This document shows, piece after piece, positions 1 through 64,000 of a DNA stretch of 64,000 nt (positions within the stretch are counted from its first letter, which is position 1; each line of letters opens with the position of its first letter). Below the pieces are notes generated by a model that was given only the letters and a program-made list of their open reading frames with translations, had not been told where the DNA came from and did no database searches. The stretch lies in NCBI RefSeq assembly GCF_000337495.1, contig NZ_AOIS01000013.1:1732-65731 (forward strand), read 5' to 3'. Origin of the DNA: Haloterrigena salina JCM 13891 (GTDB lineage Archaea; Halobacteriota; Halobacteria; Halobacteriales; Natrialbaceae). A program made the translations under genes and the position numbers.

Positions 1-152
1 AACGCTTTCGTGGTGTAGGGCTCGCTGCCGAGAACCGGATACAGATACCCGCTCAGGACGCAGGCGCCGGCGAGCAGCGCCAGCAACCATCGAATCGCTC
101 GGGAGTCGCCGGTCGTCGCGTACTCCCGGCGCGCGATCGTCGTCCACGACAT
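1..152 (-). CDS. ABC-2 type transporter permease, N-terminal part (cut by window edge)
   Basis: Only the first 50 or so codons are inside the window. The protein starts MSWTTIARREYATTGDSR, the usual juxtamembrane opening of ABC-2 permeases (compare MSGHIGTVARKEFEDAGRS of the permease at 6312-7187), followed by a first hydrophobic helix (WLLALLAGACVLSGYLY). Its ATG overlaps the TGA of the upstream ATPase gene by one base (TGATG), so the two are translationally coupled and should form one exporter. The substrate is unknown. The family call rests on the short N-terminus plus coupling to an ABC ATPase. Confidence 0.75.
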   Translation of the reverse strand, partial: MSWTTIARREYATTGDSRAIRWLLALLAGACVLSGYLYPVLGSEPYTTKA

Positions 153-1066
153 CAGCTCGCTCCGCTCGTGTACTCGACGAACATCTCCTCGAGCGACGCC
201 TCCTCCGTCCGGAAGTTCTCGATGTCGACGCCGGCCTCGTTGAGCGTGATCAGCACGTCCATCTTGGCGTCGTTCGAGCAGGTCACCTCGACCCGATTGG
301 CCTCGGGATTCGGCCAGGCGCGCTCGACGCCCGCGAGCGATTCGACCCGCTCGAGGACGCCCGCTTCGGCGCGGTCGACCGTGATCAACAGCTTCGTCGT
401 GCCGCCGACCGACTGGCGCAGTCCCTCGATCGTATCCGTCGCGACGAGTTCGCCGTCGTAGAGGATGCCGACGCGGTCACAGACCGCCTCGACCTGCTCT
501 AGGATGTGACTCGAGAAGAAGACGGTCGCGCCGCGCTCGCGTTCCTCGCGGATGACCGTTCGGATCTGCTTGATCCCGTGAGGGTCGAGCCCGCTGGTGG
601 GCTCGTCGAGGACGAGCAGGTCGGGCTCGCCGACCAACGCCATGCCGAGAACGAGCCGCTGGGCCATCCCCTTCGAGTAGCCACCGGCCCGCTGATCGGC
701 CGCGTCGCGGATCCCGACGCGATCGAGGACGGCCATCGGTTCGACGTCGGCCTCCTTGGCCTCGATCGCGTACTCGACGTGCTGGCGCCCGGTCAGTCGG
801 TCGTAGACGGTGTAGCCGTCCGGGAGGACGCCCATGCGGGACTTGGCCTCGACGGACTCCGACTGACAGTCGTGGCCGAAGATCGCCGCCCGCCCGTCGT
901 CCGGCTGGACGAAGTCGAGGAACACGTTGATCAGCGTCGACTTGCCCGCGCCGTTCGGTCCGAGGAAGCCGAAGACCTCGCCCTCGTCGACCGTCAGATC
1001 GACGCGATCGAGCGCCGTCACGGTCCCGTACCGCTTCGAGACGTTCTCGACCGTTATTGCAGCCAT
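152..1066 (-). CDS. ABC transporter ATP-binding protein (CcmA/drug-export type)
   Basis: 304 residues. Walker A GPNGAGKST lies at about 36-44, the signature SKGMAQ at 131-136, Walker B LVLDEP at 151-156 followed by the D-loop SGLD, and the switch histidine in FFSSHI near 187. This is the COG1131 class that powers ABC-2 exporters of drugs, lipids or peptides. It acts on the inner face of the membrane with the permease cut off at the window edge. A paralogue with the same layout lies at 7184-8161. The ATG at 1066 sits about 25 bases downstream of a TATA box (ACTATAAAAC read on the minus strand), which fits a leaderless transcript and fixes the start. The cargo cannot be read from the sequence; BcrA-like self-protection is one possibility given the halocin locus nearby. 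Confidence 0.93.
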   Translation of the reverse strand: MAAITVENVSKRYGTVTALDRVDLTVDEGEVFGFLGPNGAGKSTLINVFLDFVQPDDGRAAIFGHDCQSESVEAKSRMGVLPDGYTVYDRLTGRQHVEYAIEAKEADVEPMAVLDRVGIRDAADQRAGGYSKGMAQRLVLGMALVGEPDLLVLDEPTSGLDPHGIKQIRTVIREERERGATVFFSSHILEQVEAVCDRVGILYDGELVATDTIEGLRQSVGGTTKLLITVDRAEAGVLERVESLAGVERAWPNPEANRVEVTCSNDAKMDVLITLNEAGVDIENFRTEEASLEEMFVEYTSGAS

Positions 1067-1085
1067 GTATTGTTAGAAGAATAAT

Positions 1086-1095
1086 TGTTTTATAG
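1086..1095 (-). promoter_or_regulatory. TATA box of the first ABC exporter operon
   Basis: Minus strand reads ACTATAAAAC, about 25 bases upstream of the ATG at 1066. The spacing is that of archaeal TATA boxes on leaderless mRNAs, so transcription probably starts at or next to the A of the start codon. Confidence 0.6.
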
Positions 1096-1182
1096 TTCTT
1101 TTCACTCGACACGTCCGGCGGCGGTAAGTCGCCCACTCCCGAGGTCGCAGCCCTTAACAGTCGTCACCGCTAGTTTCCGACA

Positions 1183-2085
1183 ATGACTGACCGAGAAGGC
1201 GATCGCGAGGGCGATCACCGATTCTCCGACGGCGAGGGACTCGACAACGCCTACGAGGAGTTCGATCTGGACCCGCCGGAACTGGCCGTCGACCCGGGGA
1301 AAGTCGACCCCATCGATTCGCGAGTCGTCACCGACACGCTCGACGATCAGAACATCGCCACGGACGACGTCGACGCCGCGGAACTGCTCGACGTCGGCCT
1401 GAACTACATGCAGATCAACCGCTACGAGCAGGCCACCGACGCCTTCGAGCGGACCGCCCAGTTCGCCGAGGACGAGCGCCTAGAGCAGGAGGCGTGGGTG
1501 AACAAGGGCGTCGCCCACGCCGAACTCGAGGAGTACGACGCGGCGATCGGCGCCCACCGCGAGGCCATCAATATCGACGACTCGAGCGAGCACGCGGCGA
1601 CCGCCGAGACGAACCTCGCGTACGCGCTCTGGGAGTTCGGCGAGACCTCCCAGGCCTTAGACCACGCCGAGCGCGCCATCGAGATCGACGAGCGGTTCGC
1701 CGAGGGCTGGTTCAACCGCGCCTTCTTCCTCTCGGAGCGCGGACTGGCCGAGGAGGCCTTACACTGCATCGACAACGCCATTCGGCTGGGGCTTCGCAAT
1801 ACCAAGGTCCTCGAGGAGAAGGCCGAGATTCTGGAGGAGCTCGGCGAGTACGACGAGGCCGAAGAGATCGCCGAGGAGGCAAACGAGATGCGCGAGCGCG
1901 CCGAACAGCGCGTCATGGAGGAACGCACGGACGGCCAGTCCCAGGGACGAGGCCAGGGCGGCTCCCTCGGCGGTCCGCAGTCCCAGTCCCAGCCTCAGCG
2001 CGGACAGGACCCACAGGGCGGGTTCGATATCTCCGATCCCGGCCGGGCGTCCGACCGCGACGAGGAAGACTGGCGGCTCGAGTAA
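1183..2085 (+). CDS. Tetratricopeptide repeat protein
   Basis: 300 residues, very acidic. After an N-terminal disordered part, residues about 60-240 hold consecutive TPR-like helix pairs (for example NYMQINRYEQATDAFERTA, GVAHAELEEYDAAIGAHREA, WFNRAFFLSERGLAEEAL), so it is a helical protein-interaction scaffold. Residues about 245-285 are Gln/Gly/Ser-rich and probably unstructured. There is no signal peptide or membrane segment, so it should be cytoplasmic. A TATA-like CCTTAACAG lies about 30 bases before the ATG. The DUF424 gene follows after 3 bases, so the two form an operon. The partner is unknown. Confidence 0.85.
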   Translation: MTDREGDREGDHRFSDGEGLDNAYEEFDLDPPELAVDPGKVDPIDSRVVTDTLDDQNIATDDVDAAELLDVGLNYMQINRYEQATDAFERTAQFAEDERLEQEAWVNKGVAHAELEEYDAAIGAHREAINIDDSSEHAATAETNLAYALWEFGETSQALDHAERAIEIDERFAEGWFNRAFFLSERGLAEEALHCIDNAIRLGLRNTKVLEEKAEILEELGEYDEAEEIAEEANEMRERAEQRVMEERTDGQSQGRGQGGSLGGPQSQSQPQRGQDPQGGFDISDPGRASDRDEEDWRLE

Positions 2086-2088
2086 CGA

Positions 2089-2379
2089 ATGCTCGTCAAC
2101 GAACGGCAGACCCAGGAGGGACTGCTCGTGGCGGTCTGCGACGAGGACGTCCTCGGCGAAACCTTCGAGAGCGACGACATCTCGCTGACCGTCACCGAGG
2201 AGTTCTACGGTGGCGAGAGCGCCGACGAGAGCGCCGTCGTCGACAGCCTCTCGCGGGCGGCCGTCGCGAACCTCGTCGGCACGCGCGCCGTCGAACTCGC
2301 CATCGAAGAGGGCTTTGTCGACGAGGCGAACGTGCTCGAGGTCGGCTCGACGCTGCACGCGCAGTTGCTGTGGATGTAG
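2089..2379 (+). CDS. DUF424 family protein
   Basis: 96 residues. The small archaeal DUF424 family is recognised from the overall pattern: N-terminal MLVNERQTQEGLLVAVCDEDVLG, central FYGGE, C-terminal helix AVELAIEEGFVD and ending VLEVGSTLHAQLLWM. It is cytoplasmic, with no assigned reaction that I can state. It starts 3 bases after the TPR gene and is therefore co-transcribed. A role in translation or RNA has been suggested for the family by gene neighbourhoods, but nothing in this sequence shows it. Confidence 0.8.
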   Translation: MLVNERQTQEGLLVAVCDEDVLGETFESDDISLTVTEEFYGGESADESAVVDSLSRAAVANLVGTRAVELAIEEGFVDEANVLEVGSTLHAQLLWM

Positions 2380-2950
2380 CGCAGGCGGGCGGCGTTCGAA
2401 GGCGGCGGAGACGATTCGATTCGACGGAGATTTATCGGTTTGAGCCCGGAGACAACTCGAAGGTCATCGGTCGTGTTCCGAGGGACGAAGCGAGTTCTCG
2501 AGGAGGGTTCTGGCCGTTCACGCCCCGGAAACGGAGATCGATGGATAGATCCCTCTGACAGCGTGATCACGGAGACAGAACGGATGACGACGAAAATCCG
2601 TGAGCCGTCTGTCCGTCTGTGCCGGGCACTCTCACAAGGAGAAGTTCAGCCTCGGTATCGGGAACCGGTTCGGAACGGCTCCGACTCAGCTCGTGGACTC
2701 CGTGTTACTACTGTCAATTCGACATATTGATGCGGCCCACTACCGCTTTTTCATTTCGATCTATGATTTCCGTCGTAGATTCTCACACTGGTCCATTGTA
2801 GCACTCACGCCCACATAGACACTCGATTTCCACCAATATCTGAACCTTCAATAGTTGAATACAACATACATTTCTGATTATTATATTCTCTAAAATATGT
2901 ATCTTATCAATAGAAAAATTATTATTACCCAACCATTTAGTATAAATTGT
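2380..2950. other. Intergenic stretch, shifting to AT-rich DNA
   Basis: I see no convincing gene here. The first 300 bases have normal GC. From about 2740 the sequence becomes clearly AT-rich, with runs such as TTATTATATTCTCTAAAATATG and AAAAATTATTATTACCC. The last of these, near 2918-2930, is placed like a TATA box for the ATG at 2951. The composition change marks the left edge of the halocin locus and hints at acquired DNA; no integrase, IS or direct repeat was found at the edge. Confidence 0.5.
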
Positions 2951-3013
2951 ATGTCCGATAAGGACAACAATATCGATAGGCGTGACGTGTTAAAAGGACT
3001 CAGTAGTGCCTGA
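2951..3013 (+). pseudogene. Tat signal peptide start of the halocin precursor, ended by in-frame TGA
   Basis: An ATG at 2951 opens a 20-codon frame, MSDKDNNIDRRDVLKGLSSA, closed by TGA at 3011-3013. The next codon, ATG at 3014, continues in the same frame as MTGIAATMSITVAAADG. Joined, the two pieces make a normal haloarchaeal Tat leader: RR motif, hydrophobic core, small-residue end. The TGA most likely replaced GGA (Gly, one base change), giving SSAGMTGIA. So the real precursor gene should be 2951-3868, with either a nonsense mutation, a sequencing error, or read-through at this codon. A TATA-like tract lies about 27 bases upstream of 2951. Confidence 0.75.
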
Positions 3014-3868
3014 ATGACCGGAATTGCAGCCACCATGTCGATTACTGTCGCAGCGGCCGATGGCACGTCGGGAGATGGGGCGGCGTCGGATCCGATTACG
3101 ATCCTGGAAGGATCGGAAAAGCTCGCACTCGCCGAAGAGATCAAAGAAACCGAAGCGTTTGACGACCTGCTCGAGACAGCAACTGAGTTGGGATACGAGT
3201 TCGAGTTCGACCTCAACGCTATCGATGCGGGTCGGGCAGAGGCCGATGCGCTACGCCGCGAGGTCGTCGCGTACGAACTCAGCGGTGTCGAGTCGGACGC
3301 TCGTGCCGGGATCATCATCGGCCGTGATCTGGATACGCATGAGATCGAGTTCGCGCAGCTCGACGTCGAGAACTATTACGACGATGGTCTTCTCGAAAAG
3401 GTAGATCGATACGAACTGTCCGTGAGCGACGAGTATCCGTCGGGGACGAACCTCAGTCCTGCAGCGGGTACGGAGTCGACGATCGAAAAGCGAGAGATCC
3501 GGCCCGACGAGGCGTCGCTCCGTCAGTTCACGAACGACCTACAACGAAGCGGAACCGTCACCCCGGCGCTGCCGGATCTCCCCGACTCACTGAACATCAA
3601 TTCATGTAGCGGCTGTTACTACGCTTCGAAACTGATCTGTCGGAACGTGTGCGGAGCGTTCGGCGGATTCCTCTGTGGACTGCTCGGCATCACGGTCGTC
3701 GGACCGGTGGGCTGTCTCGCGTTCGTGAATGGTGTATGTTGGGTCGCTGAGAAAGCGAGCGGTTGCGGTGACGACCTCGCAGCGACCATCTGCAAATCGT
3801 CCGGACTCGGCGTTTGCGGACCAGGCGCGGACGGTGATATTATCGACGTCGATATTCCGTACTTCTGA
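3014..3868 (+). CDS. Halocin C8-like antimicrobial precursor (propeptide plus 10-Cys peptide)
   Basis: 284 residues from the first ATG after the stop. Residues about 20-190 are acidic and soluble and correspond in position to the HalI immunity/propeptide part of the halocin C8 precursor. Residues about 195-284 are a small, Gly-rich, hydrophobic peptide with ten cysteines (198 to 268). The pattern CSGCYYA, VCGAFGGFLCGLLGITV, GCLAFVNGVC, SGCGDDLA matches mature halocin C8 as I remember it (CSACKYA, AAGGFICGLLGIT, GFVEIVC, SGCGDAVA), including the cysteine count. Unlike C8 there are about 16 residues after the last cysteine, ending VDIPYF. Halocin C8 is exported by Tat and cleaved; here the RR-containing start is cut off by TGA (see 2951-3013), so secretion is doubtful. 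A bPH2 membrane protein lies convergently downstream. Confidence 0.85.
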   Translation: MTGIAATMSITVAAADGTSGDGAASDPITILEGSEKLALAEEIKETEAFDDLLETATELGYEFEFDLNAIDAGRAEADALRREVVAYELSGVESDARAGIIIGRDLDTHEIEFAQLDVENYYDDGLLEKVDRYELSVSDEYPSGTNLSPAAGTESTIEKREIRPDEASLRQFTNDLQRSGTVTPALPDLPDSLNINSCSGCYYASKLICRNVCGAFGGFLCGLLGITVVGPVGCLAFVNGVCWVAEKASGCGDDLAATICKSSGLGVCGPGADGDIIDVDIPYF

Positions 3869-3966
3869 AGGAGACGCGAGCACGATCGTCTGCACAGCGG
3901 TCCACTTGACTGGACCGCACTGCCCGATTCGGAACTTATTTCGAATTCGACGAACGGTCCGTGAAC

Positions 3967-5562
3967 TCACGTCATCCGTGTAACTCTGTGCGCGTGCTCC
4001 CGGAGCGACCGTTGTAGGTGCTCTCGACTGGCACAGTGGATATCACGAGTCCTCTCGAGTTCGATATCGTAGATTACTGGTGTTCTCCAGGTAAACGTCC
4101 GTGAACTGGCCGTGTCTACGACGAGAGAGGCGAGTCCGAGTCGACGCTGGAAGATCGATCGGCGCGTCGAGACGGTCTGAATCCGATAGTAGGGGACGAT
4201 GGTCGTTCGGCGTCGCCAGAATCCGCGCCGGATAACGAGGTGCTCGTCGCCGACGACGTACCCCAAATGGGCGTATTTCAGGTGGGCAGCGAGCGGAACG
4301 GCCGCAAAGGCGAGGACGGAGAACCGCCACCGCTCGACGGTAGTCAACTGGGCGATCGCGAAAGCGCCGGCGACCACACCGGTGGCCACGAGCGAATAGC
4401 GGGCGAAATAGCGGCGTCGAGCGGTCGTCGGTGGACGCCGAAACTCAGGTCGGTCGATACCGGTCAGCAACTCTCCGAAGCGGGAGACGCGAGACGCGTC
4501 TGCGAGGGGAACGACCGATTGATTACTGCCGCCGCTTCTGGGTCCGTATCCAGCGGTTTCGACCCACAGTCCGGCGTAGCCCATCAACCGTTGAACGGGA
4601 TTATCGGTGACCGTTACGGACTGGACTTTATCGAACGGAATCGATCCGCTGTACCGTCGGCCCAGACCGCGTTCGTAGACGAGATCGGATCCCTGTCGAC
4701 CGAGGCGGAGCCCGTAGTAGTTACCGATCTTGTAGAGGATACTGGCGAGATACGTGAGGAGCGCCCACTGGATCAAGGCGATCACGAGCAGCACGACGAG
4801 GGCACTGCCCGCAGCGCCATCGAGCGATGCAGGCCCGCCGAAGGGACGGGCGATCTCGAACATGAACTGCGGCAACAACGCGGATCGAAGATCCCCGTCA
4901 GTTATCCAGAGAAACAGCAAAAGCGGAAAGAGCATGGTGTCCCATCGGAACGAGGAGACGGCGTACAGCAGTAGTTCGCGGAGTTTCAGTTCGAACAACA
5001 GCGTCGGTTCGCGGTCCGGTCGAGCGGTTTCCTCGCGGCCGGTGTCGTCGGAATCCGCGCCGCTGCTCGGCTCCGTCGTGGCTGCCCCGTCGGCGTCGTC
5101 CGTAGTACCAGCGGCGGCTGTCTGACGACGTATCTCCGTCCGAATCCGATCGGCTTCGTCCTCGTCGACGAGATCCAGCATCGCTTCGGCGTCGCTGTCA
5201 CCGGCCGTTTCGATCGAGACGACGGCCAATCCGAGCAGTCGCTGAGTCATCCGTTGCGACACATCGACGTTCTGAATCCGTCGATACGGGATCTCACGGG
5301 AGCGACGAGCGAAGACACCAGAGGTGATGTCGAACGTGTCCGACGTGATCTCGTAGGTAAATTGGTAGTAATACGTGAGACCGTAGCAGACGCCAACGAT
5401 GAATCCAATGGGACTGAGACGCAGTGCCCAGATCAGATCAATCGGGAAGATGCTAGCTGCGATCATACCGAAGAAGATCGGTGCCGAGAACCCGAGGAAC
5501 CCTCTCCGGAACGCGATTCGCAACGCACTGAACGGGTGCAAGCGATTGACGTCAGATGCCAT
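3967..5562 (-). CDS. Membrane protein with three bPH2 domains (YdbT-like, COG3428)
   Basis: 531 residues. Three copies of the bacterial PH-2 (DUF304) unit are visible, each a YxI/YxL strand pair, an IPYxRIQxV- or IPFDKVQSV-like segment and a QRLLGLA..ETAG or QRRLGLA..DTAS segment: about residues 66-125, 275-335 and 430-490. Pairs of transmembrane helices precede them. A start-deciding Shine-Dalgarno GAGAGG lies about 9 bases before the ATG. It is convergent with the halocin-like gene (98 bases apart). YdbS/YdbT-type proteins give resistance to some bacteriocins in Bacillus, and bPH2 proteins occur in leaderless-bacteriocin clusters, so an immunity role is an attractive inference. The usual short YdbS partner is not adjacent; a single-domain bPH2 gene is far away at 52123. 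Confidence 0.88.
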   Translation of the reverse strand: MASDVNRLHPFSALRIAFRRGFLGFSAPIFFGMIAASIFPIDLIWALRLSPIGFIVGVCYGLTYYYQFTYEITSDTFDITSGVFARRSREIPYRRIQNVDVSQRMTQRLLGLAVVSIETAGDSDAEAMLDLVDEDEADRIRTEIRRQTAAAGTTDDADGAATTEPSSGADSDDTGREETARPDREPTLLFELKLRELLLYAVSSFRWDTMLFPLLLFLWITDGDLRSALLPQFMFEIARPFGGPASLDGAAGSALVVLLVIALIQWALLTYLASILYKIGNYYGLRLGRQGSDLVYERGLGRRYSGSIPFDKVQSVTVTDNPVQRLMGYAGLWVETAGYGPRSGGSNQSVVPLADASRVSRFGELLTGIDRPEFRRPPTTARRRYFARYSLVATGVVAGAFAIAQLTTVERWRFSVLAFAAVPLAAHLKYAHLGYVVGDEHLVIRRGFWRRRTTIVPYYRIQTVSTRRSIFQRRLGLASLVVDTASSRTFTWRTPVIYDIELERTRDIHCASREHLQRSLREHAHRVTRMT

Positions 5563-5804
5563 TGGAAACCTCTCTTGAAGCGGTCGGTTCGCAACGTAGC
5601 CCTCTGGACGGAGAGTGCGATGGGGTATCTCTGCTTCCGCCCGCTCTGTACTGGTGAACTCGCGCTTTGGGATTCGAGGTTCGGAGCGACACAGTGGATC
5701 TGTCTTCGGCCAGTCTGGCCAAGGATCACTGCGTTCCAGTACGGCGAACTCGGGCCGACAGCCACTGTTGTGAAGGAAATCTCACGGACCGAGCTTTCGG
5801 CGAC

Positions 5805-5909
5805 TTACGGGAGGAACGTCGCGAAGAAACTCAGCAGACGATCGAGCAGTTCGTTCTTTTGGTTCTCCTCGTCGTCAGTACCTTCATCAGTGTCGGACTG
5901 GGAACTCAT
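5805..5909 (-). CDS. 34-residue acidic peptide, unknown
   Basis: ATG at 5909, TAA at 5805-5807. The N-terminal half is Ser/Asp/Glu-rich (MSSQSDTDEGTDDEENQ); the C-terminal half is an amphipathic hydrophobic helix ending LLDRLLSFFATFLP. A strong TATA element (AAAATATATG on the minus strand, about 5933-5943) lies 25-30 bases before the ATG, as expected for a leaderless gene, which is the main reason to believe it. It lies 242 bases upstream of the bPH2 gene on the same strand. The layout resembles a tiny membrane-active, leader or regulatory peptide, but no family is recognised. Confidence 0.45.
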   Translation of the reverse strand: MSSQSDTDEGTDDEENQKNELLDRLLSFFATFLP

Positions 5910-6311
5910 AGTGGTATATACTCCGAGTACACGCATATATTTTGTGTGGGTTGCTGAGAAACATTCGCAGAAATCATTCGAACGGTCTAAGCGAACGCAA
6001 CTGTCGGGTTTTCTGCAGCGGGAATTTGCGAGGTCTTCCCGTTCGCTTCTTGAGGAAGTGTCCGACCGTCTCTGGGTGCGCTCTACACACTAAAGATGTG
6101 AACCGCCGAGCGACGAGCGCTCGGCCGCCCGCTTCGATCGCGGCCGCTGATATCGAAACGGTTTGGAAACGCTGATACGGATCTCGGTTGGGAATACGAA
6201 GGTAGCGATCTCGCACGATGTCATCGACGGCCCCTCGCCGCGCTCGAGTCCGTCGACAGTGCGCCACCGCGCGAGTCGGTCGGACCGAACGGGGAAATCA
6301 GTTCGAGTCGT
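5910..6311. other. Intergenic region with promoter of the 34-residue peptide
   Basis: Holds the TATA-like ATATATTTTG at about 5935-5944 (plus-strand reading) serving the minus-strand peptide gene. The rest, up to the stop of the permease gene at 6312, shows no coding sequence that I would defend. It marks the right edge of the halocin/bPH2 locus. Confidence 0.45.
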
Positions 6312-7187
6312 TCAAAGATCCGTCCGATTGAACCGATAGTAGCCGATCGCGACGGGGACGACCAGCCAGCACAGCAGGACGACGACGCCGAACTCGTCTT
6401 GGAGGTAGAACGGCGCGTCGCCGGGATAGCGTTCGGCGGGCGTCATCCCGTAGGCCCCGGCCGACTGGAGCCCGTACTGGAACTGGAACGGGAACACCGA
6501 TCCCTCGACGATCTGGCTGATCAGGTTAGTGTAGGCGAAGATCGGATTGAACTGCTCGAGGAGGAGGTACCAGGTTTCGGCCTCGACCGGCGGTCCCTCA
6601 CCGTAGATGAGGTGGTAGGGACCCGCCGTGATGAGCTCCCACAGCGCGATGAGAATCATGTAGATCCCGACGACGATCGCCATCGACTTCCCCCGGGTGG
6701 AGACGGCGGCGGAGGTGCCGACGGCCAGTCCGGCGAAGGCCGCCCCGAACAGCGCGGAGACGGCGGCGAAGCCGAGCCAGTCGACGAACGGAACCGAGCC
6801 GAACAGGACCGCGCTGAGGACCAGCGAGACGAGGCAGGCGAGCGCGACGGCGGCGGTGACGACGGCCGTCCGGCCAAGTAGCTTCCCGAAGACGACGTCG
6901 GTCCGGTTCGGCGGCAGGCCCAAGAGGAGCTTGATGCTCCCCGAGCGTCGCTCCCCGACGACGGCCATGTAACCGGCGATCAGCGCCGCGATGGGGAGAA
7001 TTACCTGCAGGGGCGTGCCGACGAAGCTGAGCACCTCCGCCGCGGTGACGTCGTCGGCCGTGTACCAGATCGCGACGTAGCCGACGGTGACCAGTCCGAC
7101 GAGCAGTCCGATCAGCGACCACAGCAATTTCGAGCGCCCGGCGTCCTCGAACTCCTTGCGGGCGACGGTGCCGATGTGTCCGCTCAT
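6312..7187 (-). CDS. ABC-2 type transporter permease
   Basis: 291 residues with six predicted membrane helices, for example LLWSLIGLLVGLVTVGYVAIW, TPLQVILPIAALIAGYMAVVG, VVTAAVALACLVSLVLSAVLFG, LFGAAFAGLAVGTSAAVST, MAIVVGIYMILIALWELI and VVVLLCWLVVPVAIGYYRF. Between the second and third comes the ERRSGSIKLLLGLPPNRTDVV loop typical of ABC-2 permeases. It pairs with the ATPase at 7184-8161, whose TGA overlaps this ATG by four bases (ATGA). The module exports an unknown substrate and is a paralogue of the one at the left window edge. Confidence 0.9.
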   Translation of the reverse strand: MSGHIGTVARKEFEDAGRSKLLWSLIGLLVGLVTVGYVAIWYTADDVTAAEVLSFVGTPLQVILPIAALIAGYMAVVGERRSGSIKLLLGLPPNRTDVVFGKLLGRTAVVTAAVALACLVSLVLSAVLFGSVPFVDWLGFAAVSALFGAAFAGLAVGTSAAVSTRGKSMAIVVGIYMILIALWELITAGPYHLIYGEGPPVEAETWYLLLEQFNPIFAYTNLISQIVEGSVFPFQFQYGLQSAGAYGMTPAERYPGDAPFYLQDEFGVVVLLCWLVVPVAIGYYRFNRTDL

Positions 7188-8161
7188 CGAGCCACCCCCG
7201 ACTCCGACGCGGTCGCGGAAGCAGTCTCCGTCTCGGTCGCCGCCTCGCTCTCGTCGCCGTTCGTCAGCGCCGTGAACAGCGTCTCGAGCGAGACGTCATC
7301 GATCCGCACGTCCTCGATCGTCGCCCCCGCGTCGTCGAGCGCGATCACGAGGTCCGCTTTCGCGGCCGGATCGGTGACCGTACACTCGAGGGCGTGGTCG
7401 GACGCGACGACGTCGGTGATGCCGGCGATCGACGCGGCGGTCTCGCGCAGGCCTGCGGCCGCCTCGACGAGGGTCAGTTCCATCGTCGCGCCGCCGCCGA
7501 TGTCCTCGCGGAGCCCCTCGATGGTGTCGACGGCGACGAGTTCGCCGTCGTTCAACACGCCCACGCGGTCACAGACCGCCTCGACGTGCTGGAGGATGTG
7601 ACTCGAGAAGAAGACGGTCGTTCCGCGCTCGGCCTCGGCGCGAACCAGGTCCTGCATCTCCCGGATGCCGTGGGGGTCGAGGCCGCTCGAGGGCTCGTCC
7701 ATGATCAGCAGGTCGGGGTCGCCGACGAGGGCCATTCCGGTCGCGAGGCGTTGGCACATCCCCTTAGAGTAGTCGCCCGCGGGCCGATCGGCGTCATCGG
7801 CGGAGAGGCCCACGCGCTCGATGATCGCGTCGGGATCGTTGTCGGCGTCCTTGGTCTCGATCGCGAACTCGACGTGCCGGCGCCCCGAGAGGCGCGGGTA
7901 GATGTCGAACCCCTCGGGGAGGACACCGACTCGGGGACTGATCGCGTCGGCTTCGGTCTGTGCGTCGTAGCCGAGCACCGTCGCCGAGCCCGCGGACGGG
8001 CGGGTTAAATCGAGCAGCATGTTGATCGTCGTCGACTTCCCGGCGCCGTTGGGCCCCAGAAAGCCGAACACCTCTCCTTTCTCGACCGAGAGGTTGAGGT
8101 CGTCGACGGCGACGAGGTCGCCGTACGTTTTCGTCAGGCCGGACGTCTCTATCGCGGTCAT
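7184..8161 (-). CDS. ABC transporter ATP-binding protein (drug-export type)
   Basis: 325 residues from the ATG at 8161 (MTAIETSGLTKTYG). The frame is open much further upstream but only as antisense to sufS. Walker A GPNGAGKST at about 36-44, signature YSKGMCQRL, Walker B LLIMDEPSSGLD and switch FFSSHIL match the ATPase at 152-1066 almost position by position, including VLPEGFDIYPRLSGRRHVEFA versus VLPDGYTVYDRLTGRQHVEYA. The last 25 residues are a Thr/Ala/Glu-rich tail absent from the paralogue. It is coupled to the permease gene by an ATGA overlap. Confidence 0.92.
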   Translation of the reverse strand: MTAIETSGLTKTYGDLVAVDDLNLSVEKGEVFGFLGPNGAGKSTTINMLLDLTRPSAGSATVLGYDAQTEADAISPRVGVLPEGFDIYPRLSGRRHVEFAIETKDADNDPDAIIERVGLSADDADRPAGDYSKGMCQRLATGMALVGDPDLLIMDEPSSGLDPHGIREMQDLVRAEAERGTTVFFSSHILQHVEAVCDRVGVLNDGELVAVDTIEGLREDIGGGATMELTLVEAAAGLRETAASIAGITDVVASDHALECTVTDPAAKADLVIALDDAGATIEDVRIDDVSLETLFTALTNGDESEAATETETASATASESGVAR

Positions 8162-8590
8162 ACATCGCATTCGAGACACACGGTTCACATAATCGCTGGA
8201 TCGCGGCTTCACGATCGGAAACTCCGACGGAATCGAACGCCCTCCGCGGAACGCTCTCCGCAGAACGGCCGTCCGAGACCGACTACGCCCGCAATCGGGG
8301 ACTCGAGTCGGCGTACCAACAGACACCCAACATAGTTTGGGAACATCGATATGTCGATCGAAAGAGAACACGAAGATGGCAGGGCGGGATACTGGACGAT
8401 TCGACAACATCCCTGCCGAGGCACCCACCCACCGACCCACCATTCCCAAACCACTCCCCACCACTCCCACCACTCCGTCCACTATCCACCGCTTCCCGCA
8501 TCCCGTTTTTCGCGTATCGTCCGTCGCAGACGACGGCTTCGAGTGCCTCGACCGAAGGAGTGTTTTGTCTGGGGTTCCTCCGGTTAGACA
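8162..8590. other. Divergent intergenic region between ABC exporter and sufS
   Basis: 429 bases without a supported gene. It must carry the promoters for the ABC operon (minus) and sufS (plus). From about 8420 to 8500 the plus strand is almost free of G, with many CCC runs; see the separate entry. Confidence 0.5.
8424..8468 (-). other. Potential G-quadruplex tract
   Basis: On the minus strand six runs of three or four G occur within 45 bases (complement of CCC at 8424-8426, 8428-8430, 8436-8438, 8445-8447, 8456-8459, 8466-8468). Loops between the first four runs are 1, 5 and 6 bases, which satisfies the usual G3N1-7 rule. The tract is about 120-165 bases upstream of the sufS start. Function is inferred only. 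Confidence 0.5.
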
Positions 8591-9835
8591 ATGAGTCAAC
8601 AGAACCTCGAGTCGCTCGACGTCGGAGCGATTCGCGACGAGTTCCCCATCCTCGAGCGCGAGTTCGACGGCCAGCAGGTCGTCTACCTCGACAACGCGGC
8701 GACGACCCAGACCCCCGACCCGGTCGTCGACGCAATGAGCGACTACTATCGCGAGTCCAACGCGAACATCCACCGGGGGATCCACCACCTCAGTCAGGAG
8801 GCTTCGATTCTCTACGAGGAGGCCCACGACCGCGTCGCCGAGTTCATCAACGCCGACGGCCGCGAGGAGGTCATCTTCACCAAGAACACGACCGAGAGCG
8901 AGAACCTCGTCGCCTATGCGTGGGGCCTGAACGAACTCGGGCCCGGCGATCGGGTCGTCCTCACGGAGATGGAACACCACGCCTCGCTGGTCACGTGGCA
9001 GCAGATCGGCGAGAAGACCGGCGCCGACGTCGAGTACATCCGCATCGACGATGACGGCCGTCTGGACATGGACCACGCCCGCGAACTCATCGACGACGAC
9101 ACCGCCATCCTCTCGGCGGTCCACGTCTCGAACACGCTGGGAACGGTCAATCCCGTCTCCGAACTCACTGATCTCGCCCACGAACACGGGGCGCTCTCCT
9201 TTATCGACGGCGCGCAGGCGGTCCCCAACCGCCCCGTCGACGTCGAGGCCATCGACGCCGACTTCTACGCCTTCTCCGGACACAAGATGGCCGGTCCCAC
9301 CGGCATCGGCGTCCTCTACGGCAAGCAGCACCTCCTCGAGGAGATGGAGCCGTACCTCTACGGCGGCGGCATGATTCGAAAGGTCACCTACGAGGAGTCC
9401 ACGTGGGGCGACCTGCCCTGGAAGTTCGAACCCGGAACGCCCCAGATCGCCGAAGCCGTCGGCCTCGAGGCTGCCATCGACTGGCTCGAGGACATCGGCA
9501 TGGAACGGATCCAGGCCCACGAGGAGGAGATCGCCCGCTACGCCTACGAGCAACTCGAGAGCGAGGAGGACGTCGAGATCTACGGCCCCGAGCCGGGTCC
9601 AGACCGCGGCGGCCTCGTCAGCTTCAACGTCGAGGGCGTCCACGCCCACGACCTGGCCTCGATCATGAACGACCACACGATCGCGGTTCGGGCCGGCGAC
9701 CACTGTACCCAGCCGCTTCACGACAAGCTCGGCGTACCGGCCTCGACTCGAGCGTCGTTCTACGTCTACAACACGCGAGAGGAAGTCGACAAGCTGGTCG
9801 CGGCGCTGGACGACGCGCGACAGCTGTTCGCGTAA
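8591..9835 (+). CDS. sufS: Cysteine desulfurase SufS/CsdA type
   Basis: 414 residues. A PLP enzyme that takes sulfur from L-cysteine, leaving alanine, and passes the persulfide to Fe-S assembly. The PLP lysine is in FSGHKMAGPTG (K232) and the catalytic cysteine in RAGDHCTQPLH (C372). The opening YLDNAATTQTPDPVVDAM and the QEASILYEEAHDRVAEFI helix are typical of the SufS (group II) branch. Length matches the family. The scaffold gene sufU follows 2.5 kb downstream on the same strand rather than adjacent. Confidence 0.96.
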   Translation: MSQQNLESLDVGAIRDEFPILEREFDGQQVVYLDNAATTQTPDPVVDAMSDYYRESNANIHRGIHHLSQEASILYEEAHDRVAEFINADGREEVIFTKNTTESENLVAYAWGLNELGPGDRVVLTEMEHHASLVTWQQIGEKTGADVEYIRIDDDGRLDMDHARELIDDDTAILSAVHVSNTLGTVNPVSELTDLAHEHGALSFIDGAQAVPNRPVDVEAIDADFYAFSGHKMAGPTGIGVLYGKQHLLEEMEPYLYGGGMIRKVTYEESTWGDLPWKFEPGTPQIAEAVGLEAAIDWLEDIGMERIQAHEEEIARYAYEQLESEEDVEIYGPEPGPDRGGLVSFNVEGVHAHDLASIMNDHTIAVRAGDHCTQPLHDKLGVPASTRASFYVYNTREEVDKLVAALDDARQLFA

Positions 9836-9955
9836 TCGGTTCTCAGTCCTCACACTATCGTCCACGATCTCGATTTCGCGTCTTCCACCCACTCGAGGAG
9901 CCGTGGCCCTCGATCGACCGCGCGAGCTATCGCCGTCGGCGACCTAGACGCGGCG

Positions 9956-10510
9956 ATGACTCGAGGGACCGTCACGCTGTACATCGCCGCCAGTCTGGAC
10001 GGGTTCATCGCGACCGCAGACGGCGGCGTCGAGTGGCTCGAGGCGTACGCGAGCGACGACGAGAGCGAAGACGACAGGAGTTTCGAGGCGTTCTTTACCG
10101 GAATCGACTGCCTCGTCATGGGCTCGCGGACGTACGAACAGATCCTGTCGTTCGACGAGTGGCCCTACGGGGAGAAACCGACGGTCGTCGTCACGGGCCG
10201 AGACCTCCCGCTCGCGACCGACCGCGTCGAACTGGTCGCCGGCGATCTCCGCGAGTTGGGCGACGGGCTCGAGGAGCGGTACGACCGCATCTGGCTCGTC
10301 GGCGGCGCGGCGCTCGCGCAGTCGTTTCTTCGGGCGGGACTCGTCGACGAGATCCGTCTGACGGTCGTTCCGGTGTTGCTCGGCGGGGGCATCCGTCTCT
10401 TCGCCGACGACGGTGCGGAACGCGCTCTCGAGACGCTCGAGTGTACGTCGTTCGAGAGCGGACTCGTCGAACTCCGATACGACGTGTCCGGGTGCACCCC
10501 GTCGGTTTGA
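9956..10510 (+). CDS. Dihydrofolate reductase family protein (RibD C-terminal-like)
   Basis: 184 residues. Starts TLYIAASLDGFIATADGGVEWL, the hallmark of the YwjB/YyaP branch of RibD_C/DHFR-fold proteins; LVMGSRTYEQIL and IWLVGGAALAQSFLRAGLVDEIRLTVVPVLLGGG are the NADPH-fold motifs. These proteins are predicted NADPH-dependent reductases; a riboflavin or folate substrate is not certain because the deaminase domain of RibD is missing. The stand-alone small form is common in haloarchaea. It stands as its own unit between sufS and a GNAT gene. Confidence 0.88.
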   Translation: MTRGTVTLYIAASLDGFIATADGGVEWLEAYASDDESEDDRSFEAFFTGIDCLVMGSRTYEQILSFDEWPYGEKPTVVVTGRDLPLATDRVELVAGDLRELGDGLEERYDRIWLVGGAALAQSFLRAGLVDEIRLTVVPVLLGGGIRLFADDGAERALETLECTSFESGLVELRYDVSGCTPSV

Positions 10511-10552
10511 CCGGGCCGGACCGCGCTCCGGCGAAAGTATTAGTCGACTCGC

Positions 10553-11023
10553 GTGGGTGCCACGAGCGTGAGCAGCGTGACGGTCGTGCTTCGGCGGGCC
10601 GACGAGAGCGACCTTCCATATGTCGAGCGACTGCTGTCGGACGAGGGGTTGCCGTCGGCGGACGTCCGGTCGTCGCCCGCGCGGTTCTACGTCGGCTATG
10701 ACGGGGACGAGCGAATCGGCGTCGGCGGCCTCGAGCGTTACGGCACTGACGGGCTGCTCCGATCTGTCGTCGTGGAGCGATCGGCGCGAGCCGACGGGTA
10801 CGGCACGGCCCTCTGTGCGGCGCTGGAGCGGCGGGCGCGAGCCGACGGCGTCGAGACGCTGTACCTGCTGACGACGACCGCGGCCGAGTTCTTCGCAGAG
10901 CGAGGTTACGAGTACGTCGAACGGACCGACGCGCCGTCCGCGATTCGGGAGACGACCGAGTTCGACGAACTCTGTCCCGCGTCGGCCGCGTGTCTGCGGA
11001 AGTCCGTGCTCGAGGGGGCGTGA
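10553..11023 (+). CDS. GNAT N-acetyltransferase (ArsN2-like)
   Basis: 156 residues from a GTG start at 10553. Compact GNAT fold: VVLRRADESDLPYVERLL at the start, RFYVGYDGDERIGVGGLERYG, then the acetyl-CoA loop LLRSVVVERSARADGYGTALCAALERRARADG, and LYLLTTTAAEFFAERGYEYVERTDAP near the end. The last segment and the length resemble the arsenic-resistance acetyltransferase ArsN2, but no arsenic gene is nearby, so the substrate is open. It follows the reductase gene by 42 bases and may be co-transcribed. Confidence 0.82.
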   Translation: MGATSVSSVTVVLRRADESDLPYVERLLSDEGLPSADVRSSPARFYVGYDGDERIGVGGLERYGTDGLLRSVVVERSARADGYGTALCAALERRARADGVETLYLLTTTAAEFFAERGYEYVERTDAPSAIRETTEFDELCPASAACLRKSVLEGA

Positions 11024-11144
11024 CCGGACACGGGTGCGACGCGACGTCGGCCGCCTCGGTCGGCGCCGCGAACTCGACCGCGGAGTGGCGACCTCGCCTG
11101 CTCGAGGACGGCGCGTTTATTTCCCCTCGGAAAAATCGACGGCT

Positions 11145-11780
11145 ATGCTCGAGGCAGTCCGAACCCGCGCGCGCAGCTATTTCGAGGCGGCACCGCCGGC
11201 CCACGACTGGCACCACGTCCAACGCGTCGAGACGCTCGCGGAGACGCTGATCGACCGCCATCCAAGCGATGAAATCGACGACCGGATCGTCCGCCTCGCC
11301 GTCCTCCTGCACGACATCGGCCGCGGGAAGGAAGACGCCGGCGAGATCGACGATCACGCGGCGTGGGGCGCCCGCGAATCGCGTCGCATCCTCGAGGACG
11401 TCGGCGCCGATCCGGCGACGATCGACGCCGTCGCCCACTGCGTACGCGCCCACCGCTATTCGAACGCCGTCGAACCCGAGCGCCTCGAGGCCGAGATCGT
11501 CAGCGACGCGGACAACCTCGACGCGCTCGGCGCGGTCGGGATCGCGCGCACCTTCGCCCACGGCGGCGCGCTGGGCGAGCCGATTTACGATCCCGCAGTG
11601 CCGGTCGCCGACGACGAGACGGCCGCCGGGGCTACACAGTACAACCACCTCCACGAGAAGATCCTCGGCCTCCCCGAGCGCATGTACACCGACGTCGGCC
11701 GGGAACTCGCCGAGCGACGCGCGGCGTTCGTCCGCGAGTACGTCGCGCAGTTCGACGCCGAACTGACCGGCGAGCGCTGA
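11145..11780 (+). CDS. HD domain phosphohydrolase
   Basis: 211 residues from ATG at 11145 (MLEAVRTRARSYFE); a TATA-like TTTATT about 27 bases upstream supports this start over one further upstream. HD-superfamily metal motif: HDWHHVQRV, then LLHDIGRGKEDAG (the HD pair), HAAWGARESRRIL, HCVRAHRYS and SDADNLDALGAVG, the order seen in YedJ-like proteins. Such proteins cut phosphomonoesters or diesters with two metals; the substrate here is unknown. Cytoplasmic, single-gene unit. Confidence 0.88.
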   Translation: MLEAVRTRARSYFEAAPPAHDWHHVQRVETLAETLIDRHPSDEIDDRIVRLAVLLHDIGRGKEDAGEIDDHAAWGARESRRILEDVGADPATIDAVAHCVRAHRYSNAVEPERLEAEIVSDADNLDALGAVGIARTFAHGGALGEPIYDPAVPVADDETAAGATQYNHLHEKILGLPERMYTDVGRELAERRAAFVREYVAQFDAELTGER

Positions 11781-11907
11781 TCCGGGCGCCTCGAGCGTTG
11801 GCGTCGCGGTCCGATCGGTCCTCGAGCCATCAGTTCGGGAACAACAACAAACTCGCGTAGGGTTTTTGGGAATCGCCACGGTACTAGGCGGTGCCGAGGT
11901 GAGAACG

Positions 11908-12156
11908 ATGCAAGAGAGGACGATCGGCCGTCCCCGACGAGATCCCTTCGAGACCCTGGTCGATGTTCTCGCCGAGGCCAGCCGGTACGACCTCCTCTTG
12001 GGGGTCGTCCCGGTCGCGTTTACGGTTGCGCTGGTCGCGGCACACGTTCTGCGCCTGCCGGTAGTGCACGCGATGTTCGGCGCGGCGACTATCGGCGCGC
12101 TCGTGGTCGTCGATGCCTGCTACCTCAATCCCCCCGTCGACCAGGGATCGCCGTAG
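11908..12156 (+). CDS. Small hypothetical membrane protein
   Basis: 82 residues from ATG at 11908; a TTG at 11866 would add 14 residues and is less likely. A short charged N-terminus (MQERTIGRPRRDPFETLVD) is followed by two hydrophobic helices, LLLGVVPVAFTVALVAAHVL and AMFGAATIGALVVVDACYL. The layout recalls small haloarchaeal two-helix membrane proteins. No function can be assigned. Confidence 0.65.
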   Translation: MQERTIGRPRRDPFETLVDVLAEASRYDLLLGVVPVAFTVALVAAHVLRLPVVHAMFGAATIGALVVVDACYLNPPVDQGSP

Positions 12157-12338
12157 CGGTATCGACCGCCAACCGTTTCCCGCGGTCGATGGACCGCGTC
12201 GAGGGAGAACTGTACCGACGCCAGCGACGCGTCCGCCGAGTAGCGCCCGTTTGTGACCGCAGTCGGACCGCTCGCGATACCGGAGCAGCGTCGGCCCCGG
12301 AACCCTTTTACAACTCTCGCGTCTATTCGGGACTACCA

Positions 12339-12758
12339 ATGGGACTGGGCTCGGATATGTACCGACAGCAGATCCTCGACCACTACAAGAACCCCCGTAA
12401 CTACGGGGAGCTCGAGGATCCGACGTTCACCCATATCGGCGAGAACCCGATGTGTGGCGACGAGATTCGCATGGACGTCAAGCTCGGCGACGACGAGGAG
12501 ACGATCGAGCACGTCGCGTTCAAGGGCGACGGCTGTGCCATCAGCCAGGCCTCCGCGAGCATGCTCTCGAAGGAGCTCCGCGGGAAGACCCTCGAGGAGC
12601 TCCAGGAGATGAACCGCGACGACGTCATCGACATGCTCGGTGTCGACATCTCGCCGATGCGGGTCAAATGTGCTGTTCTGGCGGAGAAGGTCGCCCAGGA
12701 CGGCGCGGAGATCTACCAGGGCGAACTCGACGTCGAGAAGACGACGACCGAGGACTGA
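12339..12758 (+). CDS. sufU: Fe-S cluster assembly scaffold SufU (IscU/NifU-N type)
   Basis: 139 residues from ATG at 12339; a TATA-like TTTTACA about 30 bases upstream fits a leaderless start. The three ligand cysteines are present: C39 in NPMCGDEI (with the conserved Asp after CG), C66 in GDGCAISQASASML and C111 in RVKCAVLAEK. The 18-20 residue insert between the second and third cysteines that marks SufU (as against IscU) is visible around RGKTLEELQEMNRDD. It accepts sulfur from SufS (8591) and builds clusters for transfer to apo-proteins. It is located apart from the sufBCD genes. Confidence 0.94.
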   Translation: MGLGSDMYRQQILDHYKNPRNYGELEDPTFTHIGENPMCGDEIRMDVKLGDDEETIEHVAFKGDGCAISQASASMLSKELRGKTLEELQEMNRDDVIDMLGVDISPMRVKCAVLAEKVAQDGAEIYQGELDVEKTTTED

Positions 12759-13061
12759 GCGGCTTTCGGCGGCGTCACCGACGCGCACCGACTGGCCGAT
12801 CGGCGGAGCCGAGGCCTCGAAACTCGACGGTCCCGACGCCCCTTTTTCGTTCGCGGTCAATTCCGACGTCCGTACTCGATTCCAAGCGTCCGTTCGACGT
12901 CGTGTTCCTCGTCGGATTGCTGGCCGTCGTCGTCGTCTCGATCGCCGCCCTGGGCGGCTAATCGGGATGATCTACCGTCAAACATACGTCACTGTTTAGC
13001 ACGGAGTTCGGTCCGTACGCCACATATACGAGTTCACGGTCGGGTCGTGGAATGACGGAGT
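12759..13061. other. Intergenic, possible remnant of a tiny membrane peptide
   Basis: No supported gene. A hydrophobic frame ending VVFLVGLLAVVVVSIAALGG (stop at 12959-12961) resembles the single-helix peptides common in haloarchaea, but the only start codon close enough is a GTG at about 12902, giving some 20 residues. A TATA-like CATATACG lies about 40 bases before the next gene. Confidence 0.3.
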
Positions 13062-13826
13062 ATGGCCTCGCAGCCACCGCTCGAGATCGACGCACAGTAC
13101 GCCGACGGGCTGATTCCGTCTCGAGGACAGCTCCCGCAGGAGCCCGAACCGGCCAACTACGTCGTCATCGACGTGACCCACTACTCGACGACCGTGCTGG
13201 AACTGTTCGCCGCCGGCGCCGAGTACGTTCACGTGCCCGAGGAACGCGGCGACGAGTTCGCGTTCCTGAAGGACCATCCGGACGCGAAGATCGGTGGCAG
13301 CAGCAGCGACGACTACACGCCGACGGAGGGGTACGACTTCTTCAACTCGCCCAGCTACGTCCACGAGGTCGACGTCGAGGGTCGACCGACCGCGATCACG
13401 TCGACGAACGGCGGCGCCGCGGTCACCGACCTGCGCAAGCGCGGCGGTGACGACATCGATATCTACGTCGGCGCGACGGCGAACGCGGCCGCCGTCGCCG
13501 ACCACCTGCGCGGCGACGACAAACCGACCATCCCGGTCGCCGCGGGGTCGGAGCTGAAGCCGTCGCCGGAGGACACCGTCGGGGCCGTGCTCGTCCGGCG
13601 CTATCTCGACGGGAACCCGCCGAGCGAGGCGGAGCTCGCCGCCTACCAGGAGATCATCGAGGCCGGCAAGCTGGCGAAGTGCGTCGATAAGGCCGACATC
13701 CGCGTTCGCGACCTGCTCGAGTACAGCAATCGGATCGACGTCCACACCGCGGTGCCGAAGCTGGAAGGACAGCGCCTCGTCGACGTGGCCGGCGACGGGG
13801 AGGGGCGGAATGCGCCGTCGGCCTGA
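13062..13826 (+). CDS. 2-phosphosulfolactate phosphatase-like protein (ComB family)
   Basis: 254 residues. ComB proteins remove phosphate from 2-phosphosulfolactate in coenzyme M synthesis. The family pattern is seen in VVIDVTHYSTTVLELFAAGA near the start, TSTNGGAAVTDLRKRG in the middle (the TNGG phosphate-binding motif), VGATANAAAVADHL, and the PEDTVGAVLVRRYLDG region. Haloarchaea do not make methane, so either the enzyme serves another sulfonate or phosphate ester or the annotation is only fold-level. The next gene overlaps its end by 17 bases. Confidence 0.82.
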   Translation: MASQPPLEIDAQYADGLIPSRGQLPQEPEPANYVVIDVTHYSTTVLELFAAGAEYVHVPEERGDEFAFLKDHPDAKIGGSSSDDYTPTEGYDFFNSPSYVHEVDVEGRPTAITSTNGGAAVTDLRKRGGDDIDIYVGATANAAAVADHLRGDDKPTIPVAAGSELKPSPEDTVGAVLVRRYLDGNPPSEAELAAYQEIIEAGKLAKCVDKADIRVRDLLEYSNRIDVHTAVPKLEGQRLVDVAGDGEGRNAPSA

Positions 13827-14646
13827 CGGCGCCGGCGGGTCGGACCGCGAGCGCGGCGACAACCCAGCCCCGCGGTACGACCTCCACACGCACACGCGGT
13901 TTTCGGACGGCTCCGAGATGGCGTCGATGATCGAGGCCGCCGTCGCGGCCGGCTACGACGGGGTCGGCCTCACGGACCACTGCATCCTCGTCGACGACGA
14001 CCACGGCCGCCGCGATCGGTTCGATCTGGTCGAGACGTACGAACGGCGCCGCCATCGGATCGACGAGCTTCGCGAGCGGTACCCGATCGACGTCTTCGAC
14101 GCCGTCGAGTGCAACTACGTTCCCGGAACCGAGGCGCGACTCGAGGCGTTCCTCGAGGACGCCGACTTCGAGTACGCGATCGGCAGCGTCCACCTCGTCG
14201 AGGGCTGCGACGTGACGGCCGCCGCCACCGTCGCGGATCGGTCCCGCGCGGAGCGTCGGGCCGTCGTCGACGCCTACTACGAGGCGCTCGTCCGATCGAT
14301 CGAGTCGGAGCTGTTCGACGTCGTCGGCCACGTCGATCTGCCCGAGCGCATCGAACCGCTCCGCGGGCTCACGACCGACGCGCACTACCGCGCCGTCGCG
14401 GACGCGCTCGCGTCGTCGTCGACCGTCCCCGAACTCAACGCCGGTCGCGCGCGGCGCGGACTGGGACGGCTCCACCCGAATCCCGACGCCCTCGAGCCGT
14501 TCGTCGAGCGAGATATCGCGTTCGTGCTGGGCTCGGACGCCCACGCGCCCCGGGAGATTCGGGCGCGAAGCGAGATCCTGACGGACTTCGTCCGCGATCG
14601 GCCGACCTTCCGGCTCGCTTCGCCGCCGTTGCGGTCGCGTCCGTAA
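13810..14646 (+). CDS. PHP domain phosphoesterase (HisK-type histidinol phosphatase-like)
   Basis: 278 residues. PHP metal-binding motifs in order: DLHTHTRFSDGS, GLTDHCILV, VECNYVPG, AIGSVHLVEG, DVVGHVDLPE and FVLGSDAHAP. The arrangement matches HisJ/HisK-type histidinol-phosphatases, the best functional guess, but several PHP paralogues with other substrates exist (another is at 44567). The gene overlaps the ComB-like gene by 17 bases and is translated with it. The first 20 residues are a low-complexity extension and the true start could be an internal codon. Confidence 0.82.
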   Translation: MRRRPDGAGGSDRERGDNPAPRYDLHTHTRFSDGSEMASMIEAAVAAGYDGVGLTDHCILVDDDHGRRDRFDLVETYERRRHRIDELRERYPIDVFDAVECNYVPGTEARLEAFLEDADFEYAIGSVHLVEGCDVTAAATVADRSRAERRAVVDAYYEALVRSIESELFDVVGHVDLPERIEPLRGLTTDAHYRAVADALASSSTVPELNAGRARRGLGRLHPNPDALEPFVERDIAFVLGSDAHAPREIRARSEILTDFVRDRPTFRLASPPLRSRP

Positions 14647-14688
14647 CGACGGGAGGCGTATCCGTCACCGAGCCGCGGACCGCTCAGG

Positions 14689-16554
14689 TCACCGCTCGGG
14701 GTCGACTTCGGACAGCGGGTTCGGCACGGTGCCGTGCTCGATGGCGTGGGGCCGCTCGGGGCGGTCGCCGTAGCCGAAATCGACGATCCGGTTGCGGTTC
14801 AGCGTCAATTTCGGGAGCGCCGGCTCGAGCAGGTCGAACAGCTCGAACCGCACCTCGAGCTCGGGGAACCGCTCGTGGTAGTCCTCGATCGCGGCCCGGA
14901 CCTGCCCCCAGAACCGTTCCTCCGGGTAGTCGTGATGACGGGCCAGCAGGTCCGAGAGATATCGATAGACGCCCACGAACAGCCCGTAGACGACGAACAG
15001 GCGCAGTTCCTCCGGCGGCACGGACAGCAGAACGTCCTCGAGGTCGTCGGGCAGATCCTGCAGTTCCTCGAGGGGCGCCTCGGCGACGTTGACGTCGTCG
15101 ACGAAGTCCTTGACCGCGAGCCGCGACGGGCGGTCGTCCTCGAGGACGAGGATCGTGTTCTCCCCGTGGGGCGAGAAGGCGGTCCCGTACCGGTAGAGGT
15201 AGTGCAGCAGCGGCGGGAGCATCGTGGCGAACAGCTCGTCGAGCCACGCCTCGAGCTCGAGGTCAGAACGGTCGACCAGCTTCGAGATCACGGGTTCGCC
15301 GTCCTCGACGTGCAGTAGCGACGAGAGAGTCATCGCCCGCTCGCCGTCGTCGATCAGGCCCGTGACGCTCTCGCGCCAGACGGTGCCAAGCAGTTCCTTG
15401 TACTGGTAGGCCGGGGCCTCGAGCGCGTCGAACGTCGGGTGATCGAAGTTCACGCCGGCGATCTCGCCGGGGAGGACGACCTCGCACTCGTCGCGCAGGA
15501 ACGGGTCCGAGTCCCGGACGTCCTTGACGTACTCCGTGACCAGCGGCGCGGCTTCGGTCCGCTCGCCGGGGAGCCCGCGCCAAACTAACGTGTTGCTGAT
15601 CCGCATCGGGAGCTTGACGTTGTGCTTGCCGGGCTCGTCGGCATTGACGAACGTCCGGATCGACTGCATCGGCAGGTACTCGTCGGGACCCCGCCCCAGC
15701 GGCACGATCTCGTTCGTCGCGAGCTGTTTGCCGAACAGCGGCACGACGGTGTTCTCCCACTGCCAGTCGTGAACCGGCAGGAAGAGGTACTCGTCGGGAT
15801 CGAGGCCGCGGTCCTCGAGTTCCGCGCGGAACTGCCCGTAGTGGCCGTCGAGCTCCGACTCGAGCAGCGACTCGTGGGAGAGCTCCTCGACGCTCACGAA
15901 CTCGGCGGCCTCGCGCGAGACGGCACACCACGAGAGCCGAATCGACTCGGCGCGCTCGGGCGCGTAGTCGCGGTAGTCGTCGTACCCCCAGCCGACACGG
16001 CCCTTGTTGAACGTGAGCCACGGGTGGCCGGTCATCTCGCCCTCGATCTCGGCGTAGGACATGTCGAGGACCGATTTCTCGGCGTCGGTATCGTCGCCGT
16101 CCTCGGCGTCGATGTGGGCGTCCGCGAGCAGCGTGTTCGTGTACTCGCGGACGAGGTGGCTGGCCGTGATCGAGTCCATGTCGATCGTCGGCTCGATGTC
16201 GACGACGAACTTGAGGGGATCGTCGGCGGGTTCGAACCCGTCGCCGGCGTCGCGCTCGATCGAATCGGCGCGAACGCCGAGGGTGTCCCAGAACCGCTCG
16301 ACGGCGTCGAAGCGGTAGCGGATCCCCTCGAGGTCGATCTCGTAAGTGGCCCACTCGCCATTCGAGTCGTCATCGGCTCGGTCGTCGTCGACCGGTTCGG
16401 GCTCGATGATATCCTCGTAGGTGAACTCCCGCAGGATCTTCGCGAGCAGCTCCTGCCCGACGTCGGCCCAGCGGTCCTCGGTCAGCACGTCGTCTAGCGT
16501 GTCGATGCCGTCGAGTCCGTACTCCGTCTCGGTGTCGTGTCGTGGATTCTGCAT
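14689..16554 (-). CDS. iucC: NIS siderophore synthetase, IucC/RhbF type
   Basis: 621 residues. NRPS-independent siderophore (NIS) synthetase that joins citrate to a hydroxamate amine with ATP. IucA/IucC motifs: GHPWLTFNKGRVGWGYDDY (around 178), LPVHDWQWENTVVPLFGK, SIRTFVNADEPGKHNVKLPM followed by RISNTLVWRG, and SPHGENTILVLEDDRPS near 470. The C-terminal FhuF-like part ends in KLTLNRNR. It is the last gene of the six-gene operon and starts 3 bases after iucD. In the rhb order it is the second synthetase, adding the second amine. Confidence 0.93.
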   Translation of the reverse strand: MQNPRHDTETEYGLDGIDTLDDVLTEDRWADVGQELLAKILREFTYEDIIEPEPVDDDRADDDSNGEWATYEIDLEGIRYRFDAVERFWDTLGVRADSIERDAGDGFEPADDPLKFVVDIEPTIDMDSITASHLVREYTNTLLADAHIDAEDGDDTDAEKSVLDMSYAEIEGEMTGHPWLTFNKGRVGWGYDDYRDYAPERAESIRLSWCAVSREAAEFVSVEELSHESLLESELDGHYGQFRAELEDRGLDPDEYLFLPVHDWQWENTVVPLFGKQLATNEIVPLGRGPDEYLPMQSIRTFVNADEPGKHNVKLPMRISNTLVWRGLPGERTEAAPLVTEYVKDVRDSDPFLRDECEVVLPGEIAGVNFDHPTFDALEAPAYQYKELLGTVWRESVTGLIDDGERAMTLSSLLHVEDGEPVISKLVDRSDLELEAWLDELFATMLPPLLHYLYRYGTAFSPHGENTILVLEDDRPSRLAVKDFVDDVNVAEAPLEELQDLPDDLEDVLLSVPPEELRLFVVYGLFVGVYRYLSDLLARHHDYPEERFWGQVRAAIEDYHERFPELEVRFELFDLLEPALPKLTLNRNRIVDFGYGDRPERPHAIEHGTVPNPLSEVDPER

Positions 16555-16557
16555 GAA

Positions 16558-18081
16558 TTACTCCGTATCGGGTGCAAGCGATCGCGGCGCGTCGGTGCGA
16601 ACCGGCGCGTGGTCGGCGAACTGGTCGACGTCGAAGTCCTGGAAGACGGTGTCCCGATCGATCGGGTACACCTCGCGGCCGGCGAGTCGCTCGATGATGA
16701 CCGCGTTCCGGTAACAGCCCAGCCCGAGGTCCGGCGTGCCGACGCCGTGGGTGTGCATCTCGGCGTTCTGGACGAACACGCGGCCGCCGTCGTCGTCCGC
16801 CCCGCCGAGGTCTCCCTCGAGGCGGTAGTCCTCGCTCACGCGGAACCGGCCCCGGTCGTCGAACGCGATCCGGTCGGCGATCGGCTCGAGGAAGGTCGGC
16901 GTCGGCCGCTGGTAGCCCGTCCCGAAGATCACGGCGTCGGTCTCGAGGGCGAACCGATGGCCCTGCTGGTGCTGTTCGCACTCGAGCCAGTAGCTGCCCT
17001 CGAGGCGCTCGATATCGCGGACCGCGGTCGTCGCGAGCATGCCGAAGTCGGGGTCGCGGTCGCCGATCGAGCGCTCGTAGAGTGTGTCGTAGATCCGCTC
17101 GCTGGTCTCGGGATCGATCCCCTTGTACAGCAGGTCCTGGTCGGGCAGCAACTCGTCCTTGCGCGACTGGGGCAGGTCGTAGAAGTACTCCGTGTACTCG
17201 GGCGTGAAGTGCTGGAGGCCGAGCTTCGAGTACTCCATCGGGAAGAAGCCGTCCGAGCGGGTGAGCCAGTCGAGTCGGAATCCGTTGGCGGACTGTCGCT
17301 CGAGCAGGTCCAGCACGACCTCGGCGGCGCTCTGTCCCGATCCGACGACGGTGATCGAGTCGGCCTCGAGGACGTCCGCGCGACGCTCGAGGTAGTCGGC
17401 GGTGTGGAACAGGGGAGCGTCCCCGTCGGCGTGGTCGCGGGCGAACTCCGGCAGCGCGGGCCGGGAGCCGACGCCCATGACGAGGTCGTCAGCCCGGTAG
17501 CGGTAGCGTTGGCCCGTCTCGGGGGCGACGGCCTCGACGACGAACGTCCCGCCGTCGGCCGTTCCGTCATCGTCCGTTCCGTCGGCGCCGCCACGCTCGT
17601 CGCCCGCGTCCGCAGCCTCGTACTCGACGCTCGTCACCTCCCGGCCGAACCGCGTCGTCGGCACCGTCTCGGCGACCCATCGCAGGTAGTCGTCGTACTC
17701 GCGACGGGGGATCTGGAACGTCTCGTAGAAGTAGAACTCGTAGATTCGGTCCCGCTCGCGGACGTAGTTGAGGAAGCTGTACGGGTTCGTCGGATCGGCC
17801 ATCGTCACCAGATCCGCGAGGAACGGCACCTCGAGCGTGGCCCCCTCGATCAGCATCCCCTCGTGCCAGGCGAACCCGGGCTCGCGCTCGAGGAAGACCG
17901 CCTCGAGGTCGGGGTCGGGCTCCGCGCCGTCCAGCAGCGCCGCGAGTCCGAGGTTGAACGGCCCGAGACCGACGCCCAGGACGTCGTAGTGACCGCGGTC
18001 GATGACGGGTTCGGAGGCGTCGTCGTCGGCGATCGCGTCGTCACCGTCGACGACGGTGATGGCGCGGTCCTCCTCAGTCAT
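16558..18081 (-). CDS. iucD: Siderophore amine N-monooxygenase (IucD/RhbE family)
   Basis: 507 residues. FAD/NADPH N-hydroxylase of the lysine/ornithine monooxygenase family. FAD site DVLGVGLGPFNLGLAALL near residue 30; NADPH site ITVVGSGQSAAEVVLDLL near 245; late motif VIFGTGYQRPTPTFL and the C-terminal HGVGTPDLGLGCYRNAVI. It should hydroxylate the amine made by the Dat/Ddc pair, N-acetyl-1,3-diaminopropane or its precursor, rather than lysine; that substrate choice is inferred from the operon. Overlaps the acetyltransferase gene by 8 bases. A poorly conserved Asp/Gly-rich insert lies near residues 160-180. Confidence 0.92.
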   Translation of the reverse strand: MTEEDRAITVVDGDDAIADDDASEPVIDRGHYDVLGVGLGPFNLGLAALLDGAEPDPDLEAVFLEREPGFAWHEGMLIEGATLEVPFLADLVTMADPTNPYSFLNYVRERDRIYEFYFYETFQIPRREYDDYLRWVAETVPTTRFGREVTSVEYEAADAGDERGGADGTDDDGTADGGTFVVEAVAPETGQRYRYRADDLVMGVGSRPALPEFARDHADGDAPLFHTADYLERRADVLEADSITVVGSGQSAAEVVLDLLERQSANGFRLDWLTRSDGFFPMEYSKLGLQHFTPEYTEYFYDLPQSRKDELLPDQDLLYKGIDPETSERIYDTLYERSIGDRDPDFGMLATTAVRDIERLEGSYWLECEQHQQGHRFALETDAVIFGTGYQRPTPTFLEPIADRIAFDDRGRFRVSEDYRLEGDLGGADDDGGRVFVQNAEMHTHGVGTPDLGLGCYRNAVIIERLAGREVYPIDRDTVFQDFDVDQFADHAPVRTDAPRSLAPDTE

Positions 18082-18769
18082 CGTCGCTCACCTCGGCCGG
18101 TCGTGCGTCCGCGTCGTCTGCGTCGTCCGCTTCGTCCCCGTCCGCGGTCGCGGTCGGCGGCCAAATCTCGCGTTCGAACTGCTCGCGCGTACAGACGACG
18201 AGGGTCGCCGTCTTCTCCTCCTCCGGGAACTCGAACTGACGCCGGAGCTCGCAGCCGCACCGTTCGAGGACCGCCAGTACCGCGTCGTTGCGCGCGTCGG
18301 GTTCGGCGACGATCCGATCGGTCTCGGGGTGGCTGAACTCGAGGGCCATCATCGCCCGGAGCAGCGGCGTCGCGTACCCCTCGCCGAGGTACTCCGGCGG
18401 TCCGATCAGGACGTGCATCCCCTGATCGGCCGGCTCGGCGTCGTAGTACGCCGCCAGATCGTCCTCGGCGGCCCAGTAGCGCTCCCAGTAGCTCATCGGG
18501 ACGTGATCGAGACAGCCGACGTACAGCGTCTGATGGTCGTCCGCGAGCTTCTCCCGGAGCGTCTCGCGGAACTCGGGCAGCGGCTCGTCGAGGTCCCAGT
18601 AGGGTTTGACGTGGTCGGAACCCAGCCACGCGTGCAGGCGGCCGAGGTCGCGCTCGAGGTCGACCGGTCGGAAGCCGATGTGGCGGTCGATCGTCTCGTC
18701 GTAATACTCGAACTCGTACTCCGAGACGACCGTCGCGTGCGGGCCGCGAGTGGTCTCTCGCGCCGTCAT
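18074..18769 (-). CDS. iucB: Siderophore N-acetyltransferase (IucB/RhbD family, GNAT)
   Basis: 231 residues. Acetylates the N-hydroxylated amine to the hydroxamate. IucB-type GNAT pattern: IGFRPVDLERDLGRLHAWLG, VKPYWDLDEPLPEF, MSYWERYWAAEDDLAAYY, then LIGPPEYLGEGYATPLLRAMM (acetyl-CoA loop) and IVAEPDARNDAVLAVLERCG. The last 25 residues are an Asp/Ala-rich acidic tail. Coupled on both sides: its start overlaps the end of iucA by four bases, and its end overlaps iucD by eight. Confidence 0.92.
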   Translation of the reverse strand: MTARETTRGPHATVVSEYEFEYYDETIDRHIGFRPVDLERDLGRLHAWLGSDHVKPYWDLDEPLPEFRETLREKLADDHQTLYVGCLDHVPMSYWERYWAAEDDLAAYYDAEPADQGMHVLIGPPEYLGEGYATPLLRAMMALEFSHPETDRIVAEPDARNDAVLAVLERCGCELRRQFEFPEEEKTATLVVCTREQFEREIWPPTATADGDEADDADDADARPAEVSDDD

Positions 18770-20697
18770 CGGCCCACCTCCGGTTCCGGCGCGTCCGGTG
18801 ACTCGGCCGCGTCAGCGGAGTCGTCTCCCGGCAGGTCGACGAGCGGATTCTGCACGTCAGCGTAGACCGACTGCTCGTCGAGCGAGGACGCCTCGAGTTC
18901 GTCCAACCCGCGGAAGCGAGTCAGCAGGTTCGCCTTGCGCGGCACCGTGTCGGACTCGAGCAGCGGATCCAGGATCGACGTTCCGGGCCGGTCGAACTCA
19001 CGGAGCGACTCGAGTTCCTCGCGAAGGACGGCGAGCAGCCGCCGCTCGTCGACCAGCCCAGCGGTCCCGAAGGCGTTGACCACGCCGAGGGCGTTGTTGA
19101 GCACGACGTAGTAGCGGATCCGCTCGTCGGCGACCGCGTCGGGACAGACGGTGCCGGCGCGCTCGCCGACGCCGGGACAGACGGCCTCGACCCGGTCGTA
19201 CGCGTTCTCGGGGAAGTAATAGCCCTGATTGTCCCGGTAGCGGAACTCGTCGGGGTAGCCCGCCTCGTCCAGCGTGAGGACGCTGTTTTGCTGGTGGGCC
19301 TCGAGTCCGATCCCCCGCTCGAGGTAGAGCCACAGCAGCGGTCGCACCGAGATCTCGAGGTAGCGACGGAACCACTCCTCGCTGACCGCGGCGGCGTCGC
19401 GACCCTCGCGCTCGGCGATCGATTCGACGATACGGCCGAGCCGGGAGGTTTCGTCCCCGATCCCGTCCTGACAGAGCGCGACGACGGGCGTCGCCCGCCG
19501 GGCGTCCTCGCCCCGGAAGGGGTTCGCCCGGAGGACGACCTCGAAGCCGGATTCGTCGCCCTCGACGTCCAGCGCGTCGGGATCGATCGTCAGGTACGCC
19601 GGGTCCCGAATCACGTCGAAGCCGGGGAACCGATCGCGCAGGTCGTCGCCGAGTTCGGTCGCCAGCAGGTCCGAGATCGCGACCCCGCGCTCGAGTTCCG
19701 GCCGCTTGTTCGTCCGCAGCGAGTTGGTGATCTCGACGGCGAGCGAGCCCTTGACCATGAACGGCGAGTCGGGCGCGTACAGCGTCCGCACGGAGGTCGT
19801 CGGGTAGAACTCCCGTCCCAGTTCCCCCAGCGACTCGAGTTTGCCCGCGGAGACCAGCTCCTGCACCTCGGGGCGCTCGAACAGTCGCTCGGCCTGCCAC
19901 GGGTGGACCGGCAGGAGCACGTCGTCGTCCGCGAGGCGCTCGAGGACCGCCTCGTCGGCGTTCGGGTCCTCGCGCAGGGTCTCGCGGACCCACACCGCGG
20001 CGGAGTCGTCGCGGGCGGACTCGCTCTCGACGATCGAGGGATCGGCCCGAACGTAGTGCAGCGGGAACGAGCCCTCGAGTTCGGGAGCGTAGCGCTCGGC
20101 GTCGCGCTCCATCCCCCGACGGCTCTTCGGCGTCGGGTGACGGAGGTGCCCGAAGACCAGCGACTGCTCGGCCTCGCGGAAGGTGAAGTCCGTTCCGTAC
20201 AGTGTTTCCGCGTTGTCCGCGCGGGCGTCGACGTACCGCTCGACGTTCCGACAGGAGCGGACGACCCGCTCGATGAGGTCGTCGCGGTTCGGGTCGGCAC
20301 CGCGCGCGAGCTCGAGCTCCTTCGTCGCGAGCGTCGCCAGCGTGGTATAGTCCAGTTCGATCGGATCGCCGCCGGCCTCGAGGTCGGTCGAGTCGCCCGA
20401 ACTCCCGCCGGTTCCGGCGCGGTAGGCGGCGGGCAGATCGAACAGGTGGCGGCCCGTCGGGGACCGATAGTCGACGGGAACGAAACACTCGATTCCCTGG
20501 TTCGCCAGCGGGATCCGCAGCACCTGCCCGCTGTCCGGGTCGCGGTCGATCGGCGCGTCCGAAGCCGGGACGAACTCGCCGACGCCGGTCTCGTGGCGGT
20601 AGCAGTTCAGGAAGCTGTGCAGCGTGGCCTCGCGCGCGACTCGCGTCGCGTCGACGCCGTGCTCGTCGGTCTCGGGTGTCGTCTGTCGTGGGGTCAT
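18766..20697 (-). CDS. iucA: NIS siderophore synthetase, IucA/RhbC type
   Basis: 643 residues. First synthetase of the operon, expected to couple one hydroxamate amine to citrate. Motifs: HPTPKSRRGMERDAERYAPE, LPVHPWQAERLFERPEVQEL, TTSVRTLYAPDSPFMVKGSL followed by VEITNSLRTNKRPELERGVA, and GLEAHQQNSVLTLDEAG. The ATP-binding SVRT and EAHQQN elements are intact. Start and stop overlap the neighbouring genes by four bases each. The N-terminal KETxxH-type elements differ from the second synthetase (14689), as expected for enzymes that act at different steps. Confidence 0.93.
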   Translation of the reverse strand: MTPRQTTPETDEHGVDATRVAREATLHSFLNCYRHETGVGEFVPASDAPIDRDPDSGQVLRIPLANQGIECFVPVDYRSPTGRHLFDLPAAYRAGTGGSSGDSTDLEAGGDPIELDYTTLATLATKELELARGADPNRDDLIERVVRSCRNVERYVDARADNAETLYGTDFTFREAEQSLVFGHLRHPTPKSRRGMERDAERYAPELEGSFPLHYVRADPSIVESESARDDSAAVWVRETLREDPNADEAVLERLADDDVLLPVHPWQAERLFERPEVQELVSAGKLESLGELGREFYPTTSVRTLYAPDSPFMVKGSLAVEITNSLRTNKRPELERGVAISDLLATELGDDLRDRFPGFDVIRDPAYLTIDPDALDVEGDESGFEVVLRANPFRGEDARRATPVVALCQDGIGDETSRLGRIVESIAEREGRDAAAVSEEWFRRYLEISVRPLLWLYLERGIGLEAHQQNSVLTLDEAGYPDEFRYRDNQGYYFPENAYDRVEAVCPGVGERAGTVCPDAVADERIRYYVVLNNALGVVNAFGTAGLVDERRLLAVLREELESLREFDRPGTSILDPLLESDTVPRKANLLTRFRGLDELEASSLDEQSVYADVQNPLVDLPGDDSADAAESPDAPEPEVGR

Positions 20698-22277
20698 GCG
20701 GAATCGATCACCTCTCGGTCGGTTTCGAGCGCCTCGCCGCGGTCGACGACCGCCTCGAGGACGCCTCGAAGGTCGGAGAGCGTCGTTTTCGGGTTCAGGA
20801 GCGTGAGCTTCAGCGCGGCGGTGCCGTCGACCTCGGTGCGAGCGAGGATGACCTCGCCGTCGGCCAACAGCTCGTCGCGAATAGCCCGGTTCACGCGGTC
20901 GACGGCGGCGGTAGTGGAAGAACCGGGACCGGATTCGTCACCCGGCCGGTAGCGGAAGACCACCGCGCTCAGTTCGGGGTCGCAGCACAGTTCCAGCGCC
21001 GGGTCGGCCCGGATCTCGTCGGCGACCGCGTCGGCCAGCTCGCAGACGTACTCGACGCAGTCGGCCACGCCCGTCCGGCCGAGGGCGTTGAACGTCACGA
21101 ACGGCTTCAGCGCGTCGAACCGGCGGGTCGTCCGGGTCGACTTCGAGACGAGGTTCGGCACCCCGGCCGCGTCGTCGCGCTCGGGGTTGAGGTAGGCTGC
21201 GTTGCGCTCGAGGTGCCGATAGCGGTCGCCGTCGCGGAGCAGGAAGGCCCCGCAGCTGATCGGCTGGTAGAACAGTTTGTGGAAGTCGACGGCGATGGAG
21301 TCGGCGCGGTCGATCCCCTCGAGCTTCGGCCGGAGCCGATCGCTGACGGCGCACGCCCCGCCGTAGGCGGCGTCGACGTGGAGCCACAGGTCGCGGTCGG
21401 CGGCTCGGTCCGCCAGCGCCGCGAGCGGGTCGATGCTGCCGAAGTTGGTCGTCCCGGCCGTGGCGACGATCGCGAACGGGTGGCGACCGTCGGCCTCGAG
21501 GCGCTCGAGGGTCGAATCCAGCGCCTCGAGGTCGATCCGTCGATCGCCGTCGGTCTGGACCTCGACGACCGCGTTCTCGCCGAGCCCGAGGTGGTGGGCG
21601 GCCTGTTCGGCTGTGAAGTGGGCGGCGTCCGAGCAGAGGAGGCGGAGGTCGGACGCCGCTTCGGGTCCGAGTCCCTCCGTCTGGACGTCGCGGTCGAACC
21701 GCCGCTCGCAGTACCAGTCGCGAGCGAGCAGGAGGCCGAGGAAGTTCGACTCCGTGCCGCCGCCCGTGAAGACGCCGTCCGCGCCGGTCGGATAGTCGAA
21801 CAGGTCACAGCAGGCGTCGACGACCCGTTCTTCCAGCACGGACGCTGCTGGCGCCTGGTCGAACGAGTCCATCGACTGGTTGGTTCCCGACAGCAACAGC
21901 TCCGCGGCCAGCGCCGGGACTGTCGGCGGGCAGTGGAGGTGGGCAACGCAGCCGGGATCGTGGACGCGAACGGAGTCCGCGAGCACGTCATCGGCGACCG
22001 TCTCGAGGGCGTCCTCGATCGACGACCCGTCGTCGGGGACGACCTGCAGGTCGGCCAGTCGGTCGCGAAGCGTCCCGTGGTCGGTCCCCGCGTAGGGGCC
22101 CTCGGCCGTCGCGAACGACTCGAGGAGGACGTCTCGCGCCCGGTCGATTGCGTCCGCGTAGGCGGCGTTGCCGTCCGGGCTGCCGAGGAACGCGGTCGCG
22201 GCCGTCGGCGGTGGCGTCGGATCGTCCCCGTCGGCGAGAGATCGGTCCCGGTCGACCGCACTGCGCTGCCCCGTCAC
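20694..22277 (-). CDS. ddc: L-2,4-diaminobutyrate decarboxylase (PLP)
   Basis: 527 residues from a GTG start at 22277, chosen because it gives a GTGA overlap with the end of dat; the frame stays open further upstream but only inside dat. Group II PLP decarboxylase: HLHCPPTVPALAAELLLSGTN, GVFTGGGTESNFLGLLLAR, the HVDAAYGGA aspartate, and the PLP lysine in VDFHKLFYQPISCGAFLL. With Dat it makes 1,3-diaminopropane, the amine of schizokinen and rhizobactin-type siderophores. Haloferax literature names this gene bdb. Confidence 0.93.
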   Translation of the reverse strand: MTGQRSAVDRDRSLADGDDPTPPPTAATAFLGSPDGNAAYADAIDRARDVLLESFATAEGPYAGTDHGTLRDRLADLQVVPDDGSSIEDALETVADDVLADSVRVHDPGCVAHLHCPPTVPALAAELLLSGTNQSMDSFDQAPAASVLEERVVDACCDLFDYPTGADGVFTGGGTESNFLGLLLARDWYCERRFDRDVQTEGLGPEAASDLRLLCSDAAHFTAEQAAHHLGLGENAVVEVQTDGDRRIDLEALDSTLERLEADGRHPFAIVATAGTTNFGSIDPLAALADRAADRDLWLHVDAAYGGACAVSDRLRPKLEGIDRADSIAVDFHKLFYQPISCGAFLLRDGDRYRHLERNAAYLNPERDDAAGVPNLVSKSTRTTRRFDALKPFVTFNALGRTGVADCVEYVCELADAVADEIRADPALELCCDPELSAVVFRYRPGDESGPGSSTTAAVDRVNRAIRDELLADGEVILARTEVDGTAALKLTLLNPKTTLSDLRGVLEAVVDRGEALETDREVIDSA

Positions 22278-23647
22278 GTCGGCACCTCCGTCGGCGTCCG
22301 ATCGTCGGCGACGACCGCGCGAACGCTCTCGCGGACGATCTCGCCGACCTCGTCGACCTCCGATTTCGAAATCGTCAGCGGCGGTAGGAACCGGACGACG
22401 CTCCCGTGGCGACCGCCGGTCTCGACGATCAGTCCGCGGTCGAACGCTTCCGACTGGACCGCCGACGCGAGGTCGCCGTCGGCGGGGTAGTGTCCGAGCG
22501 AGTCGGGCTCCCCGTCGGGGTCGACGAGTTCCATCCCGAGCATGAGCCCGCGCCCGCGGACGTCGCCGACGACGTCGAAGGTCGCGGCCGTCTCCTCGAG
22601 GTGGTCCCGCAGCCGATCGCCCATCTCGGCGGCGCGGTCGTCGAGGTCGTTCTCGAGGACGTGCTCGATGGTGGCGACGCCGGCAGCCATCCCGAGCTGG
22701 TTGCCCCGGAACGTCCCCGCGTGGGCGCCGGGCTCCCAGACGTCGAGCGACTCGTCGTAGACGACGACCGAGAGCGGGAGCCCGCCGCCGACGGCCTTCG
22801 AGAGAGTCATCACGTCGGGGACGACGTCCGCGTGCTCGACCGCGTACAGCTCGCCCGTGCGTCCGAGTCCGGTCTGGATCTCGTCGACGATCAGCGGAAT
22901 GTCCCGTTCGCGGGTGATCCGACGCATCTCCTGAAGCCACTCCGCCGGCGCCGGCACCGCGCCGCCCTCGCCCTGGACCGGCTCGACGATCATCCCCGCG
23001 GGATCGACGATCCCGCTGTCGGGGTTCGAGAGCGTCCGTTCGACGTACTCGGCGCTCGTCCGCCAACACTCGTCGCCGCCCAGCCCGAACGGGCAGCGGT
23101 AGGCGTGGGGGTAGGGCAGGTGGTGGACGTCAGGCATCAGCCCCGGAATCGGCTCCTTCGCCGCCGTGTCGCCCATCAGACTGAGCGCGCCGTTGGTCAT
23201 CCCGTGGTAGCCGCCCTGAAAGGCCAGCATCGACCGGTTCCCCGTCGCCGTCTTGGCGAGTTTCAGCGCGGCCTCGACGGCGTCCGTCCCGGCCGGGCTG
23301 CAGAACTGGACCTTCGCGTTCGCGGCGAACTCGTCGGGGAGGCTCTCGAGCAGTCGATCGACGAACCGCTCTTTCACCGGCGTCGTCAGATCGAGCGTGT
23401 GGACCGCCCGGTCGCGCTCGAGCAGGCGCTCCATTCGATCGACGACCGCGGGGTGGTTGTGTCCGAGCGCGAGCGTCCCGGCGCCCGCGAGGCAGTCGAC
23501 GTACTCGTTTCCGTCGACGTCCTCGATGACGGCGCCCTCGGCGCGGTCGATGGCCAGCGGCAGCGACCGCGGATAGGTCCGCGCGTTCGACTCGCGGCTG
23601 GCCTGTTGGGCGAGGAGGTCGTCCGCGTCGGACTCGTCACCGATCAC
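22274..23647 (-). CDS. dat: Diaminobutyrate-2-oxoglutarate aminotransferase
   Basis: 457 residues. Class III PLP aminotransferase making L-2,4-diaminobutyrate from aspartate semialdehyde and glutamate. Motifs: YVDCLAGAGTLALGHNHPAV, FCSPAGTDAVEAALKLAK, MLAFQGGYHGMTNGALSLMG, IVDEIQTGLGRTGE, and the PLP lysine in MTLSKAVGGGLPLSVV. First gene of the siderophore operon; two iron-box-like palindromes lie 72-123 bases upstream. Nothing else is between them and the start. Confidence 0.93.
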   Translation of the reverse strand: MIGDESDADDLLAQQASRESNARTYPRSLPLAIDRAEGAVIEDVDGNEYVDCLAGAGTLALGHNHPAVVDRMERLLERDRAVHTLDLTTPVKERFVDRLLESLPDEFAANAKVQFCSPAGTDAVEAALKLAKTATGNRSMLAFQGGYHGMTNGALSLMGDTAAKEPIPGLMPDVHHLPYPHAYRCPFGLGGDECWRTSAEYVERTLSNPDSGIVDPAGMIVEPVQGEGGAVPAPAEWLQEMRRITRERDIPLIVDEIQTGLGRTGELYAVEHADVVPDVMTLSKAVGGGLPLSVVVYDESLDVWEPGAHAGTFRGNQLGMAAGVATIEHVLENDLDDRAAEMGDRLRDHLEETAATFDVVGDVRGRGLMLGMELVDPDGEPDSLGHYPADGDLASAVQSEAFDRGLIVETGGRHGSVVRFLPPLTISKSEVDEVGEIVRESVRAVVADDRTPTEVPT

Positions 23648-23718
23648 GGCTGCACACCTCGCGTCGCCGATCGGTCATCGAGACGATCCGGTTGATATTT
23701 CAGGTCCGGCATACGACC

Positions 23719-23770
23719 TTTAGGCCAACCTAAACCGATAAAAGTGCACCGATTTTTAGGCCAACCTAAA
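23719..23770 (-). promoter_or_regulatory. Two iron-box-like operators and promoter of the siderophore operon
   Basis: The 16-base sequence TTTAGGCCAACCTAAA occurs twice, identically and in the same orientation, at 23719-23734 and 23755-23770. Its TTAGG/CCTAA arms are those of DtxR-family iron-repressor sites (DtxR consensus half TTAGGTTAG; haloarchaeal Idr/SirR sites are similar). On the minus strand the tract between the copies reads CACTTTTATCGG, a plausible TATA box, so repressor bound to either copy would block TFB/TBP. The copies start 36 bases apart. Regulation by iron is inferred from the match. Confidence 0.82.
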
Positions 23771-24037
23771 ATATATGCCGGATGCGCTGACGCTCCCGAT
23801 ATCCGACGTTAGGAGGCCTGAACGGAACTCGGTGGAACACCGGGCGCCGAATATGTTCACCATCCTACGAGAATAGTGAGACGGATGGCATAGGATCGAG
23901 TTGACAGCAGAATGAGAGATTCGGTCGGTCGGCTGAGGATGTCACTCGGGAGACGGTCGCAGAATAGTTGGAGTTCGAATTTCGCAACCGATTATAGCCG
24001 CAGACAGCTTATAATAGCAGGGAGCGCACCAATTTCG

Positions 24038-24427
24038 ATGATTATCCACTCGCTGTCGGCGGACTCGCCACCGTCCGATTCGATACCCGAAGCCGTCGTC
24101 GACGCGGTGAGCGACATCGAACGCTGCGATCCGCTGACGCTGCCGCCGCTGTGGGACGAGATCGACCCCGAAGCGCTGAACGGATCGTTCGCGCCGACCA
24201 GACGTGGTCATCCTCGCGCCGGTCGCGTCGCGTTCGACTACGCAGGGTACGAGGTCCGCGTCGCGGTCGACGTTCTCGGGAGCGAAGTCGTTCGAGAGGC
24301 GCAAAGCGCCTCTCGTGATGACGAGACGCCGGAGGCGTCTCGAACCACTCCAGCGAGCCAATCAGAAGCGGCTGCGTCTGATGACGGCGACGAGACGATC
24401 AGCGTCTCGCTCGAGTCACTCGCGTAA
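24038..24427 (+). CDS. HalOD1 output domain protein
   Basis: 129 residues from ATG at 24038; TATA element TTATAATAG about 27 bases upstream fits a leaderless mRNA and excludes longer starts. Residues about 12-80 are the haloarchaeal HalOD1 domain: IPEAVVDAVSDIERCDPLTL, PLWDEIDPEALN, and GRVAFDYAGYEVRVAVD. The domain is taken to be an output module of signalling systems; stand-alone copies like this are common, mechanism unknown. The C-terminal third contains an in-frame hairpin cassette (see 24290-24345) and is low-complexity. Confidence 0.8.
   Translation: MIIHSLSADSPPSDSIPEAVVDAVSDIERCDPLTLPPLWDEIDPEALNGSFAPTRRGHPRAGRVAFDYAGYEVRVAVDVLGSEVVREAQSASRDDETPEASRTTPASQSEAAASDDGDETISVSLESLA
24290..24345 (+). 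repeat. Nested hairpin cassette inside the HalOD1 gene
   Basis: Outer arms GTTCGAG (24290-24296) and CTCGAAC (24339-24345) enclose two perfect hairpins: GAGAGGCGC/GCGCCTCTC with an AAA loop (24294-24314) and GAGACGCC/GGCGTCTC with a GGA loop (24323-24341). The unit has no reading-frame break and encodes a low-complexity segment just after the HalOD1 fold, so it looks like an inserted structured element tolerated in frame. Confidence 0.6.
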
Positions 24428-24463
24428 CCGACCGAAAATAAAATCGAACCGCGAAACGGCGCG

Positions 24464-25495
24464 TTATTCCGGCTTCAGACCTTCGTCCTGGACGCGCATG
24501 ACGGCCTCGCCGTCGGCGAGGTTCGGCGCGTCGACCAGGCGGACGATCCGCTTGTCGCCCTTGGACTTGCGGAGATAGATGCGGAACGTGGACTTGTGGC
24601 CGAGGATGTTGCCACCGATCGGCTGGGTCGGGTCGCCGAAGAACGAGTCGGGGTTCGAGGCGACCTGATTGGTGACGATGACGGCGGTGTTGTAGAGGTT
24701 GCCGACCTTGTCTAAGTCGTGGAGGTGCTTGTTGAGCTTCTGCTGTCGGTCCGCGAGTTCGCCGCGGCCGACGTACTCGGCGCGGAAGTGGGCGGTCAGC
24801 GAGTCGACACAGAGCAGGCGGACGGGGTACTCCGAGTCCTCGTGCTCGCCCGCGAGTTCCTTGGCCTTCTCGGCCAGCAGCATCTGGTGGTTGGAGTTGA
24901 ACGCCTTCGCGACGTGGATCTTGTCGAGGACGTCCTCGACGAGTTCGTCGACGGCGGCCTCGTCGTCGGCCGAGCCTTCGATCTCGCGGTCCTCGAGCGT
25001 CGCGTTGATGGCCTCGTCGGGCAGGCCGCGGACCATGTCGTCGATTCGCTCGGGGCGGAACGTGTCCTCGCTGTCCACGAAGATCGCACAGCCGTGGAGG
25101 CCGCCGACCTCCTTGGGAAGCTGGACGTTGACCGCCATCTGGTGGGTGACCTGGGACTTACCGGCGCCGAACTCGCCGTAGACTTCGGTGATCGACTGCG
25201 TTTCGATGCCGCCGCCGAGGAGGTCGTCGACCTCGTCGATGTGCCAGCTCAGTTTGCCGATCTCGTTTCGTCGCTCGAGGACGGTCGAGCCGGTCTCGAA
25301 GCCGCCGATGTCGGCCGCGTCGCGGGCGGCGCGGACGATGTCGGACGCGGTGGACTCGCCGACGTCCGCCGTGTTCGACAGTTCCGAGGGCGAGGCGACG
25401 GCGAGACTCTGGAAGGAATCGAAGCCAGCGTCGTGGAGCTTGTCTGCGGTTGCCGGTCCGACGCCGGGGAGCGTCTCGAGGTCTGCTTCAGGCAT
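24464..25495 (-). CDS. radA: DNA repair and recombination recombinase RadA
   Basis: 343 residues, the usual haloarchaeal RadA length, from ATG at 25495 ([13 protein letters not shown]). N-terminal helix-hairpin-helix domain [17 protein letters not shown]; polymerisation motif region [11 protein letters not shown]; Walker [10 protein letters not shown] at 107-115; Walker [16 protein letters not shown]; loop 2 region [20 protein letters not shown] ahead of the C-terminal strand. It forms the ATP-dependent strand-exchange filament of homologous recombination. A TATA-like GTTTATGA precedes the start by about 28 bases. No intein is present. Confidence 0.97.
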
Positions 25496-25650
25496 ATCCA
25501 CTCCTTGTGCCGGACCCCTCATAAACCCTCGTTAACAGGGAAGTGAAAGTGAAACTGTGGGCGGGCACGGGGGTCGCTCGCGGACCCATCAGCAGGTTTA
25601 TCAGAAATACCGAGACCGAACCGCGGACGAAACGAGCGGTTCTCGATCAC

Positions 25651-26844
25651 TCAGGGCGTCGACCGATCGGACTCCCACTCGAGGCGGTGAAGCCGACCGT
25701 CGTCGGTTCCGACGAACAGCGCGTCGGTGGCGAGCGCGGGCGTTCCCGCGATCCCGCGTTCGAGGTCGACGAACCAGTCCAGATCGCAGTCCTCGGCGTC
25801 GCCGGCGACGTCGACGCCGTAGAGCGAGCCGGTGGCGTCGCCGATACAGAGCACGTCGTCGGCGACGACGGGACTCGAGCGAACCGGGCCGTCGAGGGCG
25901 ACGCCCTTCTTCGAGAACAGCCACCCCCGCAGTTTGCGCCGACCGAAGGTGGTGTCGGTGACGTGGAGGTAGCCGTCGGCGGCGCCGACGAACGTCGCGT
26001 CGGCCGCAGGAAGGACGGTCGGGGACGACGTAAACGCGTCCTCGATCTCGTAGGTGAACCACGACTGGCCGGTGTCGGCGTGGAACGCGACCAGCGTCCC
26101 GTCCTCGTCGGCGACGTACACCCGTCCGTCGGCGACCGTCGGCCCGTCGACGACAGCGCCGCTGGTCGGCGCGTTCCACAGTGTCTCGCCGGTGTCCGCT
26201 TCGAGCGCGATCACCGTCCCGGCGGCGGTGCCGACGTAGACCCGATCCTGGTCGACCACCCCCTCGTCCATCTCGGCGTCGTCGAGCGACAGCAGGTCGA
26301 TCTCCGTTTCGTCGGGGTCCGCTCCCCACCCCCGTCGCTCCCGGTCCGCGGCGCGGTCGACCGCCGGCGCGCCGGCGACCGCGGTCTCGGTCTCGTGGGT
26401 CCAGACGGGGGTGCCCGTCTCGGCCTCGAGCGCCGAGAGGCCGGCCGCGTGGCCGGCGTAGAGCAGGCCGTCGGACAGCGCGAGCGGCGACTCGAGCGTG
26501 CCCGCGAGTTCGGTTTCCCAGCGCTGCTCGCCGGTCCCGGGGTCGAGTGCGCGAACGGTCCCGTCGCCGACGGCGAGGTAGAGGCCGTCGCGCCCGACGA
26601 CCGGCGCCGTCTTCACTTCGCCCGTCGTCTCGACCGTCCAGCGACGGCGGCCGGTCTCGCGCTCGAGGGCGTAGCAGTCGCCCCGCTGCGTGCCGACGAA
26701 GACAGTGTCCTGGTCGAGAACCGGCGACCCCGGCGGGCCGGCGAGGTCGGCCGTCCAGGCTTCCGTGACGCGGTCCGGTCCCGCTGTGTCGCGGCGGACG
26801 CCCGAACGATGCGGGTCGCCCTTGAACTGGTTCCAGTCGCTCAC
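25651..26844 (-). CDS. PQQ-like beta-propeller protein
   Basis: 397 residues. At least six propeller blades of the PQQ/YfgL type, each with a DG..Y..G..A or TG.VYVG..AGTV pattern, for example VFVGTQRGDCYALERETGRR, LYLAVGDGTVRALDPGTGEQ, VYVGTAAGTVIALEADTGET and VYVADEDGTLVAFHADTG. No Tat leader or membrane segment is visible at the N-terminus (MSDWNQFKGDPHRSGVRRDT), so it is predicted cytoplasmic, unlike its distant relative at 32534. Ligand or partner unknown; these propellers usually bind proteins, not PQQ. Confidence 0.85.
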   Translation of the reverse strand: MSDWNQFKGDPHRSGVRRDTAGPDRVTEAWTADLAGPPGSPVLDQDTVFVGTQRGDCYALERETGRRRWTVETTGEVKTAPVVGRDGLYLAVGDGTVRALDPGTGEQRWETELAGTLESPLALSDGLLYAGHAAGLSALEAETGTPVWTHETETAVAGAPAVDRAADRERRGWGADPDETEIDLLSLDDAEMDEGVVDQDRVYVGTAAGTVIALEADTGETLWNAPTSGAVVDGPTVADGRVYVADEDGTLVAFHADTGQSWFTYEIEDAFTSSPTVLPAADATFVGAADGYLHVTDTTFGRRKLRGWLFSKKGVALDGPVRSSPVVADDVLCIGDATGSLYGVDVAGDAEDCDLDWFVDLERGIAGTPALATDALFVGTDDGRLHRLEWESDRSTP

Positions 26845-26934
26845 TGGATGGTGCTACCGAGCGGACGGATATTAATCGATGCGACCGCGGCGAATCGATG
26901 CCGCCGCTCGAACTCACCGGATCGAACCCGCCCG

Positions 26935-28584
26935 TCAGGAGGAGGGGGACTCCAACTCGGTCGACTCGAGACCGGTGAACTCGAAGCGGACGCCACCCGC
27001 GGGGCTCTCGCCGACCGAGACGTCCCAGCCGTGGGCCTCGGCGATGCTTCGGACGATATTGAGTCCGAACCCGGTACCCGAATCGCTCGTCGTGTACCCC
27101 ATTTCGAACACCGACCGACGACTGTCGGCCGGGATTCCGGGGCCGTCGTCTTCGACGACGAATCCCTCGTCCGTCCGGCGGACGGTCACGGTCACCGCCG
27201 GGTCGGCGTCCTCCGTGCGTTCCGCGTCCTCGTCGGCCGCAAGCCGGCCGTTCGTCGTGCCGTGCTCCAGGGAATTTCGAAACAGGTTCTCGAGGAGCTG
27301 CTGCAGACGGTCCCGGTCACAGGAGATGACGCCGAGGTCCCCGTCGATCCGGAGCGCCGCCGCGGACGTCCCGACCGTCGACCACGCCGCTTCGACGACG
27401 GGACGAAACGGGACGCGCGTGCAGTCGTCGACCAGCTTGCCCTGTCGCGCGAGCGTCAACAGATCGCCGATGAGGGCGTCCATTCGGGCTAACGCGTCCA
27501 CGGCCTGATGGAGGAAGTCGTCGTCGTGCTCCTCGAGCGCGAGCTCGAGGTTGCCCGTCGCGACGTTCAGCGGGTTTCGGAGGTCGTGGGAGACGACGCC
27601 GGCGAACGCGTCCAGCCGCTCGTTCTGCCGAGCCAGTTCGCGCTCGCGTTCCGCGAGGCGCTCGCGCGTGTCGATCGAGGCAATGGCGTGACCGATCGTC
27701 TCCCCGAGCTCCGCGAGCACCTCCCGCTCGTGGTCGTCGAACACGTTCTGTCGATCCGCGTAGATGCTGAAGAACCCGTAGACGGTGTCGCCGTGATCGA
27801 TCGGGATGACCGCGAGCGACTCGACGCCGTGCGTTTCCAACAGGTCCCACCACGGTTCCATCGTCGGGTCCTCGAACACGTTCGGCACGCACTGGAGTTC
27901 GCGGGTCTTGATCGCGCGCCCGCCGGCGCCGGTGCCGGTCGGCGTGTCGTCGACGGTGATGTCGATCGACTCGAAGTACTCGTCGTCGAACCCGGACCAC
28001 GCTGCGGGGCGAACGCGGGCGTCGCTCTCGTCGTACCGGCCGATCCAGACGGCCTCGTAGGGATCGGACTCGCTCAATCGGTTGCAGACGGCCTGCTCGA
28101 GTTCCGCTCGCTCCGTCTTGTCCACCAGCTCTCGCGTCGCGATGCGAAGCGTGTCGTTGATCCGATTTAACTGTTCGATCGACTGCTGGCGCTCCAGCCC
28201 CCGGACGTCGTAGATACCGACCAGCAAGCCGACGAGCGCGCCGAAGGTCGCGACGTTTACCATCGCCGCGAGCGGGTTCAAAAGCGAGACGCCTCCGACG
28301 ACGGTCGCGGCGAACAGCCACGCGCCAAGCGCCGAGAGCGCTAGCACGCCCGCGCAGGTCCACGCCAGTATCCGCCCGGCGAACCGCGCGGAGAACAGCC
28401 GCCCTCGAGCGAGCAGGACGCCGACGGCGACCAGTCCCAGCGACAGCAGGAGGGGGGTCACCGCGACGAGCGCCCGCGCCGACGTCGCCTGCAGACCGAC
28501 GGCGTTGGTCAGGTGGAACACCGAGAGAACGAGCCCTGTAGCGATGAGGAGCCGGCCTGCGAGCGGATTGGAAACGTCTCTCAT
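26935..28584 (-). CDS. Membrane sensor histidine kinase with GAF domain
   Basis: 549 residues from ATG at 28584 (MRDVSNPLAGRLL). Five to six N-terminal helices (about 5-125), then a GAF domain (about 150-310, with TGTGAGGRAIKTRELQCV and ESLAVIPIDHGDTVYGFFSI), a coiled linker, HisKA with H333 in VVSHDLRNPLNVATG, and HATPase_c with NSLEHGTT, VEDDGPGIPADS and GTGFGLNIVRSIAEAHGW. All catalytic boxes are intact. No response regulator is adjacent, as is common for haloarchaeal kinases. The GAF part suggests sensing of a small ligand or light, not determinable here. Confidence 0.92.
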   Translation of the reverse strand: MRDVSNPLAGRLLIATGLVLSVFHLTNAVGLQATSARALVAVTPLLLSLGLVAVGVLLARGRLFSARFAGRILAWTCAGVLALSALGAWLFAATVVGGVSLLNPLAAMVNVATFGALVGLLVGIYDVRGLERQQSIEQLNRINDTLRIATRELVDKTERAELEQAVCNRLSESDPYEAVWIGRYDESDARVRPAAWSGFDDEYFESIDITVDDTPTGTGAGGRAIKTRELQCVPNVFEDPTMEPWWDLLETHGVESLAVIPIDHGDTVYGFFSIYADRQNVFDDHEREVLAELGETIGHAIASIDTRERLAERERELARQNERLDAFAGVVSHDLRNPLNVATGNLELALEEHDDDFLHQAVDALARMDALIGDLLTLARQGKLVDDCTRVPFRPVVEAAWSTVGTSAAALRIDGDLGVISCDRDRLQQLLENLFRNSLEHGTTNGRLAADEDAERTEDADPAVTVTVRRTDEGFVVEDDGPGIPADSRRSVFEMGYTTSDSGTGFGLNIVRSIAEAHGWDVSVGESPAGGVRFEFTGLESTELESPSS

Positions 28585-28966
28585 TAACACCGGTCGTTCG
28601 GTAATACGGAGCCGCAACTATAGGTACTCCGGCCGAGCAGGTCGGCCGTCTACCCGTCGTTCCGAACGGACGACTGGTCGGTGATCGGACGCCGAGAAAC
28701 GGACGCGAGCGGTCGGGTGGACGCGACGCTGCTCGAGTCCGTGACTACCGGAAACGGGTGGGAAGCGGCAGGAAAAGGGGGGCAACTGGTGTATGGCGCA
28801 GTTGGTGATGATGTGGCTTGAAGTGATTCCTGCCGTATCTCTGACTATGGCGTGGTCGGGCATAGCGGTGATGCCAACACGATTTGGTATCGGCCCGGAC
28901 GGCCGTTCGGCAGGGACAGCGCGCTCGAGTCGAAGGCGTGAGAACGACGGCTGACCCTCGACCGGC
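28585..28966. other. Intergenic region, nothing recognised
   Basis: Lies between the start of the histidine kinase and the stop of the PspAB-like gene. An 81-codon minus-strand frame from 28863 has no family resemblance and a Pro/Arg-rich composition like out-of-frame haloarchaeal DNA. No hairpin or repeat stands out. Confidence 0.4.
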
Positions 28967-29620
28967 TCACTCCCAGGGGTGGGTCCCGCCTTCGCTCGGC
29001 CAGAGCGGATACCAGTAGTCCTTGTCGCGTTCGATCTCGAGTTCCCCGTCCAGTGTCGATTCGAGTTTGAACTCCGCGCTCGAGTCCCGCTCCCGACCCG
29101 AGCGGGGGGCGAACGGGTAGAACCGGCCGCGGCGGAACGAGTAGATCCAGTAGGCGGGCTCCGTCACTTCGGCGGCTTCGCCGCCTCCGTCTCGATGCCG
29201 CAAAGCGACATCGCCCTTCTCGTACGCGAACACCGCCGCGAGCAGCCGCGAGCCGTAGTCGCGTTCGATGAACGTGTCCGCGGCGAAGTGCATGCTCGTG
29301 ATGAGGTCCTCCGGGTCGTCGTCTCGGAGGACGACCCAGTGGTAGCCGTGGTCGTCGCTGGTGACCGAGAACTCGGTGCCGGTCTCCTCGCGGCCGGCCT
29401 CGAGGATGGCCTCGACCTCGTCGACGGCGTCCCGAAAGCTCGCCGAATCGACGCCGGAGAAACAGAGCGCGCCGACGTCGGCCGACTCGTAGCCCAGATC
29501 GGCCTCCATCGTGAGGTAGGCGGTGCTCATCCCGAACAGGTCCTCGGGGTCGGCGTCGCGTCTGGCGTCGGTCTCGGCGCGCAAGCCGAGCACGGAGCGG
29601 AGTCCGTCGAGTAGTCCCAT
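28967..29620 (-). CDS. pspAB: PspA-associated protein PspAB-like
   Basis: 217 residues. Begins MGLLDGLRSVLGL and continues with the PspAB pattern: FGMSTAYLTMEADLGYES, GALCFSGVDSASFRD, DDHGYHWVVLRDDDPEDLIT, RLLAAVFAYE, YWIYSFRRGRFYPFAPRSG, ending KDYWYPLWPSEGG. PspAB proteins travel with PspA and with HtpX proteases in actinobacteria and haloarchaea, and an HtpX gene is indeed at 30360 on the same strand, separated only by a small membrane protein gene. A role in membrane stress is inferred from that pairing. Soluble, cytoplasmic. Confidence 0.8.
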   Translation of the reverse strand: MGLLDGLRSVLGLRAETDARRDADPEDLFGMSTAYLTMEADLGYESADVGALCFSGVDSASFRDAVDEVEAILEAGREETGTEFSVTSDDHGYHWVVLRDDDPEDLITSMHFAADTFIERDYGSRLLAAVFAYEKGDVALRHRDGGGEAAEVTEPAYWIYSFRRGRFYPFAPRSGRERDSSAEFKLESTLDGELEIERDKDYWYPLWPSEGGTHPWE

Positions 29621-29664
29621 ACGTTACCGTTCGAAGGCGACCGGATAGAAAGCATCGTTCGCGA

Positions 29665-30222
29665 TCAGCCGACGCTCCACCGCGTCTCGTAGGGGTATCG
29701 CTCGGCCCGGTAGAGGACGGCGTGGACGACGATCGCGGTGACGATCAACCCGAGGTTGACCGGCGTCGAGTCGTAGGCGACGATATTGACGACGACGTCG
29801 CCGCGGTACAGCGGCCAGAGGGGTGCGATCCCCGCGTCCGGTTCGGCCGAGAGCAAATCCACTGCGATGTGGCTGAGCCCGCCGGCCCAGAACGCCGCCG
29901 TCGTGAACACGAACGTCGTCCCCGGGGAGATCGAGTCGCTATGGATCAGGCGGTTGGCGTTCAGGACGGGCGTCAACGCGTACGCGGCGCCGACGCCGAA
30001 GACGACCCCCACGATCAGCATGAACGGCATCGTGTGGGTAATTCCGTGGTGCTGGAGCAACGGGTGCACGAAGTGCTCTCGGAGGAAGAGATCGACGTCG
30101 GGGAGCAGCGCCGTCGCCTGCGTCAGGACGGCGAAGGTGACCGCGGGACGGCGACCCCACAGGAGCCACGCGGGGACCGCGAAGAGGAGGGCCATCGCGA
30201 CGTGACCGATCGGTTCGACCAT
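29665..30222 (-). CDS. Membrane-bound metal-dependent hydrolase (YdjM/DUF457 type)
   Basis: 185 residues from ATG at 30222 (MVEPIGHVAM); a TATA-like TTACTTAAG about 28-33 bases upstream supports this over a longer form. Four to five membrane helices carry the family's metal-binding pattern: IGHVAMALLF, ALLPDVDLF, QHHGITHTMPFML and GGLSHIAVDLL. Homologues are LexA-regulated in E. coli, but the reaction has not been shown. Placed between the PspAB-like and HtpX genes on the same strand. Confidence 0.82.
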   Translation of the reverse strand: MVEPIGHVAMALLFAVPAWLLWGRRPAVTFAVLTQATALLPDVDLFLREHFVHPLLQHHGITHTMPFMLIVGVVFGVGAAYALTPVLNANRLIHSDSISPGTTFVFTTAAFWAGGLSHIAVDLLSAEPDAGIAPLWPLYRGDVVVNIVAYDSTPVNLGLIVTAIVVHAVLYRAERYPYETRWSVG

Positions 30223-30359
30223 GCCGGTACGGTCCGTCGATTCACGCTTAAGTAATCGCCGCCATGCGAATACCCGGGAGGGATGAGTACCACCTGAAAG
30301 GAACACGTTCGGGAGAAGCGGTCGGCGCGTCGCTCGGAATGAACGTCCGGGGCTCTCGA

Positions 30360-31241
30360 TTACGCGGCGAGTTCGCGCTCGAGCGAGCGGAGCTGTTCGA
30401 CGCGCTTCTCGGTCGGCGGGTGGGTGCTGAAGAGGCGGCCGACGACGCCGGACTTGATCGGGATGATGAAGAAGGCGTTCATCTCGGCCTCCTCGCGCAT
30501 GTCCTCCTTCGGCACCTTGTCCATCTCGCCGGAGATCTTCAGCAGCGCCGAGGCGAGCGCGGAGGGGTTGCCGGTGATGGCGGCCGCGCCGCGGTCGGCG
30601 GCGTACTCGCGGTACCGCGAGAGCGCCCGGATGAGCAGGTAGCTGATAATCCAGACGACCAGCGAGACGAGGATGGCGACGACGATGCCGCCGCCCCCGC
30701 CCTGCCGACCGCGGTTGTGACCGCCGCCGAAGAACGCGCCCCAGCGGACGATCATGAACGCGATGGTCGAGAGGAACGAGGCGATGGTCATCACCATCAT
30801 ATCCCGGTTCTTGACGTGGGCGAGTTCGTGGGCGAGCACGCCGTCGAGTTCGTCCTGATCGAGCGTGCGCATGATCCCCGTCGTCACGCAGACGGCCGCG
30901 TTTTTCTGGTTGCGACCGGTCGCGAAGGCGTTTGGCACCTTGGAGTCGACGACCGCGACCTTCGGCTTCGGGAGGTCGGCCTGCTGTGAGAGCCGCTCGA
31001 TCGAGGCGTGCAGTTCGGGATACTCGTCGGCCGAAACCGTCTTCGCGCCCATGCTCTTCAGCGTGAGCGTGTCGCTGAAGTAGTACTGGGCCAGCGACAT
31101 CCCGCCGAACAGGACGATGAAGACGACGAAACTACCCATGTACGCGGCGATTACGCCCGCGAAGACGATGTACAGCGCGAACAGCAGAAACATCGTCAGG
31201 AACATTCGGAAGCGTAATCCCCAGTCCGCCTGCCAGTTCAT
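30360..31241 (-). CDS. htpX: Membrane zinc metalloprotease HtpX (M48)
   Basis: 293 residues. Two N-terminal helices (about 14-34 and 37-55), the zinc site HELAH at 138-142 inside GVLAHELAHVKNRD, two central helices around 150-200, and the third ligand region EYAADRGAAAITGNPSALASAL. The C-terminal HPPTEKRVEQLRSLE is the standard ending. It degrades misfolded membrane proteins with its active site facing the cytoplasm. The middle helix pair is split by a Gly-rich loop (GGGHNRGRQGGGG). Belongs with the PspAB-like gene at 28967. Confidence 0.95.
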   Translation of the reverse strand: MNWQADWGLRFRMFLTMFLLFALYIVFAGVIAAYMGSFVVFIVLFGGMSLAQYYFSDTLTLKSMGAKTVSADEYPELHASIERLSQQADLPKPKVAVVDSKVPNAFATGRNQKNAAVCVTTGIMRTLDQDELDGVLAHELAHVKNRDMMVMTIASFLSTIAFMIVRWGAFFGGGHNRGRQGGGGGIVVAILVSLVVWIISYLLIRALSRYREYAADRGAAAITGNPSALASALLKISGEMDKVPKEDMREEAEMNAFFIIPIKSGVVGRLFSTHPPTEKRVEQLRSLERELAA

Positions 31242-31368
31242 AGCTAGACGAAGGGGCTCCGGAGAAATAAGTGCCCTGACGAGACGCGCGACGGGACACC
31301 GCCCGGGCTGACGGCGACGGCACGCACGAAAGACGTATTTTCAGTGACCAATTCTGCCAAATCGAGAG

Positions 31369-32130
31369 ATGTCTATTCCCAGTTCGGTACGCCTCGAGGA
31401 GCGTACCTGGCCGGAAGTCGAAACGGCGCTCGAGAACGGACGGCGAACGGCGATCGTGGCGGTCGGTTCGATCGAGCAGCATGGACCCCACCTGCCGCTG
31501 AACATGGACGCGTTGGACGGCGACGAACTCTCGCGGCGCATCGCCGAAGAACTCGGTGACGCGCTGGCTGCGCCGACGATTCGTCCCGGGTGCTCCGGCC
31601 ACCACATGGAGTTTCCGGGCACGATCACGGTCCCGCCGGAGACGCTGATGGACCTGATCCGCGCCTACTGCCGCTCGCTGGACGACCACGGGTTCGAACA
31701 CGTCGTCCTCGTGCCGACCCACGGCGGGAACTTCGCGCCGGTCTCGACCGTCGCGCCCGACATCGCTCGGGAGATCGACGCGAACGTGATCGCGCTCGCG
31801 GACCTCGACGACCACATGGCCCTGTTGAACCAGGGGCTCCGCGACGCCGGGATCGACTACCAGGAGGACGTCATCCACGCCGGGGCCGCCGAAACAGCCA
31901 TGATACTCGCGATCGACGAAGGATTGGTCCGGACGGATCGGCTCGAGGCGGGGCCGGAGGGATCGATCTCCACCGCGCGCTTGCTCAGCGAGGGATTCGA
32001 ATCGATCACCGAAAATGGCGTGTTGGGCGATCCCGACGAAGCGACTGCCGAGGCCGGCGAGGCGATTTTCGACGCCGTCACCGACGCCTACGTCGAGCGG
32101 ATCGAGGCCGAACGCGACGCGGTTCGATGA
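31369..32130 (+). CDS. Creatininase family amidohydrolase
   Basis: 253 residues. Metal-binding motifs of the creatininase family: VAVGSIEQHGPHLPLNMDAL near 33, GHHMEFPGTITV, VPTHGGNFAPVST and HAGAAETAMIL. Members include creatininase, MftE and ArfB (a formamide hydrolase of archaeal flavin and F420 synthesis), so the substrate is not certain; ArfB is a reasonable guess for an archaeon. A TATA-like CGTATTTTC lies about 28 bases before the ATG. Cytoplasmic, no operon partner. Confidence 0.86.
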   Translation: MSIPSSVRLEERTWPEVETALENGRRTAIVAVGSIEQHGPHLPLNMDALDGDELSRRIAEELGDALAAPTIRPGCSGHHMEFPGTITVPPETLMDLIRAYCRSLDDHGFEHVVLVPTHGGNFAPVSTVAPDIAREIDANVIALADLDDHMALLNQGLRDAGIDYQEDVIHAGAAETAMILAIDEGLVRTDRLEAGPEGSISTARLLSEGFESITENGVLGDPDEATAEAGEAIFDAVTDAYVERIEAERDAVR

Positions 32131-32219
32131 GGGTTCCGTCGATCCGTCCCGGGCCCGAAATCCGCGTCGGGAGATCGGAACGTAACTAGCTTCTGCGATA
32201 CAGGGTCAGCGACCGGTCG

Positions 32220-32361
32220 GTCCCCTTCATTTCGCATGGAGACACCGGTACGGGAGAACGTCCGACGGATCGAGACCCACCGCCGTCTGACGCTCATCCG
32301 ACCGGTTCGAGGAGTGTCGACCGACGCCGGCAGTCGCCGACCCCTTCGTTTCGCGTGGAGT
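32220..32361 (-). repeat. Pair of origin-recognition-box-like repeats
   Basis: The intergenic region 32131-32533 holds two related copies in the same orientation: CCCCTTCATTTCGCATGGAG from 32222 and CCCCTTCGTTTCGCGTGGAG from 32341. Read on the minus strand the second is CTCCACGCGAAACGAAGGGG. A CCAC, GAAAC core and G4 tail resemble haloarchaeal ORB elements bound by Orc1/Cdc6. Their starts are about 120 bases apart. No orc1/cdc6 gene is in the window, so origin function is unproven; they could be a regulator site or dispersed repeat. The rest of the gap has no supported gene. Confidence 0.4.
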
Positions 32362-32533
32362 ATCCAACTGGTCGGATACGGTAACCGTTCGAAGGCGAAT
32401 CGCCGACTTCGGCGCTTGTTTCGGCCGTACGCGCGACAGTTGTCACTAGGTGAACCGTTACGATCGCTGATTCTGAGGTGACAACGATTCTACCCACTCG
32501 ATAGCTATTGGCTCGAGTGACCGTCGGTTGGTC

Positions 32534-34159
32534 ATGGTCGAACACGAAAGACGGCGAGTCTTGCAGTACGCGGGACTCGCGGTCGCAGGTGGATCGCTCA
32601 CGACTAGCGCCGCGGCTGCCGACGAGGACGACGAGACGGCGTCGATCGGGGAAGCCGCCGGCTGGTCGTCGCTGGGCGGCAATCCGGGGCACAACGCGGC
32701 CGTCCCCGAAAGCGGGCCGAAAGCGCCGGTCACCGTCGCCTGGGAGTACGATCACAGTGGTCCGGCCGCGGTCGTCGACGGCACGGTCTATCTGACGACC
32801 GGCGGCGAAGTTCACGCGCTTGACGCCGCCGACGGCTCGGTCGAATGGAAGACTGGCGATATCGGCGCGAGCGGGACGCCCGCGGTGACGGACGAGGCGG
32901 TGTACGTCGGCGGCGAACACCTGACGAGGATCAAACGCGACGGCGTGCTCTGTTGTCAGGCCGACTTCGGCTACGACGAGGCGGTTCCGTCGCCCGTCGT
33001 CGCGGGCGGGCTCGTCCTCGTCGTCGCGGGCGGGACGCTCTACGCCGCCGACGCTCGCGACCTCACGGTCCGGTGGCAGTTCGACCCGGCCGACGGAACG
33101 CTGTACGAACAGCCGGTCGCCGTCGGCGGCGGCGCGGTGTTCGCCACGAGCGAGTCGCGGCTGTTCGCTCGCGAACTCGCGGACGGATCCGAGCGCTGGA
33201 CCGACGACGATCCGGCGGGAACGGACGAGTACAGTCGCTTTACGGCGCCTACCGACAGGCAGGTCAGCCATCCCGTCGCGACCGGCGACGTCGTCGTCGT
33301 CGGCAGCGTGGACTCGACGCCGGAAGCGATATGGTGGAACGGCTACACGTCGATCTACGACGCGGAAACCGGCGTGAAACGCACGAACAGCAAACGAGCG
33401 CCGATCACGCCCGGACCGATCACCGACGAGTGGTTCTTCGCCCGAACGATGCACGATCTGTACGGGTTCGACCGAGAGACCGGCGGGAAGAGCTGGGAGA
33501 CGCCGTACAACATGTACCACGTTTCGTCCGCGGTCGTCACCGACGGGACCGTCTACGCGGGCGCGACGATCAACGGAGAGACCTACGGACCGGGCGAGAT
33601 ACCCGATCCCGAGACCGGCGTCTACGCCCTCGACGAGAACGGCGAGGTCGAGTGGGCGATCGGCACCGACGAACGACCGACCCTCTCGCTGGCCGACGGA
33701 ACGATTTACGCCAGCGGTGAGACGCTGCGCGCGATCCGATCCGAAGCGAACGAGGCCGGCGACGGGTCGGAAGGGGACGGCGGAGACGCCGAAGACGGCA
33801 GTGAGGGAGCGGACGGCGACGAGAAAGCGGCGGAAGACGGCAGCGGCGGATCCGACGGTGACGACGAAGCGGCGGAATCCGATGACAAACCGACGAACGA
33901 AACCGAACAAAACCCCGGTTCGGACGGCGTAGACGGTGGAAACGGGACGAACGAGGAGGGCACCACCGGCACGACCGACGGATCGAACGGCGATGACGCG
34001 AGCGGAGAAGGCAACGATACCGCTACCGAGGACGACGGCGACGGCATGCCGGGATTCACCGCGGGAGCGGGGATCGCCGGCGGCGCGCTCTCGGTCGAGT
34101 GGCTCCGCCGACGCGAAACCGACGAGGGGTCGGGGGCCGCCGACGAGCGGAACTCGTAG
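32534..34159 (+). CDS. Tat-exported PQQ-like propeller protein with PGF-CTERM-like anchor
   Basis: 541 residues from ATG at 32534. A Tat leader is clear: ERRRVLQYAGLAVAGGSLTTSAAAA. Residues about 50-400 hold propeller blades such as VDGTVYLTTGGEVHALDAAD, VYVGGEHLTRI, TLYAADARDLTVRWQFDP and GTVYAGATINGETYG. Residues about 410-510 are a Gly/Ser/Asp/Glu/Thr-rich stalk typical of S-layer-exposed haloarchaeal proteins. The end, GMPGFTAGAGIAGGALSVEW plus LRRR, is a PGF-CTERM-type signal for archaeosortase and lipid attachment, though its helix is weakly hydrophobic. Surface-bound on the outside of the cell. Confidence 0.86.
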   Translation: MVEHERRRVLQYAGLAVAGGSLTTSAAAADEDDETASIGEAAGWSSLGGNPGHNAAVPESGPKAPVTVAWEYDHSGPAAVVDGTVYLTTGGEVHALDAADGSVEWKTGDIGASGTPAVTDEAVYVGGEHLTRIKRDGVLCCQADFGYDEAVPSPVVAGGLVLVVAGGTLYAADARDLTVRWQFDPADGTLYEQPVAVGGGAVFATSESRLFARELADGSERWTDDDPAGTDEYSRFTAPTDRQVSHPVATGDVVVVGSVDSTPEAIWWNGYTSIYDAETGVKRTNSKRAPITPGPITDEWFFARTMHDLYGFDRETGGKSWETPYNMYHVSSAVVTDGTVYAGATINGETYGPGEIPDPETGVYALDENGEVEWAIGTDERPTLSLADGTIYASGETLRAIRSEANEAGDGSEGDGGDAEDGSEGADGDEKAAEDGSGGSDGDDEAAESDDKPTNETEQNPGSDGVDGGNGTNEEGTTGTTDGSNGDDASGEGNDTATEDDGDGMPGFTAGAGIAGGALSVEWLRRRETDEGSGAADERNS

Positions 34160-34220
34160 TCCGGTTCCCGCCGCGGAGAGCGCGGCGCTTAACTCCGCGA
34201 GACCCCAAGCGGGGACACTA

Positions 34221-35432
34221 ATGAGTGAGTCGCGTGCGTTCTGTCCCCGGTGCGGGGATCCCGTTCCGGAGCGATCGGCAGCCGACGCGGACGGCGAAAC
34301 CCCCGCGGATCCGCTCCGGCCGGGCGCGGAGGTCGAACTCTGCGATTCGTGTTACTTCGAGAGCTTCGACTTCGTGGACGCGCCGGATCGGATCGACGTC
34401 CGGGTCTGCGCCCAGTGCGGGGCGGTCTACCGCGGGAACCGGTGGGTCGACGTCGGCGCGCAGGATTACACCGACATCGCCATCGAGGAGGTCAGCGAGG
34501 CGCTGGCCGTCCACGTCGACGTCGAGGACGTCGCCTGGCAGGTCGAGCCCGAACAGATCGACGAGAACACCATCCGGATGCACTGTTACTTCACGGGTGT
34601 CGTCCGCGGAACGCCCGTCGAGGAGCAGGTGATGGTCCCCGTCAAGATCGCCCGCCAGACCTGCCTGCGCTGCGGGCGGATCGCCGGCGACTACTACGCC
34701 AGCATCGTCCAGATCCGCGCCGAAGAGCGGACGCCGACGGCCGAGGAGATGGATCGCGCGAGGGAGATCGCCAACACCGTCGTCGCCGACATGGAGGCGA
34801 CCGGCGACCGAAACGCCTTCGTCACCGAGATGGGCGAAGTCGACGAGGGGCTGAACATCAAGGTCTCGACCAACAAGATCGGCAAGAAGATCTCGAACAA
34901 GATGGTCGAGGAGTTCGGCGGCACCGTCAACGACGCCGAGACGCTCGTGACGGAGGACGAGGACGGCAACGAGGTCTACCGAGTCACCTTCGCCGTCCGC
35001 CTCCCGCCCTACACCCCCGGCGACGTCATCGAACTCGCCGACGACGACGGCGGGCCCGTGATCGTCCGCAGCGCCCGCGGCAACCTCAAGGGCGTCCGCG
35101 CGACGACCGGCGAGCGCTACGAGGCCGGCTACGAGGAGGGGAACGCCCCCGACGCCCGGAGACTCGGGGACCTCGAGGACGCCGTCGAGACCACGGTCGT
35201 CACCGTCGAGGACGAGAACGCCGTGCAGGTGCTCGATCCCGAGACCTATCAGGCGACGACCGTCTCCCGGCCGGACTACTTCGATCCCGAGGCCGAGACG
35301 GTGCCCGTGCTGAAGAGCCGCGCCGGGCTGCACATCTTGCCCGATCCCGATCCCGACCCCGAGACGGGCGACGAGGCGGACGACCCCGGCCACTACGATC
35401 CGTACGCGAACCGCGACGGGGACGATGGCTGA
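34221..35432 (+). CDS. NMD3-family ribosome biogenesis protein
   Basis: 403 residues from ATG at 34221 (MSESRAFCPRCG). Four zinc-binding CxxC pairs of the NMD3 N-terminus: FCPRCGDPVP, LCDSCYFES, VCAQCGAVYRG and TCLRCGRIAGDYYAS. Then NKIGKKISNKMVEEFGGTVN (about 215-235) and the eIF5A-like RLPPYTPGDVIELADDDGGP segment. Eukaryotic NMD3 exports 60S subunits; the archaeal form is thought to act in large-subunit assembly. The Taw2-like gene overlaps its end by 8 bases. Confidence 0.92.
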   Translation: MSESRAFCPRCGDPVPERSAADADGETPADPLRPGAEVELCDSCYFESFDFVDAPDRIDVRVCAQCGAVYRGNRWVDVGAQDYTDIAIEEVSEALAVHVDVEDVAWQVEPEQIDENTIRMHCYFTGVVRGTPVEEQVMVPVKIARQTCLRCGRIAGDYYASIVQIRAEERTPTAEEMDRAREIANTVVADMEATGDRNAFVTEMGEVDEGLNIKVSTNKIGKKISNKMVEEFGGTVNDAETLVTEDEDGNEVYRVTFAVRLPPYTPGDVIELADDDGGPVIVRSARGNLKGVRATTGERYEAGYEEGNAPDARRLGDLEDAVETTVVTVEDENAVQVLDPETYQATTVSRPDYFDPEAETVPVLKSRAGLHILPDPDPDPETGDEADDPGHYDPYANRDGDDG

Positions 35433-36648
35433 GGAGCCGGACGCGATCGACGTCCTCGAGCGCGCGGAGGCGGACGCGCCACTCGCGGCGATCGTCGAAA
35501 AGCCTCGCGCCGAGACGGCCATCGAGTCGCTGCGCGCCGAGGGCGTCTACGACGATTCGCGGAAGGTCCGCGAAGCGCGAGGTCGAGGCGGAGCGACGCC
35601 CTCGGAGACGCGAGTAGCGAGGGACTCGGAGAGCCCCTCGGACCATGCGAGCGGGTCGAAGACCCGCGAGGACGGTTCCGATACGGTCGCCCTCCCCGTC
35701 ACCGAGCCGCCCGCGGAGACCCGCGTCATCGAGGTCGTCCGCCAACTCGAGCCCGAGCCCCGCAGCCCCGACCTCGAGGATCTGCTTTCCGACCGCGGCT
35801 GGACCGACGCGGACCTCGAGGCGGCGCCGGGCTCGTGGGCCGTGATCGGCTCGGTGATCCTCGTGACGGTCCCCGAGGGCTGTCCCGACGAGGCGGAACT
35901 CGGCGAGGCCCTGCTCGAACTCCACGGCGAGGCCGACAGCGTGCTGGCCGACGAGGGGATCGCGAACGACGGCGCGGCCGGCACCTACCGCGAACCCAGG
36001 ACCCGGTTGATCGCCGGCGAGCGCGACACCGACACGATCCACACCGAGCACGGAACGCAATACGGGCTCGATCCCGCGAAAATGATGTTCTCGCCGGGAA
36101 ACCAGGCCGAACGGGCCCGGATGGGCGAACTGGGAAGCGCCGACGAGCACGTCTTTGACATGTTCGCCGGCATCGGCTACTTCACGCTCCCGATGGCCCG
36201 GGCCGGCGCGCGGGTGACCGCGACCGAGATCAACCCGACCGCCTTCCGCTACCTGCTCGAGAACGCCGTGCTGAACGACGTCGGCGACCGCGTCGACGCC
36301 TACATGACCGATTGCCGGGAACTCGCGGGCGAACTCGAGGCCGACCGCGTGGTGATGGGTTACTACGGCAGCGGCGAAAACGACGGGTCGGACGGGAACG
36401 GTGACGACAGCACCCGCACGGACGAGGCCCACGAGTTCCTCCCCGACGCCCTCGAGGCGCTGTCGCCCGGCGGCGTCGTCCACTACCACGAGGCGACGCC
36501 CGAATCCCGGCTCTGGGACCGCCCGCTCGAGCGGCTCGCGGCCGCGGGCGAGACCGCCGGTCGCGAGTTCGAGGTCCTCGAGAAGCGCCGCGTCAAGAGC
36601 CACAGCGCCGGCGTCGCTCACGTCGTCGTGGACGCGCGGTTCGAGTGA
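35425..36648 (+). CDS. taw2: tRNA wybutosine-pathway transferase Taw2 (Trm5/Tyw2 family)
   Basis: 407 residues. SAM-binding fold VFDMFAGIGYFTLPMARAGA followed by RVTATEINPTAFRYLLENAV. In place of the NPPY of the methyltransferase Trm5 it has DRVVMGYYGSGE, and later GGVVHYHEATPE, which marks the TYW2/Taw2 branch that transfers the aminocarboxypropyl group of SAM to 4-demethylwyosine in tRNA-Phe. N-terminal part carries LAAIVEKPRAETAIESLRAE. Residues about 50-83 are an in-frame low-complexity insert coded by a hairpin-rich cassette (35572-35676). A Trm5/Tyw2 call is safe; the Taw2 branch is probable. Confidence 0.86.
   Translation: MAEEPDAIDVLERAEADAPLAAIVEKPRAETAIESLRAEGVYDDSRKVREARGRGGATPSETRVARDSESPSDHASGSKTREDGSDTVALPVTEPPAETRVIEVVRQLEPEPRSPDLEDLLSDRGWTDADLEAAPGSWAVIGSVILVTVPEGCPDEAELGEALLELHGEADSVLADEGIANDGAAGTYREPRTRLIAGERDTDTIHTEHGTQYGLDPAKMMFSPGNQAERARMGELGSADEHVFDMFAGIGYFTLPMARAGARVTATEINPTAFRYLLENAVLNDVGDRVDAYMTDCRELAGELEADRVVMGYYGSGENDGSDGNGDDSTRTDEAHEFLPDALEALSPGGVVHYHEATPESRLWDRPLERLAAAGETAGREFEVLEKRRVKSHSAGVAHVVVDARFE
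35572..35676 (+). repeat. In-frame hairpin-rich cassette in taw2
   Basis: The stretch encodes GRGGATPSETRVARDS and ESPSDHASGSKTREDG, unlike anything in Taw2 proteins. It contains the hairpin GCGGGTC/GACCCGC with a GAA loop (35651-35667) and alternating CTCGGAG and GAGGGACTCGG runs. Its style matches the nested hairpins at 24290-24345 and those at 43828-44092. It lies between the N-terminal strand region and the start of the conserved domain, a place where extra residues are harmless. Confidence 0.5.
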
Positions 36649-36732
36649 CAGAGGAGTGAGACAGCGGCGCAGAATCGCCGAGCGACCCGAACGGTCGTGA
36701 CATTCATACCGGAGTAGTGAGTGCCATCCGGT

Positions 36733-36816
36733 ATGGATCGGAACCAAATTATCGCCCTCACCTTCGCAATCCTGATGGTCTCCTCGATGGTCGCATGGGG
36801 CATCACCGCGCTCTAG
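36733..36816 (+). CDS. 27-residue single-helix membrane peptide
   Basis: ATG at 36733, TAG at 36814. MDRNQIIALTFAILMVSSMV followed by AWGITAL: a short polar start and one transmembrane helix covering almost the whole peptide. I remember near-identical tiny peptides (MDR.Q..AL.F..LMV.SM.AWG..AL) in other haloarchaea, which argues for a real gene rather than noise. It lies 84 bases after taw2. No function is known. Confidence 0.7.
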   Translation: MDRNQIIALTFAILMVSSMVAWGITAL

Positions 36817-36907
36817 GCGCGCATCGCCGTCGCTGCGAACGCGTCAACAACTCTTCTCGGAGCCGTATTTTCGCCTGGAAGTCTCGTCGCGAGCGTCGAC
36901 GAGAGGA

Positions 36908-38773
36908 CTAGCCGTCCGTGTCCCAGACGTCGGCGACCGGACTCGAGTTCGAGTTCGACGACCGGCCGGACCGACGAGAGCGCGAGCGCGTCCGCGATCG
37001 CTCGGTTCTCGTACCCCGTTCGGATCCGCCGGCGTCGTCAGTTCCGCCGCCTCGAGCCGACGACGCGCCGCCGCCGTCGCCGAGGGCGTCTCCCGGCCGG
37101 AACTCGGGCAGGTCCGGGCGCTCCATCCGGACGACCTGCGCCTCGAACCAGTCGGGCATGTCCGTCCGAGCGCGATCGAACAGGTCCAGCAGACTCGAGT
37201 CCGCGAGGTACGTCGCGCCGTGGTCGTCGGGCGCCCGGACGACCCGGCCGCAGGCCTGGATGACGGTCCGCAGGGCGGTGCGGTAGTACCACGCCCACTG
37301 TCCCTCCTCGAGTCGATGGGCGACTCTCGAGTCGCCGGTGTTGAGGAAGGGGGCCTTACAGAGGACCTGCCAGCGACAGAGGTCCCCTTTCAGGTCCAGC
37401 GCCTCCTCCATCTTCACCGAGAGGAAGACGTCGGGGTCGTCGCTGGCCTTCCAGCCGTCGAGGGCGGCGTCGCGACCGTCCCGATCGTGGGTTCGGACCC
37501 GGTCGCCGACGCCGAAGTCCGAGAGGAGGTCGGCGAGTCGCTCCTGAATGTCGTAGGAGTGGGCGTGGACCAGCCCCTTCTCGTCGGGGTGTCGTTGCAT
37601 CAGTCGGACGATCGTGCGGGCGATCTTCGGCGTCGTGTCGTCGCGCTGTTCGTAGGTCATCTTCCCCTGCGTCACGTCGTACAGCGGCCGGTTCTCGACG
37701 GGGAAGGTGTGTTCGACGTCGACCAGTGCGACGTTCTCGGGAGTCAGCCCGACCTGCCGGCAGAACGCGTCCTTGTTGAGGATCGTCGCCGACAGCAGCG
37801 CGAACTTGTTGCCCCGGTCCCAGACGGTGTGCTGGAGGTACTTCTCGGGGTTCATCGGCTTGATCGTCAGGGGGCCACCAGCAGGGTCGTCGTCGCCGTC
37901 GGCGTCGTCGCTCGTCCGAGCCTGCGACCGTTCGGACTGGTCGACCAGCCACGTCGTTGGACTCTGGGGATCGCGGTAGTCCGAGACGAACCAGTCGAGT
38001 TCGCCGATGAGTTCCTGCAGGCGGTCGCGTTCGCGAACCTCCGCGGGCGTCAGCGAGTCCTGTGCGAGCACCTCGTCCTTCCGACGGGTACACTTCTGTT
38101 GGAGGTTCTCGGCGTACCGGACGGCCCGGTCGAGGTCGTCGATCTCGGGGACGCGAAGCTCGTCCCAGAAGGGGACGGTGCGGGGCCCTAACTGGATGGT
38201 CGCGTACATTTCGGCCCACTCGGCCAGCCCGTGGGCCTCGTCGACGACCACGACGTCGCGTTTGCGGAAGACCTCGCTGCCCGCGGTCTGCATGAAGTAG
38301 GCCAGCGTCATCGCAGCGATATTGCGGTTTGACGCGATCGCGCGGTCCGAGAAGTAGGGACAGCGGTGTTTGACCGAACAGTCGTACCCCCGCTCGCGGA
38401 CGCAGGGGGCCTGATTGACCGGCGTGTCGCGCTCGTCGGGAAGGATGCAGCTGTAGTTCGACTTCCCGCGGATGACGTTCAGGTCCGCCAGCAGGTCGTC
38501 GGCCGCGACGTCGTCCAACTGCGAGACCTGCGGGGTCGTGTAGTAGGCGCCGGTCGCGTCGCTCGGGTCGGCGTCGTCGATCTCCCGCGCACAGCCCGCG
38601 ACCGCGCGGGCGAGCAGGGACTTGCCGCTGCCCGTCGGCGCCCGGACCAACACCACGTCGTTGCCGGCCGCGAAGGCGTCCTGAATGTCGCGGAGGGCCT
38701 GCTCCTGGGTCCCGCGGTAGCTGGGCGCGGGAAACTCCTCGAAGATCCGCTCGGGGTTCACCGTTCGATGCAC
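36908..38773 (-). CDS. XPD/Rad3-like Fe-S DNA helicase
   Basis: 621 residues from a GTG start at 38773. Walker A APTGSGKS at 45-52; four cysteines for a 4Fe-4S cluster at about 109, 124, 132 and 138 (NYSCILP, APCVRERGYDCSVKHRCPYF); DEAH box at 178-181. Helicase C-terminal motifs include KGLVHAHSYDIQERLADLL, a SVKMEEALDLKGDLCRWQVL segment and QACGRVVRAPDDHGATYLAD. 5'-3' superfamily 2 helicase of the XPD/DinG group, probably in DNA repair. The last 60 residues are Ser/Arg/Gly-rich and disordered. Confidence 0.92.
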   Translation of the reverse strand: MHRTVNPERIFEEFPAPSYRGTQEQALRDIQDAFAAGNDVVLVRAPTGSGKSLLARAVAGCAREIDDADPSDATGAYYTTPQVSQLDDVAADDLLADLNVIRGKSNYSCILPDERDTPVNQAPCVRERGYDCSVKHRCPYFSDRAIASNRNIAAMTLAYFMQTAGSEVFRKRDVVVVDEAHGLAEWAEMYATIQLGPRTVPFWDELRVPEIDDLDRAVRYAENLQQKCTRRKDEVLAQDSLTPAEVRERDRLQELIGELDWFVSDYRDPQSPTTWLVDQSERSQARTSDDADGDDDPAGGPLTIKPMNPEKYLQHTVWDRGNKFALLSATILNKDAFCRQVGLTPENVALVDVEHTFPVENRPLYDVTQGKMTYEQRDDTTPKIARTIVRLMQRHPDEKGLVHAHSYDIQERLADLLSDFGVGDRVRTHDRDGRDAALDGWKASDDPDVFLSVKMEEALDLKGDLCRWQVLCKAPFLNTGDSRVAHRLEEGQWAWYYRTALRTVIQACGRVVRAPDDHGATYLADSSLLDLFDRARTDMPDWFEAQVVRMERPDLPEFRPGDALGDGGGASSARGGGTDDAGGSERGTRTERSRTRSRSRRSGRSSNSNSSPVADVWDTDG

Positions 38774-38919
38774 TGCGCGGCCGCGTCCTAAAGGCTACGA
38801 ACCGTTTCGCACAGCGAGTCGGAACCGCACTTGCCCAGCCTCGACCGTCAATACGAGCTCACGGTCTCCATACCGAACCAATATGTGTGAACAAGCCAAA
38901 ATAAGGCCAGAGAAACGGG

Positions 38920-39384
38920 ATGAAATTTAGTGTAGATTCTGCGGATCTGGGGCGCGTCTTCGGAAAACTCGCTGTCGGATCTGTACTACTGTTTGTTCTA
39001 TCAGTAATCGCAATCGTGTTATTGTCTGCCATCATACCGGAGGAAAATCCTACATTCACGATTACGAATATCTCGACTATCTTACTAATCGGTTCGTGGA
39101 CTGGCATCTGGTCTTCACTCCTCGCTTACAGCGTCTGGTCGCTCCGACGACTTCGTCGTATGAGTGAAGAAAAGAATCACTCGAAAAATCTGTGCCTCTT
39201 CAAACAAACCTGTTATATGGTCGCTTTGATGCTGGAATTCAAAGAGGTTGATAGTCTCACGCCGTATGAAGAGAGACTCCAACTCACTTTACAATCCTTC
39301 GTCCTCGGTCTTCTCGTATTAGTTCTCCCTACTCATGCGGTTATGACCGGCACAGGTGCCGGGATCCATCGTAGTACGGGTTGA
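38920..39384 (+). CDS. Hypothetical membrane protein in AT-rich DNA
   Basis: 154 residues. Two strong helices near the start (LAVGSVLLFVLSVIAIVLLS, ISTILLIGSWTGIWSSLLAY) and one near the end (LTLQSFVLGLLVLVLPTHA), with a charged middle (LRRLRRMSEEKNHSK, EFKEVDSLTPYEERLQ). Codon use is AT-rich and unlike the neighbours, which suggests recent acquisition. A TATA-like CAAAATAAGG lies about 22-25 bases before the ATG. No family recognised. Confidence 0.6.
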   Translation: MKFSVDSADLGRVFGKLAVGSVLLFVLSVIAIVLLSAIIPEENPTFTITNISTILLIGSWTGIWSSLLAYSVWSLRRLRRMSEEKNHSKNLCLFKQTCYMVALMLEFKEVDSLTPYEERLQLTLQSFVLGLLVLVLPTHAVMTGTGAGIHRSTG

Positions 39385-39821
39385 TAACGGAGAAACTATA
39401 ATCTCGTTCCATGCGAACTCCGCGAGGCAACTGCCGTTACGATCATCGGAACTATTCATTGCGATCGGTGTCCGTCAGTTCACCCATAGTCTCGTCGGCG
39501 TTGATCACGACCACGGAGACAAATGCAGCACATGGCTAATCCCTCTCTCCGAAACGGATCCATATCACTCCGTGCGGGATGAGAAGCAACACCGTATCCA
39601 GACACTACCGGACGATAGGCGGGCGATTACGAATAGGAACTCCGCCCTTCGATTCGCGTACGGAAGGGCACTCGGCCGCGACGGCCACCCCCTTCCGCGT
39701 GCGGCCCTCGACGCTGCGGCGATCGCGGTCCGGTCTGTGGCTCACGCGCACCCGCGATCGATCAATCGCGCTCGCGACGGCGGTCCACCCGTCAGCCGAT
39801 CGCGCTAACCCGATTTTTTGG
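39385..39821. other. Intergenic region, probable decayed DNA
   Basis: Continues the mixed composition of the AT-rich gene before it and returns to normal GC by about 39650. A 150-codon plus-strand frame spans part of it, but its residues show no domain, and it has no promoter-like element. I do not support a gene here. Confidence 0.4.
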
Positions 39822-40067
39822 TCACTGGACGCCGAGCTGCGAGCTCCCCTCGTCGACCTGCTCGAGTCGCTCCACGTCGTCGGCCGTCGGTTCGTCGGGC
39901 AGGGCCTCGATACAGGGGTAGCACAGCAGGTGTTCCGACCCGTCGGCCAACTCGAGGGTCATCGCGGTTCCGTCGCTGCCGTCGTTCTCGCCGAACGTCC
40001 AGAGGTTGGCGATGCCGCCGGCGACCGAGACCGTCCGTCCGCAGCCGTCGCAGGTGTTCCGTGCCAT
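39822..40067 (-). CDS. Small haloarchaeal zinc-ribbon-like protein (DUF7561-like)
   Basis: 81 residues. Two CxxC pairs, NTCDGCGRTVSVAG at the start and LLCYPCIEALPDEP near residue 50, can bind one zinc. Between them is a WTFGENDGSDGTAMTLELAD strand region. The acidic C-terminus ends SSQLGVQ. I believe this is a conserved haloarchaeal family, but the DUF number is from memory. Role unknown; a regulatory or nucleic-acid-binding ribbon is only a guess. Confidence 0.7.
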   Translation of the reverse strand: MARNTCDGCGRTVSVAGGIANLWTFGENDGSDGTAMTLELADGSEHLLCYPCIEALPDEPTADDVERLEQVDEGSSQLGVQ

Positions 40068-40147
40068 ACCCGAAACTGTGCGCCGTGCGCTGAAAGTCGT
40101 TCTCCCGCGCCAGATGGGTTTTACGTGCCCCCGTGCTACCGCCGCGT

Positions 40148-41230
40148 ATGGAGGTCCACTGCGAGGGCTGTGCGGGCTGTTGCATGGACTGGCGACCGCT
40201 GCTCGAGGACGGCGAGGGAGCGACCGACGCCGCCGGGGCAGCGAGCGGGCGACGGCACCGGCCGTTCGACGACGGCGAGGGCGACGGTCGGCCGCCCGTC
40301 GACGACGACGCCAACTTCGTCGCCCTCACCCGCGACGAGGTCCGCGGGTTCCTCGAGGCGGGGATGGCCGCGGCGCTGACGCCGCGGTTCTGGCGCGCTC
40401 GCGACGAGGGCGAGGAGCCACGCTCCTCGGAATCTTCGAGCGGCGCGGCGCCGCGAGAGCGCGAGGGCGTCGAGATCGACGGCCGCAGCGTCGCCGCCGT
40501 CGCCGGACGGCCGGTCTTCTTCGTCGGCCTCCGAAAGCCGCCCAAACCGGTCGCCCCCTTCGACCGCGAGGCGCCGACGTGGCTCCCGACCTGCGTCTTC
40601 CTCGACCCGACGACGCTGCAGTGTCGCATCCACGGCAGCGACCGCTTTCCCGACGAGTGCGGCGCCTATCCGGCGTACAACCTCGCGCTCGAGCAGGAGA
40701 CCGAGTGCGAGCGCGTCGAAGCCGCGTTCGGCGGCGAGCGTCTGCTCGAGACGGACGTCGACGCGGACCTCGACGGCCTGCTGCTGGGATCGCAGGCGCT
40801 CGGCGCGAAACTGTTCGCCCATCCCCGACCCGAGGACCTCGAAGGGATCATCGAGCGGACCGCCGCGGGAACGCTGACGGCCGCCGACCGCGCGGAGTGT
40901 CTGGCCGTTGCCGCGGCCTCGAGCCCCGGCACGCTCACGACGTCCGATTACCACTACGAGTGGGGCAAGGAGCGAGCACTCGAGGCCGCGGCGGACGGTG
41001 CGGTCGATCGTCGTGACTCGAGCGACGACCGCGACGCGGGTGACGACCGGAATGGCGACGCCCCCGACTCGGAGCGGGACCGCGCCGAGTCGTGGGTCGG
41101 GCCGGCGATCCGGGAGTGGCACCGGCGACGAGCGGCGGCGGACGGGACAGTTCCCGACCCCGATGTCGCTACTGAGATCGAGGACGACCGCGGTGCGCCC
41201 GGAACGCCGGGATGGGACGCCCTCGAGTGA
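40148..41230 (+). CDS. YkgJ family cysteine cluster protein
   Basis: 360 residues from ATG at 40148. Opens with MEVHCEGCAGCCMDWRPLL, the CxxCxxCC cluster of the YkgJ (CxxCxxCC) family, and continues with TCVFLDPTTLQCRIHGSDRF and DECGAYPAYNLALE holding the remaining cysteines. The family is thought to bind a metal or Fe-S cluster. An Asp/Gly/Glu-rich insert follows the first cluster (about 25-60) and the C-terminal 100 residues are haloarchaeal extension. Function unknown. Confidence 0.84.
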   Translation: MEVHCEGCAGCCMDWRPLLEDGEGATDAAGAASGRRHRPFDDGEGDGRPPVDDDANFVALTRDEVRGFLEAGMAAALTPRFWRARDEGEEPRSSESSSGAAPREREGVEIDGRSVAAVAGRPVFFVGLRKPPKPVAPFDREAPTWLPTCVFLDPTTLQCRIHGSDRFPDECGAYPAYNLALEQETECERVEAAFGGERLLETDVDADLDGLLLGSQALGAKLFAHPRPEDLEGIIERTAAGTLTAADRAECLAVAAASSPGTLTTSDYHYEWGKERALEAAADGAVDRRDSSDDRDAGDDRNGDAPDSERDRAESWVGPAIREWHRRRAAADGTVPDPDVATEIEDDRGAPGTPGWDALE

Positions 41231-41338
41231 GCGGTCGGCGATTCCATCGAACTGCTGGATCGGTCCGAACCCGAACGCATCGGTACCGACCTGACGGCGA
41301 GATTCCGACGGGAGGAAAGCGGCGGAGTGCGGGTCGCA

Positions 41339-41512
41339 CTATTCCGATTTTATCTGCTCGAACTGGTCGAGTAGCGCTTCGGCCGACTCGCCGGAGTCGT
41401 ACTCGACTTCGCCGTGGTAGATCGTCCGCTCGTCGTCGAAATCGGCGTCGACTCTGGACGCCTGCTGCTCGCGTCGCTCGTGTTCGTCTTCGTCATAGGC
41501 ACCCATTGACAT
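41339..41512 (-). CDS. Small acidic haloarchaeal protein (DUF5786-like)
   Basis: 57 residues from ATG at 41512 (MSMGAYDEDEHERREQQ). The core VDADFDDERTIYHGEVEYDS and ending SAEALLDQFEQIKSE are, as I remember, conserved across haloarchaea. No membrane segment or cysteine. A TATA-like CATTAATG lies about 36 bases upstream. Function unknown. Confidence 0.75.
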   Translation of the reverse strand: MSMGAYDEDEHERREQQASRVDADFDDERTIYHGEVEYDSGESAEALLDQFEQIKSE

Positions 41513-41613
41513 GGTAAGTATACACATGTAGGCGAGTCTCGATCATTAATGTAACGGTCAATCATATCGATCCGACACGTAACACGTATGCACCACGACG
41601 GCGTAGTGAAAAC

Positions 41614-42621
41614 GTGGCACGGCCGCTTCGCTTTCGGTACTCGCCCGCCTCCTGGAGCGAGGAGAGGGTCCGACACGAGATCCTCCAGCCGCTCCGGTCG
41701 AACATCGGGGCCCGCGCAGTGGCGCCGCGGTTCGACATCGGCGCCGACTGGGAGACGCACCGTTTCGAGATGCAAAACGGCGACGTGGCTCTTTTCGCGC
41801 GAAACGCCGAGGAGGCCTACTGGATGGGCAACACCGAGACGCCCTCGTCGCTGTGGAAGACCGACAAGTTCGGCTGGCGGGAAGTCCCCTATCACGTCTC
41901 GCGGTGGACCAAGCGGGAACTGCTCTCGACGCTCCACGAGGAGGATCCGTGGCTGGCCGACTATCCCCATCTCTCGTGGTTTTTCCTCCCCGTCTTCATG
42001 TCCAAGGACGGCCGCGAGTCGACGCGAGCGTTCTTCCGCGAACACGCCGCCGGCTTCCCCGACGCCGGGCGCCGCGAGACGACCGGATTCTTCGAGGAGT
42101 TCCTCCGGACCGGCGTCTTAGACGAGTACCGACACGTCATGTCGGGGAAACTGGGGACCAGCGACCACGTCGATCGCGTTCGCATGAGCGCCGCGATGGC
42201 CGAGTTCATCGCCGCGAAGATCCTCACGGACGCCGGCTACGACGTCGAACCCGAGATCGAGGTCACGACCGGACACTCGCTGGATTTCCGCGCCGAGGAC
42301 GAGAATACGAACGTCCTCGTCGAGGTGACCCGTCCCCAGCCGCCGATCAACCGCGCGGCGGCGGGGCCCGTCGCCGCCGTCCGGGACACCGCCGAGACCA
42401 AGACCAACGGCCAACTGGCCGAACACGGCGGTGGCGCCGTGCTGTTCGTCGACTGCTCGAGTTTCCGCGACGACGCCTGGAACGCCGTTCGCGCCGAACA
42501 GCCCGACGTGCGCCACCGGCCGGCCGTCGTCTATCGCGTTCGCCCGGACGGCCGCGTCGAGGGCTACACGAAGGGCCGGGTCCCGCTCGATCTGGCGGGT
42601 GCGGTCGACATTCTGAACTGA
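41614..42621 (+). CDS. DUF5784-like protein with a possible nuclease-like core
   Basis: 335 residues from a GTG at 41614 (MARPLRFRYSPASWSEERV). The haloarchaeal DUF5784 family is recognised from memory by GDVALFARNAEEAYWMGNTE, WLADYPHLSWFFLPVFMSKD, GVLDEYRHVMSGKLGTSDHV and GGGAVLFVDCSSFRDDAW. In the C-terminal half, TTGHSLDFRA followed by VLVEVTRP gives D224-x12-E237-V-T-R240, close to the D...ExK pattern of PD-(D/E)XK folds, with Lys replaced by Arg. Nuclease relation is my inference. Cytoplasmic, stand-alone. Confidence 0.8.
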   Translation: MARPLRFRYSPASWSEERVRHEILQPLRSNIGARAVAPRFDIGADWETHRFEMQNGDVALFARNAEEAYWMGNTETPSSLWKTDKFGWREVPYHVSRWTKRELLSTLHEEDPWLADYPHLSWFFLPVFMSKDGRESTRAFFREHAAGFPDAGRRETTGFFEEFLRTGVLDEYRHVMSGKLGTSDHVDRVRMSAAMAEFIAAKILTDAGYDVEPEIEVTTGHSLDFRAEDENTNVLVEVTRPQPPINRAAAGPVAAVRDTAETKTNGQLAEHGGGAVLFVDCSSFRDDAWNAVRAEQPDVRHRPAVVYRVRPDGRVEGYTKGRVPLDLAGAVDILN

Positions 42622-42713
42622 TCGCTCCCGCTCGCGGTGCGTGACGGAAACGAAACGGCGGATTTCTCTCGAGACGGAAGCGTTGCCGACCTTCTATGTG
42701 TGCGAGCGATGCG

Positions 42714-42725
42714 CACATATATGTG
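42714..42725 (+). promoter_or_regulatory. Palindromic TATA region of the alcohol dehydrogenase gene
   Basis: CACATATATGTG is a perfect 12-base palindrome placed 24-35 bases before the ATG at 42749, so it covers the expected TATA position. Imperfect arms TGTGCG/GCGCACA flank it on the left. A dimeric regulator binding here would compete with TBP; that is inference. Confidence 0.5.
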
Positions 42726-42748
42726 GTGCGGTAGCATCACTCGAACCC

Positions 42749-43810
42749 ATGCGCGCAGCAGTCCTCGAGGAACACGGCGAACCGCTCTCGATCGAAGACG
42801 TCGACGCGCCGGATCCGGATCCGAGGGGTGCCGTCGTCGACGTCGAAGCCTGCGGCGTCTGCCGGAGCGACTGGCACGGCTGGCAGGGCGACTGGGGGTG
42901 GCTGGGCCTCGAGACGAACCCGGGACAGATTCTGGGCCACGAGCCCGCAGGTCGCGTCGTGGCCGTCGGCGACGAGGTGACGAACGTCTCGGAAGGAGAC
43001 CACGTCGCCGTTCCGTTCAACCTCGGCGACGGAACCTGCCACGAGTGTCGCCGAGGCCACTCGAACACCTGCGAGAACGTGATGCCGCTTGGCTTCGTCG
43101 AACCCGTACAGGGCGCGTTCGCCGAACAGGTACACGTCCCCGCGGCCGATCACAACCTCGTCGAACTCCCGGACGGCGTCTCGTCGGTCGACATGGCCGG
43201 ACTGGGCTGTCGGTTCATGACGTCGTTCCACGCGCTGGCCCACCGGGCCGACGTGAGCGCGGGCGACTGGGTGTCGGTCCACGGCGTCGGGGGCGTCGGC
43301 CTCTCGGCGGTCCACATCGCCGACGCGCTCGGCGCCAACGTGATCGCCGTCGATCTCACGGACGAGAAACTCGAGAAAGCGCAGGAACTGGGCGCCGTCG
43401 AGACCGTCAACGCCGGCGACGTCGACGACGTCCCGGCCGAAGTGAAGGCGATCGCCGACGGAGGCGCCAACGTCTCGATGGACGCCTTAGGCATCGAAAC
43501 GACCTCCCAGAACTCCGTCCAGAGCCTCGGCAACCGTGGCCAGCACCTCCAGGTCGGCCTGACCACGCAGGACGAACAGGGCATGATCACCGTTCCGTCC
43601 GATGCGATGGTCATGCAGGAGATCGAGTTCATCGGCTCGCTCGGCATGCCGCCGACCCGCTACGACGAGATCTTCCGGATGGTCGCGACCGGCAAACTCC
43701 GGCCCGCAGACGTCGTCTCCGAGACGATCGGCCTCGAAGACGTCACCGACAAACTCGAGGCGATGACCGACTACGAGACTGAAGGGATCCCGGTCATCGA
43801 CACATTCTAA
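42749..43810 (+). CDS. Zinc-dependent alcohol dehydrogenase (MDR family)
   Basis: 353 residues from ATG at 42749 (MRAAVLEEHGEPLSIEDV). Catalytic zinc ligands in EACGVCRSDWHGW and GHEPAGRVVAVGDEV; a partial structural zinc site in GTCHECRRGHSNTCEN; NAD(P) Rossmann motif VHGVGGVGLSAVHIADALGA followed by VDLTDEKLEKAQELGA. Typical for medium-chain alcohol/threonine-type dehydrogenases; the substrate is not clear. The structural site has three of the usual four cysteines. Own promoter at 42714. Confidence 0.92.
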   Translation: MRAAVLEEHGEPLSIEDVDAPDPDPRGAVVDVEACGVCRSDWHGWQGDWGWLGLETNPGQILGHEPAGRVVAVGDEVTNVSEGDHVAVPFNLGDGTCHECRRGHSNTCENVMPLGFVEPVQGAFAEQVHVPAADHNLVELPDGVSSVDMAGLGCRFMTSFHALAHRADVSAGDWVSVHGVGGVGLSAVHIADALGANVIAVDLTDEKLEKAQELGAVETVNAGDVDDVPAEVKAIADGGANVSMDALGIETTSQNSVQSLGNRGQHLQVGLTTQDEQGMITVPSDAMVMQEIEFIGSLGMPPTRYDEIFRMVATGKLRPADVVSETIGLEDVTDKLEAMTDYETEGIPVIDTF

Positions 43811-44114
43811 CCAACCTTTTGCTCTGCGTGCGGTCGCTTCGCGACCGCACTCGGCAAAACGTTGATGAAAAGCACGGCGTCACCCCCTCAGCCGCGCCGT
43901 TGGCGTGGCTTCGAGGATTCCTTGGCCCGCTCGCTCACTGCGTTCGCTCGCGGGTGCAGCACTTGCACCCGAACCGCGGCGGTAGGTTCTTCGCCTGTGC
44001 TGAGCACAAGCAGTCGTACCGAGCGCGCCGTCGGCGCGCTCGGCCTTTTTTAATCGAATTTTTTTGCTCGAGCGGTCGGCCGAAGGCCGACCCGAGAGTA
44101 AAAAACTTCGTTCC
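43811..44114. other. Hairpin-rich intergenic region with terminator-like element
   Basis: Three strong inverted repeats: GTGCGGTCGC/GCGACCGCAC with a TTC loop (43828-43850), just after the dehydrogenase stop; CCGAGCGCGCCG/CGGCGCGCTCGG with a one-base centre (44019-44043), followed by CCTTTTTT and a second T run at 44059-44065; and GGTCGGCC/GGCCGACC with a GAA loop (44074-44092). The middle one plus T tracts would end transcription on the plus strand. The GAA/TTC-loop style is the same as the in-frame cassettes at 24290 and 35651. Confidence 0.6.
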
Positions 44115-44402
44115 TTAGAACGAAACCGCGTCCGGCGAGTACGGGCTGCCGGTCGGCGTCGGGTCGCGGTCGCTGTAGCCGACGCGGCCGACGGCCTTGT
44201 CGCTGACCGCGGAGTAGACGGCGAAGCGCGCCTCCTCGGGATATTCGAAGGTCTCCGACTCGAGGCGGGCGAGTACATCGCCGACCGTCTCGGACCCGTT
44301 CGGGAGTTCGAGGGTTCGATCGCCGTAGTTTTCGATCAGTTCCTCGGTGGTGGCGGGATACTCGTGGTCGTCGATGACCTCGCCGGTGCCGTTGAGCAAC
44401 AT
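44115..44402 (-). CDS. Small haloarchaeal protein (DUF5789/DUF2795-like)
   Basis: 95 residues. Core YPATTEELIENYGDRTLELP, GSETVGDVLARLESETFEYP, then VYSAVSDKAVGRVGYSDRDP. The TTEEL and VGRxxYSDR elements also occur in the protein at 58867, so the two are likely relatives of one haloarchaeal family. A TATA element (GTTTATAATT on the minus strand) lies about 25-35 bases upstream and a GGAGG about 13 bases before the ATG. Function unknown. Confidence 0.72.
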   Translation of the reverse strand: MLLNGTGEVIDDHEYPATTEELIENYGDRTLELPNGSETVGDVLARLESETFEYPEEARFAVYSAVSDKAVGRVGYSDRDPTPTGSPYSPDAVSF

Positions 44403-44566
44403 TACACCCTATCCTCCGTGAACGATAATTATAAACATTGTCCATCCATGTTTCCTAGTGGCACTTGATTCCTTATACACCTAATATGTGGCTGTGGCAG
44501 CGGGACAACTGCCGGAAGCAGGCGCGGAGAAACGTCTTTACGACCGGCACCCCTCGACTCGAGTAG

Positions 44567-45355
44567 ATGCCATACGCCGATCTGCACGTCCACACGACGC
44601 GCTCGGACGGGAGTCTCGAGCTGGAGTCGATCCCCGACGCCGCCCGGTACGCGGGCGTCGAGGTCGTCGCGGTGACCGACCACGATCGGCTCCAGCCGTT
44701 CGACGCGCCGGTGGTCGAGCGCGACGGCGTGACCCTCGTCAACGGGATCGAACTCCGCGTCGAGACGCCCCACGGCGAGCGGGTCGATCTGCTCGGCTAC
44801 GGCGTCGAGCCGACCCCGGAACTCGAGGGGATCGTCGAGCGGATCCAGCGAAATCGCATCGAGCGAGGGCTGGCGATCGTCGACTGCGTGGAGACCCGGC
44901 TGGGGGTCGATCTCGGCGTGACCGTCGACGAGGGGTTCGGACGGCCCCACGTCGCCCGGGCGATCGAGGCCCATCCCGACGTCGAGTACGGCTATCAGGA
45001 CGCCTTCGACGAACTCATCGGCTACGGCGACCCCTGCTACGCGGCTCGAGACGTCCCGTCGTTCGAACGCGGGCTGGCGGCGCTTTCCGGCGCCAGTCGG
45101 CTCGTCTCGCTGGCCCACCCGCTCCGGTATCGCGATCCCGAAGCGGCGCTCGGACTGACCGCCGACCCCGACCTCGAGGCCGTCGAACTCCACTATCCGT
45201 ACGGGCGCGACGACGTCGATTTGGACGTCGTAGAGCGGGCGGTCGAGCGCAACGACCTGCTGGTGACGGGCGGAAGCGACGCCCACGAGACCGAACTCGG
45301 CGTCGAGGGGCTGTCGCGACGCGAGTACGAGGCGACGGCGATCGCCGGTTCGTGA
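44567..45355 (+). CDS. PHP domain phosphoesterase (RNase AM/YciV-like)
   Basis: 262 residues. PHP motifs [56 protein letters not shown] and LVTGGSDAHETELG. The order and the VDLLGYGVEP and RPHVARAI inserts match YciV-type PHP proteins (5'-3' exonuclease on RNA ends or phosphoesterase) more than histidinol phosphatases. A TATA-like TCTTTACG is about 30 bases before the ATG. Distinct from the PHP protein at 13810. Confidence 0.86.
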   Translation: MPYADLHVHTTRSDGSLELESIPDAARYAGVEVVAVTDHDRLQPFDAPVVERDGVTLVNGIELRVETPHGERVDLLGYGVEPTPELEGIVERIQRNRIERGLAIVDCVETRLGVDLGVTVDEGFGRPHVARAIEAHPDVEYGYQDAFDELIGYGDPCYAARDVPSFERGLAALSGASRLVSLAHPLRYRDPEAALGLTADPDLEAVELHYPYGRDDVDLDVVERAVERNDLLVTGGSDAHETELGVEGLSRREYEATAIAGS

Positions 45356-45410
45356 GACAACGTTAGCCGATAGCGGAGGGTTCAATGCATCGTGGTCCCA
45401 AAGGGCACCT

Positions 45411-45575
45411 ATGAACTGCCACTACTGTGACCGCGAGGCCGCGTTCGCCGCCGAATCGGACGGTCTCAAAGTGGGTCTCTGTGAGGAACACTTCCGCGAA
45501 CGCTTACAAGAGCTCGCGGAAGCCGACGGCCTCGAGACGCTCAAGGAGAAAGTGGACGTCGATCGCGCCGAGTAG
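45411..45575 (+). CDS. 54-residue zinc-binding protein (DUF6757-like)
   Basis: ATG at 45411, TAG at 45573. MNCHYCDREAAFAAESDG has a CxxC; KVGLCEEHFRERLQELAEAD supplies a Cys and a His, together a likely CCCH zinc knuckle. The rest is a charged helix. I remember similar short proteins in many haloarchaea; the DUF name is from memory. It is 56 bases after the PHP gene and could share its transcript. Confidence 0.72.
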   Translation: MNCHYCDREAAFAAESDGLKVGLCEEHFRERLQELAEADGLETLKEKVDVDRAE

Positions 45576-45590
45576 CAGGTCACACCTACC

Positions 45591-46794
<1,204 letters not shown>

Positions 46795-46859
46795 GCACGG
46801 TTATCAGCGAGAAACAGGGAAAAAACGCGGCTTGCCAACGCCGCCCCGTCATGTGACGG

Positions 46860-47015
46860 TCAGTCGAACACGCGAAACGAGCTCTCGCCGCAGGGACAGC
46901 CGCTCGCGCTTCCGATGGGACGGACCTCGTCGCCGCCGTCCGAAAACCAGACAGCCATTACCTTGCCACAGTTCGTACACCGCGCCGCACCCTTTCGTTG
47001 TGGCCGTGCTCCCAT
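46860..47015 (-). CDS. 51-residue zinc-ribbon-like protein
   Basis: ATG at 47015, stop at 46860-46862. MGARPQRKGAARCTNCGKVM has one CxxC and SASGCPCGESSFRVFD a CxC, enough for a zinc ribbon. A TATA-like CTTATACG lies about 25 bases upstream (47037-47044, minus strand), supporting a leaderless gene. It is flanked by the TrmB regulator and the MFS transporter. Function unknown. Confidence 0.62.
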   Translation of the reverse strand: MGARPQRKGAARCTNCGKVMAVWFSDGGDEVRPIGSASGCPCGESSFRVFD

Positions 47016-47142
47016 ACGCGCTATTTCGCCGGGAAAACGTATAAGCGAGGTGTGAGTTCTCGGAGAGTACGGCGCCGCGTGCTTCGACTGTAACAACAAC
47101 CGGGTCTCGACTCGAGCGCGGGTTGTGCTATCGGCCGATACC

Positions 47143-48315
47143 TCAGTAGCCCAACGAGAACGCCCGGTTGGCCGCCAGAGCGACGAAGACGAGCGCGAGT
47201 AACGCGGCGAGGAAGCCGAAGGAGACGCCCCAGCCGAAGAGATCGGCCAGCGTTCCCGTGACGACCGATCCGAGCGCACCGACGAAGCCGTAGACGGTGC
47301 GGACGAGCCCGAAGCCCGCGCTTCGCTCCGCCGCCGAGAGGTGGTCCATGAACCGGGGGAGCAACGCCCCGCCCCAGCCGAGGCCGATTCCGAGGAGGAC
47401 GACCGCGCCCGCGACGGCGGGGAGCCCCGGAACCGCCAGCAGCACGGCGATGCCGGTGACGGCGAAGAGCATACAGCCCGCCGTGGCGACCTCGCGACCG
47501 TAGCGGTCCGACGCCGCACCTACCCCGACCCCCGTGATCCCCTGGACGAGGAAGTAGCCGCCGAACACGAGGCTCGCCGTCGTCGCCGACTGGCCGCGGT
47601 ACGCGACGAGAAAGGTCGGCAGGAACGAGGCGACGGCCTGCCAGACGAAATCCCCCAGCACGGCCAGCGCGACCGTGAAGGCGATCTTCGGCCGTCCGAG
47701 CAGTTCCACCAGCGGCTCGAGTTCGAACCGTTCGGCCATCGGCTGATCGGGTCGCTGGGGCTCGATCGGCCGGACCGCGCGGGCGAACAGGAGGAAGATC
47801 GGGACCGCCACGACGGTTCCGACCGCGATCGCGGCCCGCCAGCCGTAGCGGACGCCGATCCAGGCGGCCAGCGGCGGCACGACGAGCCCCGCGAGGGGGC
47901 CGCCGCTGTTGTGAACGCCGATCGCAGCGCCAATTTCGTCGTAGGTCCGGGTCAGCAGCGACGTGGCGACGCTGTAGTGGAGGCCGGCGACGAACCCGAG
48001 GGCCGCCACGAAGAGCACGAACAGGGGGAACAGCGGTGCGAACGCGAGGAGCGCGCTCGCGATCGCCGTCCCGCCGACCGCGACCAGAATGATGCGCCGC
48101 TCGCCGTACCTGTCGGCGAGGACGCCGCTGGGGAACTGCGCGAGGAAGTAGGCCATCCACATCCCCGTCAGCGCGAGCCCGATAACAGCGTTCGAGACGC
48201 CGAAGGAATCGGTGATCTGGGGGACGACCGGGCTGATGACCAGCCGGGCGGCCATCGTCGCCAGAAAGGCGAGCGTACACGCCGCCAGAACGGTCTCGTT
48301 GTATCGCCAGCGCAT
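47143..48315 (-). CDS. MFS transporter
   Basis: 390 residues with twelve predicted helices. MFS motif A between helices 2 and 3: [20 protein letters not shown]; the repeat in the second half is [20 protein letters not shown]. The first helix is [20 protein letters not shown] and the central loop holds [21 protein letters not shown] proton-linked importer or exporter; the substrate cannot be read. Strand and spacing give no operon partner except possibly the zinc ribbon downstream. Confidence 0.9.
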
Positions 48316-48545
48316 CAGTTCACGTCGAAATTGGGGTCGGGTTCCGGCTCGATCATCGGGGAACGTCTCTTGGCAGTCGGTACGAAAACGCTACTCGAGA
48401 GTCACCGGTCCCGCCTCATGACGGTGTTGCTACCGGCAGTCGACGCCTCGAGTCCGGTCCCCTCAGTTCGCGGCTAACCGATCCGACTCGAGCCGCGAGA
48501 CCGGGCGAGCGTGATTCTTTTGCGACTCCCGCCGAAGAGACGGGT

Positions 48546-49571
48546 ATGGATCTCACACATCGTCCGCGGCGACTCCGACGGGATCGAGTCCGCGGCCTCG
48601 TCAGCGAGACGAGCCTCGAGCCGACCGACCTGATCGCGCCGGTGTTCGTCGACGCGACGACCGACGAGCGGGTGCCGATCGAGTCGATGCCGGGCCACGA
48701 GCGGGTGCCGATCGACGAGTCCGTCGCCCGCGTCGAGGAAGTCCTCGAGACGGGCGTCGAAGCCGTTATGCTGTTCGGCATCCCGGAATCGAAGGACCCC
48801 GAAGGAACCCGCGCGTGGGCCGAGGACGGCGTCATTCAAGAGGCGCTGCGCCGGATCACGAGCGAGACGGACGCCTACGTCATCACCGACGTCTGCCTCT
48901 GCGAGTACACCGACCACGGCCACTGCGGCCCGCTCGAGGAGGAACTCCGGAGCGAAGGCGGCGTCGCCGAGGACGGCCCCGGCTGCGAGCCGACGCTGAC
49001 CGTGGACAACGACGCGACGCTCGAGGCGCTCGAGAAGATCGTTACCTCGCACGCCCGTGCGGGCGCGGACATGGTCGCGCCGAGCGGCATGATGGACGGT
49101 ATGGTCGAAACGATCCGCGAGGCCCTCGACGGCGCGGGATTCGAGCACGTCCCGATCATGAGCTACGCGGCCAAGTACGAGAGCGCCTTCTACGGCCCGT
49201 TCCGGGACGCCGCCGACGGCGCGCCCTCCTTCGGCAACCGGCGTCACTATCAGATGGACCCCGCGAACTCCCGGGAGGCTATGCGAGAGGTTCGCCTCGA
49301 CGCCGAGCAGGGCGCCGACGTCATGATGGTCAAGCCCGCGCTGCCCTACCTCGACATCATCAGCGCGGTGCGTCGGGAGTTCGACCACCCCGTCGCGGCC
49401 TACAACGTCTCCGGCGAGTACGCGATGCTCCACGCCGCCGCCGAGAAGGGCTGGCTGGACTTGGAGGAAGTGGCCCTCGAGTCGCTGCTGTCGATCAAAC
49501 GCGCCGGCGCGGATCTGATTCTGACCTACTTCGCGGAGGACGTGGCACAGCGACTGCCTGCCGGACAGTAG
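48546..49571 (+). CDS. hemB: Porphobilinogen synthase (delta-aminolevulinate dehydratase)
   Basis: 341 residues. Condenses two 5-aminolevulinates to porphobilinogen in haem and cobalamin synthesis. Zinc cysteines 117, 119 and 127 in [14 protein letters not shown]; active-site lysines K210 in [12 protein letters not shown] and K263 in [12 protein letters not shown]. Full family length. hemL, which makes its substrate, is at 52769 on the same strand, separated by amt and a bPH2 gene. Confidence 0.96.
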
Positions 49572-49991
49572 ACAGTTACGCGGCCCCAGGTCAACCAAAT
49601 AACTAGATATTCGCCGATTGAGGCTGATTCGAACCGAACAGCCGGGGGTCGACCGTCGAAAACACACCATTCGGACGAACGTCCAGTCGGTACTCTCTCC
49701 GTCGCACAGGTGGCAACATCTGCCGCGCGCGAGCGTCCTCCCCTCGCTCGAGCCGCGATATCGGGTGCTCGCGAGCGACGGTCGGAGCTAACCGGGTTTT
49801 TCAGAGTTTAGAAAGATCGAATATATAACCACGACTCGAAAGATCCGCAAGATCGAACGGCCTTATACACATTAAATCTCCTCTAGATTTGGTCGTATGA
49901 CCCTATTACGGAGAGATTATCAGACATTCATAAACACTAATCCTTATATGGAGCTGGTCCATCGGATTCAGACGTGATTAAGCAGACAACC
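49572..49991. other. Promoter region of the ammonium channel unit
   Basis: 420 bases without a firm gene. Two TATA-like sites, CCTTATACAC (49861-49870) and CCTTATATGG (about 49943-49952), could start transcription. Between them, AAATCT/AGATTT with a 5-base spacer (49874-49890) is a candidate operator, and a 26-codon frame from 49897 (MTLLRRDYQTFINTNPYMEL) overlaps the second TATA and is probably chance. GC drops from about 49800. Confidence 0.45.
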
Positions 49992-50072
49992 ATGAGCTCG
50001 AACGACCCATACATGGACAAACGTCTACAACGTATCGATGGGGGAGCAAGTGAAACCGGGGTGGTCGCCTGA
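49992..50072 (+). CDS. 26-residue peptide coupled to amt
   Basis: ATG at 49992, TGA at 50070-50072, overlapping the amt ATG by one base (TGATG). The peptide [20 protein letters not shown] followed by ETGVVA is polar, with no membrane helix or cysteine. The perfect coupling and the TATA at about 49946 suggest that it is translated first and controls translation of amt, like a leader peptide. No homologue is recognised. Confidence 0.45.
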
Positions 50073-51769
50073 TGGAGCCGACGCTACTACAGTCCGGCGT
50101 CGATCCGCAGGTCATCGTCGACGGCGTGAACCTCATGTGGGTGCTGGTCGTCACCTTCCTGATTTTCTTCATGCACGCCGGCTTCGCTATGCTCGAAGCG
50201 GGGCAGGTGCGCTCGAAGAACGTCGCGAACCAGCTGACGAAGAACCTGCTGACCTGGAGCGTCGGGGTCACCGTCTTCTTCCTGATCGGTGCCGCGATCT
50301 CCGGCGTGGTCGGGGGAGACGGGTTCTCGCTGACGCTGTCGGCCGAGAATCCGAACGCATGGGTCGACTGGCTGTTCGGAGCCGTCTTTGCGATGACGGC
50401 GGCGACGATCGTTTCGGGAGCCGTCGCCGGCCGCGCGAAGCTTCGCGCGTACGTCGGCTACACCTTCGTACTGGCCGCAGTCATCTACCCGGTCGTCGCC
50501 GGGATGGGCTGGGGCACGGCGGGTCCGCTCACTGCGGACGGGATGCTCGGTAATATCGTCGGAGCCGGGTTCCACGACTTCGCCGGCGGAATGATCGTCC
50601 ACGGGATGGGCGGCATCGCTGGCCTTACCGCTGCATGGATTCTCGGCCCGCGTATGGACCGTTACAACGACGATGGGAGCGTCAATGTCATCCCAGGTCA
50701 CTCACTGACGTTCGCCGTTCTCGGAACGCTGATCCTCGCGTTCGGCTGGTACGGCTTCAACGTCGGGACTGCGGCGACGGTCTTCGAGGTCACCGATTCC
50801 GGTGAACTCGCGCTCGCCTCCTTCGCGACCGTCGGTCGGGTCGCACTGACGACAACGCTCGCGATGGCCTGCGGTGCCATCGGGGCCGGACTCGTCGCGT
50901 GGCTCAAAACCGGTAAGGTCGACACGCTGTACGTCGCCAATGGTCTGCTCGCCGGTCTGGTCGGCATCACCGCGATCCCCGACACTACGGCGTGGTGGGG
51001 CGCGTTCGTCGTCGGCGGCATCGCCGGCGCACAACTGCCGATCGTCTTCGACTTCGTCGAGAGCTACCTGAAGATCGACGACGTCTGTGCGGTCTTCCCG
51101 GTTCACGGCTCCGCGGGAATCATTGGAACCCTCCTGTTCCCGTTCGTGGCAGCACCGGGAGAAGTCGGTAGTATCGCATCGGCATTTGCAGCCCAGTTCG
51201 CCGGTGTCGTCGTTATCACGATTTGGACCGTCGCCGCGACTGCGCTCGTCTTCGGTGCGTTCAAAGCCGTTGGTCAGGCCCGCGTTTCGCCGGAACACGA
51301 ACGCGACGGGCTCGACGTCTCCGAACACGGCGTCGACACCTACCCCGAGTTCGGCCAGCCGGACGTCGCGACCGACGGCGGCGAGAACAAGATCATCCGC
51401 ACCGACGGAGGCAAGCCCAACGACGGCGAGCTCAAGATGATCACCGCGATCATCCGCCCCGACAAGCTCGGCGACGTCAAGAAGGGACTCGCCGAAATCG
51501 GCGCGCCGTCGCTGACGGTCACCAACGTCTCCGGCCGCGGCTCCCAGCCCGCCAAGAAGGGCCAGTGGCGCGGCGAGGAGTACACCGTCGACCTCCACCA
51601 GAAGGTCAAGATCGAGTGCGTCGTCGCCGACATCCCGGCTCAAGACGTCGTCGAGGCCATCGGCGAGGCCGCCAACACCGGCGAACCCGGCGACGGCAAG
51701 ATCTTCGTCATGCCCGTCGAGGACGCCTACCAGGTCCGGACCGGAAAAACCGGACAGGATGCCGTCTAA
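50072..51769 (+). CDS. amt: Ammonium channel Amt fused to a PII signal protein
   Basis: 565 residues. Residues about 1-410 are an Amt/Mep channel with eleven helices; twin pore histidines are H177 ([16 protein letters not shown]) and H345 ([14 protein letters not shown]). A polar linker (about 411-453) leads to a full PII/GlnK domain (about 455-565): [21 protein letters not shown]-loop with RGEEYTVDL (Y504 equals Tyr51 of GlnK), [11 protein letters not shown], and [20 protein letters not shown] with RTG. PII normally docks onto Amt trimers to close them; here the plug is covalent. Preceded by a coupled 26-residue gene. Confidence 0.94.
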
Positions 51770-52122
51770 GCTCGGGACGCGCCGGTCGTCATACGCGCGT
51801 TCCGCCGAGACGCGTTCCGGGAGCACGCTCGTGCTCGCGCGACCCACGTTCCACAGTGCCTCTGACACTCGGCAGTTCGGCGCCCGTTCCGAACCGGGCG
51901 CCACCGGTCGTCGCTGACATACCGACGACCGCCATTCGTTGATGGGATTCCGTACCGTTCGATCGCGTCACGGTTCTCGACGGAGCGGGTCCACCGGGTT
52001 CTGGTTTTCGACCTATCGGTTTCCCGTTCGATCGGCACCGTCGCTCGGGTCGACGATGCCGCGAGTGCAACGGGAGAACCTGCCAGTACGCTTATTGAAT
52101 GCGGCTACGAGACGGGCAGTGA
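51770..52122. other. Intergenic region, nothing recognised
   Basis: Between amt and the small bPH2 gene. Frames here are short and antisense-like; no hairpin, repeat or RNA gene is evident. A TATA-like CTTATTGAA at about 52090 lies about 30 bases before the next ATG and fits its promoter. Confidence 0.45.
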
Positions 52123-52698
52123 ATGAGTCAGAAACGCGACGGATCGGCGGTGGCGTACGACGAAGCCGAGACGGTCGACCGCAGTTCGGACCGTTCGAGT
52201 CGGCCCGGATCGAGGAGAGAGATCTCGTTGCTCGAGGGTGAGGAGGTCCTCGTCGACGCGCAGCCGACGTGGTGGAACTGGATCGCCCACGCCGTCGGCG
52301 GCGGACTGGCTGGATTGATCGGAGTGCTCGGCCTCGCGGCCGGGAGCGCAGCGGCGGGAGTGCTCGGAATCGTCACGGGGCTCGTGATCGCGGGTTATAT
52401 CTGGTATCGACGGAACCGAGTCCGCTATCTCGTCACCGACCGACGGCTCGTCGTGATCGCGGGATTCACCGCCAGGACGACCTCCGAGACGTGGATGGAA
52501 GATATTCGCGGACTACAGACGAGTACGACCGCCTTCAGTCGCGGACGGGGGTTCGGAACGGTCACCGTCTCGCACGCGGTGATCCCGCAGGGATTCAGTC
52601 GAACGAGCGCGCTGTCGCTCTCGGGCGTGCCGAACTACGCCGACGTGGCGAACACGATCCGACAGCGCCAGTCCGAGCGGAAGGCCGGCGACTACTGA
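52123..52698 (+). CDS. Single bPH2 domain membrane protein (YdbS-like)
   Basis: 191 residues. A polar N-terminus (about 40 residues) with [20 protein letters not shown], two helices ([40 protein letters not shown]), then a bPH2 unit: [20 protein letters not shown] and [20 protein letters not shown]. Matches the short YdbS type that elsewhere pairs with the long triple-domain YdbT type; the long one in this window is 47 kb away at 3967. Role unknown, perhaps envelope stress. Confidence 0.85.
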
Positions 52699-52768
52699 GC
52701 CGTCGCTCCGGTCCCGTCCCCGAGGAAACCTCGGTACTACTTTCCCGTCCCGTGGCCAAGGCTCGGAT

Positions 52769-54115
52769 ATGAACGACGACAACTCTCGCGACCTGTACGA
52801 CCGGGCGCTTTCGGTCATGCCCGGCGGAGTCAACTCGGCGGTTCGCGCGGCGATCGAACCCTATCCGTTTTTCGTCCAGAAGGGCGAGGGCGGCCACGTC
52901 ATCGACGCCGACGGCAACCGCTACGTCGACTGGGTGCTTGGGCTCGGCCCGCTGCTGCTCGGCCACGACCTCCCGGAACCCGTCCAGGCGGGCATCCAGC
53001 AGAAGGCCAGCGAGGGGCCGATGTACGGCACCCCGACCGAGGTCGAGGTCGACCTCGCGGAGTTCGTCGTCCGCCACGTTCCCAGCGTCGAGAAGATTCG
53101 TTTCGTCAACTCCGGCACCGAAGCGACCACCTCTGCGGTCCGACTCGCCCGCGGTTACACCGGCCGGAACAAGATCGTCGTCATGCAGGGGGGCTACCAC
53201 GGCGCCCAAGAGTCGACGCTGGTCGAGGGCGACCACGAGAACCCCCGTCCCTCGTCGGCCGGGATCCCGCAGTCGTTCGCCGAGCACACGCTCCCCGTTC
53301 CGTTCAACGACGAGGACGCCGTCCGCGAGGTCTTCGAGGAGCACGGCGACGACATCGCGGCGGTCCTCACCGAACCCATCCTGGGGAACTACGGTATCGT
53401 CTACCCCGAGGAAGGGTACCACGAGTTCCTCCGTGAGATCACCGACGAGCACGGCTCCCTGCTGATCTTCGACGAGGTCATCACCGGCTTCCGCGTCGGC
53501 GGCCTCGGCTGCGCTCAAAGCGAGTTCGGCGTCACTCCCGACCTGACGACCTTCGGGAAGATCATCGGCGGCGGCTTCCCGGTCGGCGCCATCGGCGGCC
53601 GCGCCGAGATCATCGAGAACTTCACCCCCTCCGGCGACGTCTTCCAGGCCGGCACCTTTTCGGGCCACCCCGTCACGATGGCCGCCGGGCTCGAGACCCT
53701 CAAGTTCGCCGCCGAGAACGACGTCTACGAACACGTCAACGGCCTCGGCGACCGGCTCCGTCGCGGGCTGACCGACATCGTCGCCGATCAGGCCCCCAGC
53801 TACACGGTCACCGGCACCGACAGCATGTTCAAGGTGATCTTCACGCGCGAAGGCCCCGGACCGGACTCCCTCGAGGAGCAGTGTCCGGCCGGCTGCCGGC
53901 AGGATCCGACCTGTCCGCGCTACGACTACAGCCCCAAGAACGCCGGCGACGTGAAAAACGCCGAGACCGAGCGCTGGCGACGGATCTTCTGGGGCCAGAT
54001 GAAAGAACAGGGCGTCTTCCTCTCGCAGAACCAGTTCGAGTGCCAGTTCGTCAGCTACGGCCACACCGAGGAAGACGTCGAGGAGACCCTCGAGGCGTAC
54101 AAGCACGCGCTGTGA
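52769..54115 (+). CDS. hemL: Glutamate-1-semialdehyde 2,1-aminomutase
   Basis: 448 residues. PLP enzyme converting glutamate 1-semialdehyde to 5-aminolevulinate, the substrate of HemB at 48546. PLP lysine K264 in [31 protein letters not shown] at the start; [32 protein letters not shown] Cys-containing insert near residue 370 ([20 protein letters not shown]) is seen in haloarchaeal members. Stands alone, 70 bases after the bPH2 gene. Confidence 0.95.
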
Positions 54116-54255
54116 TCGGGACGTAAGCCTGAGCCATCTCCCCTCGCGACCGACGGGGTGCGGGGGGACCGACCAGCAGCGACGCGGGACGAGAACCGGC
54201 CGCCGGTGGCACCGGACGGCCGACCGACGACGGCGCCACAGGACTCGCGCTCGGA

Positions 54256-54930
54256 ATGAGCACACACGTCGACGAGATCGATTGGGCCCGGATCGTCGAG
54301 CGGTTGCTCTACCTGTTCCCGCCGATCGTCGGGGTCGGAATCGTCGGGGTCTTACAGGACGCCGAACCGGGCGTTCCCGGCCTCCAGTTCGTGTTGTTGC
54401 TCCTCAGCGGGTTCGGCTACACCGCCCTGACGCTCGGATTGCTCGTCGCGATCTTCTTCGACGCACGCCGGATTCGACGGCGACCGCGAGCCAGCGGGAA
54501 CTGGACGCCGAACCCGTGGCTCAACGCCGCCGCTACGCTCGTCTCGCCCCCGATCGCGGGCGTCGCCTATCTCGTTCGCAGACACAGACGGTTCGGGACG
54601 CCGGCGGGACGGTCGGACTGGTGGCTCGTCGTGGCGGTGTCGCTCGCGACGACGCTGTTCGGGTTCGTCGCCGCAGCCGTCGCGATCGTCTTCACGATTC
54701 CGGGGCTGCTGGCGGCCGCCGTCGGGCTCGCGGGAACCGTCGCCGTCGGCTCGTTCCCGGTCGCGATCCACCGGGACGCGGCCTATGTCTGCACGCGAAC
54801 CCGCTCGTGGCGACCGAACCCGGCGCTCTACCTCGGGATCGCCTTTCTGAGTCTGTTCGTGCCGCCGCTCCAGCCGATCGTGGCGGGCTACTACCTCGTC
54901 CGTCGGCGCAACGCGGTCGGCCGACCGTGA
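54256..54930 (+). CDS. Multi-helix membrane protein, unknown
   Basis: 224 residues with about six hydrophobic segments, for example LYLFPPIVGVGIVGVLQDA, FVLLLLSGFGYTALTLGLLV, WLVVAVSLATTLFGFVAAAV and ALYLGIAFLSLFVPPLQPIV. Short basic loops (RRIRRRPRASGNWTPNPWLN, LVRRRNAVGRP) give an inside-positive layout. Two NP-W/L repeats, NWTPNPWLNAAATLVSPPIA and WRPNPALYLGIAFLSLFVPP, indicate an internal duplication. No family recognised. Confidence 0.75.
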   Translation: MSTHVDEIDWARIVERLLYLFPPIVGVGIVGVLQDAEPGVPGLQFVLLLLSGFGYTALTLGLLVAIFFDARRIRRRPRASGNWTPNPWLNAAATLVSPPIAGVAYLVRRHRRFGTPAGRSDWWLVVAVSLATTLFGFVAAAVAIVFTIPGLLAAAVGLAGTVAVGSFPVAIHRDAAYVCTRTRSWRPNPALYLGIAFLSLFVPPLQPIVAGYYLVRRRNAVGRP

Positions 54931-55001
54931 ACGTCCGCGGTAGCGCCCGGACGTGTCGAGTGCACGAACGAGGCGTCCCCTCGAGGACGACCGCGTCTCC
55001 G

Positions 55002-56174
55002 TTACGGCGGCGACGTCGAGCGGGCGTTCGAGGACGCGGTCGACTGCGACTCGCTGGCCGCCGGCAGCTCGACCGCAAACGTGGTTCCGTCCGGCCCCGT
55101 CTCGACCACGTCGACCGCGCCGTCGTATCTGGTCACGAGTTGGCGAACCAGGTACAGCCCGATCCCGTGGGAGCTTCCGCGACTCTGGGTGCGTTCGAAG
55201 AGCGTCTCGAGCGCCGAGTCGGAGATTCCGGGCCCGTTATCCGCGATTTCGATGCGGACGGTGTCGGGGCCGGGGTCGACCGCGATCGAGACGCGCGGCG
55301 TCGCGGCGTCGTTGTGTTCGACCGCGTTCGAGAGGAGGTTTCCGAAGACGCGAGCGACTAGGGGGTCGGCCCGAACGGAGACGCCCGACGGAATCGACGT
55401 CTCCACGTCGACGGGGCCCCACTTGTGTTCCAGCTTCCGCACTTCGTCGGTCAGCAGTCGGGAGAGGTCGACTCCCTCGAGTTGCACCTCGTCGTCGGTC
55501 GACTGCAACAGGATGCGCACGTCGTCGATCACCGTCGACATCTCCTCGGACTCGTCGATCACGATTTCGGCCCACCGGCGCTGTTGGTCGGTCGTCGCCG
55601 CTTCCTCGCGGAGCAGCGACGCGTACCCGTTGATGATCGTCGCGGTGTTCAACACCTCGTGGCGGAGGATGCCGTTGAGGTAGTCGAGGTACTCCCGTTG
55701 CTCCGCTAAGTGCTCTGCTCGGAGCGAGGCGCGTTCGGCGGCCAGGGTGCGTTCGATGGCTCGACCCTCGAGACAGCCGACTAACAGGCCAACGCCGGCG
55801 CCGAGGGAGACGGACCACCGAATCCAGCCGACGACGAGCCCCGTTGAATCGGGCGGCATTACAGCCATGAGCGCGAGATTGATGAGCAGAAACGAGATCA
55901 AGGAGCCGAGTATCCAGCCGACGATCCGCGGGTAGCGAGACGGTGTGAGGTCGGTGGTCCGGAGCCAGCGACCACCGAAGGCGATCCCGACGAGGAAGGG
56001 AATCGTCGTGACGACGCCGACGAGAAACTGTCCGTCCGTGACGGCCGGTGACCCGACGGCGAGGAGGACAGTGATCTCGGCGATCACGACGAACAGCAGC
56101 GCCACTCCGAACCCCGTCACGTACTGCGGGATGCGGTCGGGAGAGACAAGATCAACGTCCGCGGGCCAGCGCAT
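55002..56174 (-). CDS. Membrane sensor histidine kinase
   Basis: 390 residues. Four to five N-terminal helices (about 15-135), a short coiled linker, a HisKA-like helix with H172 in GILRHEVLNTATIINGYASL, and HATPase_c with NLLSNAVEHNDA, IEIADNGPGISDS and SSHGIGLYLVRQLVTRYDGA. No PAS or GAF sensing domain is visible, so the membrane part itself may sense. The H-box RHEVLN is the haloarchaeal variant. Lies 104 bases after the stop end of norZ, both on the minus strand. Confidence 0.9.
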   Translation of the reverse strand: MRWPADVDLVSPDRIPQYVTGFGVALLFVVIAEITVLLAVGSPAVTDGQFLVGVVTTIPFLVGIAFGGRWLRTTDLTPSRYPRIVGWILGSLISFLLINLALMAVMPPDSTGLVVGWIRWSVSLGAGVGLLVGCLEGRAIERTLAAERASLRAEHLAEQREYLDYLNGILRHEVLNTATIINGYASLLREEAATTDQQRRWAEIVIDESEEMSTVIDDVRILLQSTDDEVQLEGVDLSRLLTDEVRKLEHKWGPVDVETSIPSGVSVRADPLVARVFGNLLSNAVEHNDAATPRVSIAVDPGPDTVRIEIADNGPGISDSALETLFERTQSRGSSHGIGLYLVRQLVTRYDGAVDVVETGPDGTTFAVELPAASESQSTASSNARSTSPP

Positions 56175-56278
56175 ATACTGGTAATCAGGTTCGGTTTTGT
56201 TAGCAGTATCGGCCCGTTCGACGGCACCCGGTCCAGGTATCGGTGTCCGGCGGAACGAAAAGAGCGCCGACCGCGGCG

Positions 56279-58606
56279 TCAGTCGTCGTCGCTGGCCGGG
56301 TCGACGGGATCGACGGCGTCGTCGCCGAAGACTCGGTCAGCGATGACGTGGCTGCGGATCTCCTCGGCGGTCGCCTTCCGCTGGAAGAGGAGCTTCACGG
56401 CGACGTCCCAGGCGAAGACGATCGCGCCGGCGATCAGGAGGGTGTCGCCAGGCATGCGCAGCCAGAACAGCGTCTGGATGAGCCCGCCGTTGTAGAACTC
56501 GAGGCTGCGCGAGGCGGCGTACCCCTGCGTGAACGCGGTCTCGAGCTGCAGGAAGCCGACGGGCAGCAGCGAGAGGAACAGCATCAGCGCCAGCCCGGCG
56601 TTGCACAGCCAGAACGACCAGCGCAGCCGTCGGTCGGACCAGTGTGCGTCGCGGGTGGTCACCCGGAGGATGTAGACGGCCATCCCCATCGCGAGGAAGC
56701 CGAAGGCGCCGAACATCGCGCCGTGGGCGTGGGCGACCGTGAGGTAGGTCCCGCTCTCGAAGTAGCTGATCACCGGCAGGTTGATGAAGAAGCCGATGAC
56801 GCCGGCCCCGAAGAAGTTCCAGACGGACGAGGCGACGATGAAGTAGAACGCCATCCGGTAGGGGAAGTCCGTCCCGGCGGTGTCCATCGCGCGGTACTGC
56901 CCCAGCGCCTCGTAGAGGATAAAGAGGAGCGGGATGAACTCGAGCGTCGAGAAGACGCTGCCGATCGGCAGCCAGACCTCGGGGAGGCCGGCCCACCAGT
57001 AGTGGTGGGAGACGCCGATGATGCCGCTGCCCATGACAAGCGCGGCCTGGAAGATGACGGCCTTCTCGGCCGATTTCTTCGTCAGGAGGTTCATCGAGAC
57101 CAGCGTCAGGGCGATGACGACGATGATGAAGAACTCGAAGACGCCCTCGACCCACATGTGGACGACCCACCAGCGCCAGAACTCCGTGATGACGAAGTTC
57201 GTCTTCGGCGTGTAGAGGAAGCCGGCCGCGAACAGCAGGCCGATCGAGCCGCCCGCGTAGACGATCATGTGGGCGAGCCCGTAGCGTGGTTCGCGGTCCA
57301 GCAGCGGTTTGAACCCACGGGCCACGAGCGCGGTCCAGCCGAGGAAGCCGACCAGCAGGCCGGCCTGCCAGACGCGACCGATCTCCAAGTACTCCAGGCC
57401 CTCGTTACCCAGCAGCCACCACAGCTGTCCGTCGAAGACGTTGTTGACGCCGAGCCAGATGCCCGCGAGGCCGCCGACGGCGACGACCAGTAACGCGGCG
57501 ATCAGGCCCTTGATGTACAGCGCCTGCTTGCGCGGCTCGCGGCCCGTCAGCAGCGGCGCGAGGAAGAGGCCGGCGCCGAGCCACATCGTGGCGATCCAGA
57601 GGATCCCCAGGTCGACGTGCCAGGTTCGGGCGATCGTCCACGGGAGGTACTCGAGGATGTCGACGCCGAGGACCTCGTGGAGGCCGAAGAAGTCGTCGCG
57701 CTCGACGTAGTAGTGGGCGAGCAGCCCGCCCATGAACGTCTGGAGGACGAACAGCACGGCGCCGATGAGGACGAATCTGGTGCTCAGCAGCTGGCTCGGG
57801 GTGAGATCGATCTCCCTCGGGTGGGGGATCGAGACGCCCGCGGCCTCCGGTTCTGGGAGTTCGACGGCCTGGTAGAGCCAGATGGCGACCCCGGCGCCGG
57901 CGACCAGCAACACCATCGCGATGACGCTCCAGGTCATCACCGCGCCGCCGGCGTCGTTACCCGCGGCCGGCGAGTACGGGAAGTCGTTCGTAAAGGAGAC
58001 GTCCGAACCGGGCCGATCGGTGTGGGAGATCCAGGCGGTCCACAGCGCGAAGTCCGCGAACTGTTCAGCCTCTTCTTCGGTCGGGATCAGCCCCTCCTGA
58101 ATCCCGCGCTCGCGGTCGCCCTCGTGGTACCGCTCGACGTAGTCCTGACGCACCTGCTCGTGGGCGTACGCTTCCGCGGCGGAGTACTCGACCCGCTCGC
58201 CGTCGGTGTATTCGCTCGACTGCAGCTCCTCCCGGACCTGCGCGTCGATCGCGGCCTGTTCGGACGACTCGAGGTCCTCGTAGGCCGTATCGTGCTCTTC
58301 CTGCGCGTAGTAGTCGCGCATATGCTCGGTCTTCGACTCGAGGGCGTCGGCGGTGTAGTCGACGTCGTAGTAACTACCGCGACCGAGCATCGAGCCCTGG
58401 TTCATCAATCCGTTCTCCTGGAAGACCATCTTCCCGGACTGGACGTCGTCACTGGTCGCGACGGTCTCGCCGTCCGGGCCGACGATCGTCTCCGGTATCT
58501 CGGGTTCGTTCTCGTAGGAGAGCCACGCCCCGCCGCCCATCACGACGAGGTTCGCGACGAAGATCACCGCGAGGAACGTGGCCAGTTGCTTTCTGGAGAC
58601 GTGCAT
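56279..58606 (-). CDS. norZ: Quinol-type nitric oxide reductase NorZ/qNor
   Basis: 775 residues from ATG at 58606 (MHVSRKQLATFLAVIFVANL). Reduces NO to N2O with quinol electrons in the membrane. The long N-terminal extension (about 30-240, a degenerate NorC-like periplasmic part) identifies the single-subunit form. Metal-site residues: RTWHVDLGILWIATMW, VHMWVEGVFEFF (FeB histidine and glutamate), IGVSHHYWWAGLPEVW (FeB pair) and TVAHAHGAMFGAFGF (haem ligands). Fourteen helices. No other denitrification gene is in the window. Confidence 0.95.
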   Translation of the reverse strand: MHVSRKQLATFLAVIFVANLVVMGGGAWLSYENEPEIPETIVGPDGETVATSDDVQSGKMVFQENGLMNQGSMLGRGSYYDVDYTADALESKTEHMRDYYAQEEHDTAYEDLESSEQAAIDAQVREELQSSEYTDGERVEYSAAEAYAHEQVRQDYVERYHEGDRERGIQEGLIPTEEEAEQFADFALWTAWISHTDRPGSDVSFTNDFPYSPAAGNDAGGAVMTWSVIAMVLLVAGAGVAIWLYQAVELPEPEAAGVSIPHPREIDLTPSQLLSTRFVLIGAVLFVLQTFMGGLLAHYYVERDDFFGLHEVLGVDILEYLPWTIARTWHVDLGILWIATMWLGAGLFLAPLLTGREPRKQALYIKGLIAALLVVAVGGLAGIWLGVNNVFDGQLWWLLGNEGLEYLEIGRVWQAGLLVGFLGWTALVARGFKPLLDREPRYGLAHMIVYAGGSIGLLFAAGFLYTPKTNFVITEFWRWWVVHMWVEGVFEFFIIVVIALTLVSMNLLTKKSAEKAVIFQAALVMGSGIIGVSHHYWWAGLPEVWLPIGSVFSTLEFIPLLFILYEALGQYRAMDTAGTDFPYRMAFYFIVASSVWNFFGAGVIGFFINLPVISYFESGTYLTVAHAHGAMFGAFGFLAMGMAVYILRVTTRDAHWSDRRLRWSFWLCNAGLALMLFLSLLPVGFLQLETAFTQGYAASRSLEFYNGGLIQTLFWLRMPGDTLLIAGAIVFAWDVAVKLLFQRKATAEEIRSHVIADRVFGDDAVDPVDPASDDD

Positions 58607-58866
58607 GACAAGCGGTGATCGAACCGCCACCCCCTCAAGTAGCGCTGCAATTCCTACGGAGTGGAAAAACGTGCGAACCGATTCGGGCGGGGAGTCAAGG
58701 TGGAACAATCGGAACGGCTTGCGCGCCGAAATCGAGCGCCGAACGGACGCCGAACGCGGGCGTCCCCGCGAACCGCCCGACGCCGCGAGGCTCACGCGCG
58801 CCGCACGCGAGCGGTCGTCGACTGCAGGGTGTAGCTCTTTGCCGCCCATGCCGGTAGGAGGGCCCG

Positions 58867-59196
58867 ATGAGCCACACCGACGACACCGCCGACGAGGTCA
58901 GATCGCTCGAGATCGGAGCCGTGAGCCGGCTGTTCGAGGAGACGACGTTCCCGATGACGACCGAGGAAGTTCTGGCGGAGTTCGCCGACGTCGAGATCGC
59001 CTATCCGCGCCGGTCGGAGCCGCTCCGAGTGATCCTCGAGACCTCGGGTCACGAGACCTACGAGACAGCCGACGAACTCGAGCTGGCGATCTTGAACGGC
59101 GTCCGGCGCGACGCGGTCGGGCGGCCCCGTTACAGCGACCGCGGGGACAGCCCCCACGAGACCGACGAACAGATGCGGATGCAGCAGTCGTTCTGA
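58867..59196 (+). CDS. Small haloarchaeal protein (DUF5789/DUF2795-like)
   Basis: 109 residues. FEETTFPMTTEEVLAEFADV, AYPRRSEPLRVILETSGHET, then AILNGVRRDAVGRPRYSDRG. Shares the TTEE and VGRxxYSDR elements with the protein at 44115. First gene of a three-gene plus-strand run with two DUF892 proteins and divergent from norZ. Function unknown. Confidence 0.75.
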   Translation: MSHTDDTADEVRSLEIGAVSRLFEETTFPMTTEEVLAEFADVEIAYPRRSEPLRVILETSGHETYETADELELAILNGVRRDAVGRPRYSDRGDSPHETDEQMRMQQSF

Positions 59197-59232
59197 TGGG
59201 CCGACGACGCGAGCGAGAGCCATCGAGAACCC

Positions 59233-59889
59233 ATGAGTACCACAGCGACCACAGCACGCGACGCACTGACGGCCCAACTCGAACGACTGTACGCCATCGA
59301 ACGGGAGCTGCAATCGGCCCTCGAGACGCTGTCGACCGACGTCTCGATCGACACGCTCGACGAGATACGCGCCCTGGAGTGTCGCGAGCAGCTCCAGTAC
59401 GTCATCGATCAACACCGCGAGGAGACCGAGACACACATCGACCGGATCGAGCGCGCCTTCGACGCTCTCGGCACCGAGCCCGACACCCGCCCGGTTCCGG
59501 AACTCGAGGGGCTGCTGGCCGACAAGGAGGCGTTCAACAACGTCGTCCTGAACGACGGGCTCCGACCGCTGTTCTACATCCAAACGACGCTCCAGTTGGA
59601 AGCTATCGAGTGTACGGCCTACGAGACGACGATGGCGCTGGCCGGCGCGCTCGAGGACGGCGAGGAAGGCGCCGAGACGGCCGATGTTGGCGATGCCGTC
59701 GTCGACGCGCTCGAGCACAACTACGACGATGAGCGGCGGATGCGGACGGACGTAGAGGAGCTCGCCGACGGCGAGGCCGTCGAGACGCTGCTGGCCGCGA
59801 GTCCGATCGCCGACGCGCCCCGAGAATCGCTCGATCGATCCCGGCGGGAGCGATCGCACGGAGACCGACGCGGAGCGACCGATCCATGA
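59233..59889 (+). CDS. DUF892 ferritin-like protein, long form
   Basis: 218 residues. Four long amphipathic helices of the YciE/YciF (DUF892) ferritin-like type: QLERLYAIERELQSALETLS, LQYVIDQHREETETHIDRIE with RAFDALG, LQLEAIECTAYETTMALAGA, and VVDALEHNYDDERRMRTDVE. The ExxH-type metal ligands of DUF892 are only partly present, so iron storage is doubtful. Its last four bases overlap the next DUF892 gene (ATGA). The C-terminal 30 residues are an Arg-rich tail. Probably stress-related. Confidence 0.75.
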   Translation: MSTTATTARDALTAQLERLYAIERELQSALETLSTDVSIDTLDEIRALECREQLQYVIDQHREETETHIDRIERAFDALGTEPDTRPVPELEGLLADKEAFNNVVLNDGLRPLFYIQTTLQLEAIECTAYETTMALAGALEDGEEGAETADVGDAVVDALEHNYDDERRMRTDVEELADGEAVETLLAASPIADAPRESLDRSRRERSHGDRRGATDP

Positions 59890-60389
59890 ACGTTGAAACG
59901 CTCGAGGACCTGTTCGGTCTGCAGCTTCAGCACGCCTACTACGCCGAACGGGCGCACGTCGAACTGCTCTCGGAGATGGCCGACGCGGCGCCGACCGACG
60001 ACCTCCGCGAGGTGCTCGCCGACCACCGCGCGGAGACCGACGCCCAGATCGACCGGCTCGAGGACGTCTTCGCGGCGCTCGGTCGACACCCGCGGACGAG
60101 TCGAACGCGGTCGATCGACGGGCTGATCGAGTCGTGGCACGAGCACCGATCGGGGTCGGGCGGCGATCCCGCGGTCCCGAGCGCCCTCGAGATCGCGCTC
60201 ACGGGCGAGCGACTCGAGATCCGCGCCTACGAATCGCTGCTGACCCTCGCCGGTCGACTGGCCTACGCCGACGACGTCGTCGAGCCGCTCGAGACGACGT
60301 TGGCCGAGGAACGGGCGGCGGTCGAAGCGCTCGAGGAGGTCGAAACGGCGGAATCGATTCTGAAAACCCTCGCGATCGAGGAGGGATAA
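59886..60389 (+). CDS. DUF892 ferritin-like protein
   Basis: 167 residues, the normal DUF892 length. MNVETLEDLFGLQLQHAYYA, VELLSEMADAAPTDDLREVL, ADHRAETDAQIDRLEDVFAA, ALTGERLEIRAYESLLTLAG and TTLAEERAAVEALEEV form the four-helix bundle with E/H positions at helix centres (HRAETDAQIDRLE). Coupled to the long form by an ATGA overlap, so the two likely make a heteromer. Homologues respond to stress in bacteria. Confidence 0.82.
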   Translation: MNVETLEDLFGLQLQHAYYAERAHVELLSEMADAAPTDDLREVLADHRAETDAQIDRLEDVFAALGRHPRTSRTRSIDGLIESWHEHRSGSGGDPAVPSALEIALTGERLEIRAYESLLTLAGRLAYADDVVEPLETTLAEERAAVEALEEVETAESILKTLAIEEG

Positions 60390-60413
60390 GGAGCGGTCGC
60401 CTCGGCGCGGGCG

Positions 60414-60968
60414 CTACTCGGTACTGAACCGATCGTAGTGGGCCTGGTAGCCCGCCAGCCGACCGGCGGGTGCGGTCGTCCTCGCGAGCGCCCGCTGGAG
60501 CGCGAGCGGAACGCGCGCGAGGGCGAACTCGTCGCGATAGGCGTCGGCGATCACGGCGAGTTGCAGCGGCCCCGGCAGCCCCCAGTCGTTGGTCTTCCCC
60601 TCTCGAGCGAGTCCGAACAGCGTCTCGAAGAGCCGGTGGGACTCGAGTGCGGGCCGCAGTTCGATGGTCATTCGAACCGGCTCGTCGCCGTCGTTCCAGA
60701 TCGTGTGGTCGGAGCCGGGCGGCACCGCGAAGCGAGTCCCCGGCGTCGCCGTCCACTCGTCGCCCCCGATGCGAACGCCGAGTCTACCGGCTTCGACCGC
60801 GATCCGTTCCCGCTGGCCGGGGTGGACGTGATCGACCTTGCCGACGGCGAACCCGTCGGGCTCGAGCGCGTACTCGAATCGCAGCCCCGCCTCCGTTCGC
60901 TCTCGAAACGCGATCCGTTCGCCGGTGACCGGGTTCGAGATGGCGGCCGCCGTCGATAGCGAAGTCAC
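60414..60968 (-). CDS. Cupin domain protein
   Basis: 184 residues from a GTG at 60968, with a TATA-like CGATAAGCGC about 30 bases upstream. One cupin barrel: FEYALEPDGFAVGKVDHVHP followed by GQRERIAVEAGRLGVRIGG, then GTRFAVPPGSDHTIWNDGDE. The histidines in KVDHVHP and GSDHTIWN are in the metal-site positions. The C-terminal part (REGKTNDWGLPGPLQLAVIA onwards) is a helical extension seen in haloarchaeal members. Substrate unknown. Confidence 0.84.
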   Translation of the reverse strand: MTSLSTAAAISNPVTGERIAFRERTEAGLRFEYALEPDGFAVGKVDHVHPGQRERIAVEAGRLGVRIGGDEWTATPGTRFAVPPGSDHTIWNDGDEPVRMTIELRPALESHRLFETLFGLAREGKTNDWGLPGPLQLAVIADAYRDEFALARVPLALQRALARTTAPAGRLAGYQAHYDRFSTE

Positions 60969-61292
60969 GGTCGGGCTTCGCCGGTGCGAGGGAAAGCGCT
61001 TATCGACGGACGGCGGAGTGTCAGCGCCGCCGATACGAACGCGCGTGCCGATGCTGTGTGGCACGGGCGTCGAGCTAGAAGCGTGGCAGGCGGCTGCAGG
61101 CACCGTCACTTCAACCAATCGCGTGATAGGGACCGTATCGAACCGCGACGGCGGCGTCGGTACGGACGCCGACGAACGCGCCGTCGCCGAACCGACTAGT
61201 GGCACAGCGGCGGGAACCCTCTCGTCGGCCCGCCTGACCGGGCGCCGACAGCGACCGCTGTGACGCACCGACGGCCGAACTCCCTCCTGAGT
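60969..61292. other. Intergenic region between cupin and gshA genes
   Basis: 324 bases with divergent promoters. The TATA-like GCGCTTATCG at about 60996-61006 belongs to the cupin gene. For gshA no clear TATA could be placed. No gene, repeat or hairpin is supported. Confidence 0.4.
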
Positions 61293-62390
61293 ATGAACAC
61301 GAGCATCGAAGTCGAGTACTGGGTCGTCGACGCGGACGGCGAACTCACCGAACCGGGCGCGCTCGCGGAGATCTCCGAGCGAACCGAGCGGGAGTTCGTC
61401 GAACCGCTGTTCGAGTTGAAGACGCCCCCCTGCGAGACGATCGACGAACTGCGGGCGACCTTCGCCGAGCAACTCGAGGACGTCCTCTCGACGGCGGCGG
61501 CCGAGGAGAAGCGACTCGTCCCGCTGGGGACGCCGATCAACTGCGGCGCGATCGACCGCCGGCCCGGCGAACGCGGACGCATCCAGAAGGAGGTCCTCGG
61601 CGAGGATTTTGCCTACGCGAAGTACTGCGCCGGGACCCACATCCACGTCGAGAAGCGCAACGTCACCGATCAGCTCAACACGCTGATCGCCCTGGACGCG
61701 GCGCTGGCGCTGGTCAACTCCTCGCCGTATCTCGACGGCGAACGGGTGGCCAACAGCGCCCGCGCCCATTGCTACCGGAAGAAGTGCTACGGCGACTTCC
61801 CGAAACACGGCCAGCTCTGGCACTACGTCGACACCGTCGGCGAGTGGCACCGCCGGCTCGAGGATCGCTACGAGGAGTTCAAACGGGCCGCCCTCGAGAA
61901 GGGAATCGACGAGGACGCGGTCGAGGCGCAGTTCTCGACCGATGATATCGTCTGGACGCCGATCAGGCTGCGCGACGAGATGCCGACCGTCGAGTGGCGC
62001 TCGCCCGACGCGGCCCTGCCGAGCCAGTTGCTCCGACTGGCCGACGACCTCGAGACCGTGATGGAACGCGTTCACCACACGAACGTCGCAATCGAGTCCG
62101 TAAGCGATAGTCGCCACGCCGGCCACGTCACCGACGACGGCATCAGGCTCCCCACGTTTGAGACCGCCTGTGACTTCGCCGAATCGGCGATCGACGACGG
62201 CCTCGAGTCGGCCGACGTCGTCGGCTACCTCGACCGGATGGGGTTCTCCGTCGACGACTACCACCCGATCTCGACGCGGATCGACGGCCGCCAGTACGTG
62301 ACGCGAGGTGACGCGCGGGACCTCCGCCTGGAGTACGCGAACCGGCTCGAGGAGGACGTCGACGAACTGGTCGAGACGGTGGGCGTCTGA
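61293..62390 (+). CDS. gshA: Glutamate-cysteine ligase (GCS2 type)
   Basis: 365 residues from ATG at 61293 (MNTSIEVEYWVVDADGEL). GCS2-family ligase joining glutamate and cysteine with ATP to gamma-glutamylcysteine, the main thiol of haloarchaea, which lack glutathione. Motifs: IEVEYWVVDADGEL (metal site E residues), LFELKTPPCET, YCAGTHIHVEKRNVTDQL, and MPTVEWRSPDAALPSQLLRL. Family length. Stands alone. Confidence 0.93.
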   Translation: MNTSIEVEYWVVDADGELTEPGALAEISERTEREFVEPLFELKTPPCETIDELRATFAEQLEDVLSTAAAEEKRLVPLGTPINCGAIDRRPGERGRIQKEVLGEDFAYAKYCAGTHIHVEKRNVTDQLNTLIALDAALALVNSSPYLDGERVANSARAHCYRKKCYGDFPKHGQLWHYVDTVGEWHRRLEDRYEEFKRAALEKGIDEDAVEAQFSTDDIVWTPIRLRDEMPTVEWRSPDAALPSQLLRLADDLETVMERVHHTNVAIESVSDSRHAGHVTDDGIRLPTFETACDFAESAIDDGLESADVVGYLDRMGFSVDDYHPISTRIDGRQYVTRGDARDLRLEYANRLEEDVDELVETVGV

Positions 62391-62519
62391 CGCTCGTCGG
62401 TGCCACGAGAGTGTGAGTGAAAATTGGGTTAGTAGCGGATAAGAACTACGCACCGAAGAAACTGATTCAGAATTCGTTGGAGGAGAAATCTTATCCCTCG
62501 AATCAGCCAAAAATAAATC

Positions 62520-62735
62520 ATGGCGGCTAACACGACAGATTCGGGCGATAGTCTGTTTGTCCGACTCCCGTGGGGTGTGAAAATCGGACTTGCACTGATT
62601 AGTTTCGTGTACGGTGTGGTGATATTGTCCGACACTATCGAGGACCCCATTCCATCAAACGTATGGGCAGTCGTGTGGTTCGCGGTAGCTGGCTACCTGC
62701 TTGTGCGTGCGGTACGCCTGAGTAGGCAGTCATGA
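62520..62735 (+). CDS. 71-residue membrane protein, unknown
   Basis: MAANTTDSGDSLFVRLPWGV, then two helices (KIGLALISFVYGVVILSDTI, VWAVVWFAVAGYLLVRAVRL). A TATA-like TCTTATCCC about 28 bases upstream supports a leaderless start. The gene is in a more AT-rich stretch than its neighbours. No family recognised. Confidence 0.62.
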   Translation: MAANTTDSGDSLFVRLPWGVKIGLALISFVYGVVILSDTIEDPIPSNVWAVVWFAVAGYLLVRAVRLSRQS

Positions 62736-62843
62736 GACACTCGCATACGTAGTTACCAAACTGCCTGACTCAGTTTCAAGCATGGGTATGAATAAAGAAA
62801 TCGCGCTACTATCTACCGATACCGATCCACGACAGGACCGATC

Positions 62844-63404
62844 TCAGTTTCCGTCGTCGTACTCGTACTCGGCTTCGGGGTCCTCGACGCCCTCGGTCCG
62901 GGAGCCGACCCAGGCGCCGAGCGAGAGCCCGTAGACGAGGTGACCCGCGTGGAACAACGCGAGTTCGTCGGCCTCGAGTCGGATGTCCAGCAGTTCCTTC
63001 AGCATGAACTGCGAGCCGAACGCCGAGAGGACCATCCCGTAGATCGAGCCCCAGACGAGCCCGCGTTGCTCGGGTTCGATCGCCCGCTCGGCGTCCTGGA
63101 GGGCGAACAGGCCGCCGAAGATCGCCCCCGCCTGAATCCCGTAGACGAAGTGGAGGACGAGCCCCATGAACGTGTGCTCCTCGGGGTCGTCGCCGGTGAC
63201 GTACTGCGCCCAGAAGTTCGCCGACGGCGGCAGCGACCGCAGGATCGGCAGCCGGAACGCCGTCATGATGATCGTCGCGACGAACCCGGCCTGAATCCCA
63301 CGGAGGACGGCGCCGGCGAGGTGCTCCTGTCGCGAGTGTCTGTCGGTGGCCTCCGTGTCCCCCTCGGTCTCGGCGATCGATCGTAGGCGGTCGGATACGG
63401 ACAT
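62844..63404 (-). CDS. Four-helix membrane protein, unknown
   Basis: 186 residues. After a polar start (RLRSIAETEGDTEATDRHSR) come four hydrophobic segments: AVLRGIQAGFVATIIMTAFR, MGLVLHFVYGIQAGAIFGGL, GLVWGSIYGMVLSAFGSQFM and FHAGHLVYGLSLGAWVGSRT. The repeated HFVYGIQAG/HLVYGLSLG pattern shows an internal duplication. It resembles the YagU/DUF6789-type haloarchaeal membrane families, but I cannot assign one firmly. Acidic C-terminus. Confidence 0.72.
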   Translation of the reverse strand: MSVSDRLRSIAETEGDTEATDRHSRQEHLAGAVLRGIQAGFVATIIMTAFRLPILRSLPPSANFWAQYVTGDDPEEHTFMGLVLHFVYGIQAGAIFGGLFALQDAERAIEPEQRGLVWGSIYGMVLSAFGSQFMLKELLDIRLEADELALFHAGHLVYGLSLGAWVGSRTEGVEDPEAEYEYDDGN

Positions 63405-63551
63405 CGTATGTCCGTGTGTCTACCACGAACGGCTCCTTAACCGCCCGGCGTGCAGTGGACGGGCGCTCGAAGTACCGACGGTCGACGACCGCGGGAATGC
63501 TCGGTTCATCGACAGTATTTTCTACCGATAATGGATAGAATCCTAATAGGA

Positions 63552-64000
63552 ATGCGAACGGTTCCGCTCGACGGCCCGTCGATTGCGGTCGGCGCTTACG
63601 TCGGACTGAGTGGCTACCTCGTCGGAACGATCGTCGGCATCGACGGTGCAGATACGGGGTTGCTCACCGGCTGTGGTCTCGTCTGGCTGATCGTCGCCCT
63701 GGCGGTCGGTAGTCGGCCGGCGCTGTGGGTCTCGCTGGGCAGTCGGCGACTGCTCGCAGTGCCGATGGTCGTCGCGACGGGACCGTTGCTCGTGCTCGTC
63801 TTCGGAACGGAGTTCGGCGCGTTCGATGCATCGCTGTCGCTCCTGCTCTGTCTCTGTGGACTCGCGGTCCTCGGCCTCGTGATCTGGCTGCTCGGAAACG
63901 GGGCCTACGCCGCCCGGGCGGCGGGCGAACTGCGCGCGTACTGGATTGCAAAACCGGATCCGGGTCGACGGCGGCAACACCGCCGCTGGGGCTTGCTGCT
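63552..64000 (+). CDS. Membrane protein, N-terminal part (cut by window edge)
   Basis: Open from ATG at 63552 to the last base, 149 codons without a stop. MRTVPLDGPSIAVGAYVGLS begins the first of about four helices (SGYLVGTIVGIDGAD, LLTGCGLVWLIVALAVGS, LLAVPMVVATGPLLVLVFGT, LLLCLCGLAVLGLVIWLLG), followed by a basic loop KPDPGRRRQHRRWG. A TATA-like TATTTTCTAC is about 31 bases upstream. No family recognised from this part. Confidence 0.65.
   Translation, partial: MRTVPLDGPSIAVGAYVGLSGYLVGTIVGIDGADTGLLTGCGLVWLIVALAVGSRPALWVSLGSRRLLAVPMVVATGPLLVLVFGTEFGAFDASLSLLLCLCGLAVLGLVIWLLGNGAYAARAAGELRAYWIAKPDPGRRRQHRRWGLL

Follow-up and report, generated by a model that had tools for sequence, protein, structure and literature searches.

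YdbS/YdbT-type membrane protein genes recur beside halocin C8-like genes in Natrialbaceae and may form a self-protection module

The window (the whole 64,000-nucleotide stretch of Haloterrigena salina JCM 13891 DNA that was analysed) carries on its minus strand a gene for a YdbT-like membrane protein. The open reading frame occupies exactly positions 3967–5562, starts with ATG and encodes 531 amino acids. The Pfam model PF03703 (bPH_2) matches three stretches of the protein (E 2.6e-53), and several such domains are the mark of the YdbT family. In an AlphaFold2 model built on a 25-sequence alignment (mean pLDDT 83) hydrophobic helices precede each of three PH-type beta domains, and the hydropathy peaks agree with membrane helices ahead of the PH domains. 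Reading frame, domain matches and model together bear out the triple-bPH2 membrane protein that a first-pass annotation had placed here. A Foldseek search of the model against the PDB returned generic PH-type domains only, none with E < 0.001. We looked for a YdbS partner beside the gene and found none, so that this locus holds a YdbT without the YdbST pair. Compared with the copy in Natrinema thermotolerans the gene has a dN/dS of 0.21; it is intact and under purifying selection.

A halocin C8-like gene lies on the plus strand (2951–3868), convergent to the bPH2 gene and with its stop codon ending 98 bp from it. The open reading frame 3014–3868 includes an intact HalI-like N-terminal domain (PF22862, Hac8_like_N, E 5.7e-26) and an intact Cys-rich halocin C8 domain (TIGR04449, E 6.7e-13, 49.4 bits against a cut-off of 24), which confirms the convergent halocin-like neighbour described earlier. 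Two points had been missed: the natural start of the gene is the ATG at 2951, and an in-frame TGA at 3011–3013 breaks the Tat signal (RRDVLK), giving MSDKDNNIDRRDVLKGLSSA*MTGIAA..., after which the frame is open to the gene end. The window halocin consequently has no intact Tat signal. In the N. thermotolerans copy ATA replaces the ATG, and no other ATG, GTG or TTG is found ahead of the RR motif. Both sequenced copies of the window-type halocin therefore have a lesion in the export signal and both bPH2 genes are intact; as both genomes are draft assemblies, sequence error is possible for both halocin lesions. The dN/dS between the two halocin copies is 0.13, which shows that the gene was functional for most of the time over which they diverged.

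The two genes are part of a 3.9-kb accessory insert (2381–6315), which apart from them contains no more than a micro-ORF. The site is empty in four close relatives (G296, G192, G255 and G116; G numbers denote genomes and L numbers loci). In G296, window positions 1–2380 and 6316–11000 were matched at 95–96% with about 310 bp between them, and the picture is the same in the other three. The ABC transporter at 6312–8165 was considered as a part of the module and ruled out, since the relatives carry it at this site without the insert. N. thermotolerans DSM 11552 (G025, locus L089) has the same insert at the same site, encoding a bPH2 protein 86% identical to that of the window, and was the sole match when genome contigs were searched with the window YdbT. 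Between these two genomes the bPH2 gene has a dS of 0.37 and the halocin gene one of 0.63, with 0.41–0.61 in four flanking genes; the halocin and bPH2 genes have thus been kept together over roughly the period in which the flanks diverged.

The micro-ORF (5805–5909), on the minus strand like the bPH2 gene and upstream of it, encodes 34 amino acids, MSSQSDTDEGTDDEENQKNELLDRLLSFFATFLP. It is conserved in N. thermotolerans, with 91% identity and a dS of 0.10 versus at least 0.37 in the neighbouring genes. Relatives that end in LATYLP were observed in G130 (two copies), G293 and G411, in each case away from bPH2 genes, and the micro-ORF was for this reason ruled out as a general bPH2 partner. It appears to represent a haloarchaeal family of micropeptides that has not been described before.

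The first-pass annotation had raised the possibility of an archaeal halocin/bPH2 pairing, which a survey of the neighbours of halocin C8-like genes would bring out or dispel. We searched 391 genomes of the class with TIGR04449, covering five families more fully and the haloarchaea beyond them by sampling. This gave 77 distinct halocin C8-like loci picked regardless of bPH2, namely the window and 76 others with up to 10 kb on each side; not counted were a second site inside L099 and one duplicate genome, and contig ends truncate a few of the loci. The bPH2 genes were detected with a profile grown from the window protein, and the halocins with one curated and one local model. A bPH2 gene was found at eight of the 77 loci: the window, L089, L107 (G375), L115 (G181), L121 (G091), L154 (G396), and L156 and L157 (both G398). 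At each of these the nearest bPH2 gene is at most about 1.2 kb from the halocin gene, and at none of the 77 loci was bPH2 found at 1.2–10 kb only, a clustering of eight near and none far. The linked loci are confined to the family Natrialbaceae, where they make up about one in five (8 of 37), with none among the 40 loci elsewhere; most halocin C8-like loci have no adjacent bPH2 gene.

The number of adjacent loci expected by chance among the 77 is 0.38, from a background of 4 to 5 bPH2 clusters per genome that is, if anything, too high, as the five genomes in which it was counted contain linked copies. Window and L089, like L107 and L156, are the same locus in two species, which leaves six independent cases; the probability of six or more by chance is 3e-6. 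The survey thus found enrichment, adjacency to a peptide antimicrobial gene being well above chance, and the halocin/bPH2 pairing is real. The proposal has to be narrowed in other respects: the pairing concerns only a part of the halocins in one family, the bPH2 protein is no simple replacement for HalI, and the pair in the window is atypical.

Four separate loci (L107/L156, L115, L154 and L196, the last from the reverse search described below) share the order halocin, ydbS, ydbT on one strand, while the orientation is divergent in L121 and L157 and convergent in the window and L089. YdbS is present beside YdbT in L107, L115, L121, L154, L156, L157 and L196. One locus with the three-gene order is on plasmid pHTUR02 of Haloterrigena turkmenica DSM 5511 (G181, replicon C3), a genome of the same GTDB genus as that of the window. 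The linked bPH2 copies come in addition to a core ydbST cluster that lies elsewhere in the same genome. In the YdbT tree the linked proteins need at least three label changes and hence represent at least three YdbT lineages: window and L089 group within the core clade, beside the core copy of the genus itself (94/92), L107 and L156 form one deep clade, L115 stands alone on a long branch, and L121 and L157 share another clade with an unlinked protein (G000 C18). The linked halocins also appear in several places of the halocin tree, where at least three changes are forced (FastTree only). L154, which is in the same genomic neighbourhood as L121, is decayed in its halocin and ydbST parts alike. 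The L121 halocin, suspected of being broken, was cleared, as the suspect TAA is its natural stop. These data show that in Natrialbaceae an additional YdbS/YdbT module, separate from the core ydbST cluster, was repeatedly acquired beside halocin C8-type genes. With its lone YdbT, convergent arrangement and damaged halocin gene, the window locus is a stripped-down, atypical example.

The association was also examined in the reverse direction, by searching all 125 genomes of the family Natrialbaceae with a profile of five linked YdbT proteins. Thirteen accessory YdbT proteins scored above 440 bits, with core proteins at about 303 bits and less. Five of the thirteen were the linked proteins already known, and a sixth (G192 C7, L196) is preceded, at a distance of about 97 bp and in the same orientation, by a Tat-type halocin gene, which adds one pair to those of the survey. 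The other seven come from three unlinked loci (G397; G057/G087; and G000 C18, G197, G192 and G296 as one group), and reading the surroundings in G397, G057, G087, G000 and G197 showed that accessory ydbST without a halocin gene also exists (G397, G057/G087 and G000 C18). The association from YdbT to halocin is strong but not exclusive. The L196 halocin C8-like precursor (11318–12238, minus strand) has a Tat motif and 8 Cys, and with 21.7 bits against the TIGR04449 cut-off of 24 it would escape standard annotation. Searching from YdbT is accordingly a route to halocins that current models miss, and one was found in this way.

Other membrane proteins recur beside halocin C8-like genes, namely multi-helix permease-like proteins of about 535 amino acids, four-helix proteins of 125 amino acids and two-helix proteins of 60–75 amino acids. 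In L070, L077, L092, L112 and L168 the halocin gene is immediately followed, in the same orientation, by one for a four-helix protein of 120–129 amino acids; in four of the five the gene for the multi-helix protein of about 535 amino acids comes next, and neither protein has a Pfam match. These two possibly constitute another dedicated partner unit, and YdbST may be one of several alternative partners for the same place beside the halocin. The commonest neighbour family is a regulator with HVO_A0261_N and FilR1-type domains, found in L074 (10978–11787) and at 13 other halocin loci. In L102, L103, L106, L167 and L170 the halocin gene is immediately preceded, in the same orientation, by one for an AMP-binding enzyme of about 655–675 amino acids, and four of these five also have a convergent gene downstream for a protein of about 240 amino acids without a Pfam match. 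The window genome (G000) itself has two further halocin C8-like genes, on C17 and C27 (L074 and L094), without a bPH2 neighbour.

The halocin C8 precursor ProC8 is reported to be exported by the Tat pathway and split into HalI and HalC8 (PMC11509114), and immunity to halocin C8 is reported to need HalI only (Sun 2005, cited in PMC11509114). The linked halocins, where intact, share this precursor layout of a Tat signal, a HalI-like N-terminal domain and a Cys-rich C8 domain. We considered that they had lost the HalI-like domain and that YdbST replaced it, since PF22862 and a first profile had missed the domain. This was rejected: a profile started from L196 and L115 joined both groups (profile-profile match 97.8%) and showed that the intact linked halocins, which carry Tat motifs, retain a divergent HalI-like domain. 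YdbST would thus be an addition and no simple replacement of HalI. Unlike HalC8, reported as one gene for both production and immunity, the linked loci add a second, separate membrane module.

In Gram-positive bacteria YdbS/YdbT homologues are known beside bacteriocins, as the first-pass annotation had stated (PMC8657885, PMC10311245, PMC11580447). Such PH proteins accompany leaderless bacteriocins: DdE/DdF of EntDD14, LnqC/LnqD of lacticin Q, Orf7/Orf8 of aureocin A53 and Geo6B/Geo6C of geobacillin 6. They resemble the halocin-linked proteins in being a small one-domain and a large multi-domain bPH2 membrane protein beside a peptide antimicrobial. The halocin loci, however, are archaeal, their peptide is Tat-exported, Cys-rich and provided with its own HalI-like domain instead of being leaderless, and the linked unit has no ABC transporter, the window copy consisting of YdbT only. 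A Parageobacillus plasmid match was ruled out as a geobacillin-type locus, as its surroundings showed no recognisable gene for such a peptide. Bacillus subtilis YdbST confers resistance to antimicrobial(s) from B. amyloliquefaciens, according to Butcher and Helmann 2006 as cited in PMC10311245. This sigma-W regulon pair has the same protein architecture as haloarchaeal YdbST, but its counterpart among the haloarchaeal genes is the core ydbST cluster more than the halocin-linked copies. It is not known to lie next to a bacteriocin gene. No paper joining halocins with PH-domain proteins was found in the literature searched.

We infer that immunity is the best reading of the pairing. The linked YdbS/YdbT module would work in or at the membrane and shield the producer from extracellular halocin, in addition to the HalI-like domain borne by the precursor itself. 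YdbT, with its hydrophobic helices alternating with PH-type domains, would likely bind the peptide or alter the membrane to block insertion. A repeatedly acquired, putatively self-protective YdbS/YdbT module beside Natrialbaceae halocins is our best explanation overall, though we regard it as an even call. A little short of that is the broader proposal of a cross-domain self-protection module, recruited independently beside Gram-positive leaderless bacteriocins and, on several occasions in haloarchaea, beside Tat-exported halocins, where it would add a second layer to the built-in HalI. The retained HalI-like domain speaks against immunity, as does a window YdbT that lacks YdbS and is convergent instead of operonic, and so do the lack of bPH2 at most halocin C8-like loci and the existence of accessory ydbST away from any halocin gene.

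The immunity reading is also held back by DdE and DdF, the PH proteins beside a leaderless Enterococcus bacteriocin. They are required for EntDD14 export, as the peptide stays trapped in the cell once ddE or ddF is deleted, and were not demonstrated to confer immunity (PMC8657885). Linked YdbST might likewise move or release the halocin or clear precursor stuck inside, with no immunity role; the architecture is the same and four loci have the operon order. We consider this unlikely, because the intact linked halocins have Tat signals, the reported route of ProC8 (PMC11509114), so that a dedicated exporter is not obviously needed, because most halocin C8-like loci manage without adjacent ydbST, and because in the window the export signal is broken and the bPH2 gene is still intact. 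Still less probable is that halocin and accessory ydbST genes are functionally unconnected mobile cargo landing in the same variable places. The linked loci are indeed accessory, one is on a plasmid, and L121 and L154 share a genomic neighbourhood, but insertion hot spots would also place bPH2 genes at 1.2–10 kb, where the 77 loci have none, and four separate loci, whose YdbST lineages differ, all show the same-strand order.

For the window alone, the pair could be no functional immunity unit but a stray duplicate of core YdbT sharing an insert with a decaying halocin, the true ydbST–halocin pairs being elsewhere. Its place inside the core clade, the missing YdbS, the convergent arrangement and the signal or start lesions in both known copies fit this. 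We nevertheless think it improbable, given that two genera keep the pair at one and the same site, that its two genes have diverged to much the same extent as the flanks, that the insert has no other gene of size, and that the halocin dN/dS shows function for most of that time. On the self-protection reading, the duplicate of core YdbT would fill the module's place without YdbS, as half of a convergent two-gene insert; a halocin half recently lesioned in its export signal beside a bPH2 half that is kept would be as expected of a self-protection gene outlasting a decaying weapon.

The named strain H. turkmenica DSM 5511, with its pHTUR02 locus, is a ready test system. Our data suggest that archaea recruited YdbS/YdbT-type proteins to live with their own halocin weapon. 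For halocin C8, reported as a one-gene weapon with built-in immunity, recurrent YdbST partners would connect the ways in which archaea and bacteria protect themselves against their own peptides.
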